Below the pieces are notes generated by a model. It had not been told where the DNA came from. It saw only the letters and a program-made list of their open reading frames with translations, and searched no databases. Of a stretch of 64,000 bases of DNA, positions 1 to 64,000 are shown piece by piece (positions within the stretch are counted from its first letter, which is position 1; each line of letters begins with the position of its first letter). This DNA is from Phaeobacter sp. 11ANDIMAR09 (GTDB taxonomy: Bacteria > Pseudomonadota > Alphaproteobacteria > Rhodobacterales > Rhodobacteraceae): positions 62,001 through 126,000 of the forward strand of contig NZ_LIKT01000012.1 in assembly GCF_001294455.1 (NCBI RefSeq). Reading direction: 5' to 3'. The translations under genes were made by a program, and so were the position numbers.

Positions 1-447
1 GGCCATGGTCCCGGCGGCGAGGATCACAAAGAAGTAGATGAAGTTGTCGAATCGGTACTGCATCGCCAGCGGCAGGGAATCGGTGCTCAACGGATTGGGC
101 CCGACCATGCCCAATGTCATCAGGAACAGATCGATGAAAATCAAAAACAGCTCCATACGGGACCGACCCACCCGGCCAGCCCGCTGAATGAACCAGCCAT
201 TCAGGCAGACCAATCCCATGATGCCAATGTAATAGATGACCTCAATCCGGGGATGAACGATCACCAGGAAGACCACAAAAATCGCCATGGCAATCCAGCG
301 CGCTTTGACCGCGAGTTCCAGCCCCTGACGTTTGTGGTTTTCCAGCGCATCCAGGACATATTGCGATTCTGCGGCCTGCGCCTCTGCCGGATCCGGGAAA
401 TATCTTCCGTTCTTAGGCTTGGACGAAATCAGAGCGGTATCAGTCAT
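1..447 (-). CDS. Membrane protein, N-terminal part (possibly a membrane-anchored class III cyclase)
   Basis: The reading frame is open from an ATG at 447 to the window edge, so 149 residues of the N-terminus are visible. It starts MTDTALISSKPKNG, has a short charged cytoplasmic stretch, and then at least three hydrophobic segments (about residues 50-68, 72-90, 100-118) with more beginning at the window edge. The sequence reminds me of the N-terminal membrane domain of roseobacter adenylate/guanylate cyclases, but the catalytic domain would lie outside the window, so function is unproven. It is encoded away from the ccrM gene by a 200 bp spacer carrying the terminator of the latter. Confidence 0.5.
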   Translation of the reverse strand, partial: MTDTALISSKPKNGRYFPDPAEAQAAESQYVLDALENHKRQGLELAVKARWIAMAIFVVFLVIVHPRIEVIYYIGIMGLVCLNGWFIQRAGRVGRSRMELFLIFIDLFLMTLGMVGPNPLSTDSLPLAMQYRFDNFIYFFVILAAGTMA

Positions 448-521
448 CGGGCAGTCCCTATTGCTGCGCCCTAGATAGGCAGTCTTGCGCCAGCATACAT
501 CCCCTAAGCGGCCAGAGGTAC

Positions 522-547
522 GAAAAAACCCCGCCATAAAGGCGGGG
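522..547 (-). terminator. Rho-independent terminator downstream of ccrM
   Basis: Perfect 7 bp stem CCCCGCC/GGCGGGG with loop ATAAA; on the minus strand it is followed by a run of T. It lies about 100 bp beyond the ccrM stop codon. Confidence 0.8.
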
Positions 548-644
548 CAAGGTGCGGTCTGCGCGTTTCATGCCGCGTCACGCGGGGTGACGCAGGAACG
601 CAGACCGTCGGTTAACTGTGATGATTTTGAAACCGGGAGCAGGC

Positions 645-1844
<1,200 letters not shown>

Positions 1845-1859
1845 TCAGCGTGCTGCGGT

Positions 1860-2477
1860 TCACTCTTGATACAATATCTTGTGTACCGGCTTAAATGAGC
1901 GCCGATGATGTGGTGTCACCCCCAATTCGACAAGCGCCTCACGGTGTTGCTTTGAGGGATATCCCGCGTTCTTCTCCCATCCATATCCTGGAAACTGTTG
2001 CGCCAAATCCACCATGAGGGTGTCGCGTGCTTCTTTTGCCACGATCGACGCCGCCGCGATGGAGACTGATTTGCCATCTCCTTTGACCACTGCTTCGGCT
2101 TTGATCGTGAGGTCGCGGGGGATCAAATTGCCGTCGATCAGCAGGTAGTCCGGGGGCGGATCCAGCGCCGCCACCGCGCGCTCCATCGCCAGGTGCGAAG
2201 CCCTGAGTATGTTAATAGAATCAATCTCTTCGACGCTGGCCTCCGCCACCGAAACCTCTGCTCTCTGCCAGATTTCCTGAGCCAGGGCCGCACGTTTCTT
2301 GGCGCTCAGCTTCTTTGAATCATTCAACCCCTCAGGCAGTTTTTCCAGATCCAGCACGACGGCCGCAGCCGTGACCGGTCCGGCCAGGGGGCCGCGCCCC
2401 ACCTCATCCACTCCGGCAATCCTCAAAAAGCCCTTGGCAAGGGCGGCGATCTCTAGGCTGTTGTCTGGCTGTTCCAT
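1860..2477 (-). CDS. rnhB: Ribonuclease HII
   Basis: Cleaves the RNA strand of RNA-DNA hybrids and single ribonucleotides in DNA. 205 residues from the ATG at 2477 (MEQPDNSLEI). Acidic metal-binding residues are visible: D24/E25 in GVDEVGRGPLAGPV, the D of LLIDGN, and the KGDGKS and SIAAASIVAK motifs typical of RNase HII; the C-terminus HRRSFKPV is also conserved. The frame stays open upstream to 2795, but that extension crosses the terminator of the upstream gene and has no RNase H similarity, so it is not used. ccrM follows on the same strand. Confidence 0.95.
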   Translation of the reverse strand: MEQPDNSLEIAALAKGFLRIAGVDEVGRGPLAGPVTAAAVVLDLEKLPEGLNDSKKLSAKKRAALAQEIWQRAEVSVAEASVEEIDSINILRASHLAMERAVAALDPPPDYLLIDGNLIPRDLTIKAEAVVKGDGKSVSIAAASIVAKEARDTLMVDLAQQFPGYGWEKNAGYPSKQHREALVELGVTPHHRRSFKPVHKILYQE

Positions 2478-2542
2478 GTCTCTGTCAGACCCAAATCCGG
2501 ACAAATTTGCAAGAGCAGCCCGCCTAGACCCGCCGAGGTGCC

Positions 2543-2567
2543 AAAAAAGAGGGGGCCGAAGCCCCCT
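2543..2567 (-). terminator. Rho-independent terminator of the 2603-3085 gene
   Basis: On the minus strand a 7 bp AGGGGGC/GCCCCCT stem with a TTCG-type loop is followed by CTTTTTT. It separates the small exported protein gene from rnhB. Confidence 0.8.
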
Positions 2568-2602
2568 GAGGTCTGCTCGATCTGTTGCCCGTTGACCACG
2601 GT

Positions 2603-3085
2603 TCAGCGGTTCACCAGGCGGTAGCCTTGGTTCTGCAGGCAGCGTGGTTTGTAGGCCGTGCGGTTCTTTTGGCCGTTCCAGAACGTCACCTTGCAGTTTT
2701 GTGGCAGCGACCGGACATGCCCGTAATTGCGTTTCAGGCAACCGCGCGCCACCAGGCTTCGGCCGTTCCGGAAGTTGGGGAAATACTTCACGCATTGCGC
2801 AGGCAGGTCATAGCGACCAAAGCGCGGCGGCAACGGACGCGGCTGGGGGCCGGGATTGGGGCGATGCGGCCGGGTCACCACCTCCCGCGAGCGGCGACGA
2901 TCCCGGGTGTTGTGATCATGCAGTGCCGCCCCGAGGATGCCCAGGACTGCCAACCCTGCCACCACCTTGCCAAAGTCCTCTCCGGCCTGGGCAGGGGCCG
3001 AGGAGGCGCCAGTGATGGCCATGGCAGCGGCCAGAATGATGGCGATAAATTTGCGGTGCTGTTTTGGTTTTGCGCTCTGGGTCAT
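2603..3085 (-). CDS. Small exported protein of unknown function
   Basis: I do not recognise a named family. 160 residues from MTQSAKPKQHRK (ATG at 3085, good GAGG site upstream). A basic N-terminus and hydrophobic stretch ending in SSAPAQA form a classical signal peptide. A second short hydrophobic stretch (KVVAGLAVLGILGAALH) follows, then an Arg/Pro-rich linker (about residues 65-95) and a C-terminal region with four cysteines (QCVKYF, RGCLKR, NCKVTF, PRCLQN) that could form two disulfides in the periplasm. Monocistronic with its own terminator. Looks like a conserved Rhodobacteraceae periplasmic protein. Confidence 0.75.
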   Translation of the reverse strand: MTQSAKPKQHRKFIAIILAAAMAITGASSAPAQAGEDFGKVVAGLAVLGILGAALHDHNTRDRRRSREVVTRPHRPNPGPQPRPLPPRFGRYDLPAQCVKYFPNFRNGRSLVARGCLKRNYGHVRSLPQNCKVTFWNGQKNRTAYKPRCLQNQGYRLVNR

Positions 3086-3300
3086 CGAATCGTTTCCTCT
3101 TGCTTTATTGTCTGGTGGCGCCGCCGGGAGGGGCAGCAAACCCGCCGCCCTTTGGCTGTAGTGGCGGGTTCAAATCTGTGACCTCACACTCGACCCAAGC
3201 AGTTCAGACAGGCAATAACAGCGTTATGATATCGAATAACCAAGAGGCCAAAGCGCTGTTGTTATTGAATTTCACCCCGCTTTTGGCGCAGGGTGAAACG

Positions 3301-3594
3301 ATGAGACACATCCTTGCCATACCGCTGATATGCGCCTCCCTGCTGGCCGCGACGGCGCCAGCACAGGCCGCCGATTGCTACGCCGATTACAAGGCCAAGC
3401 AGAACAACCCGCTGAAACTACATTACGGGGTAATCCAGATTCGGGGCGCCTGCAGTAAGTCCGCCGCACAGGGGGAAGTGCAGGACCGCCTGGCAGCCTC
3501 TGGCTGGACCCTGCTCAATGTGATGTCGGTCTTTGGCCCCGAAGGCCTGCAACAAAGGAAGGCCAATGCCGGACCCTACTATCTCCGTTTCTGA
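3301..3594 (+). CDS. Small exported protein of unknown function
   Basis: 97 residues, starting MRHILAIPLICASLL with a signal peptide ending TAPAQA; the mature part is about 75 residues with two cysteines (DCYADY and RGACSK), consistent with one disulfide, and ends GPYYLRF. ATG at 3301 follows a GGGTGAAACG stretch that can serve as ribosome site. Its last 29 bases overlap the start of the next gene, which suggests the two are translated from one message. No family recognised. Confidence 0.65.
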   Translation: MRHILAIPLICASLLAATAPAQAADCYADYKAKQNNPLKLHYGVIQIRGACSKSAAQGEVQDRLAASGWTLLNVMSVFGPEGLQQRKANAGPYYLRF

Positions 3595-4267
3595 GGCCCG
3601 CTCTGCAGGCAGTCGCATCATCGCAATTGGCATCGCCCTGATTGCTGCCCTACTGGCCATCGCTGGAACAGTGCTTTTGCTGGCGCTGCCCGATGCCAAT
3701 GCCTTTAATGCGCGCGTGGAACAGCTGTTTGTTGAAAACGACCTGACCACCCAGGCCGAAATCAAACTGCTGGAGATCCTGGCCCAATCCGGCACCGCCT
3801 TTGCCGATACCCTGGCCAGCTACCGGGTGGTGATCTTTGTGCTGTTGGTCTTTGCCACTGCAATGATGATTGTTGCCTTGGTGGTTCTGGCCATGCTCCT
3901 GCTGCTCAATCGCCGCATGGCGCAGATCGAACGCGCCGGTATTCAGGTCACTGAATTGCTGATCAGCCGCGAAGAACACACTGTCTATCTCAACAACATG
4001 GGTTTTAAGCTGACACCCGCAGCGATGGAGACGCTCTCTGCCCTGGCTGAGGCCCGCATGGATGACGATGTACTCTCTGGGGCCGAAATCGAAGCGGTGA
4101 TTTCCGGCAAACACAGCAGCGATTGCGAAGAGGCCGCCGGCGCCACCCGCATCAAACGGCTGCGCGATACCCTGGGCAATCAGATGGTCAGCGAACTGTT
4201 GGTCAAAAATATCGCCAAGCGGGGCTATGTGCTGGCAATTAGCAAGGATGTCATCCGTATGGTATGA
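3566..4267 (+). CDS. Two-helix inner-membrane protein with C-terminal OmpR-like winged helix
   Basis: 233 residues, ATG at 3566 behind AGGAAGG. Seen: hydrophobic helix at about residues 18-43, periplasmic loop of about 45 residues (FNARVEQLFVENDLTTQAE...), second helix at about 88-118, then a cytoplasmic region. The last 90 residues follow the pattern of OmpR/PhoB C-terminal domains: a short strand pair (HTVYLNNMGFKLTP), helices (AAMETLSALAEA, SGAEIEAVIS), a recognition-helix-like TRIKRLRDTLG, and the terminal wing hairpin AKRGYVLAI. I infer a membrane-tethered DNA-binding protein in reverse orientation to ToxR/CadC (membrane part first). It is followed by the DUF427-cyclase gene. No named family is recognised. 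Confidence 0.65.
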   Translation: MPDPTISVSEARSAGSRIIAIGIALIAALLAIAGTVLLLALPDANAFNARVEQLFVENDLTTQAEIKLLEILAQSGTAFADTLASYRVVIFVLLVFATAMMIVALVVLAMLLLLNRRMAQIERAGIQVTELLISREEHTVYLNNMGFKLTPAAMETLSALAEARMDDDVLSGAEIEAVISGKHSSDCEEAAGATRIKRLRDTLGNQMVSELLVKNIAKRGYVLAISKDVIRMV

Positions 4268-4496
4268 TCGGTGGCTTTGGCAGTCCTGGCCACGGCTCAA
4301 CGCCAGGGAGTTGAAAGCGCAGTCTGCGCAAGAAACAACATAGCCTGTGCAAAAGTGATCCTTCCAGCCACTGGATATTTGGCGCGACACCCCCACATAT
4401 AGGCCTGCCTCCCCAAGGGAGGCATCCTGGGCTGCGCTTGCGCACCCTGTGATCCCAACAGGACCCTCGGAGACGGGGGACAAGAGGATATCCCCG

Positions 4497-6170
4497 ATGA
4501 ACGCGCATGTTCCCTCCCCCCCCAACCCAGCCGCCCCCCAGGGGCGTGGACCTCAAAACCGTGGCTACGGCATCCTGGTCGAACCTCTGCGGGGCGAGGT
4601 GCTGGTGCGGCGGGGGGGCTGTCTCTTGGCCAAAAGCAGCCGAGCGCGGGTGATGTATGAAACCCGATTGCAGCCCACCATCTATATTCCACGCGATGAT
4701 TTGGTGGTGGATCTGTCCAACAGGGTCGGATTGCAAACCTTTTGCCCCTTCAAGGGCACCGCCCAATATCACGATCTCAAGCTCGCCGAGGGCCGCATCG
4801 ACAATGCGGTCTGGATCTATGAAAACACCCTGCCAGAGGCGAGCCAGATCGAGGGGCATGTGGGGTTTGTGGCAGACCCCTGCACCGAGATCGACCTGGG
4901 CAGCAATCAGATTGCGCCGCCGGAATATGGCAATATCTCTGGTCCGCTGATTGACTGGCTGCTGCGCGAGGCCGCCTTTCTGCCCACCCCCGAAGACTTC
5001 ACCAGAGCCTTTTCACAAAAACTGCTGGAACAGGGGGTCTGTCTATCGCGCTTGTCGGTGCTCGCCTGGTCCCTGCATCCGCAGATCGCGGGCAAGAATT
5101 TCATCTGGCAAAAATCCACTGATGAGGTGACCACCTATGCCCCCAGCTATGAAATCTATGAACACCCTGCCTATAATGCCAGTCCGCTGCGCCATGTCTC
5201 CAAGGGGCTAGGCGGTGTGCGCCACCGCATCGATAGTGAAGACAGCGCCGATGCCTTCCCGATCCTCAGCGATCTGCGCGCCGCCGGATCAACCGATTAT
5301 GTCGCCATGCCCCTGCCCTTTTCCGATGGCCGGATCAATGTGCTCACCGTGGCCTCGGACCACCCGGACGGGTTTTCCACCGCAAACCTGGGGCTGATCT
5401 TTGAATGCTCGGCTGTGGTGGCCCGCTATTATGAGGTCTTCATGCAGCGCGAAAACGCCCAGTCGCTGCTGGAAACCTATGTGGGCAAACGCACCGGCGA
5501 ACGGGTATTGGGGGGCAAGATTCGTCGCGGCGAAGGCGATGAGATCGACGCCGCCATCATGTTCTGCGACCTGCGTGGCTCGACCCTGCTGGAAGAGCAG
5601 CTGGGGCGGCGCGACTATATCAAGCTTCTGAACGAGTTTTTCGACACCGCCTCGACCATCGTACAGGACAATGGCGGTGAGGTGTTGAAGTTCATCGGAG
5701 ATGCGGTTTTGGCGGTGTTCCCCGTTGGGGATGCCGCTGGAGCAGATGCCAATCAGGCCCGTGCACAGGCGTTGATATCTGCCCGTAGCATTGTTCCGGC
5801 CCTCGCGCAGGTTGCCTCCGAACATGATCTGCCACAGCTGGAATGCGCCAGTGGTATTGCCTATGGCACCGTAACCTATGGCAATGTCGGCTCACGCGAA
5901 CGGCTGGATTTCACCGTCATTGGCCAAGCCGCCAATATTGCCGCCCGCCTCGGCGACTATGGCAAAACCCTGGGCCATCAGATCGTGGTCAGCCAAAACT
6001 CCCTTCCCAGCAGCTATCAGAACACCACGCCACTGGGCGCGCTCGCCCTGCATAACGTCAGCCAACCGGTAGAGGCCTTTGCTGTCAGCCCCTTGACTGT
6101 TGCCCCTGAAAAGAAGTCGCAGGAGAGCCCAAAGGGACCGCCGCCCGCACCGGAAGCTGTTTCAAAGTAA
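4497..6170 (+). CDS. DUF427 / class III adenylate cyclase fusion protein
   Basis: 557 residues from ATG 4497 (AGAGGA upstream). Domain 1 (about residues 25-135) matches DUF427: SSRARVMYET, IYIPRDDL, TFCPFKGTAQY, DNAVWIYENTLPEA. The middle (about 150-330) is a sensor-like region of the type found ahead of soluble alphaproteobacterial cyclases (SPLRHVSKGL, TDYVAMPLPF). The C-terminal catalytic domain (about 350-520) has both metal aspartates (FCDLRGSTLL, KFIGDAVLAVF), a lysine in EVLKFIGD and an aspartate in LDFTVIGQ that favour ATP over GTP, and the NIAARL Asn/Arg pair. Product is therefore probably cAMP. No membrane segments. The 230 bp spacer upstream holds a hairpin (4407-4423). Confidence 0.9.
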   Translation: MNAHVPSPPNPAAPQGRGPQNRGYGILVEPLRGEVLVRRGGCLLAKSSRARVMYETRLQPTIYIPRDDLVVDLSNRVGLQTFCPFKGTAQYHDLKLAEGRIDNAVWIYENTLPEASQIEGHVGFVADPCTEIDLGSNQIAPPEYGNISGPLIDWLLREAAFLPTPEDFTRAFSQKLLEQGVCLSRLSVLAWSLHPQIAGKNFIWQKSTDEVTTYAPSYEIYEHPAYNASPLRHVSKGLGGVRHRIDSEDSADAFPILSDLRAAGSTDYVAMPLPFSDGRINVLTVASDHPDGFSTANLGLIFECSAVVARYYEVFMQRENAQSLLETYVGKRTGERVLGGKIRRGEGDEIDAAIMFCDLRGSTLLEEQLGRRDYIKLLNEFFDTASTIVQDNGGEVLKFIGDAVLAVFPVGDAAGADANQARAQALISARSIVPALAQVASEHDLPQLECASGIAYGTVTYGNVGSRERLDFTVIGQAANIAARLGDYGKTLGHQIVVSQNSLPSSYQNTTPLGALALHNVSQPVEAFAVSPLTVAPEKKSQESPKGPPPAPEAVSK

Positions 6171-6198
6171 CAACCTCCAGGGGGAAGGCCCGGCAATA

Positions 6199-6257
6199 GG
6201 GGGCCTTGCCCCCTCGCGTCTAGGGACGCTCACCCCCAGGATATTTTGGGCCAAATG
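6199..6257 (+). repeat. Composite extragenic repeat, copy A
   Basis: GGGGGC/GCCCCC hairpin (6199-6213), a second hairpin GCGTC/GACGC (6216-6229), then CCAGGATATTTTGGGCC and AAATGA. Same architecture as the copies near 14.4, 23.1, 28.6 and 54.9 kb. Lies between the convergent cyclase and acyltransferase genes and may help end transcription. Confidence 0.6.
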
Positions 6258-6290
6258 AAGGGGATGGCGCGGCGCTTGTATCTCTGTGGC

Positions 6291-7334
6291 CTATGAAGGA
6301 ACCCTGGTGGCCAGCTCACGCTGTAGCGCATCGCCCATAGAGACCAATAATGGGGAGTTGGCCTGGTGGTGCTTGAAATCGGCCTTGTCTGACAGGCCGC
6401 GCCACTCTTGCTGCACCAGGGACTGCGCCACGGCACCTCCCAGTGTGGTGCCCGGGCCAGTGACAATAAAGAGGTCCGGCGCAAACTCCCGCGCGGCACT
6501 TTGCACCGCGTGGGTGAAGTCATAGCTTTCGACCACTTGATGGCCCAGTGTGTAGTCCCAAAGCGCCGCCAAATCCGTTGATCCCGGTTGCCAGATCGCA
6601 CCGCGCCCATCGACCAGTGGCACGGCTGGCTGTTTTAACATCTCACCGTTCAGCTGCTGGCGCCCCTGAGCGGCCACTGGCGCCTGAAGTGCGGTATGGA
6701 ACCCGGCGTGATTGGCCAGCCGCATCGGAAAGCGGTCATCAACCCGGGGCACGGCGCTTTCAAAGGCCGTCAAGCCGGCCTCATCCCCAGCCAGCACCAG
6801 CATGCCGCCGAGATCAATCGACAGGGCCAGCATGTGAGATTCGCGGGCATTGATCTGATCCACCAGCGCCAGGAGTTCGGCCTTGTGCCGGGGATCTGGG
6901 CGCCAGTCATGGCCTGTAAAGGGATAGACCAGCTGGCCGCCGATCAGATGCTGTTGCATCAGGCTGCCCATGGTATTGACCAGCTCAAACCCGTGTTGCG
7001 GCGACAGCGCCCCGGCTGCGGCCAGCGCGATGTACCAGCCCATGGAATTGCCTGTAACCGCGACAACCTCGATGTCATCCGCCAGGGACTGCGCATCCGC
7101 CAGGGCGCTGGCATAGATCAGCGGCGAGGCAATATCTCCGCGCGAGTATTTGCCCACAGAAAAGCGTGTTGCCCCATCCAGAGCCGTGACTTCCTCCTGC
7201 CCCTGTGCCGCCCGCGCTTTATCAAAACCCGCGAACAGGGCCGCTTTATCGGCGTGGTGGCGGTGCAGATAGCCCAGCTCAGGCTTGTTGTAGGTACCCC
7301 GACCGGGGCAGATCAAAACAGTGGTGCGAGTCAT
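6291..7334 (-). CDS. Malonyltransferase-like acyltransferase (FabD fold)
   Basis: 347 residues. N-terminal LICPGRGTYNKPELGY resembles the start of acyl-carrier-protein acyltransferases; the nucleophilic serine elbow is GNSMGWY (about residues 95-101) and the partner histidine is in LANHAGFHT (about 208-216). A C-terminal ITGP-like motif (IVTGPGTTLGG) is also typical of FabD. Its ATG overlaps the stop of the upstream E1 gene by four bases, so the two are translationally coupled. The canonical fabD of the fatty acid cluster is not the neighbour here, so this is a specialised paralogue; the acyl group and the carrier are unknown. Confidence 0.75.
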   Translation of the reverse strand: MTRTTVLICPGRGTYNKPELGYLHRHHADKAALFAGFDKARAAQGQEEVTALDGATRFSVGKYSRGDIASPLIYASALADAQSLADDIEVVAVTGNSMGWYIALAAAGALSPQHGFELVNTMGSLMQQHLIGGQLVYPFTGHDWRPDPRHKAELLALVDQINARESHMLALSIDLGGMLVLAGDEAGLTAFESAVPRVDDRFPMRLANHAGFHTALQAPVAAQGRQQLNGEMLKQPAVPLVDGRGAIWQPGSTDLAALWDYTLGHQVVESYDFTHAVQSAAREFAPDLFIVTGPGTTLGGAVAQSLVQQEWRGLSDKADFKHHQANSPLLVSMGDALQRELATRVPS

Positions 7335-9520
7335 ACGCTCTCTCCTAGCAAATCCAGAGCTGCGGCCAGGATACTCTCCTTGGAGGGTAGGGTTGCCGCA
7401 TAGGCCGGGCCAGTTGCAATGAAGCAGTCGCCAGCTGCGATACGCGCTGTGGGCGTATCACTGGCCTCTGCAAAGAGCGCCATCAATGCCTCGGACTGGC
7501 TGCCGGTGGTGCGGCATTCATCAACGATGAGCACATGTTTGCAACCCTTGGTGGCGGCAATCAGGGCCTCGGTCGGCAGCGGTGCCAGCCAGCGCAGGTC
7601 GATGATGCGGGTCTTGATGCCTTTAGCCTCCAGATCGACCCGTGCCTGAGACGACAGGTAGCGGCCGTTGCCATAGGTGACGATGGCCAGGTCAGTGCCA
7701 GTCCCGTGCTGACCAACCTCTCCCAAAGCGATGCTCTGGTCCGCGGCCGGATAGTGCCGCATCCAGCCACCATCCTTGGCCTCGTGCAGATCCCGCATCG
7801 GATAAAGCGCGATGGGCTCGACAAAGACCACCACCCGCTGCTCTTCGCGGGCCAGGCGCACTGCTTCGCGCATCATCATCGTGGCCTCTGCCCCATCCGA
7901 TGGGCAGGCAATGATAATCCCTGGGATATCGCGCAGCACCGCCAGGGAGTTATCGTTGTGAAAATGGCCGCCAAAGCCCTTTTGGTAGCCCAGCCCCGCG
8001 ATCCGCAGCACCATTGGGTTGCTAAACTGGCCATTGGAGAAAAACGGCAGGGTTGCCGCCTCGCCGCGCAGCTGGTCTTCGGCATTGTGCAAATAGGCCA
8101 GGAACTGGATTTCCGGCATCGGCACAAAGCCATTGTGGCCCATGCCGATCGCCAGCCCCAGAATAGATTGCTCATCCAGCAGCGTGTCGATCATCCGGTC
8201 GGGACCAAAGCGCTGGTGCAGCTTTTGGGTGACGCCATAGACCCCGCCTTTGCGGCCCACGTCCTCGCCCATCATCACGATTTCACCATGCTGCAGCATC
8301 AGATCGGTCAGCGCCCAATTGATCAGCCGCGACATCGGCTGTGGATCCGCCATGGCGCGCATATCGCTGCCAAAGACCTCGGCGCGGGCCTCTGCACTGG
8401 GACCATTGCTGGCAGCACAGTCGCGCGCTGGAGGGATCAGGCTGGCCGCCACATCCGTGCCGGTTTTGAGATGCGGGCGCGTCACCACTTCGGCGCGGAT
8501 GCGTTCCACGCGGGCGCAGGTATCCGTGTAGATCTTCAGCGCAGCCTCGCGCGACAGGGCACCCGCCTGTTCCAGCAGGCGCACCGAATGCAACAGGGGA
8601 TCATTGGCCTCATCCGCCTCAACCTCGGATTTTGGCAGATAGGTCGTTGGCACATCCGCCCCGGCATGCCCGTATAGGCGCACGGTGCGCAGATGCAGGA
8701 AGGCAGGCTTTTTCCGCAGGCGCACATAGTCGGCGGCCTCTTGTGCCACCGCATGGGCGGCAAAAATATCCAGCCCATCGGCTTTGAAATACTTGATGCC
8801 CGGGCGCGCCCGCATCGAGCTCTCAATCCAGCCCTGCGGGGTTTTGGTGGAGATGCCGATGCCATTGTCTTCGCAGACAAAGAGCAGCGGCAGAGGCGTC
8901 GACTGCACCGAGGTCCAGCCTGCCGTGTTGATGGCCCCCTGTGCGGTGGAGTGATTGGCCGAGGCATCGCCAAAGGAGCACATCACTATGCTGTCGTCAC
9001 GCATCACCTGATGTTCAGGCGCGTGACGTTTGGCGGCGCCGATGGAATAGGCGGCCCCCACTGCTTTGGGCAGATGGCTGGCAATGGTCGAAGTCTGGGG
9101 CGGGATCATCAGCGCCCTGGAGCCCAGCACCTTGTGCCGCCCGCCAGAGGTCGGATCCTCGGAAGAGCAGGCAAAGGATAAGAGCATGTCCCAAGCGATG
9201 CGCTGACCCGGCACCTGGTCGGCGCGGGCAATCTGAAACGCCGCATCACGGTAATGCAAAAAGGCCATGTCATCGGGGCGCAGGGCCTGGGCCACCGCGG
9301 CCATGCCCTCATGCCCGGAGGACCCAATGGTGTAAAACCCCTGACCCGCCTTTTGCATCGCCCGGCTGGTGAGATCCAAAGCCCGGCTGAGCACCTGTGC
9401 CCGGTAGATCCCAACGGCCTGCTCTGCTGTCAATCCAGCCAACGGTTCCGCGCCCTGGGGCAGCTCCCCGGCCCTGACCCGATCCAGGAAGTTTTGATGC
9501 ACGATCTGAGCGCGGTCCAT
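7331..9520 (-). CDS. Thiamine diphosphate-dependent 2-oxoacid dehydrogenase E1, alpha and beta fused
   Basis: 729 residues from ATG 9520 (AAGGGATT upstream; a TTG two codons earlier is less likely). The first half is E1-alpha: HEGMAAVAQAL, HYRDAAF, and the ThDP/magnesium motif GDASANHSTAQGAINTA leading to CEDNGIGIST (about residues 185-225). The second half (from about 385) is E1-beta: MMGEDVGRKGG, FGPDRMIDTLLDEQ, GFVPMPEIQFLAYLHNA, and a transketolase C-terminal domain (ALGEVGQHGTGTDLAIVTYG). The closest well-known relatives are branched-chain 2-oxoacid dehydrogenase E1 proteins. No E2 or E3 gene is adjacent; instead it is coupled to an acyltransferase. Confidence 0.85.
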   Translation of the reverse strand: MDRAQIVHQNFLDRVRAGELPQGAEPLAGLTAEQAVGIYRAQVLSRALDLTSRAMQKAGQGFYTIGSSGHEGMAAVAQALRPDDMAFLHYRDAAFQIARADQVPGQRIAWDMLLSFACSSEDPTSGGRHKVLGSRALMIPPQTSTIASHLPKAVGAAYSIGAAKRHAPEHQVMRDDSIVMCSFGDASANHSTAQGAINTAGWTSVQSTPLPLLFVCEDNGIGISTKTPQGWIESSMRARPGIKYFKADGLDIFAAHAVAQEAADYVRLRKKPAFLHLRTVRLYGHAGADVPTTYLPKSEVEADEANDPLLHSVRLLEQAGALSREAALKIYTDTCARVERIRAEVVTRPHLKTGTDVAASLIPPARDCAASNGPSAEARAEVFGSDMRAMADPQPMSRLINWALTDLMLQHGEIVMMGEDVGRKGGVYGVTQKLHQRFGPDRMIDTLLDEQSILGLAIGMGHNGFVPMPEIQFLAYLHNAEDQLRGEAATLPFFSNGQFSNPMVLRIAGLGYQKGFGGHFHNDNSLAVLRDIPGIIIACPSDGAEATMMMREAVRLAREEQRVVVFVEPIALYPMRDLHEAKDGGWMRHYPAADQSIALGEVGQHGTGTDLAIVTYGNGRYLSSQARVDLEAKGIKTRIIDLRWLAPLPTEALIAATKGCKHVLIVDECRTTGSQSEALMALFAEASDTPTARIAAGDCFIATGPAYAATLPSKESILAAALDLLGESV

Positions 9521-9631
9521 TGGCAATCCCTTTGCTGTTCCAGCCCCCCTTATCGGTCAGAACAGCCATGACTTCCAATGAGATTAACGGCGTGACTCAT
9601 GCGGTTTTGGCATGATTTAACCCCAAACCTC

Positions 9632-10510
9632 CTAAAGTCGGGAATGCCAGTCTTTGAGGGCCTGGCCGATTTCATCCGGGGAATCCTCTTGGATGAAATG
9701 CGTACCCGCCACGGTGACCTCTGCGAGGTTGGGGAAGCTGCGCACAAAGTCCCGCACTGGGCCGGCGATAAGCGCCCCCGGCTCGGCATTGACAAACAGT
9801 TTTGGGACGGGCGTTTCGCGCAGCCAGGCGGAATAGGCCCCGACGATTTCGGTCACATCGGCCGGCTCACCCCCAATCGGGATTTGCCGGGGCCAGGTCA
9901 GGGTAGGGCGACGGTCTTCGCCAGCGGAGACAAAGGGGCGGCGGTACTCCGCCATCTCTTCTTCGGAGAGCCTACGCAGGATTGAGCCGGGCAGGATTGC
10001 TTCGACAAAGAGGTTCTTCTCTAGCACCATCTCTTCGCCCGCCTCAGAGCGCAGGCTCTGGAACATCGCGCGGGGCGCTTCGGGAAAGCTGTCCCAACCC
10101 GGCACAGGCGCCACGATACCCTCCATAAAGGCGATGCCGCGCAGCGCCTCCGGGTGCATATGCGCCCAGTGAAAGCCCAAGCCAGAGCCCCAGTCATGGA
10201 TCACCAGGGTGACATTTTCCGTCACGCCCAACTGCTCCAACAAGGCAAACAGATATTTGCGGTGTTCAACAAAGGTATAACGATCCGGACCGCTCTCTTC
10301 GAGCTTCTCCGAATCGCCCATCCCAATCAGATCCGGCGCGATCAGGCGCCCGCTCCCGACGAGATGGGGCATGATATTGCGCCACAGATATGAGGATGTC
10401 GGATTGCCATGCAAAAAGACAATGGGATCACCTTCGCCCTCCTCAATATAGGCCATCTGTTTGCCATGCACGGTGGCGAACTTCTTTTTGTCTCGAAAAT
10501 TCTGCACCAT
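9632..10510 (-). CDS. dhaA: Haloalkane dehalogenase (subfamily II)
   Basis: Alpha/beta hydrolase that hydrolyses haloalkanes to alcohol and halide. 292 residues, the usual length. Catalytic residues are all visible: nucleophile D106 in [10 protein letters not shown], acid E130 in FMEGIV (the subfamily II position), histidine in AGTHFIQED near 272, and the halide-binding pair N36 (HGNPTSS) and W107. LinB/DhaA share this pattern. Cytoplasmic, no signal peptide. Divergently transcribed from a TetR gene with a palindrome in the shared promoter, which suggests substrate-responsive control. Symbol given by family; substrate range unknown. Confidence 0.92.
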
Positions 10511-10553
10511 CTGTCATTCTCCGCTCTTGATGATCTCCCTGGCAAAAGGCTAT

Positions 10554-10569
10554 TGGAATGGTCATTCCA
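10554..10569. promoter_or_regulatory. Palindromic operator between dehalogenase and TetR genes
   Basis: TGGAATG-GT-CATTCCA, two perfect 7 bp arms, in the 73 bp between the divergent start codons. Size and symmetry fit a TetR dimer site; binding is inferred. Confidence 0.65.
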
Positions 10570-10583
10570 GAACAAGGATGGAT

Positions 10584-11198
10584 ATGGCCCGCGCAAAATC
10601 TCCCTCACGTCACGCCCTGGTGGATTCGGCTCTCAAGCTGTTTTGGAAGCGGGGCTATCACAGAGTGTCCATGGGCGACCTGGTGCGTGAAACCGGCGTC
10701 GGCCGCGGCAGTCTTTACAGTGACTTTGCTGGCAAAGAGGCACTGTTTCACGCCTGTCTGGACCGCTACCAAGAGACCGTGGTCACCCCCGCCTTTGGGG
10801 GGGTCGAAGCCAAGGGCGCCGGCCTTGCCGAAGTGGGGCAATATCTCGACAAATTGCTTGCCCGCAATGCCGCGCATCCCGGGCCGGATGTCGGCTGTCT
10901 GGTGCTCAATACCCTGGCCCAAGTCACCCCGGAGGAGACGGAAACCCTAGCGCGGCTCAAGGCCCATGGCAGACGCCTGCAAAAGGGGCTGTATCAGGCG
11001 CTCTGGCAAGAGAACCAAAAACATCAAAAGCTGGATGAGGCAGAAATAGAAGCCCTGGCCCGCTTTACTCTGATATCACTCCAGGGGCTCTGGGCGCAGT
11101 CGCGCGGCAGTCGCGACATCGAAGCGCTGCGCCAGTATTGCAAAACGCTGCTGGAGCTGTTGGCCAACCGGCTTGGCACTGACGAGGTCACCACGTGA
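10584..11198 (+). CDS. TetR family transcriptional regulator
   Basis: 204 residues. The N-terminal helix-turn-helix is typical TetR (ALVDSALKLFWKRGY, VSMGDLVRETGVGRGSLYSDFAGKEALF, about residues 8-52); the rest is an alpha-helical ligand domain. I prefer ATG 10584 (MARAKSPS), which has AAGGA five bases upstream; ATG 10578 is an alternative. The frame is open further upstream but would run into the dehalogenase gene on the other strand. Likely represses the dehalogenase and itself through the palindrome at 10554. Its stop overlaps the next gene's GTG start. Confidence 0.88.
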   Translation: MARAKSPSRHALVDSALKLFWKRGYHRVSMGDLVRETGVGRGSLYSDFAGKEALFHACLDRYQETVVTPAFGGVEAKGAGLAEVGQYLDKLLARNAAHPGPDVGCLVLNTLAQVTPEETETLARLKAHGRRLQKGLYQALWQENQKHQKLDEAEIEALARFTLISLQGLWAQSRGSRDIEALRQYCKTLLELLANRLGTDEVTT

Positions 11199-11803
11199 GC
11201 GCGTATTCCACTGTGACCACCCCGCCCAAAGGCCCTTTTCGTTTTATTGCGCTGGATGTGGAAACCGCCAGCCGGGACAGCGCCAGCATTTGCCAGATCG
11301 GCATCGCTTGCGTGCGCCGCGACAACCACATCAAAACCTATACCACCTATGTGAACCCCGAGCAGAGCTTTGCCCCCTTCAACACCGAATTGCACGGGAT
11401 CGACGCAGAGACTGTTGCCTCAGCCCCCAGCTTCCCCGAGGCTTGGGAAATGCTCAAACCTCTGTTGCAGCTGCACCATCTGGTTCAACACAGCAGTTTT
11501 GACAGCCGCGCCATCGAGGCCGCCTGCCGCGCCTATCGCCTGCCCAATGCGGACCTCAGCTGGAGTGACAGCGTCAAAATCGCCCGCAAGGCCTGGCCCG
11601 AGTTCAAAGGAAACGGCGGCCATGGCCTGGGCAATCTGAAACAGGAACTCCGGCTCTCCTTTCAGCACCATGATGCCGGCGAAGACGCCCGTGCTGCGGC
11701 CCAGGTGGTGCTCCTGGCCGAACGCCGGTTAGGCCAGAGTTTTGACCTGATCAGCGGCACCGCCCGCAAGACCCAGTTCGCGCTGCCCCTGGACAGACCG
11801 TAA
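11195..11803 (+). CDS. DnaQ-like DEDDh 3'-5' exonuclease
   Basis: 202 residues beginning at GTG 11195, which overlaps the TetR stop (GTGA). Exo I motif is ALDVETA (D and E), Exo II is HSSFDSRAI, Exo III is HHDAGEDARAAA with the H and D of DEDDh enzymes. This matches stand-alone exonuclease-domain proteins related to the epsilon subunit of DNA polymerase III. Coupling to a TetR/dehalogenase locus is unexpected and probably reflects simple gene packing. The natural substrate is not known. Confidence 0.85.
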   Translation: MSAYSTVTTPPKGPFRFIALDVETASRDSASICQIGIACVRRDNHIKTYTTYVNPEQSFAPFNTELHGIDAETVASAPSFPEAWEMLKPLLQLHHLVQHSSFDSRAIEAACRAYRLPNADLSWSDSVKIARKAWPEFKGNGGHGLGNLKQELRLSFQHHDAGEDARAAAQVVLLAERRLGQSFDLISGTARKTQFALPLDRP

Positions 11804-11944
11804 CACAACCTGCCCATTGCCAGGCGGCCCCAAGTGGAAGATCCACCAGCCCCCGCCTCTGGCAGGCGTTGAGGCGCGGTCTCTTTCCCCAATAGAGATT
11901 CGCACCAAGCCCTGTCCCGGTGAAAAATGGATGCTGGAAAATAG

Positions 11945-11974
11945 AAAGCCTCAGGCGTTTCCGCCTAAGGCTTT
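11945..11974 (-). terminator. Hairpin terminator downstream of tRNA-Lys
   Basis: Stem AAAGCCT-C-AGGCG paired with CGCCT-A-AGGCTTT, eight bases beyond the tRNA 3' end. T-rich only weakly on the minus side, but stem strength and position fit a tRNA terminator. Confidence 0.6.
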
Positions 11975-11981
11975 GATAAAG

Positions 11982-12057
11982 TGGTGAGCCGTGATGGGTT
12001 CGAACCATCGACCTACTGATTAAAAGTCAGTTGCTCTACCAGCTGAGCTAACGGCCC
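11982..12057 (-). tRNA. tRNA-Lys (anticodon TTT)
   Basis: 76 bases including an encoded CCA. Acceptor stem GGGCCGT/ACGGCTC, D arm TAGCTCAGCTGGTAGAGCA, anticodon stem ACTGA/TCAGT with loop CTTTTAA (anticodon TTT, Lys), T arm with GGTTCGAACC. Divergent from dapF; no intron. Confidence 0.97.
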
Positions 12058-12243
12058 ACTTTATATGCGCAGTCTAAGCGAATTTCCTATAAGGATCAAG
12101 CACTTAATTTGCTATCGTCTGGCGCGTCCGTATCGTCTTTGCCGTCTCGATTGGCGGCTGTCTACGGTTAGGACGGGAAAGGGTCAAGCCCTTTTTTGAA
12201 CTTTATGCGTCACAGGCTGGATTCATTTTCACCGCAGGTCTAT

Positions 12244-13083
12244 ATGCCCAATATGAGCACGCATTCAGAACCCCTTTTCCCCTTCATGAAGATGCACGGG
12301 CTTGGCAATGATTTTGTCGTTGTCGATGCACGGGCGCAAAACCTGGAGATAACCCCTACCCTGGCTAAGGGAATCGCCCATCGCCAGTTTGGCGTGGGCT
12401 TTGATCAGCTTGCCCTGATCGAAACGGGCCGCAGCGATGCGCATCTGACATTCTACAATGCCGATGGCTCTACCTCGGCGGCCTGTGGCAATGCCACCCG
12501 CTGCATTGCCCGCCATCTGATGGAGGAAAGCGGCAAGGCCGAACTGCATCTCACCACCGATCGCGGAGACCTCTTTGCCCGCGACGCCGGCGATGGCCTC
12601 ACCTCGGTCAATATGGGGCAGCCGCAGCTCCTCTGGAATGACGTCCCCCTGGCTAAAGATATCGACACGCTGGAACTGCCTATTGAGGGAGCCCCTACAG
12701 CCACCGGTATGGGCAATCCCCACTGCACCTTCTTTGTCGAGGATGCCGAGACCGTCCCACTGCAGGACTTTGGCCCCCGTTATGAGCATCACCCGCTCTA
12801 CCCTGAACGCACCAATGTGCAGGTGGCCCATCTGGTTGGCCCCGATCACATCCGCATGCGCGTCTGGGAGCGTGGTGTCGGCGTCACCCTGGCCTCTGGC
12901 TCCTCCTCCTGCGCCACCGCAGTGGCCGCCGCGCGCCGAGGGCTCACCGGGCGCCGCGTGCAGATCGACCTGGATGGCGGCACGCTTTGGATCGACTGGC
13001 GCGAAGATGGCGTCTGGATGACCGGCCCGACAATGCATGTATTCTCCGGCACCTTTACCGCCGCCTTTCTCGAAAGTCTCTGA
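12244..13083 (+). CDS. dapF: Diaminopimelate epimerase
   Basis: Interconverts LL- and meso-diaminopimelate for lysine and peptidoglycan synthesis. 279 residues from ATG 12244 with GCAGG upstream; ATG 12253 is nearly as good. Starts LFPFMKMHGLGNDFVVVDAR; the two catalytic cysteines are in AACGNATRC (C81) and GSSSCATAVAA (about 225), and the ERGVGVTLASG loop precedes the second. Three bases separate it from mtaB, so they form an operon. Confidence 0.95.
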   Translation: MPNMSTHSEPLFPFMKMHGLGNDFVVVDARAQNLEITPTLAKGIAHRQFGVGFDQLALIETGRSDAHLTFYNADGSTSAACGNATRCIARHLMEESGKAELHLTTDRGDLFARDAGDGLTSVNMGQPQLLWNDVPLAKDIDTLELPIEGAPTATGMGNPHCTFFVEDAETVPLQDFGPRYEHHPLYPERTNVQVAHLVGPDHIRMRVWERGVGVTLASGSSSCATAVAAARRGLTGRRVQIDLDGGTLWIDWREDGVWMTGPTMHVFSGTFTAAFLESL

Positions 13084-13086
13084 TCC

Positions 13087-14343
13087 ATGTCCGCGCCCAA
13101 GTTCACCACCCTCGGCTGTCGTCTCAACGCCTATGAGACAGAAGCCATGAAGGAGCTGTCGCAGCAGGCCGGGCTGGAGGATCTGGTGGTGGTCAATACC
13201 TGCGCCGTCACCGCCGAGGCCGTGCGCAAATCACGCCAGGAAATTCGTCGCCTTCGCCGCGACAACCCCAAAGCCCGCATCGTGGTGACGGGCTGCGCCG
13301 CCCAGACTGAACCGGAAACCTTTGCCCAGATGGCAGAGGTTGATACCGTCATTGGCAATACCGAAAAGATGCAGCCGGAAACCTGGAACGGCATGGCGGC
13401 CAACTTCATCGGAGAGACCGAAAAGGTCCAGGTCGATGACATCATGTCCGTGACCGAAACTGCCGGCCACCTGATCGACGGTTTTGGCACCCGCAGCCGC
13501 GCCTATGTGCAGGTGCAAAACGGCTGCGATCACCGCTGCACCTTCTGCATCATCCCCTATGGTCGCGGCAATTCCCGCTCTGTGCCTGCAGGTGTAGTGG
13601 TCGATCAGATCAAACGCCTGGTCGACAAGGGCTACAACGAGGTGGTGCTCACAGGCGTTGACCTCACCTCTTGGGGGGCTGATCTGCCCGCCACGCCAAA
13701 GCTCGGCGATCTGGTGATGCGGATCCTCAAACTTGTTCCGGACCTGCCGCGGCTGCGCATTTCCTCGATTGATTCGATCGAAGTGGATGAAAACCTGATG
13801 CAGGCCATCGCCACCGAGCCGCGCCTGATGCCACATCTGCATCTATCGCTGCAACACGGCGACGATATGATCCTCAAACGCATGGCCCGGCGTCACCTGC
13901 GCGATGATGCCATCCGGTTCTGCGAAGAGGCGCTCAAACTGCGACCCGAAATGACCTTTGGCGCCGATATCATCGCCGGCTTTCCGACCGAAACCGAAGC
14001 GCATTTTGAAAACTCGCTGAAACTGGTCACCGACTGCAACCTCACCTGGCTGCATGTCTTCCCCTATTCCAAACGGGCCGGCACCCCGGCCGCCAAAATC
14101 CCCAAACAGGTCAATGGCACAGTGATCAAATCCCGCGCCGCCCGGCTGCGCGCCGCGGGTGAGGCCCGGGTACAGTCCCATCTGGCAGCACAGATTGGCA
14201 AGACCCATCAGGTGCTGATGGAAAACCCACATATGGGCCGGACCGAGCAATTTAGCGAAGTGAAATTTGCCACGCCGCAAGAAGAAGGCCAGATCGTCAC
14301 CGCCACCATTCTCGGTCAGCAAGGCACCCAGCTCACTGCCTGA
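13087..14343 (+). CDS. mtaB: tRNA (t6A37)-C2 methylthiotransferase MtaB
   Basis: Radical-SAM enzyme making ms2t6A at position 37 of tRNAs that read ANN codons. 418 residues. N-terminal UPF0004 domain with three cysteines (TLGCRLN, VNTCAVTAEA, VTGCAAQ) for the auxiliary 4Fe-4S cluster; radical-SAM CxxxCxxC in GCDHRCTFCIIPYGRG (about residues 155-165); C-terminal TRAM-like end. The SRSVP after the cluster is the MtaB signature. Cotranscribed with dapF. A tRNA-Lys, one natural substrate class, happens to lie just upstream. Confidence 0.93.
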   Translation: MSAPKFTTLGCRLNAYETEAMKELSQQAGLEDLVVVNTCAVTAEAVRKSRQEIRRLRRDNPKARIVVTGCAAQTEPETFAQMAEVDTVIGNTEKMQPETWNGMAANFIGETEKVQVDDIMSVTETAGHLIDGFGTRSRAYVQVQNGCDHRCTFCIIPYGRGNSRSVPAGVVVDQIKRLVDKGYNEVVLTGVDLTSWGADLPATPKLGDLVMRILKLVPDLPRLRISSIDSIEVDENLMQAIATEPRLMPHLHLSLQHGDDMILKRMARRHLRDDAIRFCEEALKLRPEMTFGADIIAGFPTETEAHFENSLKLVTDCNLTWLHVFPYSKRAGTPAAKIPKQVNGTVIKSRAARLRAAGEARVQSHLAAQIGKTHQVLMENPHMGRTEQFSEVKFATPQEEGQIVTATILGQQGTQLTA

Positions 14344-14363
14344 CAGTCTGCCCTTTTCCTCAT

Positions 14364-14423
14364 CATCTTTCCCCAAATATTCCGGGGTGAATGCGCGCCT
14401 TGCGCGCAGAGGGGCAGCGCCCC
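14364..14423 (-). repeat. Composite extragenic repeat, copy B
   Basis: Read on the minus strand: GGGGC/GCCCC hairpin (14411-14423), second hairpin TGCGCGC/GCGCGCA (14393-14407), then CCCCGGAATATTTGGGG. A divergent version of the same module, placed after mtaB. Confidence 0.5.
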
Positions 14424-14443
14424 ACTGTCCCAACGCCTGCAAA

Positions 14444-14479
14444 ACAAAAAAGGCCCCCGCAAGTCACCTTGCAGGGGCC
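14444..14479 (-). terminator. Terminator of the petABC operon
   Basis: Twelve-pair stem GGCCCCTGCAAG/CTTGCGGGGGCC with one mismatch and a GTGA loop, followed on the minus strand by TTTTTTGTTTT. Lies 28 bp beyond the petC stop. Confidence 0.85.
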
Positions 14480-14506
14480 AATTCTAGTTCATGGGAAATC
14501 AGCCAA

Positions 14507-15298
14507 TCAGGCGGATTTTTTGCCCTTGTGCGGCGCCCAGAGCTGTTTGTTGGTCAGATAAAGCAGAACCGACAAAACTGTCAGGATCAGAACCCCAACA
14601 AAACCGGTTTGCTTACGCGCCATCATTTTGGGCTCAGCGGTCCACATCAGGAAAGCCGCAACATCCTGCGACATCGCCTTAACGGAATTGTCGTGGCCAT
14701 CGGCAAATTCAACCTGCTCGTCCGACAGCGGTGGTGCCATCGAGATCCAGCCACCTGGGAAGGCGGTGTTCTCATAAAACAGGGTGCCAGCTTCTTCCTT
14801 TTCCTCACCGGTATAACCGTCCAGCAAAGAGGCGATGTATTCCGCGCCACCGATGCCTTTGAACAGCTGGTTCATACCGGAGCCATAGGGGCCGTGGAAA
14901 CCGGCACGCGCCTTGGCCATCAGGCTCAGGTCAGGTGCACCAGCTGCGGTATTGGCAGGGAAGTGATCTACCGGCTTGGCAGGCACGTCCTCATCCAGTT
15001 CCGCGTCATAGACGGTGAAGTTCTCAGCCGCATAGGCACGCACTTGGTCGGCGGGCAGCGCGGGGCCACCCTCATCCGCCAGAGTGCGCAGGGGCACAAA
15101 CTTCAACCCGTGACAGGCCGCACAAACCTCGGTGTAGATCTGCAAGCCACGTTGCAGCTGATTTTGGTCATAGGCGCCAAATGGTCCCTCGAACGAGAAC
15201 TGGAAGTCCTCGACGTGGCCGCTACCACCTGCCGCATTGGATGCAGCAGGGATAAGGGCCAGAGCGAAGGCGGCACCGATTGCGAGTGTCTTCAACAT
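14507..15298 (-). CDS. petC: Cytochrome c1 of the bc1 complex
   Basis: Membrane-anchored c-type cytochrome that passes electrons from the Rieske protein to cytochrome c2. 263 residues: signal peptide [20 protein letters not shown] with cleavage near SNAAGG, haem site CAACH followed by [16 protein letters not shown], and one C-terminal transmembrane helix ([20 protein letters not shown]). The distal haem-ligand region [15 protein letters not shown] is typical. Last gene of petABC, with 19 bases between it and petB. Confidence 0.96.
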
Positions 15299-15317
15299 TG
15301 GGAGCTGTCCTTCTCTC

Positions 15318-16649
15318 TTACTCGGCAGGCGTGGCTGCGTCGGATTTCTCGCCGTAGTGAGCGTCGAAATCTTCTTCGATTGTAGCAGGCTCTGCCAGGG
15401 GCTTCTCGATCACACCCAGGATCGGCAGGATCACCAGGAAGTAGCCAAACCAATAGGCCGATGCGATCAGCGAGAACGATGCATAGGGCTCTTCCGCCGG
15501 CATCGCGCCCAGCCACATCAGGGCAAAGAAGTCAAAGACCAAGAGATAGAACCACCATTTGAACATCGGACGATAGCGACCAGAGCGCACACGCGAGGTG
15601 TCGAGCCATGGCACCAGAGCCATGATGGCAATCGCACCGAACATCGCCAGAACCCCAAAGAACTTGGCGTCGATGATGCCACCGGTCACAAAGGAGGCAA
15701 TCTGCACGACCCAGACTTCCGAGGTGAAGGCCCGCAGGATCGCGTAGAAGGGCAGGAAGTACCATTCCGGAACGATATGCGCAGGGGTCACCAGCGGGTT
15801 GGCCTCGATATAGTTATCGGGGTGGCCCAGGTAGTTTGGCATAAAGCCAACGATCGCCCAGAAGATCACCAGAACCACGGCCAGGCCGAGGAAATCCTTG
15901 ATCACAAAGTAGGGCCAGAACGGCAGGGTGTCTTTTTCGGCTTCCTCTTTCGAGCCCTTGCGCACATCAACCCCGGTTGGGTTGTTGTTGCCGGTGGTGT
16001 GGAAGGCCCAGATATGGACCACAACCAGCGCCGCAATGACAAATGGCAGCAGATAGTGCAGCGAGAAGAAACGGTTCAGCGTTGCGTTATCCACCGCAGG
16101 TCCGCCCAGCAGGAAGGTCTGCAGCGCTTCGCCAACAAAAGGAATGGCGCCAAAGAGGCCGGTGATCACGGTCGCACCCCAGAAGGACATCTGACCCCAG
16201 GGCAGAACATAGCCCATGAAACCGGTTGCCATCATCAAGAGGTAGATGATCATGCCGATGATCCAGGTGACTTCACGTGGGGCCTTGTAGGAGCCGTAGA
16301 AGAGACCGCGGAAAATGTGGATGTAAACGGCCACGAAGAACAGCGAGGCGCCGTTTGCGTGAATGTAGCGCAGCATATAGCCGCCATTCACATCGCGCAT
16401 GATGTGCTCAACGCTCGAGAACGCCAGGTCAACATGCGGGGTGTAATGCATCACCAGAACGATGCCGGTGACAATTTGCAGCACCAGGCAGAAAGCCAGA
16501 ACGATGCCCCAGATCCACCACCAGTTCAGGTTCTTGGGGGTGGGGATCATGATGGTGTCATATACCAGACCGACGATGGGCAGGCGGCTATGCAGCCATT
16601 TCTCTGCGCCAGTCTTTGGTTCGTAATGATCGTGCGGAATGCCAGACAT
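15318..16649 (-). CDS. petB: Cytochrome b of the bc1 complex
   Basis: Eight-helix inner-membrane subunit holding haems bL and bH and the Qo/Qi sites. 443 residues, normal for Rhodobacteraceae. Visible: [10 protein letters not shown], the histidine pairs in helices B and D ([11 protein letters not shown] region and [23 protein letters not shown]), the Qo motif [13 protein letters not shown]. Strong ribosome site AAGGAGGT before ATG 16649. Eleven bases from petA, so one operon. The C-terminal extension after the last helix is acidic. Confidence 0.97.
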
Positions 16650-16660
16650 TGCGTACCTCC

Positions 16661-17221
16661 TTATCCCAGTTTGATGGTGTTGGCGTCAGTGAACTCGGCC
16701 ACGGGAACGTGCAGGTTCTCAGGCGCGGGGCCTTTGCGGATCCGGCCAGCGGTGTCGTAGTGCGACCCGTGACAGGGGCAGAACCAGCCATTGAAGTCGC
16801 CGGCACCATCACCAAGCGGCACACAGCCGAGGTGGGTACAAACACCCATCATCACCAACCATTCGCCATTCTCATCCATGGCGCGGTTCGCATCCGCGGC
16901 ATCGGTGCCTGGCTTATTGGGGTTTTCGGATGCGGTATCGATCAAACCAGCGACATCAACTGCGCGCGCTTCGTCGATCTCAGCCTGGGTACGGCGGCGA
17001 ATGAACACGGGTTTCCCCAGGAACATCACACTGATCTGCGTTCCAACTTCTACACCGCTGATGTCCACGAGAATCGAGGACAAAGCTTTGACGTCAGCCG
17101 AGGGGTTCATCTGATTGACCAGGGGCCATACAGCGGCACCCGCAGTCACTGCCCCGGCGCCGGCAGTGGCGTAGTAGAGGAAATCTCTCCGGGTTCCTTC
17201 GTTGTCTTCTGCGTGGGACAC
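16661..17221 (-). CDS. petA: Rieske iron-sulfur protein of the bc1 complex
   Basis: 186 residues. Starts at GTG 17221 (GGAGA seven bases upstream). The N-terminus has a twin-arginine motif ([12 protein letters not shown]) running into an uncleaved membrane anchor, as usual for bacterial Rieske proteins. The 2Fe-2S ligands are in [10 protein letters not shown] and CPCHGSHYD with the flexible hinge before them. First gene of petABC. The 208 bp upstream should carry the operon promoter; I see no confident -35/-10 pair. Confidence 0.96.
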
Positions 17222-17429
17222 GAGGTTTTCTCCATTTCCAGCGCCCGTTTAGGGCAAACATGCGCATGCACCACGATAAACGCGGTGACTCATCGCGGGT
17301 CATAGCCGGGTGAGGCGCTTTCGTCCAGCGGTCAAAGGCGCACATGGCACTCCAGTTTCAAGTTTCTTTGAATGGGCGCTCTCAAAACCACAGCGAAACC
17401 GCTCCAGCCCCCGCGTTATAAAGAAAGAA

Positions 17430-18032
17430 TTAACCCTCAGGCGGCCGAGTCGCCTGCATAGAGGCGCGCGATTCGAAAGCTGCGAACCAATCCGCCAGGG
17501 CCTCATTGTCGCTGCGCCAACCCGCATCTGGATGGCGAAAATCCACATAGGCCAGGGCGCAGCCCACCGCGATCTGGCCCATATCCAGCGGGCCTTGCAG
17601 GTGACTCATCCAGCGCGCATTCAGCGCCGAACAGGCGCCCAGCACCTTACCCAGTTGCGCCTTGATCCACTCCGGCGACTGTTTGTCCTCAGGGCGCAGA
17701 CGCATCTCATAGGTCATGAGCACCGCAGCCTCCATGATGCCATCGGCCGTGGCCTCCAGTACCTTTGTGTCCCAACCTGCCGCATAAAGCCCGGCCCCTG
17801 CACGTTCGTCCAGATAGGCGCAGATCACCCGGCTATCATACAGGGCTGGCCCGTCGCCTCGCTCCAACGCCGGGATCTTGGCCAAGGGGTTGCTGGCCCG
17901 CACATCGGCACTGGGCGCATAGGGGGTGGTTGCGACATTGTGTAGCTCCACACTGTCCAGGGTTTCGGTTTCGTGCAGCAGGACCATCACCTTTCGCACA
18001 AAGGGGGAGGTCGGGGCATAGTGCAATTTCAT
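17430..18032 (-). CDS. Glutathione S-transferase family protein
   Basis: 200 residues. Thioredoxin-fold N-terminal domain with MKLHYAPTSPFVRKVMVLLHE, in which the serine of SPF is the probable glutathione-activating residue, followed by NPLAKIPAL (cis-proline) and LYDSRVICAYLDE; an all-alpha C-terminal domain with VGCALAYVDFR. It resembles the YibF group. ATG 18032 has GAGGAAC upstream. Stands alone upstream of petA's promoter region; substrate unknown. Confidence 0.88.
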   Translation of the reverse strand: MKLHYAPTSPFVRKVMVLLHETETLDSVELHNVATTPYAPSADVRASNPLAKIPALERGDGPALYDSRVICAYLDERAGAGLYAAGWDTKVLEATADGIMEAAVLMTYEMRLRPEDKQSPEWIKAQLGKVLGACSALNARWMSHLQGPLDMGQIAVGCALAYVDFRHPDAGWRSDNEALADWFAAFESRASMQATRPPEG

Positions 18033-18131
18033 CGCGGGTTCCTCTCAGTTTAGGCGCAGCCTAGCCACTCTCGGTAGAAAGAAAACCCCGGCGTAGCGGC
18101 AGAGTGGAATTGGCGCAGGTGAATGTGCCGC

Positions 18132-18749
18132 CTAGTCCAGCGCATCCCGCATCGCCTGGGCGAGACCGGACAGGTCGGCTCCGCTCCCCTGTTCGATACT
18201 GTCACAAACCGCGCGACGTGCGGGCTCAGGTTTATTCTGGCTCAGCTTCCAGGTTCCGCTGCTCTCTGCCACGTTCAAACGCAGAGGCACGATCATCCGC
18301 ATCATGCGATCCAGCGCTTCCGGCGCCATCTTTTCACTGCGCCAAACCGGCTTGGGCGCCAGGCGCTGTTCAAAAAAGTCAGACTGCCGCTCCAGCAGGT
18401 CCCGCAGTTCCTCTTGTGGACGCAGCTCCAGCTCCCCCATCAGATGCACTGCGATATAGTTCCAGGTCGGCACCTGATCTTCCAGCCCGTACCAATCCGG
18501 CGAGACATATCCATCCGGCCCGCTCACCGCCAACCTGGCCGGGCCTGCGGGTTTCAAGAGCCGCACAATGGGATTGGAGCGCACCAGATGCAGATCGGCC
18601 CAGGTGCCATCCTCTGACAAAACAAAGGGCACATGGCTCAACAGCGGCAGGTCACCATCGCAAACCGCAAGAATACCAAAGCCCCTGTCGCGCGCATAGG
18701 CGAGGTTCTGATCTCTGTCCGCGGCGCGGAAAATGGGATTTGGGTGCAT
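18132..18749 (-). CDS. FMN-binding PaiB-type protein
   Basis: 205 residues. MHPNPIF at the start, DLPLLSHVPFVLSEDGTWADLHLVRSNP, then PDWYGLEDQVPTWNYIAVHLMGE are characteristic of the FMN-binding negative regulator family (Bacillus PaiB), which has a split-barrel flavin fold. ATG 18749 follows GAGGAGAGA. It stands divergent from the FMN-riboswitch controlled ribH gene, a suggestive but unproven flavin link. Whether it acts as a transcription factor or a flavin-dependent enzyme cannot be told from sequence. Confidence 0.85.
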   Translation of the reverse strand: MHPNPIFRAADRDQNLAYARDRGFGILAVCDGDLPLLSHVPFVLSEDGTWADLHLVRSNPIVRLLKPAGPARLAVSGPDGYVSPDWYGLEDQVPTWNYIAVHLMGELELRPQEELRDLLERQSDFFEQRLAPKPVWRSEKMAPEALDRMMRMIVPLRLNVAESSGTWKLSQNKPEPARRAVCDSIEQGSGADLSGLAQAMRDALD

Positions 18750-18919
18750 GTCTCTCTCCTCGCCTTTGCTTTTGTTCTCTTGCCCAGGCAGAGGGAAGAC
18801 CCAATTTCAGTCATTTTGACCCAACCAATAGCAGCCCGACGGCTCTGTCCCGTGGCGTCCTTTAGGCAAAGGTGACTCTGGCTCTTGAAAATCACCCCAC
18901 AGCTTGTAAACCTCCCCCT

Positions 18920-19123
18920 GTTCTCAGGGCGGGGTGAAATTCCCCACCGGCGGTATGCGAGGGGCCTCCCTTCGTGAGCCCGCGAGCGGCTTTTGCGTTT
19001 TACGCCTCCACAGCCCGAAAAGTGGGAACCGGTTTTTGGACTGTGCTGTGGAGCAAACAAAAAAGTGTCAGCAGATCTGGTGTGATTCCAGAGCCGACGG
19101 TCATAGTCCGGATGGAAGAGAAC
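18920..19123 (+). promoter_or_regulatory. FMN riboswitch (RFN element)
   Basis: All conserved blocks are present: GTTCTCAGGGCGGGGTGAAA, CCCCACCGGCGGTA, GCCCGCGAGC, GTCAGCAGATCTGGTG, AGAGCCGACGGTCATAGTC and GGATGGAAGAGAAC; the first and last form helix P1. At 204 nt it is longer than usual because the variable side arm (about 18990-19068) carries an extra 50-base hairpin. It lies 90 bases ahead of ribH, whose ribosome site AGGAGA is at 19203-19208. The 160 bp upstream (18750-18911) should hold the promoter; I could not fix it. Confidence 0.95.
19006..19053. repeat. Palindromic repeat inside the FMN riboswitch side arm
   Basis: Outer stem CTCCACAGC/GCTGTGGAG (9 bp, perfect) encloses CCGAAAAGTGGGAACCGG and TTTTTGG. 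The inner part matches a palindrome I know as a frequent intergenic repeat in Rhizobiales and relatives (GAAAAGTGGGAACCGGTTTTC type). Confidence 0.6.
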
Positions 19124-19213
19124 GTGCGACAGGATTGCTTTCGGCCTGGGCCGGGTGCAGTTGTGCCGTTCGTTATCGCCTTGGGTGACGTGTCAAACCT
19201 ATAGGAGATACCC

Positions 19214-19654
19214 ATGACACACACCCGCTACGCCTTTATCAAGGCCCAATGGCATGCCGATATCGTTGACCAGGCTCTGCTTGGCTTTACCCAGCTTATC
19301 CCCGCCGAACAGGTTGATGTCTTTGACGTGCCAGGCGCGTTTGAGATGCCGCTGATGGCACAGGATTTGGCCAAGACCGGCACCTATGCCGCCGTGGCCT
19401 GCGCCGCCTTTGTGGTAGACGGCGGTATCTACCGCCACGATTTTGTCGCCCAATCCGTTGTCGACGGGCTGATGCGCGTCGGGCTGGATACCGGCGTTCC
19501 AGTGCTCTCTGTCTCGCTGACCCCGCACCAGTATCAAGAGACGGATCATCACAATGCCATCTACCGCGCCCATTTTGTCGACAAAGGCCGCGAAGCTGCT
19601 CAGGCCGCACTGATGATAGCCAAATCGCGGCAAAAACTGGCTGCAGTTGCCTAG
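19214..19654 (+). CDS. ribH2: 6,7-dimethyl-8-ribityllumazine synthase, type II
   Basis: Makes the direct riboflavin precursor from ribitylaminouracil and dihydroxybutanone phosphate. 146 residues. FIKAQWHADIVDQA at the N-terminus, FDVPGAFEMPL, and the active-site VDGGIYRHDFVAQSVVDG with the catalytic histidine; these features match the decameric RibH2 enzymes of Brucella and Mesorhizobium rather than icosahedral RibH1. Not next to ribD/ribE/ribBA, so it is probably a second, flavin-regulated copy, controlled by the riboswitch upstream. Confidence 0.93.
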   Translation: MTHTRYAFIKAQWHADIVDQALLGFTQLIPAEQVDVFDVPGAFEMPLMAQDLAKTGTYAAVACAAFVVDGGIYRHDFVAQSVVDGLMRVGLDTGVPVLSVSLTPHQYQETDHHNAIYRAHFVDKGREAAQAALMIAKSRQKLAAVA

Positions 19655-19691
19655 AACTTTCTGGCGGTGGTGGGCCTGCAAGCCCACCGCC

Positions 19692-20384
19692 CTACCCCAG
19701 ATAAGCCTTTAACACTGGTGGCGGGTTGTCCAACAGCTCCGCCGTAACCAGCGGTGGCTGCGCCCTGCCCTCAGCCACCAAGATCACCTGATCCGCAATA
19801 CGGCGCGCATCCCTGGGATCATGGCTGACCATCAATACAGTGGCACCTGTTTCACTGACGATCTCTGCCACCAGATCCAACATTTCATTCTTCAAAGCTG
19901 GCCCAAGCGCGGCAAAGGGCTCATCCAGCAGCAGGATATCGCGGCGCTGCAACAGCACTCGCGCCAGAGCCACCCGGCTTTGTTGCCCCCCCGAGAGTTC
20001 CGCTGGTTTGCGGGCTGCCAGATCCCCCAGGCCCACACGGCTCAGCGCCTGTTGCACCTGGTCCTGCTCGGGCCGGGACAAACGCAGATTGGCCCGCAGC
20101 CCCAGCCCCGCGTTCTGTGCCACAGTCAGATGGGGAAACAGATTTCCATCCTGAAACAGCATCGCCACCGGCCGCTGGCCCGGCGCCCGCTCCGTCAAAT
20201 CATCCCCCTGCCAATACAACCGCCCCGCGCGCAGGGGCAAGAAGCCGGCAATCGCCTCGATCAAGGTAGACTTCCCCGCCCCCGAAGGGCCGATAATGGC
20301 CAGTTTTGCTCCGGCTTCGACCTGCAGGTCCGCCGAGAGGGAAAAGCCGCCATTCTCTATTTCACAGCTCTCAAGCCTCAGCAT
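19692..20384 (-). CDS. thiQ: Thiamine ABC transporter ATPase
   Basis: 230 residues. Walker A GPSGAGKST (about residues 33-41), signature LSGGQQSRVALAR, Walker B ILLLDEPFAALGP, switch histidine VSHDPRDA. Last gene of thiBPQ, overlapping thiP by 14 bases. Powers uptake of thiamine or its phosphates. Divergence in family naming is possible (other short ABC ATPases), but context and the TPP riboswitch upstream settle it. Confidence 0.92.
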   Translation of the reverse strand: MLRLESCEIENGGFSLSADLQVEAGAKLAIIGPSGAGKSTLIEAIAGFLPLRAGRLYWQGDDLTERAPGQRPVAMLFQDGNLFPHLTVAQNAGLGLRANLRLSRPEQDQVQQALSRVGLGDLAARKPAELSGGQQSRVALARVLLQRRDILLLDEPFAALGPALKNEMLDLVAEIVSETGATVLMVSHDPRDARRIADQVILVAEGRAQPPLVTAELLDNPPPVLKAYLG

Positions 20385-21927
20385 GCCAACGGCCTCCGCG
20401 ATCCAGAATCCAAAATGCGCCCATCGCCAGAATCAACAGCAATAGCGCCGCCCCGGCCGCCGCCTCCATCCTATAGGCGCCCATCAGGCGGTAGACCTGC
20501 AACGGCAGAGTTGCCACCTCTGGGTCAGCAAATAGGGTAATGACGCCCAGATCTCCCATCGACAGAGCCGCCGCCAACCCGGCCGCAAAGCCGATCTGCG
20601 CCCGCATCCGCGGCAGGAACACCCACCACCAGAACGGCCCGCCCGCCATATTCAGCGATAGCGCCAGCCTGCCGTAGCGCGCCATGACCTCACGGGCGCG
20701 CGGCACCAGAATGCGCAGCGCAAAGGGCAACGCCATCACCGCATTGACCAGCGCCGTGACCGGCAACGCCAATGCAAAGGGATCGGCAAAGGGATAGATC
20801 ACGATGAACAATCCGGTGCCAATCACCAATGGCGAGGCCGCCAGTCCCAGGATGCCTGCGACCTCGATCAATGTGCTGCGCCCCGTGGCCACAGCTGCCG
20901 CCATCGGCAGGGCCAAGATCAACAATAGCAGTGTGCTCACCGCCGCCACGAGCACTGAAGTCAGCGCCGCCACCCAGACCGAAGCCTGCAGCAGAAACAT
21001 CCCGGATATTCCCGCAACAGCCATCGCCGATAGCGGCAGGATCAGAAACAGGGTCGCAAACAAAATCCAACCCGCATCCAAACAGCGCGCCAGCATCGTC
21101 TCGCCATCCCAGCGCCGCAGAGCCCGGTCCAACCCGACCCCGACCCCTTCATTGTCTGCAACCCGCAACGCCGCAAACCCCGCCACACCGGTCAACCCCA
21201 GCTGCACCGCCGACAACAGCGCAGCGCGGCCCAGATCAAAATCAAAACGAAAGGCCTGATAGATCGCCAGCTCGATCGTGGTCGCCCGCGGGCCCCCTCC
21301 CAGGGTCAACGCCACAGCAAAGCTCGACAGGCAGATGGCAAACACCACCGCCAGGGCACCGGGAACCACGCGCCGTAGCATGGGCGCTTCCAGCAACTGC
21401 CAGATGGCAGCAGGACCTGCATTCAACTGCGCCGCCAGCCGAAACCGCTCCGCCGGGATTTCCTGCCAACCCTGCAGAATCAACCGTGTCGCCAGCGGCA
21501 GGTTAAAAAACACATGCGCCAGCACCACGCCATGCAGCCCATAGATCTGCAGGGGTTCTAGCCCAAAGAACACCAGGATTTGACTGATCCAGCCTGCGCG
21601 GCCAAAAACCGCTAATAATCCCAGAATGGCCACGATCACCGGCAGGATAAAGGGCGCGCCCAACAACGCGATCAGTAGTGACCGCCCCCGAAAGCGACGG
21701 CGGGCCAGCGCCCGGGCCACCCCGATGGCCAGCCCGACGCTCAGCCCCGCCGACAGCAGAGCCTGCATCAGCGTAAAACGAAGCGCCGCCCAGTCAGAGG
21801 GGCCAAAACCACTCCCTGCCTCTGCCCGCAAGGCCACCGCCACCAGCGTTCCCAGAATCAGGGCCGCCACCAAAAAGGCGGCCCCCCTTCCGGAAACCGC
21901 GCTTATTGGCTGAGCGCGTCGAGCCAT
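20371..21927 (-). CDS. thiP: Thiamine ABC transporter permease
   Basis: 518 residues, a double-length permease with two binding-protein-dependent transport domains and about twelve hydrophobic segments. EAA-type loops are visible in each half (RLAAQLNAGPAAIWQLLEAP and YGRLALSLNMAGGPFWWWVF). Overlaps thiB by 25 bases and thiQ by 14, consistent with one translationally coupled operon. ThiP of E. coli is 536 residues. Confidence 0.92.
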   Translation of the reverse strand: MARRAQPISAVSGRGAAFLVAALILGTLVAVALRAEAGSGFGPSDWAALRFTLMQALLSAGLSVGLAIGVARALARRRFRGRSLLIALLGAPFILPVIVAILGLLAVFGRAGWISQILVFFGLEPLQIYGLHGVVLAHVFFNLPLATRLILQGWQEIPAERFRLAAQLNAGPAAIWQLLEAPMLRRVVPGALAVVFAICLSSFAVALTLGGGPRATTIELAIYQAFRFDFDLGRAALLSAVQLGLTGVAGFAALRVADNEGVGVGLDRALRRWDGETMLARCLDAGWILFATLFLILPLSAMAVAGISGMFLLQASVWVAALTSVLVAAVSTLLLLILALPMAAAVATGRSTLIEVAGILGLAASPLVIGTGLFIVIYPFADPFALALPVTALVNAVMALPFALRILVPRAREVMARYGRLALSLNMAGGPFWWWVFLPRMRAQIGFAAGLAAALSMGDLGVITLFADPEVATLPLQVYRLMGAYRMEAAAGAALLLLILAMGAFWILDRGGRWHAEA

Positions 21928-22880
21928 TCCGCCAATGCGCCATCGCGCATCTCTGCCGCCTCATCCGCCGACAACAGCAGCGATTTTGCAGGTGTGATCA
22001 GGGTTTCAAAACCCTCAGGCAGGCCCGCTGCAGGTGTCACAGCCGGATACATCCAATTGGTCGTCGGAATGATCGACTGAAAGGCTTCAGACACCATAAA
22101 CCCCATGAACTCCTGCGCCAGTTCCGGCTGATCGCTGCCTGCCAGAATGCCGGCGACCTCAACCTGCATGTAATGACCTTCGGCAAAAGAGGCCGCCGCT
22201 TTTGAGCCATCCTCCTCGGCGATCAGGTGGTAGGCAGGCGATGTGGTATAGGACAGCACCATATCCGCCTCGCCCTCCAGAAACAGGCCATAGGCTTCGG
22301 ACCAGCCTTTGGTCACGGTGACCACATTATCCGCCAGATCTGCCCAGATCGCCGGAGCCTCCGCGCCATAGGCCGCCTTGACCCACATCAGCAGCCCCAG
22401 ACCAGGGGTTGAGGACCGCGGATCCTGAATGACAATCTTCATATCACTGGCGCCCAGCGCCTTGAAATCACCCGGCACAGTGGCATCGGCATTATGAACA
22501 AAGGCAAAGTAGCCCCAGTCATAGGGGGCAAAAGTGGCATCCTCCCAGGCCAGCGGCAGGCTGTACTCAGCCGTCACCCCATGCTCGGCAAAAAGACCGG
22601 TCGCCGCTGCCGCAGCGGTCAGATTGGTATCCAGCCCCAGCACCACATCCGCGTCAGAGCGCGCGCCTTCCAGCTTGATGCGGGCCAGCAAGGCCGCCCC
22701 ATCTCCGGCCCCGACCAATTTCAGATCACAGCCACACTGGGCTTCAAAGGCCGCTTCCACCGCAGGGCCAGGGCCCCAATCGGACACAAAGCTGTCATAG
22801 GTATAAACAGTCAACTCGGGCTTCTCGGCGTAGGCCGCCGAGGCGCTCAAGACTGCTGCTGCAAAAACGGAATACTTCAT
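21903..22880 (-). CDS. thiB: Thiamine-binding periplasmic protein
   Basis: 325 residues from ATG 22880, which has a near-perfect ribosome site AAGGAGGATGCC. Signal peptide [18 protein letters not shown]. Mature start [19 protein letters not shown] and [17 protein letters not shown] are typical Thi[28 protein letters not shown] is the ligand-lobe signature. First gene of the operon, 44 bases after the TPP riboswitch. Confidence 0.94.
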
Positions 22881-22923
22881 GGCATCCTCCTTTGCGGCAT
22901 CGGGCAAGGGTGGAGGAACTCCG

Positions 22924-23008
22924 AAACCTTCCCTCCGCCGGTTCTAGCCGGTTCAGGTTCTACGGGTCTGCTCTCAGCCAAAGATCTCCTTGGCACCCCG
23001 AGGTATTT
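22924..23008 (-). promoter_or_regulatory. TPP riboswitch (THI element)
   Basis: Minus strand, 5' to 3': TACCTCGGGGTGCC, GGCTGAGAGC, ACCCGTAGAACCTGAACCGG, then CCGGCGGAGGGAAGGT; P1 is formed by ACCT at the start and AGGT at the end. Standard size. It precedes thiBPQ and would shut the transporter off when thiamine diphosphate is plentiful. Confidence 0.95.
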
Positions 23009-23068
23009 AATCTCCTAGGCCGCGACGACCGCAAAGGCAAGCCCAGCCCTCGCCAAAGCTGCCGGTTT

Positions 23069-23123
23069 CATTTGGCCCAAAATATCCCGGGGGAGCCGCC
23101 AAAGCGGCGGGGGCAGCGCCCCC
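23069..23123 (-). repeat. Composite extragenic repeat, copy C
   Basis: Minus strand: GGGGGC/GCCCCC hairpin (23109-23123), GCCGC/GCGGC hairpin (23096-23108), CCCGGGATATTTTGGGCC, ending in AAATGA. Lies between the TPP riboswitch and aroC. Confidence 0.6.
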
Positions 23124-23227
23124 TCTTCCCTCTCCCCCTATCGCACACTGGGGCAAACGAACTGCAATACCCCTTGAGCCACGGGCCGCGCCTCGCTAAG
23201 CACGTCTCGCAAAGGAGATCCCGCCCC

Positions 23228-24334
23228 ATGTCGATGAACAGCTTTGGCCATCTTTTCCGCGTCACCACCTGGGGCGAAAGCCACGGACCGGCGCTGGGGG
23301 CAACCGTGGACGGCTGCCCACCCAATGTTCCGCTGGAGCCCGCCATGCTGCAACAGTGGCTTGATCGGCGCCGCCCTGGCCAGAACAAAAACACCACCCA
23401 GCGCAATGAGCCAGATGCCGTTAAAATCCTCTCTGGGGTTTTTGACGGCAAAAGCACCGGCACGCCGATCCAGCTGATGATCGAAAACACCGATCAGCGT
23501 TCTAAGGATTACGGCGATATTGCGCAGACCTTCCGCCCCGGCCATGCCGACATCACCTATTTCCAGAAATACGGCAATCGCGATTATCGCGGCGGCGGAC
23601 GTTCCTCCGCCCGGGAAACCGCGGCCCGTGTCGCTGCCGGTGGTGTTGCACGTGAAGCGATCAAGGCCCTGGCGCCAGATCTGCAGATTACCGGCTATAT
23701 GACCCAGATGGGCGAGATGGAAATCGACCGCTCCCGCTTTGACTGGGAGGCCATCGGCCAGAATGATTTCTGGATCCCCGACGCCGGTGCGGTTCAGGAT
23801 TGGGAGGATTACCTCCAGGGTCTACGCAAGGCGCATGATTCCGTTGGCGCCGTGGTCGAGGTGGTCGCGCGCGGCGTCCCAGCCGGCATTGGCGCCCCCG
23901 TTTATAACAAACTCGACACCGATCTGGCGGCGGCGATGATGTCCATCAACGCCGTGAAGGCCGTGGAAATCGGCGAAGGCATGAATGCCGCCCGCCTCAA
24001 GGGATCTCAGAATGCTGATGAGATCTTCATGGGCAATGACGGCCAACCGGTCTATTCCTCCAACCATGCCGGCGGCATCCTTGGGGGGATCTCGACAGGT
24101 CAGGACGTGGTTGTACGCTTTGCGGTCAAGCCGACCTCCTCGATCCTGACCCCACGCCAATCGATCCGCAAGGATGGCACTGCTGCCGAGGTGATCACCA
24201 AGGGGCGCCATGACCCTTGCGTTGGCATCCGTGCCGTACCGGTGGCCGAGGCGATGATGGCCTGCGTCCTCCTGGACCACCTGCTGCTGCATCGTGGGCA
24301 GGTTGGCAGCAACCAGGGCCATATCGGCGAATGA
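23228..24334 (+). CDS. aroC: Chorismate synthase
   Basis: Last step of the shikimate pathway, converting EPSP to chorismate with reduced FMN. 368 residues from ATG 23228 (AAAGGAGA upstream). [37 protein letters not shown] and the end NQGHIGE are signature regions; [14 protein letters not shown] and SILTPRQSI are also conserved. A frame open further upstream would cross the TPP riboswitch and is not coding. Its stop overlaps the start of the HD-domain gene. Confidence 0.96.
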
Positions 24335-25017
24335 GCTTGAAACCGCTTCAGGTCAAACTGCGCCGTATTGCCGAAGTCCAAATGGCGCAGGACCCAGCCC
24401 ATGATATTGCGCATCTGGACCGCGTCTGGGCCAATGCCCATCGGATCGCCCTGGAGGAAAACAGGGATGAGCCGGGGCGCGTCGACCTCCGAGTGTTGAT
24501 CGCCGGCGCCTATCTGCACGATCTGGTCAATCTGCCGAAGGACCATCCAGAGCGAGAGGCCGCTTCACGGCTCTCGGCGGAGAAATCAGAGCCTATCCTT
24601 GAGGGTTTGGGCTACTCGGCGACCGAAATCGCCGCTTCCCAGCACGTGATCGAGGCCCATAGTTTCTCTGCCGGTTTGCCCGCAAACAGCCTAGAGGCTC
24701 TGATCCTGCGCGATGCCGACCGACTGGATGCGCTGGGGGCTGTGGGCATTGCGCGCACCTTTATGGTTGCGGGCACCATTGATCGTCCTCTGTGTGATGC
24801 AGATGATCCTTTTGCGGCCAACCGGCCCTTGGATGATCAGACCTGGTCGATTGACCACTGGCATCTCAAGCTGTTGAAACTCCCCGGTGACATGGCCACG
24901 GATAAGGGCCGCAAGATCGCCCGCAAACGCGCGCGTCTGATGCTCGCCTATCTGCGGCAACTGGCCAAGGAAATGGATACCGAGCTTCCAGACCACTGGG
25001 CCGAATTGCTGAGATGA
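24331..25017 (+). CDS. HD-domain phosphohydrolase (YedJ-like)
   Basis: 228 residues; ATG overlaps the aroC stop by four bases. Metal ligands of the HD fold are visible: H in [16 protein letters not shown] in [15 protein letters not shown] in [14 protein letters not shown], and the late D in [18 protein letters not shown]. This order matches the YedJ group of predicted nucleotide or phosphate-ester hydrolases. The substrate is not known. Coupled to both aroC and the following transporter gene. Confidence 0.85.
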
Positions 25018-25958
25018 TCGCAATCCTCGCCATCACCTTTCCCATCTATGCCGCTCTGGCACTTGGCTATCTGGTGGTCTGGAAAGGCTGGTTCAGTGCG
25101 GAGGAGATGCGTGTCTTTGGCCGCTATGTGCTCAACATTGCCCTGCCGGCGCTGATCTTTTCGGCGGTCGCCTCGCGCAGTCCGGCCCAAGTCTTTCAGC
25201 CCGGCTATGTCTCTGTCTATGCGCTGGGCGGGCTCGCAACCGTGGCGCTGGCCTATCTGCTGTTCACCCTGCGCGGGGTCGATCCACAAAGGCGTGCTTT
25301 GGGCGTGATGGGATCGACCTGCCCGAACAACGGCTTTATCGGCTATCCAATCATGCTCTTGGCTTTCCCGGATCTGGCTGGCGTCATTCTGGCGCTGAAC
25401 CTCTTGGTCGAAAATCTGATCCTGATCCCGCTGTGCCTGTTGTTGGTTGAGCTTGCAAGCGGCAGCCCCGGGCACCCAATTCTGCCGCGCCTGGGACGCA
25501 TTCTGCTGGGCCTGGCCAAGATGCCAATGCTGATCGCTTTGGCCCTCGGAATGCTGGTCTCGCTCATCGGCGTGCCGCTGCCCGGTCCAATGATGCGGTT
25601 TGTCGACATGCTCGCGGTTTCAGCCGGAGCGATATCGTTGTTGGTGATTGGCGGGTCGCTGGTGGGCTTGCCCTTGCATGGCAACCGTTCGCTTGCGGCA
25701 CAGATCAGCGCCTCGAAACTGTTGCTGCATCCGGCCCTGGTTGCGCTGAGTGCGACTGTTCTGCTGGCCTCTGGGCTGATCACGCTGACGCCGGAGTTGC
25801 ACAGTGCCGCTATCCTGTCGGCCGCGATGCCGATGTTTGGCATCTATACCGTTCTGGCCCAACGCCAGGGGTTGGAGGGGGCTGCGAGCCTTGCCATGCT
25901 CACGGCAACCAGCCTGGCTTTTGTCACCCTGACCGCCCTGCTCTGGGGTCTGACCTGA
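25014..25958 (+). CDS. AEC family transporter
   Basis: 314 residues with about ten hydrophobic segments in two halves; auxin-efflux-carrier family members export or import organic acids or similar anions. Conserved features include LALGYLVVWKGWFS at the start, VLNIALPALIF, and GSTCPNNGFIGYPIMLLAF with the central N-x-G-F-x-G-x-P motif. ATG overlaps the upstream stop by four bases. No substrate can be assigned. It converges on matB without a clear terminator in the 36 bp between. Confidence 0.85.
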   Translation: MIAILAITFPIYAALALGYLVVWKGWFSAEEMRVFGRYVLNIALPALIFSAVASRSPAQVFQPGYVSVYALGGLATVALAYLLFTLRGVDPQRRALGVMGSTCPNNGFIGYPIMLLAFPDLAGVILALNLLVENLILIPLCLLLVELASGSPGHPILPRLGRILLGLAKMPMLIALALGMLVSLIGVPLPGPMMRFVDMLAVSAGAISLLVIGGSLVGLPLHGNRSLAAQISASKLLLHPALVALSATVLLASGLITLTPELHSAAILSAAMPMFGIYTVLAQRQGLEGAASLAMLTATSLAFVTLTALLWGLT

Positions 25959-25994
25959 TCTGGTAAGACTGGCTATAGTTTAGACCCTAATAAG

Positions 25995-27506
25995 TCACTT
26001 TTGAGCAAACAGATCCCCATAGTCCTCGCGTAGAGCCTTCTTCTGCACTTTACCCATGGTGTTGCGCGGCAATTCAGCAACCAGCTCGATCCTTTTGGGC
26101 TGTTTGAACTTGGCGAGCTGATCTGACAGGACCTCGGCAATCCTCTCTGCGCTGATGCTGTGCTCTGCGGACGGGACGACAATGGCCACCACCGCCTCAC
26201 CAAAATCTGGATGCGGCACACCGATCACTGCGCTTTCCAAAACACCCGGCAGATCGTCAATCAGGCTCTCGACCTCCTTGGGGTAGACGTTAAAGCCCCC
26301 GGTGATGACCAGATCCTTTTGCCGCCCAACAATGGTGATATAGCCATCCGCGTCTTGCCGCGCGAGATCACCGGTGATGAACCAACCATCCGCCTGTAGT
26401 TCCTCGGCGGTTTTTTCCGGCATCTGCCAATAACCCTGAAAAACGTTTGGTCCACGCACTTCCAAAACACCGGTTTCGCCCAGGGCGACCTCGTGGCCCT
26501 GCTCCATGATCCGGGCCTCAACCCCGGGCAGTGGAAAGCCAATAGTGCCGGCGCGACGCTCGCCCTCATAGGGGTTGGAGGTGCTCATGTTGGTTTCCGT
26601 CATTCCGTAGCGTTCCAGAATACGGTGCCCGGTGCGCGCCTGCCATTGCTCGTGGGTGTCCACCAGCAAGGGGGCCGAACCGGAGATGAACAGCCGCATA
26701 TTGGCCGCATGCTCCGGCGTCAGCCGCGCGTCCTGCAACAGACGTGTATAGAAGGTTGGCACTCCCATAAGCGCGGTTGCCTGCGGCATGGCCTGTAAAA
26801 TCTGATCCGCGTTAAAGCCGGACAGGAATACCACACGCGCCCCGGCAAAAAGCGCCACATTGGTCGCCACAAACAGCCCATGGGTATGAAAGATCGGCAG
26901 GGCATGGATCAGCACATCACGCTCGGTGAACTGCCAATAGTCCCGCAAAGTCAGCGAATTGGACGCCAGGTTGTCATGGCTCAGCATCGCGCCCTTGGAA
27001 CGCCCGGTGGTGCCCGAAGTATAGAGGATGGCGGCCAAATCATCCGGCCCACGTGACACCGGCGTAAAGCCACCACGCCCGACGACCGAATCTGTCAACG
27101 TGCCCAGTCCCTTGGCATCCAGCGTCACCACCCGCGCCGCGCCCGCGATAGCCGCGACCTCCTCGATGCGCGCGGGATCACAAACCACCACACGCGGCGT
27201 GGCGTCGCCGAGGAAATAGGCCACCTCAGCTGCGGTATAGGCTGTGTTCAATGGCAGAAAGACAGCGCCCGCCATGACGGTTCCCAAGTAAAGCTGGATC
27301 GCTTCGATGGTCTTTTCCACCTGCACCGCTACCCGGTCTCCGGGTTTTACCCCCATAGCCACTAGCGCTGCCGCATTGCGTTCCGCCCCGGCGTAGAGCT
27401 CGCCATAGGTGACACTGGCGCGGGCCGGGAACGATGCAAAGTTGCGGGTTTCCTGCCCCTTGCTGGCCGCGTGCAACTGCGAAATCAGATGGTTATCATC
27501 ATACAT
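25995..27506 (-). CDS. matB: Malonyl-CoA synthetase
   Basis: ATP-dependent ligation of malonate (or methylmalonate) to CoA. 503 residues from ATG 27506 (GAGGAG upstream), the same size as Rhizobium MatB. Adenylate-forming motifs: ILYTSGTTGRSKGAMLSH, YGMTETNM, GWFITGDLARQDADGYI, KDLVITGGFNVYPKEVE, and the acetylation-sensitive lysine near the end in PRNTMGKVQKKALRED. It could feed malonyl-CoA to fatty acid synthesis; no malonate transporter or decarboxylase is adjacent. Divergent from a DMT transporter. Confidence 0.9.
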   Translation of the reverse strand: MYDDNHLISQLHAASKGQETRNFASFPARASVTYGELYAGAERNAAALVAMGVKPGDRVAVQVEKTIEAIQLYLGTVMAGAVFLPLNTAYTAAEVAYFLGDATPRVVVCDPARIEEVAAIAGAARVVTLDAKGLGTLTDSVVGRGGFTPVSRGPDDLAAILYTSGTTGRSKGAMLSHDNLASNSLTLRDYWQFTERDVLIHALPIFHTHGLFVATNVALFAGARVVFLSGFNADQILQAMPQATALMGVPTFYTRLLQDARLTPEHAANMRLFISGSAPLLVDTHEQWQARTGHRILERYGMTETNMSTSNPYEGERRAGTIGFPLPGVEARIMEQGHEVALGETGVLEVRGPNVFQGYWQMPEKTAEELQADGWFITGDLARQDADGYITIVGRQKDLVITGGFNVYPKEVESLIDDLPGVLESAVIGVPHPDFGEAVVAIVVPSAEHSISAERIAEVLSDQLAKFKQPKRIELVAELPRNTMGKVQKKALREDYGDLFAQK

Positions 27507-27601
27507 GATGGGGGCTCCTCGGGGTTTTCCGCAATCTGCGCCAGGGGAGGCCGGGAAATCAACCCATTGATCTTTTTGTCGCAGGGGCGCAGGGTCCGCC
27601 C

Positions 27602-28543
27602 ATGGCCACATCCTTAACATCGCATCGACCCGTGCTTGCAATCACCCTTAAGGTGATCGCGATTGGCCTGTTCACCGGACTTTCCGCACTGATCAAGGCG
27701 GTCTCGGATGTGGTACCCGCTGGCGAAGCGGTGTTCTTTCGCTCCTTTTTTGCAATCCCTGTCATTGTTGTCTGGCTCACCCTGCGCGGGGAGATGAAAA
27801 ACGGATTGCGCACAAGCAGGCCCATGGGCCATGTGCTGCGCGGTTTGGTGGGCACCTCGGCCATGGCGATGACCTTTATGGGGCTGGGCATGTTGCCGCT
27901 GCCAGAGGTCACGGCTATCGGCTATGCGACACCGATCTTTACCCTGATACTGGCCGCCCTGTTCTTGGGAGAGCGAATTCGCCTAGTGCGGATCAGCGCC
28001 GTTGGCATTGGTTTGCTTGGGGTTCTGATCATGATCTACCCCCGGCTTTCCAGTGGCCTGGATATGTCCAGCACGGCTTTTGTCGGCGTTTTGCTCATTC
28101 TGGGCGCCACCGTGGCGCGTGGCTTTGTCCAGATCCATATCCGGCGCATGGTGATGACCGAGCAGACGGCGGCCATTGTCTTCTACTTTTCGGTCACCGC
28201 CTCGTTGCTATCGCTGCTGACACTGCCCTTTGGTTGGGTCCTGCCCGATTTCACAACACTCCTGTTGCTGGTTGGCGCCGGGCTCGTCGGCGGAGTGGCG
28301 CAGATCCTGGTCACCTCCTCTTACCGCTTTGCCCCAGCCTCGATGCTGGCCCCCTATGACTATGTCTCGATGCTCTTTGCAATCGTCATTGGTTACTTCT
28401 GGTTTGCGGAGCTGCCCACGCTGGTGATGCTCTCGGGGGCCTTTCTGGTGATCGTCGGCAATATTCTGGTGATCTGGCGCGAAAGCCGCCTGGGACTGGA
28501 GCGGGGCAAGGCGAAACCGCTGACGGATCCCAAGGGGGGATGA
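27602..28543 (+). CDS. DMT superfamily transporter (EamA)
   Basis: 313 residues with ten predicted transmembrane helices in two EamA repeats (about 15-150 and 165-295). FFRSFFAIPVIVVWLTLRG and LPLPEVTAIGYATPIFTLILAALFLGERI in the first half and the TSSYRFAPASMLAPYDYVSM segment in the second are typical of Rhodobacteraceae EamA exporters. Substrate unknown. Ends in a strong bidirectional terminator shared with ilvE. Confidence 0.88.
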   Translation: MATSLTSHRPVLAITLKVIAIGLFTGLSALIKAVSDVVPAGEAVFFRSFFAIPVIVVWLTLRGEMKNGLRTSRPMGHVLRGLVGTSAMAMTFMGLGMLPLPEVTAIGYATPIFTLILAALFLGERIRLVRISAVGIGLLGVLIMIYPRLSSGLDMSSTAFVGVLLILGATVARGFVQIHIRRMVMTEQTAAIVFYFSVTASLLSLLTLPFGWVLPDFTTLLLLVGAGLVGGVAQILVTSSYRFAPASMLAPYDYVSMLFAIVIGYFWFAELPTLVMLSGAFLVIVGNILVIWRESRLGLERGKAKPLTDPKGG

Positions 28544-28567
28544 AAGACCACAGCCAAGGGATCGCTG

Positions 28568-28623
28568 GCTCCGGGGTTTTGCGAGGCTCTGCCTCGCGCT
28601 CCGGGATATTTTCAGCCAAATGA
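28568..28623 (+). repeat. Composite extragenic repeat, copy D
   Basis: Hairpin GCGAGGC/GCCTCGC (28581-28597) then CTCCGGGATATTTTCAGCC and AAATGA. The GGGGGC hairpin of other copies is degenerate here. Lies between convergent genes. Confidence 0.5.
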
Positions 28624-28666
28624 AAAGCCCAGGGGCGACAACTGCACCGTCAGGTGCTGGTAGAGC

Positions 28667-28696
28667 AAAAGCGCGGAAGGGATCTTCCGCGCTTTT
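28667..28696. terminator. Bidirectional terminator
   Basis: Thirteen-pair stem AAAAGCGCGGAAG/CTTCCGCGCTTTT with GGAT loop, T-rich on both sides. Serves the DMT gene (plus) and ilvE (minus). Confidence 0.9.
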
Positions 28697-28720
28697 TCAA
28701 TTTGGGAACAGCAGAAAGGA

Positions 28721-29587
28721 TTAGCTGCGCACCAGGGCCTCATAGGCGGCGGCAATGTCGCGGGTCATCTCGCCGACCTCAAACTTGTAAGGGCCGATTT
28801 CGCCCACGGGCGTTACCTCGGCGGCGGTGCCGGTCAGCCAGCACTGCTCAAACCCTTCCATTTCTTCGGGCAGGATGCGGCGCTCGTGTACGGTGATGCC
28901 CTTCTCCTTGAGCATCGCAATCACAGTCTGGCGGGTAATGCCATTGAGGAAGCAATCCGCCAGCGGGGTGTGGACTTCGCCGTCCTTGACAAAGAAAATA
29001 TTGGCACCCGTCGCCTCGGCAACATAGCCACGGTAATCCATGAACAAGGCATCCGAGCAGCCCTTGGCCTCTGCCTTATGCTTGGAAATCGTGCAGATCA
29101 TGTAGAGCCCGGCGGCTTTGGCATGAACAGGGATGGTTTCCGGGCTGGGCCGTCTATACTCCGCGATATCCAGCTTGGCGCCTTCCATCTTGGCGTCGCC
29201 ATAATAGGCGCCCCAGCCCCAGACCGCCACAGCCATGCGCACCGGGTTCTTGGCTGAGGCAACGCCCATGTCTTCACCTGAGCCGCGCCAGACCAAGGCA
29301 CGCACATAGGCATCCTTGAGCCCCGAAGCCTTTAGCGTCTCTTCCTTGGCGGCCTCGATTTCATCCACCGAATAGGGCATCGGCATGTCTAGCGCCTCGG
29401 CACTGGCGATCAGACGCTCGGAATGTTCGCGGCTTTTGAAGATCTTGCCGTTATAAGCGCGCTCACCTTCAAATACCGAAGAGGCATAATGCATCGCATG
29501 GGTCAGGACATGCACCTTGGCATCGCGCCAATCCACCAGTTCTCCGTCCATCCAGATCAAGCCGTCACGATCATCATACCCAGCCAT
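28721..29587 (-). CDS. ilvE: Branched-chain amino acid aminotransferase
   Basis: Class IV PLP enzyme, final step of Val, Leu, Ile synthesis. 288 residues. HAMHYASSVFEGERAYNG at the N-terminus, the PLP lysine in CTISKHKAEAKG (about residue 155), the EATGANIFFVKDG motif and LNGITRQTVI. ATG 29587 is preceded by GGAGG. Monocistronic and divergent from petP. Confidence 0.94.
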   Translation of the reverse strand: MAGYDDRDGLIWMDGELVDWRDAKVHVLTHAMHYASSVFEGERAYNGKIFKSREHSERLIASAEALDMPMPYSVDEIEAAKEETLKASGLKDAYVRALVWRGSGEDMGVASAKNPVRMAVAVWGWGAYYGDAKMEGAKLDIAEYRRPSPETIPVHAKAAGLYMICTISKHKAEAKGCSDALFMDYRGYVAEATGANIFFVKDGEVHTPLADCFLNGITRQTVIAMLKEKGITVHERRILPEEMEGFEQCWLTGTAAEVTPVGEIGPYKFEVGEMTRDIAAAYEALVRS

Positions 29588-29695
29588 GCCGGAGCCTCCT
29601 TAAAGTAGTAAGTTTTCACAAGTTGCGCCACAAATGACCGGAACGGACATATTGTTGCGCCAAAGCTGCGATTCGATACATCTTCACCCTTGGAA

Positions 29696-29712
29696 TGTCA
29701 ATATAGCTGACA
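29696..29712. promoter_or_regulatory. Inverted repeat upstream of petP
   Basis: TGTCA-n7-TGACA (spacer ATATAGC) 45 bases before the petP start. A MarR-type dimer could bind it; this is only inference. Confidence 0.35.
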
Positions 29713-29757
29713 TAAACTGCCTGCCAGGTACTTGAGGCGAGTAAAGAGGAGGGCACC

Positions 29758-30294
29758 ATGGCACAGGGTGACTCACACGGGCGGTCAATGGGGCGATCCA
29801 GCCAGGCATTTGGTGGCGAAAGCCTGCTATTTTTGACCGATGAACAATTGCGTCAAGGGATCGAGGCAATGTTCTTTGCTTATCGCGGCTTTACCGCTGA
29901 TCCGGACCGTATTTTGGCGCAGATGTCCTATGGGCGCGCCCACCACCGTGCCATCCATTTTATCAATCGCGCGCCGGGAACCACTGTCAACAATATGCTG
30001 ACGATCCTTGGCGTTACCAAACAATCGCTGAACCGGGTGCTGCGCACACTGATCAGCGACGGCCTGGTCGAAAGCCGGGTTGGGGTGACTGACAAGCGTG
30101 AGCGGCACCTGCACCTGACCGAGGAGGGGCGACAGCTGGAAACCAAACTGTCGGATGCCCAGCGTGCCCGCATGCGCGCCGCCTACAAGGATGCCGGCCC
30201 CGAAGCAGTCCAAGGGTTCAAAAAGGTATTGGAGGCCATGATGGATGCCGATATGCGCAGGGCCTATATCAATTTGCGGGAAACCGGATCATGA
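29758..30294 (+). CDS. petP: MarR family regulator, PetP-like
   Basis: 178 residues, ATG 29758 after GAGGAGGG. Winged-helix core: HHRAIHFINRAPGTTVNNML, LGVTKQSLNRVLRTLISDGLVESR (recognition helix), then the wing VTDKRERHLHLTEEG. In Rhodobacter capsulatus petP-petR is a two-gene unit beside petABC and is needed for bc1 complex formation; here the partner petR follows with a four-base overlap, which is why I use this name. In this genome the pair stands about 12.5 kb from petABC. Confidence 0.82.
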   Translation: MAQGDSHGRSMGRSSQAFGGESLLFLTDEQLRQGIEAMFFAYRGFTADPDRILAQMSYGRAHHRAIHFINRAPGTTVNNMLTILGVTKQSLNRVLRTLISDGLVESRVGVTDKRERHLHLTEEGRQLETKLSDAQRARMRAAYKDAGPEAVQGFKKVLEAMMDADMRRAYINLRETGS

Positions 30295-30992
30295 GCACTT
30301 TTGACTCACATCTGCTGATCGTGGACGACGATGAACGCATTCGCGGACTGCTGAAAAAGTTCCTGATGCGGGCCGGGTTTCTGGTCTCTGCCGCCCGCGA
30401 TGCGGCCCATGCCCGTCGGGTGCTGGCGGGGCTCGACTTTGATCTGATCATCATGGATGTGATGATGCCAGGCGAAGATGGTATATCACTGACCAAATCC
30501 CTGCGCGAAACCATGGCGACCCCAATCCTGCTGCTCACCGCCAAGGGCGAGACAGAGGATCGTATTACCGGCTTTGAAGCCGGCGCAGACGACTACCTGC
30601 CCAAACCCTTTGAACCCAAGGAACTGCTGTTACGGGTCAATGCCATCCTGCGGCGGGTGCCGGACACTTCGGCACAGGACAGTGCTCCCAAGGTGCTGCA
30701 CTTAGGTGAAATTCGCTACGATATTGAACGCGGCGAGATGTGGCAGGGCAATGATCTGGTGCGACTGACCGGCACCGAAAGCCAGCTGATGAAGATCTTT
30801 TCGGCCTGCCCCGGCGAACCCGTGAGCCGGGCCAAACTGGTCGAGGATCTGGGCCGAGATCGCGGCCAGGCCCAGGAGCGCGCAGTAGATGTTCAGATCA
30901 CCCGGCTGCGTCGCAAGATCGAGCCAAACCCCAAGCAACCCCAGTATCTGCAGACCGTCCGCGGTGCGGGCTATATGCTGGCCCCTGACTGA
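30291..30992 (+). CDS. petR: OmpR-type response regulator, PetR-like
   Basis: 233 residues. Receiver domain with acidic pocket VDDDERIRG, phospho-accepting D56 in LIIMDVMMPGEDG, T of LLTAKG and K of DYLPKPFEP; C-terminal winged helix ending VRGAGYMLAPD. No histidine kinase is adjacent, as for R. capsulatus PetR. Coupled to petP by ATGA. Probable target is petABC and perhaps other electron-transport genes; this is inferred from the named homologue. Confidence 0.85.
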   Translation: MSTFDSHLLIVDDDERIRGLLKKFLMRAGFLVSAARDAAHARRVLAGLDFDLIIMDVMMPGEDGISLTKSLRETMATPILLLTAKGETEDRITGFEAGADDYLPKPFEPKELLLRVNAILRRVPDTSAQDSAPKVLHLGEIRYDIERGEMWQGNDLVRLTGTESQLMKIFSACPGEPVSRAKLVEDLGRDRGQAQERAVDVQITRLRRKIEPNPKQPQYLQTVRGAGYMLAPD

Positions 30993-31079
30993 CCACCTGC
31001 CTTGTTTCCAATGCGACGGCCTCCGCCCTCACTCAAGACCAAAGATATGTTGGAGGATTTTGACGTGAAATCTGCTAGG

Positions 31080-31100
31080 CTGTCAGTGAGCTCCTGACAG
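31080..31100. promoter_or_regulatory. 21-base palindrome ahead of the 31129 gene
   Basis: CTGTCAG-n7-CTGACAG, perfect 7 bp arms, 28 bases before the start codon. Could be an operator or a leader hairpin. The half-site TGTCA recurs in the petP upstream repeat. Confidence 0.4.
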
Positions 31101-31128
31101 AGAGGGAGACGCAGCATGGGAGAGATAC

Positions 31129-31614
31129 ATGAAACTGTTCAAACTGACCGTCATCGCCTGCCTACTGCCACTTTCGCTCCCGGCGCAAGAACTGGAATAT
31201 TGGGGGGAAGCCGGCGGCTGGGATGTGATGATCGATTCCTCCTTGGGGGACGGCTGCCTTATCCAGGCGGCCTATGCTGATGGCTCTGTGGTCCGGATCG
31301 GTTTTGATCGCAACCAGGGCAACGGCTATGTGACCGCCTTTAATCAGGCCTGGGAAGGCATCGAGGAAGGCGTCACCTATCCCATCGCCTTTGATCTGGA
31401 CAGCCAAGAGTATCAAGGGGAGGCAACTGGCATCTATCTGAATGATGTTCCAGGCGCCGATATCGCCTTTTCCAACCCCGACTTTCTGTTCGATCTGGCG
31501 CAGAAATACACCATGACCCTGTACAATGAATACGGTGAGGTCATGGCGATCGACCTAGAGGGATCCTACGCCGGGCTAGAGGCTGCCATCGCCTGCCAGG
31601 AAGAAATGGGCTGA
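31129..31614 (+). CDS. Exported protein of unknown function
   Basis: 161 residues. MKLFKLTVIACLLPLSLPAQE is a clear signal peptide; the mature protein is acidic, starts LEYWGEAGGWDVMIDSSLGDGC and contains two cysteines (GDGCLIQAAY and AACIAC-type end IACQEEMG), which may pair. Rhodobacteraceae have many short periplasmic proteins of this kind with a WDV start; no function is known to me. GGGAG lies upstream of ATG 31129. Confidence 0.75.
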   Translation: MKLFKLTVIACLLPLSLPAQELEYWGEAGGWDVMIDSSLGDGCLIQAAYADGSVVRIGFDRNQGNGYVTAFNQAWEGIEEGVTYPIAFDLDSQEYQGEATGIYLNDVPGADIAFSNPDFLFDLAQKYTMTLYNEYGEVMAIDLEGSYAGLEAAIACQEEMG

Positions 31615-31637
31615 TCAGACAACCTGCAATTTACAGG

Positions 31638-31661
31638 GGTGCAATTATTCAGCGTTGCACC
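31638..31661 (+). terminator. Possible hairpin terminator
   Basis: GGTGCAA/TTGCACC stem with ten-base loop 24 bases after the previous stop, followed only by TTGTGG. Weak because the T tract is poor. Confidence 0.35.
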
Positions 31662-31741
31662 TTGTGGCCTCTGCCGATTGGACCTTAGGTATAGCAAGTT
31701 GAAGATGATCTTTTTCTTGTCACAGTCCTGGAACACGCCAA

Positions 31742-32668
31742 ATGACCACCGCTCTGATCACCCATGCTGATTGCCTGCGCCACGAGACCCCCGCAGGCCA
31801 CCCAGAGCAGGTGGCCCGCCTGGAACATATCCTGCATGCGCTGGAGCCAATGAATTTAAAGCGGGTATCGGCACCGATGGTGGCCGAGGATGACATCCAG
31901 CGCATTCATCCCGTGGATCACCTGCGCGCCCTGCGCTCGGCCCATCCCAGCGAAGGATGGGTTCAGATCGACGGTGATACCTTTATGGCCCCCGGAACGC
32001 TTGATGCGGCCCTTCGCGGGGCAGGTGCAGCTGTACGGGCGGTGGATTTGGTACTGGGGGGCGAGGTGAAAAATGCTTTTGCCGCTATTCGCCCGCCCGG
32101 CCATCATGCCGAATCCGAGACGGCAATGGGCTTTTGCTTCTTTGGCAATGCAGCCCTGGCCGCCAAACACGCGCTGGACCATCACGGGTTGAAGCGCGTC
32201 GCGGTGGTGGATTTTGACGTGCATCACGGCAATGGCACCCAGGATCTGTTGTGGGACGAGCCCCGCGCCCTGTTTATCTCCAGCCAGCAGATGCCGCTCT
32301 GGCCAGGTTCCGGCCGCCCGGATGAGGACGGTGTGCATGGTCAGATCCTCAACATGCCCCTGCCCCCCGAATCGGGCGGTGCCGAGATGCGCGCAGCCTA
32401 TGAGGGCCAGGCCTTTCCTCGACTGCGGGCTTTCAAGCCGGAGCTGATCATCATCTCCGCCGGCTTTGACGCACACCGTGATGACCCGCTGGCCAGTCTG
32501 AATTGGAGCACCGAGGATTTTGCCTGGCTCACGGCTGAGCTGTGCGCTCTGGCAGTGCAGCTGTGCCAGGGTCGTATCGTCTCGACTTTGGAAGGCGGAT
32601 ATGATCTGAACGCGCTAGCGCAGGCCACCCGCGCGCATGTGGAAGAATTGATAAAGGCAGCGACATGA
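31742..32668 (+). CDS. Histone deacetylase family (acetylpolyamine/acetoin-type) hydrolase
   Basis: 308 residues. Zinc-dependent deacetylase fold: HPEQVARLEHI near the start, RPPGHHAE with the catalytic histidine pair (about residue 120), VDFDVHHGNGTQ holding the zinc Asp/His, SAGFDAHRDDP with the second zinc Asp, LEGGYDL near the end. Bacterial members act on acetylpolyamines or other acetylated small molecules; the substrate is not determined here. Its stop overlaps xseB, so it heads the xseB-ispA-dxs operon. Confidence 0.9.
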   Translation: MTTALITHADCLRHETPAGHPEQVARLEHILHALEPMNLKRVSAPMVAEDDIQRIHPVDHLRALRSAHPSEGWVQIDGDTFMAPGTLDAALRGAGAAVRAVDLVLGGEVKNAFAAIRPPGHHAESETAMGFCFFGNAALAAKHALDHHGLKRVAVVDFDVHHGNGTQDLLWDEPRALFISSQQMPLWPGSGRPDEDGVHGQILNMPLPPESGGAEMRAAYEGQAFPRLRAFKPELIIISAGFDAHRDDPLASLNWSTEDFAWLTAELCALAVQLCQGRIVSTLEGGYDLNALAQATRAHVEELIKAAT

Positions 32669-32910
32669 CCACCGAAACACCCGTGAACGAGATGAGCTTT
32701 GAACAGGCCATGCGCGAACTGGAAACCGTTGTTGGCCAGCTGGAACGCGGCGATGTGGCGCTGGATGCCTCGATCGCGCTCTACGAACGTGGCGCGCAGT
32801 TGAAACAGCGCTGCGAGGATGAATTGAAGCGTGCCGAAGAAAAGGTCGCCTCTCTGACGCTCGATGCCAGCGGCACACCGATTGCAACCCAGGCTCTGGA
32901 TGCGGGCTAA
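32665..32910 (+). CDS. xseB: Exodeoxyribonuclease VII small subunit
   Basis: 81 residues, the usual length. MSFEQAMRELETVVGQLERGDVALD and SIALYERGAQLKQRCEDELKRAEEKV are the conserved helical segments that bundle around XseA. Four-base overlap with the deacetylase gene; four bases to ispA. The xseB-ispA-dxs order is common across proteobacteria. Confidence 0.94.
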   Translation: MTTETPVNEMSFEQAMRELETVVGQLERGDVALDASIALYERGAQLKQRCEDELKRAEEKVASLTLDASGTPIATQALDAG

Positions 32911-32914
32911 CAGC

Positions 32915-33778
32915 ATGGCTGTCCCGTTCACCGAGGCGCTGAAACAGGCGCAGCACGATATCTCTGCCCGCTTGAATGCCATCATCCCTGTGGGCGCCAC
33001 CCTTGGCAAACCGATGCTGCACGCCGTTCTTGGCGGCAAAATGCTGCGCGGGTTTCTGGTGCTGGAAAGCGCCCGCCTGCACGGCGTTGATGCCGAGGCC
33101 GCTCTGGATGCCGCGGTGGCTATTGAGTGCATCCACGCCTATTCCCTGGTGCATGACGATCTGCCCTGCATGGATGACGATGACCTGCGCCGCGGCTTGC
33201 CGACCGTTCATAAGAAATGGGATGAAGCCACTGCTGTTTTGACGGGCGATGCGCTGCAAACCCTGGCTTTTGATCTTATGGCCGACACCAAATTTGGCCC
33301 CAATGCGCTTGAGCTCATCCGGCTTTTGGCCCGTGCGGCTGGACACTCTGGCATGGTGCAGGGGCAGATGCTCGATATCGATGCCGAAACCGCCAGCACC
33401 CCGCTGACATTGGAGCAGATCACCCGCCTTCAGAACCGCAAAACCGGTTGCCTGATCAACTGGTCCGCGACCGTTGGGCCGGTGATTGCCGGCGAAGATT
33501 CCCGCGCCCTGTGGCAATATGCAACCGCCCTTGGCCTTGCTTTTCAGATCGCCGACGACATCTTGGATATTGAAGGAGACGCGGAAAAGGTCGGCAAGGC
33601 CCTGCGCAAAGATGCCGATGCCGGCAAGGCGACCTTTGTCTCGCTCCTGGGGTTGGAGCCCGCCAAACAGCGCGCGCGGGATCTGATCGACGAGGCCTGC
33701 ACCGCCCTCGCCCCCTACGGGGATGCGGGAGAAACCTTGAAGCAGGCCGCCCGCTTCGTTATTGCGCGAGACAGCTGA
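32915..33778 (+). CDS. ispA: Farnesyl diphosphate synthase
   Basis: Condenses IPP with DMAPP and GPP to farnesyl diphosphate. 287 residues from ATG 32915; an ATG at 32900 lies inside xseB and is less likely. First aspartate-rich motif [14 protein letters not shown] (about residues 84-97), second DDILD in [13 protein letters not shown], and the [12 protein letters not shown] region. Class I trans-prenyltransferase. Cotranscribed with dxs. Confidence 0.93.
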
Positions 33779-33819
33779 CACCGGGGCCAATTTTGCCCCG
33801 CCCGCCACAAGGAAACACC

Positions 33820-35748
33820 ATGTCTGACCGGCCCTCTACCCCGCTTTTGGACCAGATCGCACGCCCTGCGGATATGAAGGGGCTGAGTGACAGCCAATTG
33901 GTGCAGCTGGCTCATGAATTGCGGCAAGAGACCATCTCGGCGGTGTCCACCACCGGTGGCCATCTGGGCGCCGGTCTGGGCGTGGTGGAACTGACCGTGG
34001 CCCTGCATGCGATTTTTGACACCCCTCGGGATAAGCTGATCTGGGATGTCTCGCATCAAAGCTACCCCCACAAGATCCTGACTGAACGGCGCGACCGTAT
34101 CCGCACCCTGCGCACCAAGGGCGGGTTGTCGGGTTTCACCAAACGCTCTGAATCTCCCTATGATCCCTTTGGCGCTGCTCATAGCTCCACCTCGATCTCG
34201 GCGGCCCTGGGTTTTTCGGTTGCCCGCGATCTGGGCGGCGTGGTGCCCGAAGGCCTGGGCGAGGCAATCGCGGTGATTGGCGATGGCTCGATGTCGGCCG
34301 GCATGGCCTTTGAGGCGATGAACAACGCCGGCCATCTGAACAAGCGTATGATCGTGATCCTCAACGACAATGAGATGAGCATCGCGCCCCCTGTCGGTGC
34401 GCTATCGTCCTATCTGTCGCGGCTCTATGCCGAGGAACCCTTTCAGGAGCTGAAAGCCGTGGCCAAGGGCGCCGCCTCGCTCTTGCCGGAACCCTTCCGC
34501 GAGGGCGCCAAACGCGCCAAGGACATGCTCAAGGGCATGGCTGTGGGCGGCACAATGTTTGAATCTTTTGGCTTCTCATATCTCGGCCCCATTGATGGCC
34601 ACGATATGGATCAGCTCTTGCCCGTGCTGCGCACCGTCAAAGCCCGCGCCACCGGCCCGGTGTTGATCCATGTGCTGACCAAAAAGGGCAAGGGCTACGC
34701 CCCGGCGGAGGCCGCCCGCGACAAAGGCCATGCCACCGCCAAATTTGATGTGGTGACGGGCAAACAGCATAAGACGCCCTCCAACGCGCCCTCCTACACG
34801 GGTGTGTTTGGGGATGAACTGGTGAAACTGGCCGCCAAGGACGATAAGATCTGCGCCGTCACCGCCGCCATGCCCGATGGCACCGGCCTCAGCCTGATGG
34901 CGGAACGCTACCCCTCACGCTGCTTTGACGTGGGCATCGCCGAACAGCATGGCGTCACCTTTGCCGCCGCGCTGGCGGCCGGCGGGATGAAGCCGTTTTG
35001 CGCAATGTATTCGACCTTCCTGCAGCGCGGCTATGACCAGGTGGTGCATGACGTCGCCATCCAGCGCCTGCCCGTGCGCTTTGCCATCGACCGCGCCGGC
35101 CTGGTCGGTGCCGATGGCGCCACCCATGCGGGGAGCTTTGACATTGGCTTTATGGCCAACCTGCCCGGCATGGTGGTCATGGCCGCCGCCGACGAGGCTG
35201 AGCTGGTGCATATGGTCCATACCGCCGCCGCCTATGACGCGGGCCCTATCGCCTTCCGCTACCCCCGTGGCGAGGGGGAAGGCGTTGAAATGCCGGAAGA
35301 ACCGCAGCTTCTGGAAATCGGCAAGGGCCGCATGATCCAGGAGGGCAGCCGCGTGGCGCTCCTTTCCTTCGGCACCCGTCTGGGAGAGGTCAAGAAGGCC
35401 GCCGAAGCGCTGACGGCCAAGGGTATCACCCCCACCATTGCCGACGCCCGTTTTGCCAAACCTCTGGACCGCGAGATGATCCTGGATCTGGTGGCAGGTC
35501 ACGAGGCGCTGATCACGATTGAAGAGGGCGCCGTGGGGGGCTTTGGCTCCCATGTGGCGCAGCTACTGTCGGATGAGGGCGTCTTTGACGCAGGCTTCAA
35601 GTTCCGCTCCATGGTTCTGCCCGATACATTCATTGATCAAGCCAGCCCCAAGGATATGTACGAGACCGCCGCCATGAACGCCCCCCAGATTGAAGCCAAG
35701 GTGCTGGAGGTACTGGGTGTAGCGCAGATCGGTGAAAAGCGAGCTTAA
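33820..35748 (+). CDS. dxs: 1-deoxy-D-xylulose-5-phosphate synthase
   Basis: First enzyme of the MEP isoprenoid pathway; ThDP-dependent. 642 residues from ATG 33820 (AAGGAAAC upstream). [34 protein letters not shown], the ThDP motif [18 protein letters not shown] with [11 protein letters not shown] (about residues 150-185), [18 protein letters not shown] and [15 protein letters not shown]. End of the operon. Confidence 0.96.
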
Positions 35749-35845
35749 TCTGCACAAACAATAGGTCTGAGACTGCCTGGGGAAGCGCAAATGCGCTGGC
35801 CGGGGCGCTAGCAGGGCCTCAAACGTCCCGGCGAAGTAATCAACC

Positions 35846-36166
35846 CTAGTTGTAGCCAGTGACCTGACAGAAAAATCGATAAACACTGGCTGACTGGCGA
35901 TCGTTCAACGCACCCACAAGTTTGGCAATCTGATCATCCCCCAGAAGATAGACAGGCAGTTCTTCTGGCTGCATCACGGCCAAGTTCATTAACATCGCCC
36001 GCTTGGCAAACACTGCAAAACCAAACAATACATCAATCTTTCGTTCAACTGACTGCCGCTCCCACAATTGATCGACGTCTCCTGGAAACTGCGTGTTGAT
36101 CCTTGAATAAAGCCGCCCAAGTGTTGGGAAGTTCAACAACACAAAAATCAGATGTAAAATGCCCAT
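35846..36166 (-). CDS. Short hypothetical protein
   Basis: 106 residues, ATG 36166, four bases after the stop of the upstream epimerase gene on the same strand. N-terminal MGILHLIFVLLNFPTLGRLYSR is hydrophobic enough for a signal or single membrane helix; the rest is mixed. Base composition is less GC-rich than the neighbours. No family recognised. It may be a real coupled gene or a chance frame. Confidence 0.45.
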   Translation of the reverse strand: MGILHLIFVLLNFPTLGRLYSRINTQFPGDVDQLWERQSVERKIDVLFGFAVFAKRAMLMNLAVMQPEELPVYLLGDDQIAKLVGALNDRQSASVYRFFCQVTGYN

Positions 36167-36169
36167 ATT

Positions 36170-37042
36170 CTACACCCCAGTCGGCTCTGCTGGCGGCACA
36201 AAACTATCCATATCTTCAGCGTCCAGAACTGCCCGCAGCCCCTCGCGATAACTGGGATAGAGCAACTCCATCCTTAGCTCGGTCTTGATGCGGTTGTTGC
36301 GCACCCGTTTATTCTCGCCATAAAAACTGCGCGCCATTGGGGTCATGCCCGCCTCGTCAAAGGGTACTTCGGCGGGCACGGGCAGGCCCAGCAGCTCGGC
36401 CGCATGGCCCAGCACATCCTGGGGCGGCGCCGGGTCATCATCGCAGAGGTTATAGATGCCGCCTGGGTTGGGCTGATCCATCGAGGCCAACAGCGCCTGG
36501 GCGATATCCTCCACATGGATCCGTGAAAACACCTGCTCCGGTTTGACAATGCGCCGTGCTTTGCCCGCCATCAGCTTGGCAAAGGGGCCGCGGCCCGGGC
36601 CGTATATCCCCGCCAACCGAAAAATATGCAGGGGCAGATCAGGGATCTCTTGCCATTGACGCTCTGCCAGGGCACGCCAGTTTCCCCGTTCACTGGTCGG
36701 GGCGATCGGGGTTGCCTCATCCACCCAATCGCCGCCACGATCACCATAGACAGCCGTGGTCGACAGATAGCCGAGCCACTCTAGATTCGGAGCAATGGCG
36801 GCGATTTCGCGGCTCAATGCGGCCAGGACCGGGTCGCCCATTGCATTGGGCCCGATCGAGTTCAACACATGGGTGACGCCCGGCCAGGTGATCTGCGCCC
36901 CAGGCCAGGTGATCATTTCCACCCCAGGTGCATCCACCGGCTCACGCGCCGTGCCGATAACCCGCCAGCCGCGCGCCAAAAGCTGCGGCGCCAAATGGCG
37001 CGCGGTATACCCATATCCAAGACAAAGAAGCGTTTTCTGCAT
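36170..37042 (-). CDS. NAD-dependent epimerase/dehydratase-like protein (YeeZ type)
   Basis: 290 residues from ATG 37042. Rossmann start LLCLGYGYTARHLAPQLLARGW (glycine-rich loop GYGYTA), then SIGPN, STTAVYGDRGGDWVDE, and IFRLAGIYGPGRGP, where the usual catalytic Tyr of YxxxK is absent from its normal place. This matches the YeeZ group of atypical extended short-chain dehydrogenases of unknown substrate. Weak ribosome site. Probably cotranscribed with the short downstream gene. Confidence 0.8.
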   Translation of the reverse strand: MQKTLLCLGYGYTARHLAPQLLARGWRVIGTAREPVDAPGVEMITWPGAQITWPGVTHVLNSIGPNAMGDPVLAALSREIAAIAPNLEWLGYLSTTAVYGDRGGDWVDEATPIAPTSERGNWRALAERQWQEIPDLPLHIFRLAGIYGPGRGPFAKLMAGKARRIVKPEQVFSRIHVEDIAQALLASMDQPNPGGIYNLCDDDPAPPQDVLGHAAELLGLPVPAEVPFDEAGMTPMARSFYGENKRVRNNRIKTELRMELLYPSYREGLRAVLDAEDMDSFVPPAEPTGV

Positions 37043-37131
37043 GGGATCTATTTGGGCACAAGGGCGCATAGGTGCAAGACCTGATCGGTCCCCTCAAAGG
37101 CTATTCAAGGTCCGCCAAAGAAGCGGTGCGC

Positions 37132-37210
37132 AGCGCGCGCAAGCGCGCTGCCGGGCCCAACCCTAAAGCGGCAGTCTTTGACTGCTGCGGCAGGGGCGGG
37201 AGGCCCGCCC
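37132..37210. other. Three tandem hairpins between 36.2-37.0 and 37.2-kb genes
   Basis: AGCGCGC/GCGCGCT (37132-37149), GCAGTC/GACTGC (37171-37185) and GGGCGGG/CCCGCCC (37194-37210), all perfect. No T tract. They lie just past the stop of the caiD operon and may end or stabilise its message. Confidence 0.5.
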
Positions 37211-37218
37211 TGGCCTGT

Positions 37219-38019
37219 TTAGCGCCCTTTCCAGACGGGATCGCGTTTCTCGGCAAAGGCACGCGCCCCCTCCATCTGGTCTTCGCTGGAATAGAGCACA
37301 TCCACAGACCGCAGCTGGCGCTGGGTGATATGGTTCATCGCATCCTGGAATTTGCTGTCCTCGGCGTCCCGCACCACCTCTTTGATCGCGGCATAGACCA
37401 GCGGCGGACCTGAGGCGAGCAAGCGCGCGAGCTCCCAGGCGCGATTCATCAGCTGATCGGCGGGCAGGATTTCATTCACCAGCCCCCAGCGATTGGCCTC
37501 CTCAGCGTCGAACCAACGCCCGGTCAGCAACAGCTCCATGGCAATGTGATAGGGAATGCGCTTGGGCAGCTTGATCGAGGCCGCATCAGCCACGGTGCCA
37601 GAACGGATTTCTGGCAGCGCAAATGTCGCATGATCTGCCGCCAGGATCATATCGGCCGAAATCGCCAGCTCCAGCCCACCACCGCAGGCAATGCCATTCA
37701 CAGCAGCAATCACCGGTTTGTTCATGTCGCGCATTTCTTGCAGGCCGCCAAAGCCGCCCACACCGTAGTCGCCATCAACCTCATCGCCATCAGCTGCGGC
37801 TTTGAGATCCCAGCCCGGGCAAAAGAACTTGTCGCCACCGCCCGTCAGGATCGCCACCCGCAATTCCGCATCGTCGCGAAAATCACGAAACACCTCGCCC
37901 ATAATCCGGCTGGTGGCCAGGTCGATGGCATTGGCCTTGGGCCGGTCCAGCGTGACCTCCAGAATGGCGCCCTCGCGCCGGGTTTTTACGGGCCCATGAT
38001 CTGTCACAGCATCGCTCAT
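37219..38019 (-). CDS. caiD: Carnitinyl-CoA dehydratase (enoyl-CoA hydratase family)
   Basis: Hydrates crotonobetainyl-CoA to carnitinyl-CoA, reversibly. 266 residues from ATG 38019 (AAAGGA upstream). Strong resemblance to E. coli CaiD: LDRPKANAID, RVAILTGGGDKFFCPGWDLKAAADG, AAVNGIACGGGLELAISADM (oxyanion hole and glutamate), and the C-terminus FAEKRDPVWKGR, which is identical in CaiD. The middle loop after LPEIRSG differs from E. coli. Overlaps the ligase gene upstream by four bases. Confidence 0.88.
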   Translation of the reverse strand: MSDAVTDHGPVKTRREGAILEVTLDRPKANAIDLATSRIMGEVFRDFRDDAELRVAILTGGGDKFFCPGWDLKAAADGDEVDGDYGVGGFGGLQEMRDMNKPVIAAVNGIACGGGLELAISADMILAADHATFALPEIRSGTVADAASIKLPKRIPYHIAMELLLTGRWFDAEEANRWGLVNEILPADQLMNRAWELARLLASGPPLVYAAIKEVVRDAEDSKFQDAMNHITQRQLRSVDVLYSSEDQMEGARAFAEKRDPVWKGR

Positions 38020-40064
38020 CGCAAAATATCCTTTCTCCGCATCAGCGCATCCGCAGCCACCGCCCCCTGAGGCGTACAAAGCAGCGGGTTAATTTCAATT
38101 TCTTCCAGGCCAACTGGATCAGCCTGCACATAGTCCTGCACCGCCTGCACCGCCCGCAGAATCGCCGCACGATCCGCAGCGGGCTGGCCACGATAGCCCA
38201 CCAGCAATTTAGCGACCTTAAGCCGATCCAGAGCCGCATTGACAGCCGACTCGCTAGCCGGGATCAACAGCGAGGTGCTGTCACCTAGGATCTCGGTCAG
38301 GGTGCCCCCGGCGGCCAGGGTCAGCACAAAGCCATGGGCCGGGTCCTTGACCACCCCGATCAACAACTCGGCCACAGCCCCGGTGACCATCTCTTCGACC
38401 AGAAAACGCTGGGCGGACATCTGACTGGCCGACTCACTGACCGCAGCACCAGACTGGAGGTTGAGCACAACCGCCCCGGCTTCGGTCTTATGGGCCACGC
38501 CTTCGCCTTTGAGCACCACCGGATAGCCGATATCCGCTGCCGCCGCCCGCGCGGCCCCAGGTGATTTGGCCCGGATCGATTTGGGCACCCGCAGACCATA
38601 GTCGGACAGCCGCTGTTTTGCCTCTGCTTCGGGGACCAAGCCTGGCTCCACGCTGGGTGTTGGCAGCAACAGCGGTTCCGCAGCCGCTTGAGCCGTCTCA
38701 CCGCCCGCCTCACTGGCAGCGGCACAGGCAGTGAGGGCCTCGCTGAGTCCACAAAAGGGCACCACACCCGCCGCCATCAGACGCTCGGCCACCTCCTCCG
38801 GCATCAGTTCCGGCAGGGTGGCGACCATGGCGACATTGGCACCCGTTTGCTGATGTGCGCCAATGGCAGCCGCGATGGCGCAATCCCAATCACTGGCAGA
38901 ACAGCGGTCAGAGCGCGGGAAATCGACAATCAGCAGGGTCATCGCCAGGGAGGGATCCATCATCGCCGCCCAGGCCCGTGTCATCGCCTCTGTGTCACGC
39001 CAGATATAGGTGTGATAGTCCAGCGGGTTGGCCAGAGCCACCATCGGCCCCAGGGCGGCGCGCAGATTGACCTGCTGGGTCTCGTTCAATGGTGGAAAGA
39101 CCACCGGCAAGCCGTGGCCAGTATCCGCCGCCAGGCTGGCCTCGCCTCCGGAACAGCTGATTGACGCAATGCGATTGGAGGGCAAGGGCCCCGTCACATG
39201 CATGAGTTTCAGTACTTCCAGAAAAGAGGGCAGATCATCCAGACGCGGGATGCCAAGACGTGAGAGCAAGGCTGAGGCCCCTGCGTCACCGCCCGCAAGC
39301 GAAGCCGTATGGGAAATCGTCGCTGCCTGGGCTTCGGCGGATTTGCCAACCTTGAGCGCGATGATCGGCTTGCCTAAGGCCCGGGCCTTGGCCGCCAGGG
39401 CTTCAAAGGCGCGCAGATCGCCAAAGCCTTCGATATGCAGACCCAGTGCCGTGACGCGATTATCCTCCAGCAGGGCTTCGCCAATCTCGGCGACGCCGGA
39501 CTGGGCCTGATTGCCCGCCGCCACCACATAGGCGATGGGCAGTCCCCGCATCTGCATGGTCAGATTGATGGCGATATTTGAGCTTTGGGTGACCAGGGCG
39601 ACGCCCTTTTCCACCCGCTTACCGCCATGCTGATCCGGCCAGAGCAAGGCCCCATCAAGGTAGTTGATGAAGCCATAGCAATTTGGCCCCAGAAAGGGCA
39701 TATCGCCCGCCGCCGCCAGCAGCTGCGCTTGCAGATCCGCGCCTTCGGCATCTTCGGCCTGGGCTTCCAAAAAGCCCGAAGCAAAACACACTGCACCGCC
39801 TGCATCCCGTTCGGACAGAGCCCGCACCACCTCGATGGTGGCAAAGCGATTGACGCCGACAAATGTCGCATCCGGTGCGTCGGGCAGGCTGGCGACATCT
39901 TTGTAGGCCTGCAGACCTGCGAGTTCTTCCGCCTTGGGATGTACTGGCCAGATCTCACCGTCGAACCCCATTTTCTGGCACTGTTCGATCACCAATTTGC
40001 ACCAGTCACCGCCGCCGACAACGGCGATGGTTCTGGGCCTAAACAGCCTATTTAGAGACTTCAT
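38016..40064 (-). CDS. NDP-forming acyl-CoA ligase (acetate--CoA ligase family)
   Basis: 682 residues in one chain. Domain order: CoA-binding Rossmann domain (RTIAVVGGGDWCK, about residues 12-20), succinyl-CoA ligase-like flavodoxin domains with the phosphohistidine region (TISHTASLAGGDAG), and a C-terminal ATP-grasp domain (GYPVVLKGEGVAHKTEAGAVVLNL; LEEIEINPLL). These enzymes activate an acid with ATP to give ADP. Located with CaiD and an acyl-CoA dehydrogenase, it probably supplies the CoA ester, taking the place of CaiC. Substrate is inferred. Confidence 0.85.
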   Translation of the reverse strand: MKSLNRLFRPRTIAVVGGGDWCKLVIEQCQKMGFDGEIWPVHPKAEELAGLQAYKDVASLPDAPDATFVGVNRFATIEVVRALSERDAGGAVCFASGFLEAQAEDAEGADLQAQLLAAAGDMPFLGPNCYGFINYLDGALLWPDQHGGKRVEKGVALVTQSSNIAINLTMQMRGLPIAYVVAAGNQAQSGVAEIGEALLEDNRVTALGLHIEGFGDLRAFEALAAKARALGKPIIALKVGKSAEAQAATISHTASLAGGDAGASALLSRLGIPRLDDLPSFLEVLKLMHVTGPLPSNRIASISCSGGEASLAADTGHGLPVVFPPLNETQQVNLRAALGPMVALANPLDYHTYIWRDTEAMTRAWAAMMDPSLAMTLLIVDFPRSDRCSASDWDCAIAAAIGAHQQTGANVAMVATLPELMPEEVAERLMAAGVVPFCGLSEALTACAAASEAGGETAQAAAEPLLLPTPSVEPGLVPEAEAKQRLSDYGLRVPKSIRAKSPGAARAAAADIGYPVVLKGEGVAHKTEAGAVVLNLQSGAAVSESASQMSAQRFLVEEMVTGAVAELLIGVVKDPAHGFVLTLAAGGTLTEILGDSTSLLIPASESAVNAALDRLKVAKLLVGYRGQPAADRAAILRAVQAVQDYVQADPVGLEEIEINPLLCTPQGAVAADALMRRKDILR

Positions 40065-40070
40065 CTGTGT

Positions 40071-40373
40071 CTATTCACCACTTTTGTTCCGGTCCAGATG
40101 ACCGAGATCCTGTTGCGGATTGATCTGGTCACGCACGCGGGTTTTCAGCTCTTTCACATCGGGAAATCCGCCGTCGCGTTTACGCTCCCAGATCAGTTCA
40201 TCATCGACTGAGATCTCAAAGATCCCGCCAACCTCTCCCGGCACCAAGGTCACGCTGCCCAGCATATCCTGAAAGGTGCTGAGCAGTTCCTGCGCCATCC
40301 AGGCCGCTCGTAACATCCAGTTGCAGCCAATGCAGTAAGTAATGGTCACCTTGGGTTTTTGGGGAGTGGTCAT
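40071..40373 (-). CDS. SelT/SelW/SelH (Rdx) family protein, Cys form
   Basis: 100 residues. Thioredoxin-like fold with CxxC in ITYCIGCNWMLRAAWMAQELL; in selenoprotein W relatives the second position is often selenocysteine, here both are plain Cys codons (no in-frame TGA). VPGEVGGIFEISVDDELIWERKRDGGFPD is the family C-terminal signature. Its ribosome site lies within the last codons of the acyl-CoA dehydrogenase gene, and six bases separate it from the ligase. A redox helper for the pathway is possible. Confidence 0.88.
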   Translation of the reverse strand: MTTPQKPKVTITYCIGCNWMLRAAWMAQELLSTFQDMLGSVTLVPGEVGGIFEISVDDELIWERKRDGGFPDVKELKTRVRDQINPQQDLGHLDRNKSGE

Positions 40374-40379
40374 CGCGTA

Positions 40380-41543
40380 TCAGCCTCCAAGCGCGCGTAG
40401 CATTTCCCGGCTGATGATATGACGTTGGATCTCGCTCGTCCCCTCCCAAATGCGTTCAACCCGCGCATCGCGCCAGATGCGTTCCAACGGCAGCTCATCC
40501 ATCAAACCCATGCCACCGTGGATCTGGATCGCCTCATCCGCGACCATGGCCAGCATCTCGGTTGCTTTGAGTTTGGCCATGGACATGTCAGATTCAGTCA
40601 CAGTGCCCTGATCGAACTTCCAACCCGCTTCCCAGGTCAAAAGATTCGCCGCCTTGAGCTCCAGCGCCATATCCGCCAGCTTGAAAGACACGCCCTGGAA
40701 TTTGCCGATCTGCTGGCCAAATTGTTTACGCTCGGCGGCATATTCGACCGAATGCTGGAGCGCCCGCTCCGCCCGGCCCAGACAGGTTGCCGCCACCTGT
40801 AGGCGAGTTGCACCCAGCCAGGTGTTGGCCACATCAAAGCCCTTGTCGACCTCGCCCAGGATGGCCGAGGACGGCAGTCGGCAGTCGTCAAACTCCAGCA
40901 CCGCATTGGTATACCCCCGGTGGCTGACATTGCCGTAGCCGTCCCGCACCTCAAAACCGGGCGTGCCCTTGTCGACAAAAAAGGCGGTGATCTTTTTCTT
41001 GGGTCCGCGCGGCGTATCCTCTACTCCGGTCGCCATAAAACAGATGGCAAAATCGGCAATGTCGGCATGGCTGATGAAATGTTTGGTGCCGTTCAGGATC
41101 CAGTCATCGCCATCCTGACGCGCCGTGGCCTTCATGCCGCGCAGGTCCGACCCTGCATCTGGCTCTGTCATCGCCAGACAATCCCATTTTTCGCCCTTCA
41201 TGCAGGGGAACAGGTATTTCTCTTTCTGCTCTTCGGTGCCGGCCAGCAAAATGTTCGAAGGCCGCGCCACCCCGGTCCAGTGCAGCGCATAATTGGCGCG
41301 GCCCAGTTCCTTTTCGTACATAAGCCAGCTGAGCGTATCGAGCCCAGCCCCGCCCACCTCTTCGGGCATGTTTGCGGCATATAGGCCGGCCTCCATTGCC
41401 TTGGCCTGAACATCCTTGATGACATCCATATCCAGATGGCCGCTGCGTTCGATTTCCAGCTCATGGGGGTAGAGCTCTTTTTCCACAAAGGCACGGGTCG
41501 TCTCGACGATCATTGCCTGTTCTTCTGTCATGCCAAACTGCAT
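40380..41543 (-). CDS. Acyl-CoA dehydrogenase
   Basis: 387 residues, FAD-dependent. MTEPDAGSDLRGMKATA (FAD contact), AERKQFGQQIGKFQ, IQIHGGMGLMDELPLERIWRDARVERIWEGTSEIQ with the catalytic-base glutamate in WEGTSE. First gene of the operon, ATG 41543 with AAGGA. With caiD downstream it could oxidise gamma-butyrobetainyl-CoA to crotonobetainyl-CoA, but it is not a close copy of E. coli CaiA, so substrate is open. Confidence 0.9.
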   Translation of the reverse strand: MQFGMTEEQAMIVETTRAFVEKELYPHELEIERSGHLDMDVIKDVQAKAMEAGLYAANMPEEVGGAGLDTLSWLMYEKELGRANYALHWTGVARPSNILLAGTEEQKEKYLFPCMKGEKWDCLAMTEPDAGSDLRGMKATARQDGDDWILNGTKHFISHADIADFAICFMATGVEDTPRGPKKKITAFFVDKGTPGFEVRDGYGNVSHRGYTNAVLEFDDCRLPSSAILGEVDKGFDVANTWLGATRLQVAATCLGRAERALQHSVEYAAERKQFGQQIGKFQGVSFKLADMALELKAANLLTWEAGWKFDQGTVTESDMSMAKLKATEMLAMVADEAIQIHGGMGLMDELPLERIWRDARVERIWEGTSEIQRHIISREMLRALGG

Positions 41544-41578
41544 CGCGCGTATCCTTCTCTTTGACTTGCCGATCAGTC

Positions 41579-41593
41579 TAGCGCTGCGCTAGG
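41579..41593. promoter_or_regulatory. Palindrome in the divergent promoter region
   Basis: CTAGCGC-T-GCGCTAG, perfect 7 bp arms, in the 78 bp between the acyl-CoA dehydrogenase and GlxA-type regulator starts. Candidate operator. Confidence 0.45.
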
Positions 41594-41621
41594 TTCTCTT
41601 CGTGCAGCTTGGGATGATTTC

Positions 41622-42578
41622 ATGCAGAGTTGGGAGAAAGATAACGCCGCAGTGCAGCAGGTCGATCTGCTGCTGTTTGACGATTTTTCAGGTCATTGTC
41701 TGGCCAATACGGTAGAGCCGATGCGTGCCGCCAATACCCTGGCTGGACGTCCGCTTTATGCCTGGCGTTTTGTGACGCTGGCTGGGGCTTCGGCCACCTC
41801 TTCGGCCGGGATGGAAGTCAGCCCCGACGCCAGGCTGGCCGATTGTCGTGGCGAGATACTGATCGCGCTGCCCAGCTATCGCTACCGCCGTTTTGGCAGC
41901 CAGGCCGTGCTGCGCGGGTTGCGGGCTGCGGAAGAGCGCTATGCCACCCTGGCCGGGTTTGACGCCGGCGCCTGGCTGCTGGCGGCCGCCGGACTGCTGG
42001 ACGGGCGCAGGGCCACCATCCATTGGGAGGAACTGTCCGGCTTTGCCGAGGATTTCCCCCAGGTCGACGCCCAGCGCCTGCGCCATGTGCAGGATGGCAA
42101 CCGCATCACTTGCTCTGGTGCGTTGGCGGCCTTTGATCTGATGATGGATCTGATTGGCCAGAGCCACGGCCCTGCCCTGCGGCTGGAGGTCGCCGCCCTG
42201 TTCATGAGCCCGGAAGTCACCGAAGCCCCGGTTCAAGCCACCAGCCAGACTCTGGCGCGCAGCCGATCGGTGGCCCGCGCCCTGTCGATTATGCAGGAAC
42301 ATATCGAGGCCCCGCTGAGCATCCGTGAAATTGCCCGCCAGGTGGGGCGCAACCGCAAGGACCTGGAACAGCGCATGAGGGCTCAGCTGGGGGCAACACC
42401 GCAGGCGATCTATCGGCGGCTCCGGCTGATACAGGCCAGAAAGCTGGTGTTAGAGACGGATTTGACCGTCGCCGAGGTCGCCCTGCGCGCAGGATACGAA
42501 GACCCCAGCGCCATGACCCGCGCCTATCGGCAGGAGTTTGGCGCCACCCCACGCCAGATGCGGAGCAACAACCAGTAG
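41622..42578 (+). CDS. GlxA family AraC-type regulator
   Basis: 318 residues. N-terminal DJ-1/PfpI-like amidotransferase domain (VDLLLFDDFSGHCLANTVEPMRAANTL, ITCSGALAAFDLMMDLI; the usual Cys of active enzymes is an Ala/Gly region here, so it serves as a sensor fold) and two helix-turn-helix motifs at about 235-315 (SIREIARQVGRNRKDLEQRM; TVAEVALRAGYEDPSAMTRAYRQEFG). Relatives include CdhR and GbdR, regulators of carnitine and glycine betaine catabolism in Pseudomonas. Divergent from the CoA-ester operon it likely activates. Confidence 0.88.
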   Translation: MQSWEKDNAAVQQVDLLLFDDFSGHCLANTVEPMRAANTLAGRPLYAWRFVTLAGASATSSAGMEVSPDARLADCRGEILIALPSYRYRRFGSQAVLRGLRAAEERYATLAGFDAGAWLLAAAGLLDGRRATIHWEELSGFAEDFPQVDAQRLRHVQDGNRITCSGALAAFDLMMDLIGQSHGPALRLEVAALFMSPEVTEAPVQATSQTLARSRSVARALSIMQEHIEAPLSIREIARQVGRNRKDLEQRMRAQLGATPQAIYRRLRLIQARKLVLETDLTVAEVALRAGYEDPSAMTRAYRQEFGATPRQMRSNNQ

Positions 42579-42735
42579 GCTTGCCGCCGCAACCTTCAAA
42601 CTCGGCTCAGTTTGTATCATGGCATTGATCTTGCGGGCAAAATAGCAAAGGTCTGTCGCGTCAGCGGCGGACACGCGCCTGCCCGCCCCACGGCGGGCGC
42701 GTTCCGCTCCCGCCCGGGCAGACGCTTCGCGTAAT

Positions 42736-43740
42736 CTAGCCAAACATCCGCTTCTTGCGTGCGCGGGTTTCAGCGGTGGCCTGGGCGCTGCCATCGTGGA
42801 AAGTGCCAAACCAACGGTCCCAGGGCATTTCCTGATTGCCATAGTTACACTCGTAATAGCGGTGGTGCAGCTGGTGATAGAAAGTGCCCAGCGCCAGCCA
42901 GCGTTTGTCCTTGATCAGCAGATCCTCGTATCCCGTGTGGGTCATTGCGGCGCCCGGCCCCTGGAAGACGATGTGAAAGTAGAGGTGGATCGGGTGGCTC
43001 GCGACCACCCAGTGAATGCAAAGCGTGGTCAGATAGATGAAATGCTCCACCGGATGCATGGAAAACCCCGACCAGGGACCGATATTGACGTTACGGTGGT
43101 GCAGCGAGTGCACGCGTTTGTACAGAAACGGCTGATGCAGTAGCCGATGCACCCAGTAGAAATGAAAGGCCGACCACATCGGCAGGATCACCAGAAAGGC
43201 GACAAACCAGACCGGGCTGTCAGCAAAAGTGATCATCGGCGTATAGCCATTGGCCATCAACCACATGGTCACCACCTGAAACCCAGTGAGCTGCAACACA
43301 CCCGAGCCGAGGCTCCAGAACATATTGTCTTTCACCTGATCGCTGAAATCCCACAGCTTGTTGTTGCGGCCCTGCTCGCGGCGCTCGAATTTCAGCTTTT
43401 TGCCCTGGCCGCGCCGCATGTAGAAATACCAATGCAACCCTCCGGCCACGCCAAAAATCATCACAAAATTCACCAGCCAGATCTGTAGTATCCAGCCCAG
43501 CGCAAAACTCTGTGTCACCTCCAGGGACGGGTAGAACAGCCACCACAGCACGATGGCGAGCACCAGCATCAAAACCCGCTCGCTCAGCGTGAGCCAATTG
43601 CGCATCAGCCAGCGCAGCAAAAAGGCCGGGTTGGGCGGCCACTGAAAGATCGACGGGTTGGTCAGCGGCAGATCAGGATGATAGTTCCAGTCGCGGCCCA
43701 TATCCTGCATCTGTTCTGTGCTGTCTTTGTTGTCTGGCAT
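42736..43740 (-). CDS. Sterol desaturase/fatty acid hydroxylase family membrane protein
   Basis: 334 residues from ATG 43740 (GAGGA upstream). About five hydrophobic segments and the di-iron histidine clusters HFYWVHRLLH, HSLHHRN and HQLHHRYYECNYGN typical of the superfamily. It oxidises lipid chains in the membrane; the substrate cannot be told from sequence. Stands alone; the 157 bp downstream contains a GCCCGCC/GGCGGGC hairpin (42681-42698) that may end its transcript. Confidence 0.88.
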   Translation of the reverse strand: MPDNKDSTEQMQDMGRDWNYHPDLPLTNPSIFQWPPNPAFLLRWLMRNWLTLSERVLMLVLAIVLWWLFYPSLEVTQSFALGWILQIWLVNFVMIFGVAGGLHWYFYMRRGQGKKLKFERREQGRNNKLWDFSDQVKDNMFWSLGSGVLQLTGFQVVTMWLMANGYTPMITFADSPVWFVAFLVILPMWSAFHFYWVHRLLHQPFLYKRVHSLHHRNVNIGPWSGFSMHPVEHFIYLTTLCIHWVVASHPIHLYFHIVFQGPGAAMTHTGYEDLLIKDKRWLALGTFYHQLHHRYYECNYGNQEMPWDRWFGTFHDGSAQATAETRARKKRMFG

Positions 43741-43860
43741 GGTCTGAAAATCCTCGTGCTGGACTGTTCCTGGCCTTAGGCACAGCCTATCTGGCCCCGC
43801 GAAAGTCACGCGGGAGAGAGGCAATGCCTAGTTTAGAGCCTGTTTTACCGTGGTCTGTGC

Positions 43861-44616
43861 CTAGCTGGTGTAGGTTGAACCTTCACTGTCGAGGATCAGC
43901 TTGATCTCTCGCAGATGCGCCTCGGCCTGAGAGGGATAATCCTCCAGCTCCTGCGCAGTCTTCTCAGCGATTTCATGCGACAGAATGCGCAAAGGCTGCC
44001 CCGTCTGAAGCGCTCGAATATAGGTCTCGGCTGCGCGCTCAAAATAGTAGAGACGATTCAGAGTATCCGCCGGGTCAGAACCAATCACCAACACTCCGTG
44101 GTTTCCCATGATCATCACCTTTTTCTTGGGGTCGGTCAGCATCGCCGCACAACGCGCGCCCTCATCTTCAAAGGCCAGACCGCCATAGCCATCATCAATC
44201 ACATAGCGATTGAAAAAGGTCGCAGTGTTCTGATCAATCGGCGGCAGGGTGCTGTCGGCCAAAGAGGCCAGAACCGTGGCGTGGATCGAATGCACATGCA
44301 TCACGCAACGCGCCTGCGGACAGAGCCGATGGATGGATCCATGCAGACCCCAGGCGGTGGGATCGGGCGCGCCGGGTTTCGTCATGGTGTCGGGATCATT
44401 GGCATCCAGAAACAACAGGTTTGACGCGGTGATGCGGGCAAAATGCATCTGATTGGCATTCATCAAAAACTGCGTGCCATCCGCATTCACCGCCAGGCTA
44501 AAGTGATTGGCCACCCCTTCGTGCATGTTGAGCCGCTCGACCCAGCGAAAGCTTGCGGCCATATCCACACGCTCCTGCCAGTGGTCGATATTGGCACGCA
44601 GTTCTGTAACGCTCAT
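43861..44616 (-). CDS. Class II aldolase/adducin family protein
   Basis: 251 residues. Zinc-binding histidines in MHVHSIHATVLAS and GNHGVLVIG; GLHGSIHRLCPQARCV and NRYVIDDGYGG around. The family covers L-fuculose-phosphate-type aldolases and many uncharacterised members. Single gene, divergent from a LysR gene, so probably a LysR target. No sugar kinase or isomerase is near, so the pathway is unknown. Confidence 0.85.
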   Translation of the reverse strand: MSVTELRANIDHWQERVDMAASFRWVERLNMHEGVANHFSLAVNADGTQFLMNANQMHFARITASNLLFLDANDPDTMTKPGAPDPTAWGLHGSIHRLCPQARCVMHVHSIHATVLASLADSTLPPIDQNTATFFNRYVIDDGYGGLAFEDEGARCAAMLTDPKKKVMIMGNHGVLVIGSDPADTLNRLYYFERAAETYIRALQTGQPLRILSHEIAEKTAQELEDYPSQAEAHLREIKLILDSEGSTYTS

Positions 44617-44738
44617 CTTTGGGCTCCTTGGGTGATGCCGCTTGGCATATTTGGGTTTCTCAGAACCTGAGCCGCAAAGCCCTCTTTGACCAACGAAAAA
44701 TTTACCGCCTTGCCATTAGTTCAACTTATGCCAAACTT

Positions 44739-45653
44739 ATGAGTATGAAAAACTCACTCCCGCCCCTTGGCTGGCTGCGCACCTTTGAGGCCGCTGCCCG
44801 GCATCTCTCTTTTACGGGCGCTGCGCGCGACCTCAATATGACGCAAAGCGCTGTAAGCCAGCAGATCAAAGGGTTGGAATCGCATCTCGGCAAAACCCTA
44901 TTCCACCGCCGCCCGCGCGCCTTGGAGCTGACCCCGACCGGCACCACCTATCTGCCGGTGGTGCGCGAGGCTTTTCGCACCCTGACCAATGGCACCCGCG
45001 CCATATCCGGGCCCCAGACAAATGTGGTGCAGGTGCAGTCCAATATCTCTTTTGCGGTGCAATGGCTGTCGCCTCGGCTGGGCCGTTTCTATGACGCGCA
45101 CCCGGATGTTCTGCTGAATATCTCAACCGAGATCTGGGAACCGCGTGACATGGCGGAAGGCGCCGATGTAGAGATCCGCTTTTCGCTCGGCCTGGCGGAT
45201 ACGGTGCGTGGCGAGCTATTGCGCCGGGATCATTATTATCCGGTCTGCGCCCCTGGCTATGAGGTCAGCTTGGACACCCTGCACCAGCACCGGCTGTTTG
45301 ACTGCGCCAATCTGATGGCCAATTTCCCTGCCTGGGCCGAGGATCAGGGCCTGCCCTGGCCCAACCCGCCGGTGACCTATACCACCACCTATATGGCCTG
45401 CCTGCCCGCTGTGGTGGCCGGCGCCGGTGTTGGCATGGCGCATGACATCATGGCGGGCGACCTGATCCGGCAGGGGAAACTGATGGCGCCCTTTGACCAC
45501 CGGGTGCCCGTGCCCGAAGCCTATTATCTGCTGCTCTCAGCCCCGGCGGAACACTCCCCTGGCGCACGTGCCTTTGCCGATTGGCTACGCCGCGAGATGG
45601 CATTGGAGCACGGTGGCGGCAAAGACTGGCCTGCGGATCTGCTCCGGAGCTGA
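44739..45653 (+). CDS. LysR family regulator (GcvA-like)
   Basis: 304 residues from ATG 44739; ATG 44745 is an equally possible start, neither has a good ribosome site. N-terminal winged helix LGWLRTFEAAARHLSFTGAARDLNMTQSAVSQQIKGLESHLG and LFHRRPRALELTPTG are characteristic; the effector domain ends at the C-terminus. Two AACTTATG direct repeats 11 bp apart (44723-44730 and 44734-44741) overlap the start. Divergent from the aldolase. Confidence 0.88.
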   Translation: MSMKNSLPPLGWLRTFEAAARHLSFTGAARDLNMTQSAVSQQIKGLESHLGKTLFHRRPRALELTPTGTTYLPVVREAFRTLTNGTRAISGPQTNVVQVQSNISFAVQWLSPRLGRFYDAHPDVLLNISTEIWEPRDMAEGADVEIRFSLGLADTVRGELLRRDHYYPVCAPGYEVSLDTLHQHRLFDCANLMANFPAWAEDQGLPWPNPPVTYTTTYMACLPAVVAGAGVGMAHDIMAGDLIRQGKLMAPFDHRVPVPEAYYLLLSAPAEHSPGARAFADWLRREMALEHGGGKDWPADLLRS

Positions 45654-45790
45654 TCTAACAGTCCCGAAGCAGGCAGTATTGCGCACAGCTCTGTGGTGGC
45701 TGTCATCCTCTTGCCATATCAATAGGTCTTTTAGCTGGAACAGCAAAGTGCAGGGCTTGCGCTCTGCTGCGCAATCAGAACAATTGGCAC

Positions 45791-47593
45791 ATGACAGAGA
45801 ACGCATTCCCCAGTTGGCCCGACACCGCCCCAGAGTTGATCAATGTAGCAGCAGGGCGTGCGCCCGCCGATACGGTGATACGTCAGGGTAAATGGGTAAA
45901 TGTTCACACCCGCGAGGTGCTGGACGGTCACGACATCGCCATCAAAAGCGGCCGCATCGCCTATGTTGGACCCGACGCCAGCTATTGCACCGGCCCCGAC
46001 ACCCAGGTGATCGAGGCTAATGGCCGCTACATGATGCCGGGTCTGTGTGATGCCCATATGCATATTGAGAGCGGCATGCTGACGCCGGCCGAATTTGCCC
46101 GCGCCGTGATCCCCCATGGCACCACCACAATGTTCACCGACCCGCATGAGATCGCCAATGTTCTGGGGCTAGAGGGCGTGCGGTTGATGCATGACGAGGC
46201 CCTGTTGCAGCCGGTCAATATCTTCACCCAGATGCCGTCCTGTGCGCCCTCAGCGCCGGGGCTGGAGACCACAGGTTATGAAATCAGCGCCGAGGATGTG
46301 GCCGAAGCGATGCAATGGCCCGGTATCATCGGCCTTGGAGAGATGATGAATTTCCCCGGCGTTGCCAATGCCGACCCCAAGATGCTGGCCGAAATCGCCG
46401 CCACCCAGCGGGCTGGTAAAACCGTCGGCGGGCACTATGCCTCCCCTGATCTGGGGCCCGATTTTGCTGCCTATGTGGCCGGCGGTCCGGCAGATGATCA
46501 CGAGGGCACCTGCGAGGCCGACGCCATTGCCCGGATGCGTCAGGGTATGCGTGCCATGGTTCGGCTCGGCTCGGCCTGGTATGACGTCGAGGCGCAGATC
46601 ACTGCCATTACCGAAAAGGGCCTGGACCCACGCAACTTCATTCTCTGTACCGATGATTGCCATTCCGGAACCCTGGTCAATGACGGCCACATGAACCGAG
46701 TGGTGCGCCATGCCATTGAGTGCGGCTGCGACCCTTTGATCGCCATCCAGATGGCCACCATCAACACCGCCACTCATTTTGGCCTGGAGCGCGAGCTTGG
46801 CTCGATCACTCCGGGGCGGCGCGCCGATGTGATCCTGACGTCGGACCTGACAGAACTGCCGATTGAGCTGGTCGTGGCGCGTGGGAAAGTCGTCGCTGAA
46901 TCAGGCTCTATTACAGTCGATTGCCCACATCTTGACTGGCCCGAAAGCGCCCGTGGCACCGTCCATTTGGGTCATGAACTCAGCGCCGCAGATTTTGAAC
47001 TGAAGGCCCCTGAAGGCGCCAATGCCATCACCGCCAATGTCATCGGCATGGTGGAAAACCAGGCCCCGACCAAGGCGCTGAAGGCGGAACTGCCGGTGCG
47101 TGACGGGTTGGTCGAAGGTGTGGGCGCGACCTGCCAGATCGCTCTGGTCGAACGCCATCGCGCCACCGGCGGCGTCACCAATGCCTTTGTGTCGGGCTTT
47201 GGCTATCAGGGCAAAATGGCCATGGCCTCGACCGTGGCTCATGACAGCCACCACATGATCGTGGTCGGCACCGACCGGGATCAAATGGCGCTGGCTGCCA
47301 ACCGCCTGGCCGAAGTCGGTGGCGGTGTCACCATCTTCCGCGATGGCAAAGAGCTGGCACTGGTGGAGCTGCCCATTGCCGGGTTGATGTCCGACAGCCC
47401 CGCCACCGAGGTGGCCGCCAAGGCGCAGAAACTGGGCGAGGCGATGGAGGCCTGCGGCTGCGCGCTCAATAATGCCTATATGCAGCACTCCCTGTTGGCC
47501 CTGGTGGTGATCCCTGAACTCAGGATCTCGGACCTTGGCCTGGTGGACGTGCGCACATTTGAGATGATTCCGGTGATCGAGCCCCTGACATGA
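45791..47593 (+). CDS. ade: Adenine deaminase
   Basis: Deaminates adenine to hypoxanthine. 600 residues, usual for Ade. Metal-binding motif PGLCDAHMHIESGML (about residues 80-95), PHGTTTMFTDPHEIANVLG, IIGLGEMMNFPGV, CTDDCHS and TPGRRADVILTSDL; the second domain holds GVGATCQIALVERHRATGG and VAHDSHHMIVVGTDR. Its stop overlaps amn by four bases, so the pair is coupled. Confidence 0.95.
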   Translation: MTENAFPSWPDTAPELINVAAGRAPADTVIRQGKWVNVHTREVLDGHDIAIKSGRIAYVGPDASYCTGPDTQVIEANGRYMMPGLCDAHMHIESGMLTPAEFARAVIPHGTTTMFTDPHEIANVLGLEGVRLMHDEALLQPVNIFTQMPSCAPSAPGLETTGYEISAEDVAEAMQWPGIIGLGEMMNFPGVANADPKMLAEIAATQRAGKTVGGHYASPDLGPDFAAYVAGGPADDHEGTCEADAIARMRQGMRAMVRLGSAWYDVEAQITAITEKGLDPRNFILCTDDCHSGTLVNDGHMNRVVRHAIECGCDPLIAIQMATINTATHFGLERELGSITPGRRADVILTSDLTELPIELVVARGKVVAESGSITVDCPHLDWPESARGTVHLGHELSAADFELKAPEGANAITANVIGMVENQAPTKALKAELPVRDGLVEGVGATCQIALVERHRATGGVTNAFVSGFGYQGKMAMASTVAHDSHHMIVVGTDRDQMALAANRLAEVGGGVTIFRDGKELALVELPIAGLMSDSPATEVAAKAQKLGEAMEACGCALNNAYMQHSLLALVVIPELRISDLGLVDVRTFEMIPVIEPLT

Positions 47594-49074
47594 CACCAAC
47601 AGCCCCAGCAACAGATATCAAACACCCCGGCATCCCCGCCCCCGAGAGCTTTACCGATGCTGCCGCCGCCGTAGCCCGGCTGGAACAGCTCTATGAACAG
47701 GCCACAACCTTTCTCTGTGAAGAGTTCATGCGCAGCATGGCCGCAGGCACCCAAGGGGATCAGCGCATTCGCGCCTTTTACCCAGAGATCCGCTTTACCA
47801 CCTCCAGCTTTGCCCAGGTGGACAGCCGTCTCAGCTTTGGCCATGTCTCGGCACCGGGCACCTATGCCACCACGGTGACGCGACCGGATCTGTTCCGCAA
47901 TTACTTGACCCAGCAGATCGCGCTATTGATCAAGAACCACGGCCAGCCCGTCACCATTGCCGCATCAGACACGCCAATCCCGGTGCATTTTGCCGTCGCC
48001 TCGCGCCCGGATCTGACCGTGCCGCAAGAGGGCGCTGCCGGATTCACCCTGCGCGATGTTTTTGATGTACCGGACCTGTCGACCACCAATGACGATATCG
48101 TCAATGGCACCTACAAATCTGAGGATGGCATCGGCCCGCTGTCGCTGTTCACTGCCCAGCGCATTGATTATTCACTGGCGCGGCTGTCGCATTATACCGC
48201 CACGGATGCCGAGCATTTCCAGAACCATGTGTTGTTCACCAACTACCAGTTCTACGTCGCCGAGTTTGAGGCCTATGCCCGCGCGCAGCTGGCCGATCCG
48301 AACTCCGGCTACACCAGCTTTGTCAGCACCGGCAATCACCAGATCACCGATGCAGAGGCCGAGATCCCCGCGATCGCCAAACTGCCGCAGATGCCGACCT
48401 ATCATTTGAAACGCGCCGACGGCAAAGGCATCACCCTGGTCAATATCGGCGTCGGGCCCTCCAATGCCAAAACCGCCACCGATCATATCGCGGTCCTGCG
48501 GCCGCATGCCTGGATGATGGTCGGCCATTGCGCGGGCCTGCGCAATACCCAGGCGCTGGGGGATTTTGTCCTCGCCCATGCTTACTTACGCGAAGACCAC
48601 GTGCTGGATGATGACCTGCCGGTCTGGACCCCGATCCCGGCGCTGGCGGAAATCCAAATTGCACTGGAGCAGGCGGTTGCCGAGGTAACCGAGTATGAGG
48701 GCTATGACCTCAAGCGCATCATGCGGACCGGCACCGTCGCCACCATCGACAACCGCAATTGGGAGCTGCGCGACCAGTCCGGCCCGGTGCAGCGGCTCAG
48801 CCAATCGCGCGCCATCGCCCTGGATATGGAGAGCGCCACCATCGCCGCCAATGGCTATCGCTTCCGGGTTCCCTACGGCACCCTGCTCTGTGTGTCTGAT
48901 AAACCGCTGCATGGCGAGCTGAAGCTGCCAGGTATGGCCTCTGATTTCTATCAGACACAGGTTGCGCGCCATTTGCAGATTGGCATAAGGGCAATGGAAC
49001 AGCTCAGATCCATGCCTTTGGAACGCCTTCACAGCCGAAAACTGCGTTCCTTTGACGAAACCGCCTTCCTCTGA
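47590..49074 (+). CDS. amn: AMP nucleosidase
   Basis: Splits AMP into adenine and ribose 5-phosphate. 494 residues. N-terminal domain RIRAFYPEIRFTTSSFAQVDSRLSFGHV; C-terminal phosphorylase-like domain with ITLVNIGVGPSNAKTATDHIAVLRPHAWMMVGHCAGLRN and ALDMESATIAANGYRFRVPYGTLLCVSDKPLHGELKLPG. Coupled to ade, so adenine released from AMP can go on to hypoxanthine. Confidence 0.94.
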   Translation: MTPTAPATDIKHPGIPAPESFTDAAAAVARLEQLYEQATTFLCEEFMRSMAAGTQGDQRIRAFYPEIRFTTSSFAQVDSRLSFGHVSAPGTYATTVTRPDLFRNYLTQQIALLIKNHGQPVTIAASDTPIPVHFAVASRPDLTVPQEGAAGFTLRDVFDVPDLSTTNDDIVNGTYKSEDGIGPLSLFTAQRIDYSLARLSHYTATDAEHFQNHVLFTNYQFYVAEFEAYARAQLADPNSGYTSFVSTGNHQITDAEAEIPAIAKLPQMPTYHLKRADGKGITLVNIGVGPSNAKTATDHIAVLRPHAWMMVGHCAGLRNTQALGDFVLAHAYLREDHVLDDDLPVWTPIPALAEIQIALEQAVAEVTEYEGYDLKRIMRTGTVATIDNRNWELRDQSGPVQRLSQSRAIALDMESATIAANGYRFRVPYGTLLCVSDKPLHGELKLPGMASDFYQTQVARHLQIGIRAMEQLRSMPLERLHSRKLRSFDETAFL

Positions 49075-49128
49075 CGCGAGTTTTCCACTGTTTTCTGCAA
49101 AAAACCGCTGGTTTCTATGGTGTTTTCT

Positions 49129-49146
49129 AACACAACACGTTGTGTT
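49129..49146. promoter_or_regulatory. Inverted repeat in the HU promoter region
   Basis: AACACAAC-AC-GTTGTGTT, perfect 8 bp arms, 70 bases before the HU start; another ACACAAC half follows at 49150-49156. The 140 bp spacer is AT-rich compared with its surroundings. Possible operator; alternatively a weak hairpin after amn. Confidence 0.4.
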
Positions 49147-49216
49147 CCTACACAACATAACGATAATGTTGCGCGATGAGGCCCCATAGTTCGGGCAGTT
49201 TTAAGGAGATCTGAGA

Positions 49217-49510
49217 ATGTCCAAACCAATGACAAAGACCCAGCTGGTTGCAGCTCTGGCTGAGGAAATGGGCGAAGACAAAAAGACCGCAGGTGCGGCT
49301 CTGGAAGCCGTCTGCGCACTGATCACTCGCGAAGTGTCCGGCGGCGGTGCCGTGACACTGCCCGGCGTTGGCAAAATCTATTGCCGTGAACGCCCCGAGC
49401 GCGAAGTGCGCAACCCTGCCACAGGCGAGAAGTTCATGAAAGAAGCCGATAAGGTCGTGAAAATGACCATTGCCAAGGCTCTGAAAGACAGCGTCAACGG
49501 CGAAGCGTAA
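49217..49510 (+). CDS. hup: HU family DNA-binding protein
   Basis: 97 residues. MTKTQLVAALAEEMGEDKKTAGAALEAV forms the dimerisation helices; GGGAVTLPGVGKIYCRERPEREVRNPATGEKFMKEADKVVKMTIAKALKDSV has the beta-arm, with RNPATGE in the place of the usual RNPQTGE. Nucleoid protein bending DNA. GGAGAT upstream of ATG 49217; own terminator downstream. Confidence 0.95.
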   Translation: MSKPMTKTQLVAALAEEMGEDKKTAGAALEAVCALITREVSGGGAVTLPGVGKIYCRERPEREVRNPATGEKFMKEADKVVKMTIAKALKDSVNGEA

Positions 49511-49542
49511 TCCCAAAACTCCGGATTACCGCTATCGAGATC

Positions 49543-49569
49543 AGGGTCGCCGTTGGCGGCCCTTTTTTG
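49543..49569 (+). terminator. Terminator of the HU gene
   Basis: Nine-pair stem AGGGTCGCC/GGCGGCCCT (one G-T pair), GTT loop, followed by TTTTTTG. Confidence 0.85.
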
Positions 49570-49693
49570 TGCCCGCAGATCCGTCCGCTGGGGGACATGC
49601 CAATCCTGTGCCCCCCGCACGAATATGCATTCCCACAGGGTACTTGCCTTGCTAAAGACCTGGGACAGTCATCAGCCCCAGGGAGACACCAGT

Positions 49694-50566
49694 ATGGATC
49701 TACGCGCAGTTGCCATGGGGCTCGCCTTTGCTTTCATGTGGTCATCGGCCTTCACTTCGGCGCGGATTATCGTGATGGATGCCTCGCCGCTGTTTTCCCT
49801 GGCGGTCCGCTTCCTGATCTCGGGCTTGATCGGCGTCGGGATTGCCCTCGCCCTGGGCCAGACCTGGCGGCTGACCCGCAGCCAGTGGCGGGCCACCCTG
49901 ATCTTTGGCCTCTGTCAGAATGCGCTCTATCTGGGGCTCAACTTCGTCGCCATGCAGTGGATCGAGGCCTCTTTGGCCGCCATCATTGCCTCCACCATGC
50001 CACTACTGGTCGCGCTGGCGACCTGGGCAATCTATGGGGACAAGCTCAAACCGCTAGGCATCATCGGCCTGATGGCTGGGGTTGCAGGTGTGGCCCTGAT
50101 CATGGGAACCCGGATCAGTGCCGGGGTTGATCTCTTTGGTATCCTGCTCTGCGTCATTGGCGTTCTGGCGCTTGCCATTGCCACGCTGGCGCTGCGCGGC
50201 GCCACCTCGGGGGGCAACTTCATGATGGTGGTGGGGCTGCAGATGCTGGTTGGATCGGCCATCCTTTTTGTCGCCGCGCCGCTGACCGAAGAGATATTTG
50301 TCAATCCAACCCTGCGCCTGGGTCTGGCCTTTGCCTATACCACACTGGTTCCCGGCCTGATGGCGACCTTTATCTGGGTGCTCCTGCTCAACCGTATTGG
50401 CGCAATCCGTGCCGCCACCTTCCACTTTCTCAACCCGGTATTTGGCGTGGCCGTTGCCAGTGTCCTCTTGGGCGAAAAACTGGGGCTGCTGGATATCATT
50501 GGCGTGGCCGTCGTAACCCTGGGCATTCTGGCGGTGCAACTGTCACGACAAGCCACACCGCAATAA
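49694..50566 (+). CDS. DMT superfamily transporter (EamA)
   Basis: 290 residues from ATG 49694 (AGGGAGAC upstream); the frame open further upstream overlaps the HU terminator and is not coding. Ten hydrophobic segments in two EamA halves: FAFMWSSAFTSARIIVMDASPLF with PLFSLAVRFLISG, and FHFLNPVFGVAVASVLLGEKLG. Metabolite or amino acid exporter type; substrate unknown. Confidence 0.88.
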   Translation: MDLRAVAMGLAFAFMWSSAFTSARIIVMDASPLFSLAVRFLISGLIGVGIALALGQTWRLTRSQWRATLIFGLCQNALYLGLNFVAMQWIEASLAAIIASTMPLLVALATWAIYGDKLKPLGIIGLMAGVAGVALIMGTRISAGVDLFGILLCVIGVLALAIATLALRGATSGGNFMMVVGLQMLVGSAILFVAAPLTEEIFVNPTLRLGLAFAYTTLVPGLMATFIWVLLLNRIGAIRAATFHFLNPVFGVAVASVLLGEKLGLLDIIGVAVVTLGILAVQLSRQATPQ

Positions 50567-50608
50567 TCGACCCGGCCGGAAACCCTCGCTGCGCCACACG
50601 GAAACGCG

Positions 50609-50636
50609 AGCAGGATGAAACCTGCTTTGCTTTTTG
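50609..50636 (+). terminator. Probable terminator after the DMT gene
   Basis: AGCAGG/CCTGCT stem, six-base loop, then TTGCTTTTTG. Short stem, so moderate. Confidence 0.5.
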
Positions 50637-50711
50637 CGCGCGGCACCCCATCTTTGCCTCAAGAGCGAACAGACCGGCCCGAGCCAAAGGTCGCAGATGA
50701 CGGAGAGACCC

Positions 50712-51161
50712 ATGACCAGATACCACAAAGACCCGGCAGCCATTGCCGCCCTCTCGGAAGAAGAATTCTACGTCACCCAGAACGCGGGCACCGAACGTCC
50801 TGGCACCGGCAAATTGCTGGCGAACAAGGACGTCGGCATCTATGTCGATATCGTCTCGGGTGAACCGCTCTTTGCCTCGGGGGACAAATATGACTCAGGC
50901 TGCGGCTGGCCCAGCTTTACCAAACCGATCGAACCAGCCTATGTGAGCGAGCTGGAAGACCGGACATTGGGCATGCTCCGCACCGAGGTCCGCTCCACCC
51001 ATGGCGACAGCCATCTCGGCCATGTCTTCCCGGATGGCCCGGCCGACCAGGGTGGATTGCGCTACTGCATCAACTCCGCCTCGCTACGGTTCATTCCCCT
51101 GGCAGAAATGGAGGCCGAGGGCTATGCAGATTACATCAACCAGGTGGAGGAAAGATCATGA
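50712..51161 (+). CDS. msrB: Peptide methionine (R)-S-oxide reductase
   Basis: Reduces the R-sulfoxide of methionine. 149 residues from ATG 50712 (GGAGAGA upstream). Catalytic cysteine in [12 protein letters not shown] near residue 120; the [16 protein letters not shown] motif carries the probable recycling Cys. The two CxxC pairs of zinc-bound forms are absent, so this is the zinc-free type. Stop overlaps msrA start by four bases. Confidence 0.95.
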
Positions 51162-51673
51162 GCACAAGTGAACGCGCCGTTCTGGCTGGAGGCTGTTTTT
51201 GGGGCATGCAGGATTTGATCCGCAAACGCAAAGGCGTACTGCAAACCCGCGTGGGCTATACTGGCGGCGATGTCGCCAATGCCACCTATAAAAACCACGG
51301 CACCCATGCCGAGGGTATCGAGATCATCTTTGATCCTGCGCTGACCTCCTATCGAGAGCTGCTGGAGTTCTTTTTTCAGATCCACGACCCCACCACGCAA
51401 AACCGCCAGGGCAATGATCTCGGACTAAGCTATCGTTCGGCCATCTACTATGTAGATGAAGCCCAAAAGACGACGGCTCTGGACACCATTGCCGATGTCG
51501 AAGCCTGCGGCCTGTGGCCTGGAAAGGTGGTGACAGAAGTTGAAGCGGTCAGCGATTTCTGGGAGGCCGAACCAGAACATCAGGACTATTTGGAGCGCCG
51601 CCCTGATGGCTACACCTGCCATTTTGCCCGCCCCGACTGGGTGCTTCCCAAGCGCAGTACGGCAGCAGAATAG
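51158..51673 (+). CDS. msrA: Peptide methionine (S)-S-oxide reductase
   Basis: Reduces the S-sulfoxide. 171 residues. Catalytic GGCFWG with C13, [52 protein letters not shown]. Coupled to msrB, giving repair of both sulfoxide forms from one message. A strong terminator follows. Confidence 0.96.
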
Positions 51674-51698
51674 CCCAAGTTAGAGCCACATTTTTGGC

Positions 51699-51728
51699 AA
51701 AGACCCGCTCTCATCCGAGCGGGTCTTT
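51699..51728. terminator. Bidirectional terminator
   Basis: Twelve-pair stem AAAGACCCGCTC/GAGCGGGTCTTT, six-base loop, T tract. Serves msrA (plus) and hyuA (minus). Confidence 0.9.
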
Positions 51729-51743
51729 TGCCTTTCGTCTTGC

Positions 51744-53750
51744 TCAATCCTTGGCAACACGCGGACGGCCACTGGCCTCCACGGTCAACATCGCTTCTAC
51801 AAAAACCTCACGGGCTTCCACCTCGGCCATACGGATATCGCGGGTCACATGAATATGGATATCCTCCGCTCCCGCTGCTTCCGCATCTGCACCTGCCTGT
51901 TGCCGTAGGGTCTGCTCCAGCACTTGCAGGGCCTCCTGCGACGCCAAAAAGTCCTGCGGCGCGCTGTCCAGATGCACCCGAAACTTGCCCTCGGCCGGCG
52001 ATGTCACGCTGCCGCTGCGCCGCATGGTGATACGGCCGACAACAGCGCCAATAGCATTGGCCACTCCCGCATGTTCCGGCAACAGCATTCGGCATTTCAG
52101 CCGCTCACCCACCGCCGGGTAATAGCAGGGCGCTGAGGCCCCAAGCCCCACCACATCGATGTTCACCGCAACCTCCATCGACAAAATGCCACGATGCGAC
52201 GCCAGCCCCCGCTGTGTGAGCACATGACGCGCCAGCTCTGCAGGGGAGAGGGGGAATTCATCGGCCTCTTCGGCAAAAGCAGACTCTAATAAGGTCAATG
52301 AAGTCTGTTCCGTCAGTTGATCCACGATCATCTGCGCCAGGGTCTGAGCATCCGAGGCCAGGCTTTCACCGCTGCCAACACGGCGCCGGGCAAACAGCGT
52401 CAGTGCCTTTGCCGCCGCCTCTGCATCCCAGGCGGCAACCCGGCCCAGCACATGGCTGGCATCAGATGGGGTCACACCACAGACCTGCACCAACCCACGA
52501 TCCACCAAGCGGCTCAGCGCCCCCTGTTCCATCCGGGTGCGCAGGATGGCTCCTAGGGGGTGCACCTCGGTGCCAATACGGCCCAGCAGCACATGTTCGC
52601 GCTCTCCCAGCCCGGCTGCGGGCAGGCCCAAAACCGCGCGCACAAATTTTCCGTCATGTTCACCCACCACCGGGGCGAGCAGCTGCTTGTCTAGTGTCGC
52701 ATGCACCAGCTCGGGCGCCTCTGCCGCAATCAATGAAATTGGCACAACCCTGCGTGGGCCAAGCGTCACGCCACCCCGCATACCGCTGGTCTGAATATGC
52801 ACCTGGCTGTCCCCGCCCAGCCCCGTGGTCCGCATCGCCACCGCTTCGACCATAGTGCGAAACTCGCCAACCCGCGCGCCTGCAGGGTCAATGGCAGGCT
52901 TGCCGTCGCGGATCAGCGCCACATCCGTGGTGGTTCCGCCAATATCGCTCACCAGAGCGTTTTCTGCTCCGGTCATCCAGCGCGCCCCCACAATTGAAGC
53001 CGCCGGGCCGCTCAGAATGGTCTCGATGGGACGCGCACGGGCCTGCTCGGCGGACATCAAGGCCCCATCGCCGCGCACCACCATCATCGGCGCCGTGACA
53101 CCAAGATCCACCAGAGTGTCCTGCGCCCGGCCAATCAGCCGGTCAATCATGCCAATAAGGCGCGCATTCAGCACCGCAGTCACCGCCCGCTTGGGCCCAT
53201 TGAGCTTGGCTGACAATTGATGCGAACAGGTCACCGGCGCCTGTGTCATCTCGCCAATGATCCGCGCCACTTCCAGCTCATGCGCCGGGTTGCGGGTGGC
53301 AAAGACCGAGGCCACCGCAAACCCCGAGACCCCGGCCGAATGTGTCTCCAAAAAGCCTCTCAGCGCCTCAATATCCAAAGCACAGGCTTCCGCTCCGGCA
53401 TGGTTATGCCCCCCCGCCAGGACCAAGGCCGGGTCACCTTTCAGCGCATCCTTCAGCCCGTGGCGATCCAGATCAGCCTCGCTAAACCCGACATAGATCA
53501 GCGCAACGCGCCCGCCCTGCCCTTCGACCAATGCATTGGTTGCCAGCGTAGTGGACAGCGCCGCCATCGACACCTCCGCCGCGGCACAGCCGGACTGCAC
53601 CAGCACCGCGCGGATGGCGCCCCCCACCCCAATAGCAAGATCCGCCCTTGTGGTCAGCGATTTGGCACTGGCGATCACCTCTTTCTCGTCGCGGATCAAA
53701 ACCGCATCCGTGTAGGTTCCGCCTGTATCCACACCCAAAAGCAACGCCAT
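51744..53750 (-). CDS. hyuA: Hydantoinase/oxoprolinase subunit A family
   Basis: 668 residues from ATG 53750. Two actin-like ATPase segments: LLGVDTGGTYTDAVLIRD at the start and ALVSDIGGTTTDVALIRDG (about residue 270), with GPAASIVGARWM between. HyuA-type subunits hydrolyse hydantoins or 5-oxoproline with ATP, normally with a HyuB partner. None is encoded next to it here, so its partner is elsewhere or it acts alone. Substrate not known. Confidence 0.85.
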   Translation of the reverse strand: MALLLGVDTGGTYTDAVLIRDEKEVIASAKSLTTRADLAIGVGGAIRAVLVQSGCAAAEVSMAALSTTLATNALVEGQGGRVALIYVGFSEADLDRHGLKDALKGDPALVLAGGHNHAGAEACALDIEALRGFLETHSAGVSGFAVASVFATRNPAHELEVARIIGEMTQAPVTCSHQLSAKLNGPKRAVTAVLNARLIGMIDRLIGRAQDTLVDLGVTAPMMVVRGDGALMSAEQARARPIETILSGPAASIVGARWMTGAENALVSDIGGTTTDVALIRDGKPAIDPAGARVGEFRTMVEAVAMRTTGLGGDSQVHIQTSGMRGGVTLGPRRVVPISLIAAEAPELVHATLDKQLLAPVVGEHDGKFVRAVLGLPAAGLGEREHVLLGRIGTEVHPLGAILRTRMEQGALSRLVDRGLVQVCGVTPSDASHVLGRVAAWDAEAAAKALTLFARRRVGSGESLASDAQTLAQMIVDQLTEQTSLTLLESAFAEEADEFPLSPAELARHVLTQRGLASHRGILSMEVAVNIDVVGLGASAPCYYPAVGERLKCRMLLPEHAGVANAIGAVVGRITMRRSGSVTSPAEGKFRVHLDSAPQDFLASQEALQVLEQTLRQQAGADAEAAGAEDIHIHVTRDIRMAEVEAREVFVEAMLTVEASGRPRVAKD

Positions 53751-53819
53751 TTCAATAGTCTCCAACCGGTTCGCCCAACCGGTCTAACGCCTATTTGAGA
53801 CAGGTCCATCCTGTTTGCG

Positions 53820-54872
53820 TCACGAAAGCCGCTGAACCGCCCATTGCGCCGCATCCGCCACCGTTGGGTCAGGATCTTCGGCCAGGCCCTGCGCCACCCC
53901 GCGCAACTCTGGCCTGCCCGAGTTGCCAATGGCATATAGCACATTGCGCACAAAGCGATCCCGGCCTACCCGCTTGATCGGTGAACCGGCAAAAAATGCC
54001 CGAAAGCCCGCATCATCCAGCAGGGCCAGCTCCGCCAACTTCGGCGCCTGCAGCTCGGCCCGGGCCGCATAGCGCAGGTCACTAGCCGCCACGGCAAATT
54101 TATTCCAGGGACAGGCCGACAGGCAATCGTCGCAGCCATAGATCCGATTGCCCAGCTTGCCGCGCAACTCTTCGTCAATTGGTCCTTTGTGCTCAATTGT
54201 CAGATAGGAAATACAGCGCCGGGCATCCATTTGATAGGGCGCGGTAAAGGCCTCGGTGGGGCAGGCCGTCAAACAAGAAGAACAAGAGCCGCAGCGATCC
54301 GGCTCAGCACCATCCACCGGCAGATCCAGCGTGGTAAAAACAGAGCCTAGAAAGGCCCAATTGCCCCAGTCCCGGCTCACCAGATTAGTGTGTTTTCCCT
54401 GCCAGCCAAGCCCTGCCGCCTGCCCCAGCGGCTTCTCCGGCACCGGCGCGGTATCGACAAAAACCTTCACCTCAGCCGTCTCATCCTCCGCCCTGGCCTC
54501 TTCAATCAGCCAGCGCGCCAGCCGCTTCAGCCGCTTCTTGACCAGATCATGATAGTCCTTGTTGCGCGCATAGACCGAAACAGCGCCGCGATCAGCACAG
54601 CCGACCACCGCCATCGGGTCTTCTTCCGGGGTGTAACTCTCTGCCAGCATGATGACCGAGCGCGCCTCTGGCCACAGCACGCTAGGGTCGCCACGCCAAT
54701 GGCTGCGCTCTGCCATCCAGCCCATCTGCCCATGATAGCCCTGGTCCAAAAACTGCTGCAGCCGCTCCGCAACCTGCGGCACATCCCAGGGGCGACAGAT
54801 CCTGCAAGAGACAAACCCCTCTACCAGAGCCTGTGCCACCAACCGCGCCTTCAGTTCGGATCCGCTTTTCAT
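53820..54872 (-). CDS. queG: Epoxyqueuosine reductase
   Basis: Last step of queuosine tRNA modification; cobalamin and 2 x 4Fe-4S enzyme. 350 residues. Two ferredoxin-type cysteine groups [16 protein letters not shown] and [45 protein letters not shown] before them, and a HEAT-like C-terminal end. The ATG at 54872 and its RBS-like GAGGATAT lie within the composite repeat copy E. Precedes fzlA on the same strand. Confidence 0.94.
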
Positions 54873-54940
54873 TTGGCCAAAAATATCCTCGGGGGTGAAT
54901 TGCCTTTGTCACAAAGGCAAGAGGGGGCAGACAGCCCCCT
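54870..54940 (-). repeat. Composite extragenic repeat, copy E
   Basis: Minus strand: AGGGGGC/GCCCCCT hairpin (54922-54940), ten-pair TTGCCTTTGT/ACAAAGGCAA hairpin (54900-54920), then CGAGGATATTTTTGGCC and AAATG, where ATG is the queG start codon. The box thus also supplies the ribosome site. Confidence 0.65.
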
Positions 54941-54975
54941 CAGTCTCGCATCTGCAAAGCGCAAAGACCAGCCGC

Positions 54976-55641
54976 TCAGAAATCAAGATCAGCGTAATGG
55001 GCCGGGGGACGAAATCCCGAGATTTGATCCGCCAGAATCGAGCGAAAGGCCGGCCGGGATTTGATCTTGGCGTACCAGTCCTTGACCACAGCCGAGCGGT
55101 TCCAGTCCACATCTGAGATATAGTCCAGCGAAGACAGATGCGCAGCGGCGGCAAAATCCGCCAGGCTCATCTGATCGCCCGCCAGCCAGCGCCGATGATC
55201 CAGCAGCCAGGTCATGTAATCGAGGTGATACTTGATGGCCTTGGCCCCGGCCTTGACGTTTTTACTGTCCGGATAGCCCTCTCCGGTGACCTTTTTATTG
55301 ACCCGCTCATACAGCAGCTTCGAGGTCACTTCCGAGTGAAATTTGTCATCAAACCAGCTGATAATCCGGCGCACCTCATAACGACCATCCGGATCGCTTG
55401 GCATCAAAGGCGGGTTGGGCCGGGTTTCTTCCAGATATTCGCAGATGGCCGAACTCTCTGACATCATCTTGCCGTCCAGACGGATGACCGGCACCTTGCC
55501 GGCCGGGTTGCGACGCAGAAAATCCGGGTCCGCTTCCCAATAGCGTTCTTCCACCAATTCTACTTCGATCTTCTTTTCCGCCAAGGACAGGCGGATCTTC
55601 CGACAGAATGGGGAAAGCGGGACATGATAGAGACGTGCCAT
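54976..55641 (-). CDS. fzlA: FtsZ-binding GST-fold protein FzlA
   Basis: 221 residues from ATG 55641. GST-like start RLYHVPLSPFCRKIRLSLAEKKIEVELVEE, NPAGKVPVI, SSAICEYLEE, and the C-terminus ending HYADLDF, a tail conserved in alphaproteobacterial FzlA proteins and important there for FtsZ function in division. The usual catalytic glutathione residues are not obvious. In Caulobacter FzlA is essential for constriction. An ordinary GST is the alternative. Confidence 0.8.
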   Translation of the reverse strand: MARLYHVPLSPFCRKIRLSLAEKKIEVELVEERYWEADPDFLRRNPAGKVPVIRLDGKMMSESSAICEYLEETRPNPPLMPSDPDGRYEVRRIISWFDDKFHSEVTSKLLYERVNKKVTGEGYPDSKNVKAGAKAIKYHLDYMTWLLDHRRWLAGDQMSLADFAAAAHLSSLDYISDVDWNRSAVVKDWYAKIKSRPAFRSILADQISGFRPPAHYADLDF

Positions 55642-55711
55642 AGGGTCTTTTAGAACTCCGGGTCGAGCGTGCAAGGGTCTGTTTCAGAGATGCCCTGTAC
55701 GCGGCAAAACT

Positions 55712-56452
55712 TCAATCCTCGAAACAGCGCGCCCGCCCATCTGCGCGGATGGTGGCCGCCCCATCGCGAATTCCAGCAGCACGGCGTTTGACTTTGGCAC
55801 TGGGGCGCGCGGCCGACCGCTGCTTTGGATTGGGCAAGACCGCCGCAATCAAAGCCGCCTGCCGCGCCGTCAGCGCATCAGGACCAACACCAAAGTAATG
55901 TCGCGCGGCGGCCTCCGCACCAAAGATGCCCTCATCCATCTCCGCCACATTCAGGTAGACCTCCAGAATGCGCCGCTTGCTCCAAATCGCCTCGACCAAC
56001 AGCGTCAGCAGGGTTTCCAGCGCTTTGCGCCCCCAACTGCGCCCCTGCCAGAGAAAGACGTTCTTCACCACTTGCTGCGACAGGGTCGAACCGCCGCGCC
56101 GCCCGCCTTCAGCCAGTGCAGCTCGAATAGCCCGCACATCTATGCCCCAGTGCTGACAGAACCGTGCGTCTTCGGCCGCCACAACAGATCGCGCCAGGAC
56201 CGGGGAAATATCTTCGATCGGAACCCATTCCTGATCCACATCCCCCAGACGGCGCTTTTCGCTCCAGATTGTATGGGTGGTGGGCGGGTTCACCACCGAA
56301 AACAGCAGCACCAAAAGCGTCGCAATCAGGGCAAAAGCCAAAACGCCCCGCAGGATCCAGCGCCGCAGCCAAAGCAGCGGAGACGCCAGACGCGCTTTGA
56401 TCCAGGACCTGCTTGATTTGGTCTTTTTGTTTTTCTTTGCTGCCTTTGCCAT
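55712..56452 (-). CDS. mtgA: Monofunctional biosynthetic peptidoglycan transglycosylase
   Basis: GT51 enzyme polymerising lipid II. 246 residues: basic N-terminus (KAAKKNKKTKSS), one transmembrane helix (about 38-58, GVLAFALIATLLVLLFSV), then VPIEDISPVLARSVVAAEDARFCQHWGID with catalytic Glu, GGSTLSQQVVKNVFLWQGRSWGRKALE, and ILEVYLNVAEMDEGIFGAEAAARHYFG. No transpeptidase domain. Divergent from the FkbM gene. Confidence 0.95.
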   Translation of the reverse strand: MAKAAKKNKKTKSSRSWIKARLASPLLWLRRWILRGVLAFALIATLLVLLFSVVNPPTTHTIWSEKRRLGDVDQEWVPIEDISPVLARSVVAAEDARFCQHWGIDVRAIRAALAEGGRRGGSTLSQQVVKNVFLWQGRSWGRKALETLLTLLVEAIWSKRRILEVYLNVAEMDEGIFGAEAAARHYFGVGPDALTARQAALIAAVLPNPKQRSAARPSAKVKRRAAGIRDGAATIRADGRARCFED

Positions 56453-56611
56453 ATCTCTCTATAGGATAGCCCGCGCCCCGGAACCAACCAGGAAAACGGA
56501 TCTGTCAGCATCCAGTGCAACAGATTGCCTATTTGGGACAATGCAAGTTTGCTCTGTTGGTTCAATGACACTACTACATAGGAAACTTCGCTTAGTTATT
56601 AGGAGCTCACC

Positions 56612-57367
56612 TTGAGCACATCCACGTCTTCGCCGCTATTCTCCCGTAAGTTTGTCCGAAAAGCCCGCTATGCTGAGCTTTTGGCGCGTGAACATGGATA
56701 TTTTGATTTTGAGTTTCTAAAGGAAGTCCCCGATGAATACCGCAACAGCTGCTTTGGCCTTCTGTCAGCCTCCAAGGCACAGCTGCGCCAGGATCTGTTT
56801 GCCCTGATCCAAAGTGATTTCAAGAGAGAGGGTTTCTTTGTCGAATTCGGCGCCACAGACGGGGTTGAACTGAACAACAGCCACCTTCTGGAGAAGCAGT
56901 TTGGTTGGTCGGGGATTCTCGCGGAACCTGCCAGAGGTTGGCACAGCGACCTAAACAGAAACCGCAACTGCATCATCGACAAACGCTGTGTCTGGTCGGT
57001 CACGGGTGAGAACCTCAGGTTCACCGAGGCACCGCGAGGAGAAAATTCAGCCATCTCCTCTTTTACCAAGACTCGGCGCAAACTGCGGGGACAGAATTAC
57101 GACGTTGAAACCATCTCGCTGAATGATCTGCTGGACAGCCACAACGCACCAGCACACATCGACTACATGTCTGTGGATACCGAAGGCAGCGAGCTGGATA
57201 TTCTTTCGGCCGTTGACTTTGCGCGTTGGAGCTTTGGGTGCCTGACTGTAGAGCATAATTTTGCCCCCCAACGCGATGGCATCCACGCTTTGCTCACCGC
57301 CAATGGCTACACCCGTGTTTGGGAGAAGGTCTCGCGGTTTGACGACTGGTACATCAAAACCCCCTGA
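56612..57367 (+). CDS. FkbM family methyltransferase
   Basis: 251 residues beginning at TTG 56612, with AGGAG six bases upstream and no nearby ATG in frame that fits. SAM-binding region GFFVEFGATDGVELNNSHLLEKQFGWSGILAEPARG (about residues 72-108) and DYMSVDTEGSELDIL (about 175-190) are the FkbM signature. Family members methylate hydroxyl groups of polyketides, sugars or lipids. No biosynthetic cluster is nearby. AT-rich promoter region. Confidence 0.88.
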   Translation: MSTSTSSPLFSRKFVRKARYAELLAREHGYFDFEFLKEVPDEYRNSCFGLLSASKAQLRQDLFALIQSDFKREGFFVEFGATDGVELNNSHLLEKQFGWSGILAEPARGWHSDLNRNRNCIIDKRCVWSVTGENLRFTEAPRGENSAISSFTKTRRKLRGQNYDVETISLNDLLDSHNAPAHIDYMSVDTEGSELDILSAVDFARWSFGCLTVEHNFAPQRDGIHALLTANGYTRVWEKVSRFDDWYIKTP

Positions 57368-57412
57368 TCCCCCACCAGACTGGGGCTTGCAGAACTGATG
57401 TAGAATTTTGAA

Positions 57413-57445
57413 AAAGCCCCGCAAGCTGGATGCTTGCGGGGCTTT
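57413..57445. terminator. Bidirectional terminator
   Basis: Fourteen-pair stem AAAGCCCCGCAAGC/GCTTGCGGGGCTTT with TGGAT loop. Lies between the FkbM gene (plus) and gltB (minus). Confidence 0.9.
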
Positions 57446-57483
57446 CTATTGAGTGCGGCTCATTGAAACCGCGCTGTCAGAGC

Positions 57484-60400
57484 TTACTCGGCCGGAACCG
57501 CCTCTTGCTCCAGGCTCAGCGGATGGGCCAGCTTGTCGAGCATCTCGGTGGGGCAGACCTGCAGGAAGTTCACCTTCTCAAGATCCCAGTTTTGCAGGAT
57601 CTCAGAAGCCTTGCGGCTCCCAGTCTCTGCCACATGCTGCTCGACCAGCGATTTCAGCTGGCTCTCCCAATGTTCCACGGTCACCGGGCAGGTCACCAGG
57701 CCTTCCATGTTCATCATGGTCTCGGCCTTGCCTTCAGGATCATAGAGATAGGCCATGCCCCCCGTCATACCGGCACCAAAGTTGGCCCCGATGCTGCCCA
57801 GGATCACGGCAACGCCACCGGTCATGTACTCACAACCACAGGCGCCACAGCCCTCAATCACCACCGATGCGCCCGAGTTGCGCACGGCAAAGCGCTCACC
57901 AGCGCGGCCCGCCGCAAAGAGATAGCCATCCGTCGCCCCGTAGAGCACGGTATTGCCGACAATAGTGTTCTCGCTGGCGGTCAGCGGCGAAGACATCGGT
58001 GGACGTACCACAATGGTGCCGCCCGACAGACCCTTGCCCACATAGTCATTGGCATCGCCCGAGACCTCCAGCTTCAGCCCTGGGGCTGCAAAGGCCCCCA
58101 GTGACTGACCGGCCGAACCCTGCAGTTTCACCGTCAGGTGATCCGGCTGGAAAGCATTGCGCATGCCAAAGTTGCGCACGATATGGCTCGACGTGCGGGT
58201 GCCCACGGACCGATGGGTGTTCTGCACCGCATAGGACAACTGCATCTTTTCGCCATCCTGCAGGAAGCGGGCCGCGTCGCGGACGATTTCGCTGTCCAGA
58301 GTATCCGACACCGCGTTGCGATCCTTGTCGCGGTTGTAGACAATATCAGCCGCGCCATCGACGGTGATCAGCAGTGGGTTGAGATCCAGATCATCCAGAT
58401 GTGCCGACCCACGGGAGACCTGCGCCAGCAGATCCGCGCGGCCAATCACCTCGTCCAGGCTGCGCGCCCCAATGGCGGCGAGGATTTCCCGCACTTCCTG
58501 CGCATAGAAGGTGATCAGGTTCACCACTTTGTCAGCATTGCCGGTGAATTTACCGCGCAGCGCTTCGTCCTGGGTGCAGACCCCCACCGGGCAGGTGTTG
58601 GACTGGCACTGACGCACCATGATGCAGCCCATGGCGATCAGCGCAGCGGTGCCGATGCCATATTCCTCAGCGCCGAGCATGGCTGCCATGACAATATCGC
58701 GTCCGGTGCGCAGACCGCCATCGGTGCGCAGGGTAACGCGTTCGCGCAGGTTGTTCATCGCCAGCACCTGATGCGCCTCGGTGAGGCCCATTTCCCAGGG
58801 CAGACCCGCATATTTGATCGAGGTCGCAGGCGAGGCCCCGGTGCCACCGTTGTGGCCGGAAACCAGAATGACATCGGCCTTGGCCTTGGCCACGCCAGCC
58901 GCAATGGTGCCCACACCCGAGGAGGCCACCAGTTTTACGGTCACCTTGCAGCGCGGGTTGATCTGTTTCAGATCATAGATCAGCTGCGCCAGATCCTCGA
59001 TCGAATAGATATCGTGGTGCGGCGGTGGCGAAATCAGGGTCACACCTTTGGTGGAGTGACGCAGACGGGCAATCAGGTCGGTGACCTTCATGCCGGGCAG
59101 CTGGCCACCCTCGCCGGGCTTGGCGCCCTGGGCCACCTTGATCTCCAGCTCTTCGCACTGGTTCAGATATTCCGCGGTCACACCAAAACGACCCGAAGCC
59201 ACCTGCTTGATCTTGGCGCTTGGGTTGTCGCCATTGGGCTCTGGCACAAAATGCGCCGGATCTTCGCCACCTTCACCGGAGTCGGATTTGGCACCGATGC
59301 GGTTCATCGCCACGTTCAGGGTCTTGTGCGCCTCAGGGCTCAAAGCGCCCAGCGACATGCCTGGGGTGACAAAACGTTTGCGGATCGAGGTGATGCTTTC
59401 CACCTCTTCGATCGGAACCGCCTTGCCCATGGGCTTGATGTCCAACAGATCGCGCAGATGGATCGGCGGGTTCGACTGCATCTTGGCGGAATACTGCTTC
59501 CACATCTCGAACGAGGCGCGATTGCAGGCCATCTGCAGCATATGCATCGAGGTGGCTTCCCAGGCATGGGTCTCGCTGGATTTGCGCGCCTTGTAGAAAC
59601 CGCCGATGGGCAGGATGTTTTCTTCGCCCCCCCAGCCTTTTTTGTGGATTTCCTCGGCCTTGACCTGAATACCGCTGACACCAATGCCAGAGATCCGGCT
59701 GGTCATGCCAGGGAAGAACTCGGCGCACATGGCGCGGCTAAGGCCAACGGCCTCAAAGTTCAGACCACCACGATAGGAGGACACCACCGAGATGCCCATC
59801 TTGGCCATGATCTTGAGCAGACCCTGGTCGATGGCCTCGCGGTAGCGGGCAACGTTTTCGGTGAGGGTGCCATCCAGCAGCCCACGCTCGATACGGTCGG
59901 CCAGCGAATCCTCGGCCAGATAAGCGTTCACCACGGTCGCGCCACAACCGATGAGCACGGCAAAGTAATGTGGATCGACACATTCAGCAGCCCGCACGTT
60001 GAGCGAGCAGAAGGTGCGCAGCCCTTTGCGGGTCAGATGCGAATGTACGGCAGAGGTCGCCAGGATCATCGGCATCGCCACCCGGGTGGCATCGGAATAC
60101 TGATCGCTCAGCACCAGATGGCCAGCGCCTGAACGCACGGCATCTTCGGCCTCGGCGCGGATACGCTCCAGCGCTAGGCTCAATGAGCCCTCGGCAGGGT
60201 CAAAAGAACAGTCAATTTCTGCCAGCGGCGCGTTGAACTGGCCGACCAGCTTGTCCCACTGCGCATTGCCGACAAAGGGGCTTTCCAGCACCACGATCTC
60301 GGTCTGGCTGCTGTCTTCGTCCAGCACGTTCTTCAGGTTGCCAAAGCGGGTCTTGAGCGACATCACCCGGAATTCCCGCAGGCTGTCGATGGGTGGATTG

Positions 60401-62031
60401 GTCACCTGGCTAAAGTTCTGGCGGAAGAAATGCGACAGCGGGCGGTACTGTTTCGACAGCACAGCCGACGGCGTGTCGTCCCCCATCGAGGCCAGGGTCT
60501 CTTTGCCATCTTCTGCCATTGGCGACAGGATTTGTTCCAGCTCTTCGATGGTATAGCCCGCAGCCACCTGACGGCAGCGCAGCTCATCACCGGTGAAGAT
60601 AGGTGCTTCGGTCACGGTTGCCAGGGTGGCATCCACATCGTTGATTTTGCCAACCCAATCGCCAAAGGGCAGCGCCGCCGAGAGCTTGTTCTTGATCTCG
60701 GTGTCGTGGAACAGTTTGCCCTTCTTCATGTCGACAGCCAGCATCTGGCCGGGCCCAAGCGCGCCTTTTTCCACCACGGTGGCCTCATTGATCGGCACCA
60801 TGCCCGCCTCAGACCCGGCAATCACCAGGCCATCGCCGGTGACCACATAGCGCATGGGGCGCAACCCGTTGCGGTCGAGACCGGCGCAGACCCAGCGGCC
60901 ATCGGTCATTGCCAGGGCGGCAGGGCCATCCCAGGGTTCCATCACCGAGTTGCAATAGGAATACATGTCGCGCCAGGCCTGGGGCAGCTCAACCGCCTGT
61001 TTGGACCAGCTTTCGGGCACCAGCATGGTTTTCGCCATCGGTGCCGAACGTCCCGCACGCACCAGAACCTCAAACACACCATCCAGGGCCGCCGAATCGG
61101 AGGCACCGCCTGCAATGATCGGCTTGATGTCTTCGGCATGGTCGCCAAAGGTGGCGGAGGCCATGCGGATTTCATGGCTCTTCATCCAGTTGACGTTGCC
61201 GCGCAGGGTGTTGATTTCACCGTTATGGGCCAACATGCGGAAAGGCTGCGCCAGCCACCACTGCGGGAAGGTATTGGTGGAATATCGCTGGTGATAGATG
61301 GCAAAGGCGCTCTCAAAACGCTCATCCATCAGATCGGGGTAAAACACCGCAACCTGCTCGGCCAGCATCATGCCTTTGTAGATGATCGAGCGGCAGGAGA
61401 GCGAGGCGAGATACAATTCGCCAATGCCCGCAGCGGCTGCCGCCTTCTCGATGCGGCGACGGATCACATAGAGTTCGCGCTCAAAGGTTTCCTCATCCAC
61501 GCCCTTGGAGTTGGAGATCAGGATCTGTTCGATTTCGGGGCGGGTCGCATTGGCCTTTTCGCCCAGGCAGGTCACATCGACGGGCACATGGCGCCAGCCG
61601 TAGATGTAATAGCCCATGCGCAGCACTTCGGTCTCGACGATGGTCCGGCAGGTTTCCTGGGCGCCAAAATCGGTGCGCGGCAGAAAGACCTGACCAACCG
61701 CCATCAACTGATTGACACGGGGCTCGTGGCCGGTGCGTTTGATCTGGTCGTAGAAGAACGGAACCGGGATCTGCACGTGGATACCTGCGCCATCGCCGGT
61801 CTTGCCATCGGCATCAACAGCCCCGCGGTGCCAGATCGCTTTCAGCGCATCAATGCCCGCCTCAACCACGCTGCGGCTGGCCTTGCCATCCACCGCAACC
61901 ACCAGACCTACACCACAGGAAGAATGCTCTTCTGCTTCGGTATAGAGACCATTTTCAGCCATCCACTGGCGCTTGGCTTCTTCGGCGCGCACCCAGTCCG
62001 CGTCATATTTGACTGCATCATGCTTGGTCAT
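57484..62031 (-). CDS. gltB: Glutamate synthase large subunit
   Basis: Transfers the amide nitrogen of glutamine to 2-oxoglutarate. 1515 residues. A 38-residue propeptide precedes C39 in SSCGVGLVVAVDG, the N-terminal glutaminase nucleophile. Central region, then FMN/2-oxoglutarate barrel (SPPPHHDIYSIEDLAQLIYDLK, LVSGHNGGTGASPATSIKYAG) with the 3Fe-4S cysteines in CIMVRQCQSNTCPVGVC, and the C-terminal beta-helix (YVGKGLSGGTIVVRPP, CGACGCEYMTGG). Its ATG overlaps the GFA gene stop by four bases. Large antisense frames on the other strand are shadows. Confidence 0.97.
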   Translation of the reverse strand: MTKHDAVKYDADWVRAEEAKRQWMAENGLYTEAEEHSSCGVGLVVAVDGKASRSVVEAGIDALKAIWHRGAVDADGKTGDGAGIHVQIPVPFFYDQIKRTGHEPRVNQLMAVGQVFLPRTDFGAQETCRTIVETEVLRMGYYIYGWRHVPVDVTCLGEKANATRPEIEQILISNSKGVDEETFERELYVIRRRIEKAAAAAGIGELYLASLSCRSIIYKGMMLAEQVAVFYPDLMDERFESAFAIYHQRYSTNTFPQWWLAQPFRMLAHNGEINTLRGNVNWMKSHEIRMASATFGDHAEDIKPIIAGGASDSAALDGVFEVLVRAGRSAPMAKTMLVPESWSKQAVELPQAWRDMYSYCNSVMEPWDGPAALAMTDGRWVCAGLDRNGLRPMRYVVTGDGLVIAGSEAGMVPINEATVVEKGALGPGQMLAVDMKKGKLFHDTEIKNKLSAALPFGDWVGKINDVDATLATVTEAPIFTGDELRCRQVAAGYTIEELEQILSPMAEDGKETLASMGDDTPSAVLSKQYRPLSHFFRQNFSQVTNPPIDSLREFRVMSLKTRFGNLKNVLDEDSSQTEIVVLESPFVGNAQWDKLVGQFNAPLAEIDCSFDPAEGSLSLALERIRAEAEDAVRSGAGHLVLSDQYSDATRVAMPMILATSAVHSHLTRKGLRTFCSLNVRAAECVDPHYFAVLIGCGATVVNAYLAEDSLADRIERGLLDGTLTENVARYREAIDQGLLKIMAKMGISVVSSYRGGLNFEAVGLSRAMCAEFFPGMTSRISGIGVSGIQVKAEEIHKKGWGGEENILPIGGFYKARKSSETHAWEATSMHMLQMACNRASFEMWKQYSAKMQSNPPIHLRDLLDIKPMGKAVPIEEVESITSIRKRFVTPGMSLGALSPEAHKTLNVAMNRIGAKSDSGEGGEDPAHFVPEPNGDNPSAKIKQVASGRFGVTAEYLNQCEELEIKVAQGAKPGEGGQLPGMKVTDLIARLRHSTKGVTLISPPPHHDIYSIEDLAQLIYDLKQINPRCKVTVKLVASSGVGTIAAGVAKAKADVILVSGHNGGTGASPATSIKYAGLPWEMGLTEAHQVLAMNNLRERVTLRTDGGLRTGRDIVMAAMLGAEEYGIGTAALIAMGCIMVRQCQSNTCPVGVCTQDEALRGKFTGNADKVVNLITFYAQEVREILAAIGARSLDEVIGRADLLAQVSRGSAHLDDLDLNPLLITVDGAADIVYNRDKDRNAVSDTLDSEIVRDAARFLQDGEKMQLSYAVQNTHRSVGTRTSSHIVRNFGMRNAFQPDHLTVKLQGSAGQSLGAFAAPGLKLEVSGDANDYVGKGLSGGTIVVRPPMSSPLTASENTIVGNTVLYGATDGYLFAAGRAGERFAVRNSGASVVIEGCGACGCEYMTGGVAVILGSIGANFGAGMTGGMAYLYDPEGKAETMMNMEGLVTCPVTVEHWESQLKSLVEQHVAETGSRKASEILQNWDLEKVNFLQVCPTEMLDKLAHPLSLEQEAVPAE

Positions 62032-62465
62032 TGGTTGTCTCCTTCTGCCGATGGGCGAAACGCTGCCATTACATCCGCTTCGGTCATCTTCCGTTGCGGT
62101 CCTGCAAAGGCGTAGCCCTCGGGTTTCTTATCGATATAGAGTTCCAGGCTGAGAGTGCTCTCGCCTGCATTGTCAAAAAGGCCAGCTGCCATCTGGGTCT
62201 GGCCGTGCATTTTTCCGGGCGCCGTAATGCGATACCAAAGAGCCGATCCACACTCCGAGCAAAAAGCGCGTTCAGCCCAGTCAGAAGACACATAGGTCTT
62301 AACCGGACCAAGCGCGGCATAGCCAGGAGAGGCCGGAAGTGTCATCAGCATCGAGCTGGTCCAGCGGCGGCACATGTCACAGTGACAGGCCCCCAGGGAG
62401 TGACGCGCCGGTGTCATCGAGACTGTGACGGCGCCACACATGCAATGTCCGTGCAATTCACTCAT
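62028..62465 (-). CDS. GFA domain (glutathione-dependent formaldehyde-activating-like) protein
   Basis: 145 residues. Zinc cysteines in HGHCMCGAVTVS, ACHCDMCRRWTSSML and RAFCSECGSALWYRI form the Mss4-like fold of GFA proteins; LSLELYIDKKPEGYAFAG at the C-terminus is also typical. The family name overstates what most members do; the substrate here is unknown. It sits between gltD and gltB in the same operon, 32 bp after gltD and overlapping gltB. Confidence 0.88.
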   Translation of the reverse strand: MSELHGHCMCGAVTVSMTPARHSLGACHCDMCRRWTSSMLMTLPASPGYAALGPVKTYVSSDWAERAFCSECGSALWYRITAPGKMHGQTQMAAGLFDNAGESTLSLELYIDKKPEGYAFAGPQRKMTEADVMAAFRPSAEGDNQ

Positions 62466-62497
62466 CGTCCTGGCTCCCTTGCGGTGGCTTTACCTGG

Positions 62498-63943
62498 TTA
62501 CTCCGCTGCGACCGAAGCAGCAGCACTGTTGAAACGCGCGACCAGGGCATCGGCGCAGTCGCGCCCGTCCTTGATCGCCCAGACCACCAGCGAGGCACCG
62601 CGTACAATATCGCCAATGGCGTAGACGCCCTCCAGATCCGTGGCCCCGGTACGGAACTCCGCCTTGACAGTGCCCCAGCGGGTCACCGGCAGGTCGGGTT
62701 GACCCCAAAGGGTTGGTAGCTCTTCGGGCTCAAAGCCCAGCGCCTTGATCACCAGATCAGCCTCTTCCACGTAATCGGCACCCTCAATCACCTCAGGCGC
62801 CTGACGGCCTGTGGCATCGGGCTGGCCCAGACGCATCTTTTGCACCATCACGCCAGACACCTTGCCACTGTTGTCGGCAAAGCCTTTGGGCGCGGTCAAC
62901 CATTCAAACTGTACGCCTTCCTCTTCGGCATTCTGCGTCTCACGCTGCGAGCCAGGCATATTGGCGCGGTCACGACGATACAGACATTTCACCGATGTGG
63001 CCCCCTGTCGGATCGAGGTGCGCAGACAGTCCATCGCGGTGTCGCCACCGCCGATGACCACAACCTTTTTGCCCTCCGCATTCAGCGTGCCGTTTTCAAA
63101 CTCTTCCACGGTATCGCCAAAGTTCGACGCGCGGTTGGCGGCGGTCAGGAAGTCGATCGCTTTGACGATTCCGGTCGCACCAGAGCCGGGCATTTCCAGA
63201 TCGCGGGATTTGTAAACACCTGTGGCGATGATCACCGCGTCATGCTTGGCGCGGATCTCATCAAAAGAGATATCTTCACCGATGTTGCAGTTCATCACAA
63301 AGGTGACACCGCCATCGGCCAGCAGCTGATTGCGCCGCATGACCACGTCTTTTTCCAGCTTAAAGCCGGGGATGCCATAGGTGAGCAAACCGCCCGCGCG
63401 ATCATAGCGATCATAGACGGTCACCTGAATACCCGCCTTGCGCAGCATATCTGCCGCCGCCAGACCACCGGGGCCAGCCCCAATGATGCCAACGCTTTCA
63501 GAGCGCTCCTGTGACGGGGCATTGGCCTTGACCCAGCCTTTGTCCCAGGCGGTATCGGTGATGTATTTTTCCACCGCGCCGATGGTCACGGTGCCGTGGC
63601 CGGATTGTTCAATCACACAATTGCCTTCGCACAAACGGTCCTGCGGACAGATGCGACCGCAGATCTCGGGGAAGGTATTGGTGGCCTGGGAGGTCTGATA
63701 GGCCTCTTCCAGACGGCCAGTGGCGGTGAGGCGCAGCCAATCGGGAATATTATTGTGCAGCGGGCAATGGGACTGGCAATAGGGCACACCACATTGGCTG
63801 CACCGGCTGGCCTGCTCTTCGGCCTTAGCCGCAGCAAATTCCGAATAGATCTCGTCAAAGTCTTCGCGACGGGTGTCAGCGGCACGCTTTTGCGGCATAT
63901 CGCGATCGATCTTCACGAATTTGAGCATCGGTTGCTTGGCCAT
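62498..63943 (-). CDS. gltD: Glutamate synthase small subunit
   Basis: Supplies electrons from NADPH to GltB. 481 residues from ATG 63943 (AGGGAG upstream); an in-frame start 13 codons earlier is possible. N-terminal cysteines for 4Fe-4S clusters (CSQCGVPYCQSHCPLHNNIPDW and CGRICPQDRLCEGNCVIEQ), FAD-binding GIIGAGPGGLAAADMLRKAG, NADPH-binding VVIGGGDTAMDCLR, and the C-terminal YAIGDIVRGASLVVWAIKDGR. First gene of gltD-GFA-gltB; the promoter would lie in the last 57 bp and beyond. Confidence 0.96.
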   Translation of the reverse strand: MAKQPMLKFVKIDRDMPQKRAADTRREDFDEIYSEFAAAKAEEQASRCSQCGVPYCQSHCPLHNNIPDWLRLTATGRLEEAYQTSQATNTFPEICGRICPQDRLCEGNCVIEQSGHGTVTIGAVEKYITDTAWDKGWVKANAPSQERSESVGIIGAGPGGLAAADMLRKAGIQVTVYDRYDRAGGLLTYGIPGFKLEKDVVMRRNQLLADGGVTFVMNCNIGEDISFDEIRAKHDAVIIATGVYKSRDLEMPGSGATGIVKAIDFLTAANRASNFGDTVEEFENGTLNAEGKKVVVIGGGDTAMDCLRTSIRQGATSVKCLYRRDRANMPGSQRETQNAEEEGVQFEWLTAPKGFADNSGKVSGVMVQKMRLGQPDATGRQAPEVIEGADYVEEADLVIKALGFEPEELPTLWGQPDLPVTRWGTVKAEFRTGATDLEGVYAIGDIVRGASLVVWAIKDGRDCADALVARFNSAAASVAAE

Positions 63944-64000
63944 GGGCGAACTCCCTGTTTTGGCTGGCTGCGACAGGCTCAAATCAGAGCGCTACGCGTA

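Follow-up and report, generated by a model that had tools for sequence, protein, structure and literature searches.

The closest described systems are the co-components of the VtrA/VtrC superfamily. As described in the source papers, these combine a transcription factor made of an N-terminal HTH domain, one membrane helix and a C-terminal periplasmic domain with the product of a downstream gene that carries a lipocalin-like (or half-barrel) domain (PMC9214523), the partner being a periplasmic protein from an adjacent, often overlapping and frame-shifted gene (PMC9214523, PMC10624426). In the window (the whole stretch of 64,000 nt that was analysed), the genes that start at positions 3301 and 3566 (Table 1) resemble these systems in that a membrane-anchored factor with a CadC/OmpR-type winged helix is accompanied by an adjacent partner gene, whose product appears by inspection to be exported and whose overlap with the regulator gene measures 29 nt in 112 of the 114 distinct loci. 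They differ from the superfamily in that the 3566 product has two membrane helices followed by a C-terminal winged helix, that its periplasmic part is a predicted loop of about 45 residues, that the gene for the small protein lies upstream of the regulator gene, and that the β-β-α-β-α fold predicted for the small protein, which has no clear structural match, does not look like a barrel.

Two further groups are comparable through the winged helix alone. One-component regulators such as CadC share its fold (Foldseek best match 5ju7), but the 3566 product has the reverse domain order, lacks a large periplasmic sensor domain and is encoded together with a partner whose gene overlaps its own. Response regulators of the OmpR/PhoB type (Trans_reg_C) also carry their winged helix at the C-terminus; unlike these, including RitR, a chain matched by the 3566 model in VIA-align whose entry title refers to a redox sensor family, the 3566 product has two membrane helices instead of a receiver domain, and its cysteine sits before the recognition helix. 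Among the matches listed in the open-licence literature, no paper dealt with the 3566 protein, with fusions of DUF427 to a cyclase or with the motif described below in the family (Rhodobacteraceae).

Because of the fold of the regulator, the strict co-occurrence of the two genes, their 29-nt overlap in most loci, their retention when separated and the palindrome array in front of them, we lean, by a modest degree, towards the reading that the 3301 and 3566 genes make up a transmembrane signalling pair, arranged as the mirror image of ToxR/ToxS, which controls its own promoter and for which a thiol signal is plausible. The regulator would be anchored by its two N-terminal helices and act through its C-terminal winged helix, with the periplasmic partner encoded upstream. 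The winged helix would bind the palindrome array and set how strongly the pair is expressed, the small protein most of all; this protein in turn may act on the regulator through the short loop in the periplasm. A plausible signal would be the thiol or disulfide state of an invariant cysteine of the regulator (Cys187) and the two cysteines of the partner, and to judge from the sequences the pair is possibly redox-responsive.

Table 1. Features of the locus, with positions counted from the first letter of the window.
Feature	Positions	Strand	Remark
Divergent gene, predicted exported Cys-containing protein	2603..3085	-	start set where homologue alignment begins
Element 1, GACAGGCAATAAC	3207..3219	+	right half fits palindrome
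Element 2, palindrome GATATCGAATAAC	3228..3240	.	GWTATY-N-RATAWC, 13 bp
Element 3, GTTATTGAATTTC	3261..3273	.	one mismatch to palindrome; 33 bp after element 2
Small exported protein	3301..3594	+	97 aa; two invariant cysteines, C26 and C51
Overlap of the 3301 and 3566 genes	3566..3594	+	29 nt; different frames
Membrane-anchored winged-helix protein	3566..4267	+	233 aa
Membrane part of 3566 product	3617..3904	+	hydropathy and alignment of homologues
OmpR/CadC-type winged helix, C-terminal	3947..4249	+	residues 128-228; structure alignment of model
Cys187 codon, directly before recognition helix	4124..4126	+	conservation among distinct proteins
DUF427-class III cyclase	4497..6170	+	accessory neighbour outside conserved pair

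The membrane-anchored winged-helix protein and its proposed small partner

The initial annotation had described the 3566 product as a protein with two N-terminal membrane helices and a C-terminal OmpR-like winged helix, its domains thus ordered the opposite way to ToxR/CadC, and this description holds. By hydropathy there are two hydrophobic stretches, at roughly 18-41 and 87-113, which we interpret as helices 1 and 2; the positive-inside rule then puts the intervening residues 42-86 in a predicted periplasmic loop. For the C-terminal part, the Trans_reg_C profile (PF00486) matched residues 148-223 with E=5.8e-5, and 23 of 27 diverse homologues (rows picked by an 80% identity cut) matched it at E≤0.01, the best at 3.2e-6; the score of 23.5 bits for the 3566 product itself lies just below the Pfam gathering score of 26.2. 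Searches of the PDB with the 3566 protein returned nothing significant by sequence, either by profile (best ArlR, E=0.31) or by single sequence (TtgV, E=0.059, aligned to the membrane part). As a whole, the AlphaFold2 model is weak and of modest confidence (mean pLDDT 66, residues 207-223 below 50). Foldseek found no match to it at E≤0.001; its top match was CadC (5ju7, E=1.6e-3), and nearly all listed matches were OmpR-type winged helices. With VIA-align, residues 128-228 of the model matched CovR (Z 9.8, rmsd 3.2, 92 aligned), CadC (Z 9.5, rmsd 2.9, 95 aligned) and ToxR (Z 7.5), and the CovR and CadC matches over 92-95 residues assign the predicted domain to the winged-helix fold. Among 118 distinct winged-helix proteins, Cys187 precedes the recognition helix in all 118 and is the sole cysteine in 111, and the recognition helix itself, GATR[IV]KRLRDxLGN, is found in 117.

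The small 3301 gene, the palindrome array (3207-3273) and the ccrM/rnhB neighbourhood were all absent from the initial annotation; the gene pair adjoins both ccrM and rnhB. By inspection, the 3301 product carries a predicted signal peptide, and it matched neither Pfam at E≤0.1 nor NCBIfam at E≤1. Mature small proteins have two cysteines in 111 of 113 cases and three in the other two; their alignment took in 44 of 57 picked rows. Structure searches with the small-protein model gave no match in Foldseek against the PDB (best E 0.55) and a best Z of 6.3 in VIA-align, within the range of unrelated models, and the absence of a family from these match lists excludes nothing. A DUF4177-like fold, considered as a candidate, was supported by no search result. 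As for the overlap, it is not universal, since in seven of 20 re-read stretches a short form of the small protein stops 9-22 nt short of the winged-helix match or runs 2 nt into it; the 20 stretches came from 19 genomes (G040 twice) and were selected because of odd spacing or weak matches, not at random.

We surveyed the family with 198 genomes, each from a different genus. Near-core status applies to the winged-helix gene (157 of 198), and the small-protein gene was found by profile in 156, all of them among the 157 when the lists were compared by eye; the 157th genome (G064) has, at the place of the small gene and behind the same array, a divergent exported reading frame with two cysteines. 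Neither gene was found in any of 284 genomes outside the family. Four genomes (G103, G184, G040 and G168) have the two genes separated and retain both. Joint absence from 41 family genomes can be due to few deletions, because the genes overlap, and in the order survey a single genus accounts for 12 of the 20 listed absentees. Counted against the pair reading is that one would hardly expect a regulator that is near-core to have a single target.

It is tempting to generalize to a family-wide, so far undescribed kind of co-component: a periplasmic protein with two cysteines and a membrane-anchored regulator whose single cysteine lies at the DNA-reading helix would relay the redox state of the envelope to one dedicated promoter beside ccrM, the gene of the cell-cycle methylase, the regulator setting the level of its partner; we regard this broader proposal as a tentative one, with the odds clearly against it. 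If the pair reading is true, co-component signalling would also occur with the opposite topology and gene order, and in marine alphaproteobacteria, beyond enteric pathogens, and the system would offer a partner and a promoter that are both defined, together with one cysteine open to testing. Near-core in the family as it is, the regulator is uncharacterised, and both it and its partner are annotated as "hypothetical protein" in the two annotated plasmid-collection records that contain it (one record inspected).

A palindrome array upstream of the pair

Three related elements precede the small gene. Element 1 was recognized in 101 of the 114 distinct upstreams, of which 70 have it 21 bp ahead of element 2 and 29 more have it in the same register by a shorter match; elements 2 and 3 lie 32 or 33 bp apart in 108 of the 114. 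As the motif was derived from the loci in which it was counted, independent evidence comes from its absence elsewhere alone. Element 2 is the only exact match to the palindrome in the 4.7-Mb genome (a reversed control pattern also has one), and there was none in 945,325 flanking bases of 80 named loci, which are the best 80 of 543 and thus over-represent close relatives. The exact paired pattern was present in five of 60 relatives, each time before the small gene, and absent from the other 55, 24 of them outside the family; the window's own palindrome pair carries one mismatch. When one mismatch was allowed, the genome gave eight rows, three of them at the pair promoter, versus 12 for the reversed control, and the five rows away from it, judged by reading frames only, showed nothing convincing. 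With no excess over the control, no wider regulon is visible.

Is the array then bound by the 3566 product? OmpR-type winged helices mostly bind direct repeats, whereas the array sites are palindromic, and it was counted against the pair reading that a factor other than the 3566 product could bind them. A different regulator, for instance a metal or redox repressor, might bind the array and control the pair while the winged-helix protein acts elsewhere, at sites too degenerate to recognize. The palindromic sites, whose core GTTAT..ATAAC presumably resembles a Zur box, speak for this alternative, as do the missing excess of sites elsewhere in the genome and the state of the separated winged-helix genes, most of which have no site: in G103, G040 and G168 none lies within 350 nt upstream at up to two mismatches, so that autoregulation of the winged-helix gene is not obligatory. 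In G184, both separated genes have sites; in front of the winged-helix gene, elements 1 and 2 keep their usual distance of 21 bp (by eye). However, a general regulator should have further genomic sites, and no other exact one was found; moreover, with up to one mismatch allowed, no site was seen in the 8-kb stretch of G078, a genome that lacks the pair. We rate control by such a regulator as unlikely, if still a serious competitor to binding by the winged-helix protein.

Much less probable is that elements 1 and 2 are mainly the −35 and −10 boxes of a conserved promoter, the palindrome being partly coincidental. A promoter-like match at 3203-3230 (TTCAGA-16-TATGAT) does cover both elements, but both halves of the palindrome are strongly conserved, and element 3 repeats it 32-33 bp further on, which is no usual −35/−10 spacing.

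Also counted against the pair reading is that G010 has no site in its 5-kb stretch at up to one mismatch. The divergent gene on the other side of the array, found in 106 of 110 loci, is a possible further target.

The neighbouring DUF427-cyclase

The next gene on the same strand, 4497, does join DUF427 to a class III cyclase, as had been proposed: its product matches DUF427/NTP_transf_9 at residues 37-126 (E=6.7e-24, 84 bits against a cut-off of 22.1) and Guanylate_cyc at residues 352-501 (E=6.7e-11). Its catalytic domain resembles those of the class III adenylate cyclases CyaB, CyaC and bPAC, from which it differs by its N-terminal DUF427 and a middle region without domain assignment. The proposed ATP-type specificity residues are likewise there: in the alignment to CyaB (3r5g), two Asp, a Lys and an Asp, and an Asn/Arg pair are all present; we take these for its catalytic residues, the first two Asp binding metal and the Lys and Asp reading the adenine. 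The enzyme is accordingly predicted, from its sequence, to use ATP.

The initial annotation had further suggested that the winged-helix protein and the cyclase form one signalling unit linking a membrane signal to cAMP, and had made conservation of the pairing in relatives one of its tests. The pairing is kept in one part of the family and not conserved outside that part. Although the genes lie on the same strand, are adjacent in 56 of the 80 named loci (best 80 of 543; cyclase not next door in 23, one not judged) and, among the 13 family genomes that have a full-length cyclase, in 10, and have no terminator-like site found in the gap between them, we reject the single unit as the least probable reading, since the cyclase occurs in only 13 of 198 family genomes versus 157 for the regulator, the gap varies from 19 to 782 nt (plus one of −145, a doubtful start call), a promoter-like site at 4239-4268 lies between the two start points and before the cyclase, G078 has retained the cyclase next to ccrM/rnhB but lacks the winged-helix gene, none of the 12 sampled genomes outside the family with a fused cyclase has the regulator, and adjacency itself has changed repeatedly. 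When cyclase adjacency is mapped on a tree of CcrM for 74 of these loci (best 80 of 543), seven changes are needed, against 19.9 with shuffled labels.

From these distributions, the two genes appear to be neighbours through clade-limited synteny, and the DUF427-cyclase is best read as a cAMP enzyme in its own right, which came to lie next to the pair in one part of the family; regulator and cyclase may still be linked in function more loosely and in particular clades. Two of the 12 cyclases outside the family (G352 and G360) carry stop codons in the matched frame.

A winged-helix regulator and its proposed small exported partner

The winged-helix gene encodes a protein of 233 residues with two hydrophobic segments near its N-terminus (about residues 18-41 and 87-113), and the initial annotation had called an OmpR-like winged helix at its C-terminus. 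That call was correct: residues 148-223 match Trans_reg_C (E=5.8e-5, 23.5 bits, below the cut-off of 26.2), as do 23 of 27 diverse homologues at E<=0.01 (best 3.2e-6). Searching the PDB by sequence gave no significant match. In an AlphaFold2 model of modest quality (mean pLDDT 66), built from the alignment of the 27 homologues, residues 128-228 superpose on OmpR-type winged helices; the top Foldseek hit of this segment was the CadC DNA-binding domain (E=1.6e-3, with nothing at E<=0.001), and VIA-align gave Z scores of 9.8 for CovR, 9.5 for CadC and 7.5 for ToxR. The domain order, with N-terminal membrane segments and a C-terminal winged helix, is indeed opposite to that of ToxR/CadC, for which PMC9214523 gives an N-terminal HTH. 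Judging by the charges flanking the membrane segments, both termini would be cytoplasmic. Immediately ahead of the recognition helix, which reads GATR[IV]KRLRDxLGN in 117 of 118 distinct proteins, the C187 position is a cysteine in all 118 and the sole cysteine in 111.

Missed at first was the small gene, whose 3' end lies 29 nt within the winged-helix gene and whose 97-residue product has an N-terminus resembling, by inspection, a signal peptide. It was detected by tblastn in 110/110 loci. Its product carries two invariant cysteines (44/44 aligned rows) and ends in L[RK][FY] in 109 of 113 distinct proteins; together with C187 of the regulator, these cysteines suggest, but do not show, thiol-based sensing. 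The overlap recurs in 128/130 loci (112/114 after removal of duplicates).

We then surveyed 198 Rhodobacteraceae genomes, one per genus. The winged-helix gene occurs in 157, with a single match in each, and a profile search found the small protein in 156, all of which also carry the winged-helix gene (lists matched by eye). G064, which has the winged-helix gene and no partner profile match, has at the corresponding position, downstream of the same array, a divergent reading frame for an exported protein that retains both cysteines. Outside the family, the small protein was found in 0/284 genomes. The 41 double absences weigh less, since the overlap lets one deletion take both genes. The strongest evidence for a functional link is that both genes are retained after separation, over distances of roughly 0.9-4 kb or onto different contigs and with one inversion, in G103, G184, G040 and G168, the only four separated cases seen. 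In seven genomes, from 20 re-read stretches chosen for odd spacing or weak matches, a shorter small protein with both cysteines stops 9-22 nt short of the winged-helix match or reaches 2 nt into it; thus, the overlap itself is not essential. In a separate order-wide survey, the winged-helix protein was absent from 29/254 genomes; 12 of the 20 absentees listed are from a single genus, a pattern suggestive of one loss in its ancestor.

In anatomy, a winged-helix regulator with a small exported partner, the pair resembles the VtrA/VtrC co-component superfamily. However, the defining N-terminal HTH with one membrane helix is missing and, unlike in that superfamily, the partner gene lies upstream of the regulator. 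We therefore call the pair a variant of that known kind and not a member. The open-licence literature searched yielded no paper on the pair, and the two annotated plasmid records that carry it name both proteins 'hypothetical protein'.

Features of the locus
Feature	Position	Strand or location	Basis or occurrence
ccrM (N6_N4_Mtase + RAMA domain) and rnhB (RNase HII)	645-2795	(-)	ccrM within 77/110 loci, rnhB within 100/110
Divergent gene; uncharacterised Cys-containing product, predicted to be exported	2603-3085	(-)	106/110 loci
Array element 1, partial copy	3207	upstream of small gene	alignment of upstreams
Array element 2, palindrome	3228	upstream of small gene	alignment of upstreams
Array element 3, palindrome	3261	upstream of small gene	alignment of upstreams
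Small gene	3301-3594	(+)	
Winged-helix gene	3566-4267	(+)	
Promoter-like site	4239-4268	ahead of cyclase gene	
DUF427-cyclase gene	4497-6170	(+)	

A palindrome array ahead of the small gene

Aligning the DNA upstream of the small gene revealed a repeated 13-bp palindrome, GWTATY-N-RATAWC. Of 114 distinct upstreams, 108 have the two best copies at a spacing of 32 or 33 bp, and 102 have at least one exact copy. A third, partial copy (GACAGGCAATAWC), detected in 101, lies 21 bp ahead of the first palindrome in 70 and, by a shorter match, in the same register in 29 more. A promoter-like match coincides in part with elements 1 and 2; element 3 would then fall within the leader sequence.

With the small-gene promoter excluded, the 945,325 bases of the 80 named loci (the closest matches, best 80 of 543) hold no exact palindrome and six copies at up to one mismatch. 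In its own genome the sole exact copy is at the small-gene promoter (a reversed control pattern also occurs once); one mismatch gives 8 rows, three at that promoter, versus 12 for the control. The exact site pair, searched in 60 relatives (36 in the family), matched in five, each time directly before the small gene. Among the separated cases, G184 has copies at both genes, and at its winged-helix gene they keep the 21-bp interval typical of the array; in G103, G168 and G040 (the last with one mismatch), copies stand at the small gene and none at the winged-helix gene. Thus, the array tracks the small gene most faithfully. In the simplest reading, a dedicated regulator would act on the small-gene promoter via the array, and the winged-helix regulator, encoded at the same promoter, is the natural candidate for binding it. 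The intergenic region that holds the array also precedes the divergent gene, which could be another target.

The DUF427-cyclase as a neighbour

The initial annotation had suggested that the winged-helix protein and the product of the next gene, a DUF427-cyclase with ATP-type residues, could form one signalling unit. The domain reading holds: the DUF427 match of the product has E=6.7e-24 and its class III cyclase match E=6.7e-11, and alignment to CyaB shows that both metal-binding Asp, the adenine-reading Lys and Asp, and the Asn/Arg pair are all retained, so that an active adenylate cyclase would be expected. Its middle region (residues 130-350), without a Pfam match, is common to many cyclases whose match begins only past the DUF427 part, one of them in the same genome (G000:C5:80881-82077).

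The unit itself found little support. A full-length cyclase is present in 13/198 family genomes, versus 157/198 for the regulator, and the gap between the two genes ranges from 19 to 782 nt (one value of -145 is a doubtful start), with a promoter-like site ahead of the cyclase gene. Within the family, the cyclase adjoins the winged-helix gene in 10 of those 13 genomes and follows it in 56 of the best 80 loci (23 do not have it there and one ends too early). In G139 and G100 the two lie on different contigs, and in G078 (given as 83% complete) the cyclase adjoins ccrM and rnhB, with neither regulator nor partner. Mapped onto a CcrM tree covering 74 of the 80 loci, adjacency needs 7 changes, versus 19.9 with shuffled labels; it is therefore clade-bound, with several losses or gains. 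Outside the family, 12/279 genomes of the class searched carry a full-length DUF427-cyclase (rows spanning query residues <=30 to >=500, judged by reading; two of the 12 contain stop codons), whereas the regulator occurs in 0/284. Thus, the fused cyclase neither requires nor tracks the regulator. The pairing looks like an inherited neighbourhood, and comparative genomics largely refutes the proposed link, leaving the winged-helix and small genes as the better-founded, conserved pair.

The pair also adjoins ccrM and rnhB, and the loci in which these were not seen are mostly short stretches. In five loci (L019, L049, L062, L064 and L072), a distant other class III cyclase (27-31% identity) lies across ccrM, on its far side. 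Finally, the 110-kb plasmid pW43D of Parasedimentitalea marina (L205) carries the entire block of ccrM-like methylase, rnhB, pair and DUF427-cyclase; next to the methylase it also has a protoglobin gene and a further class III cyclase.
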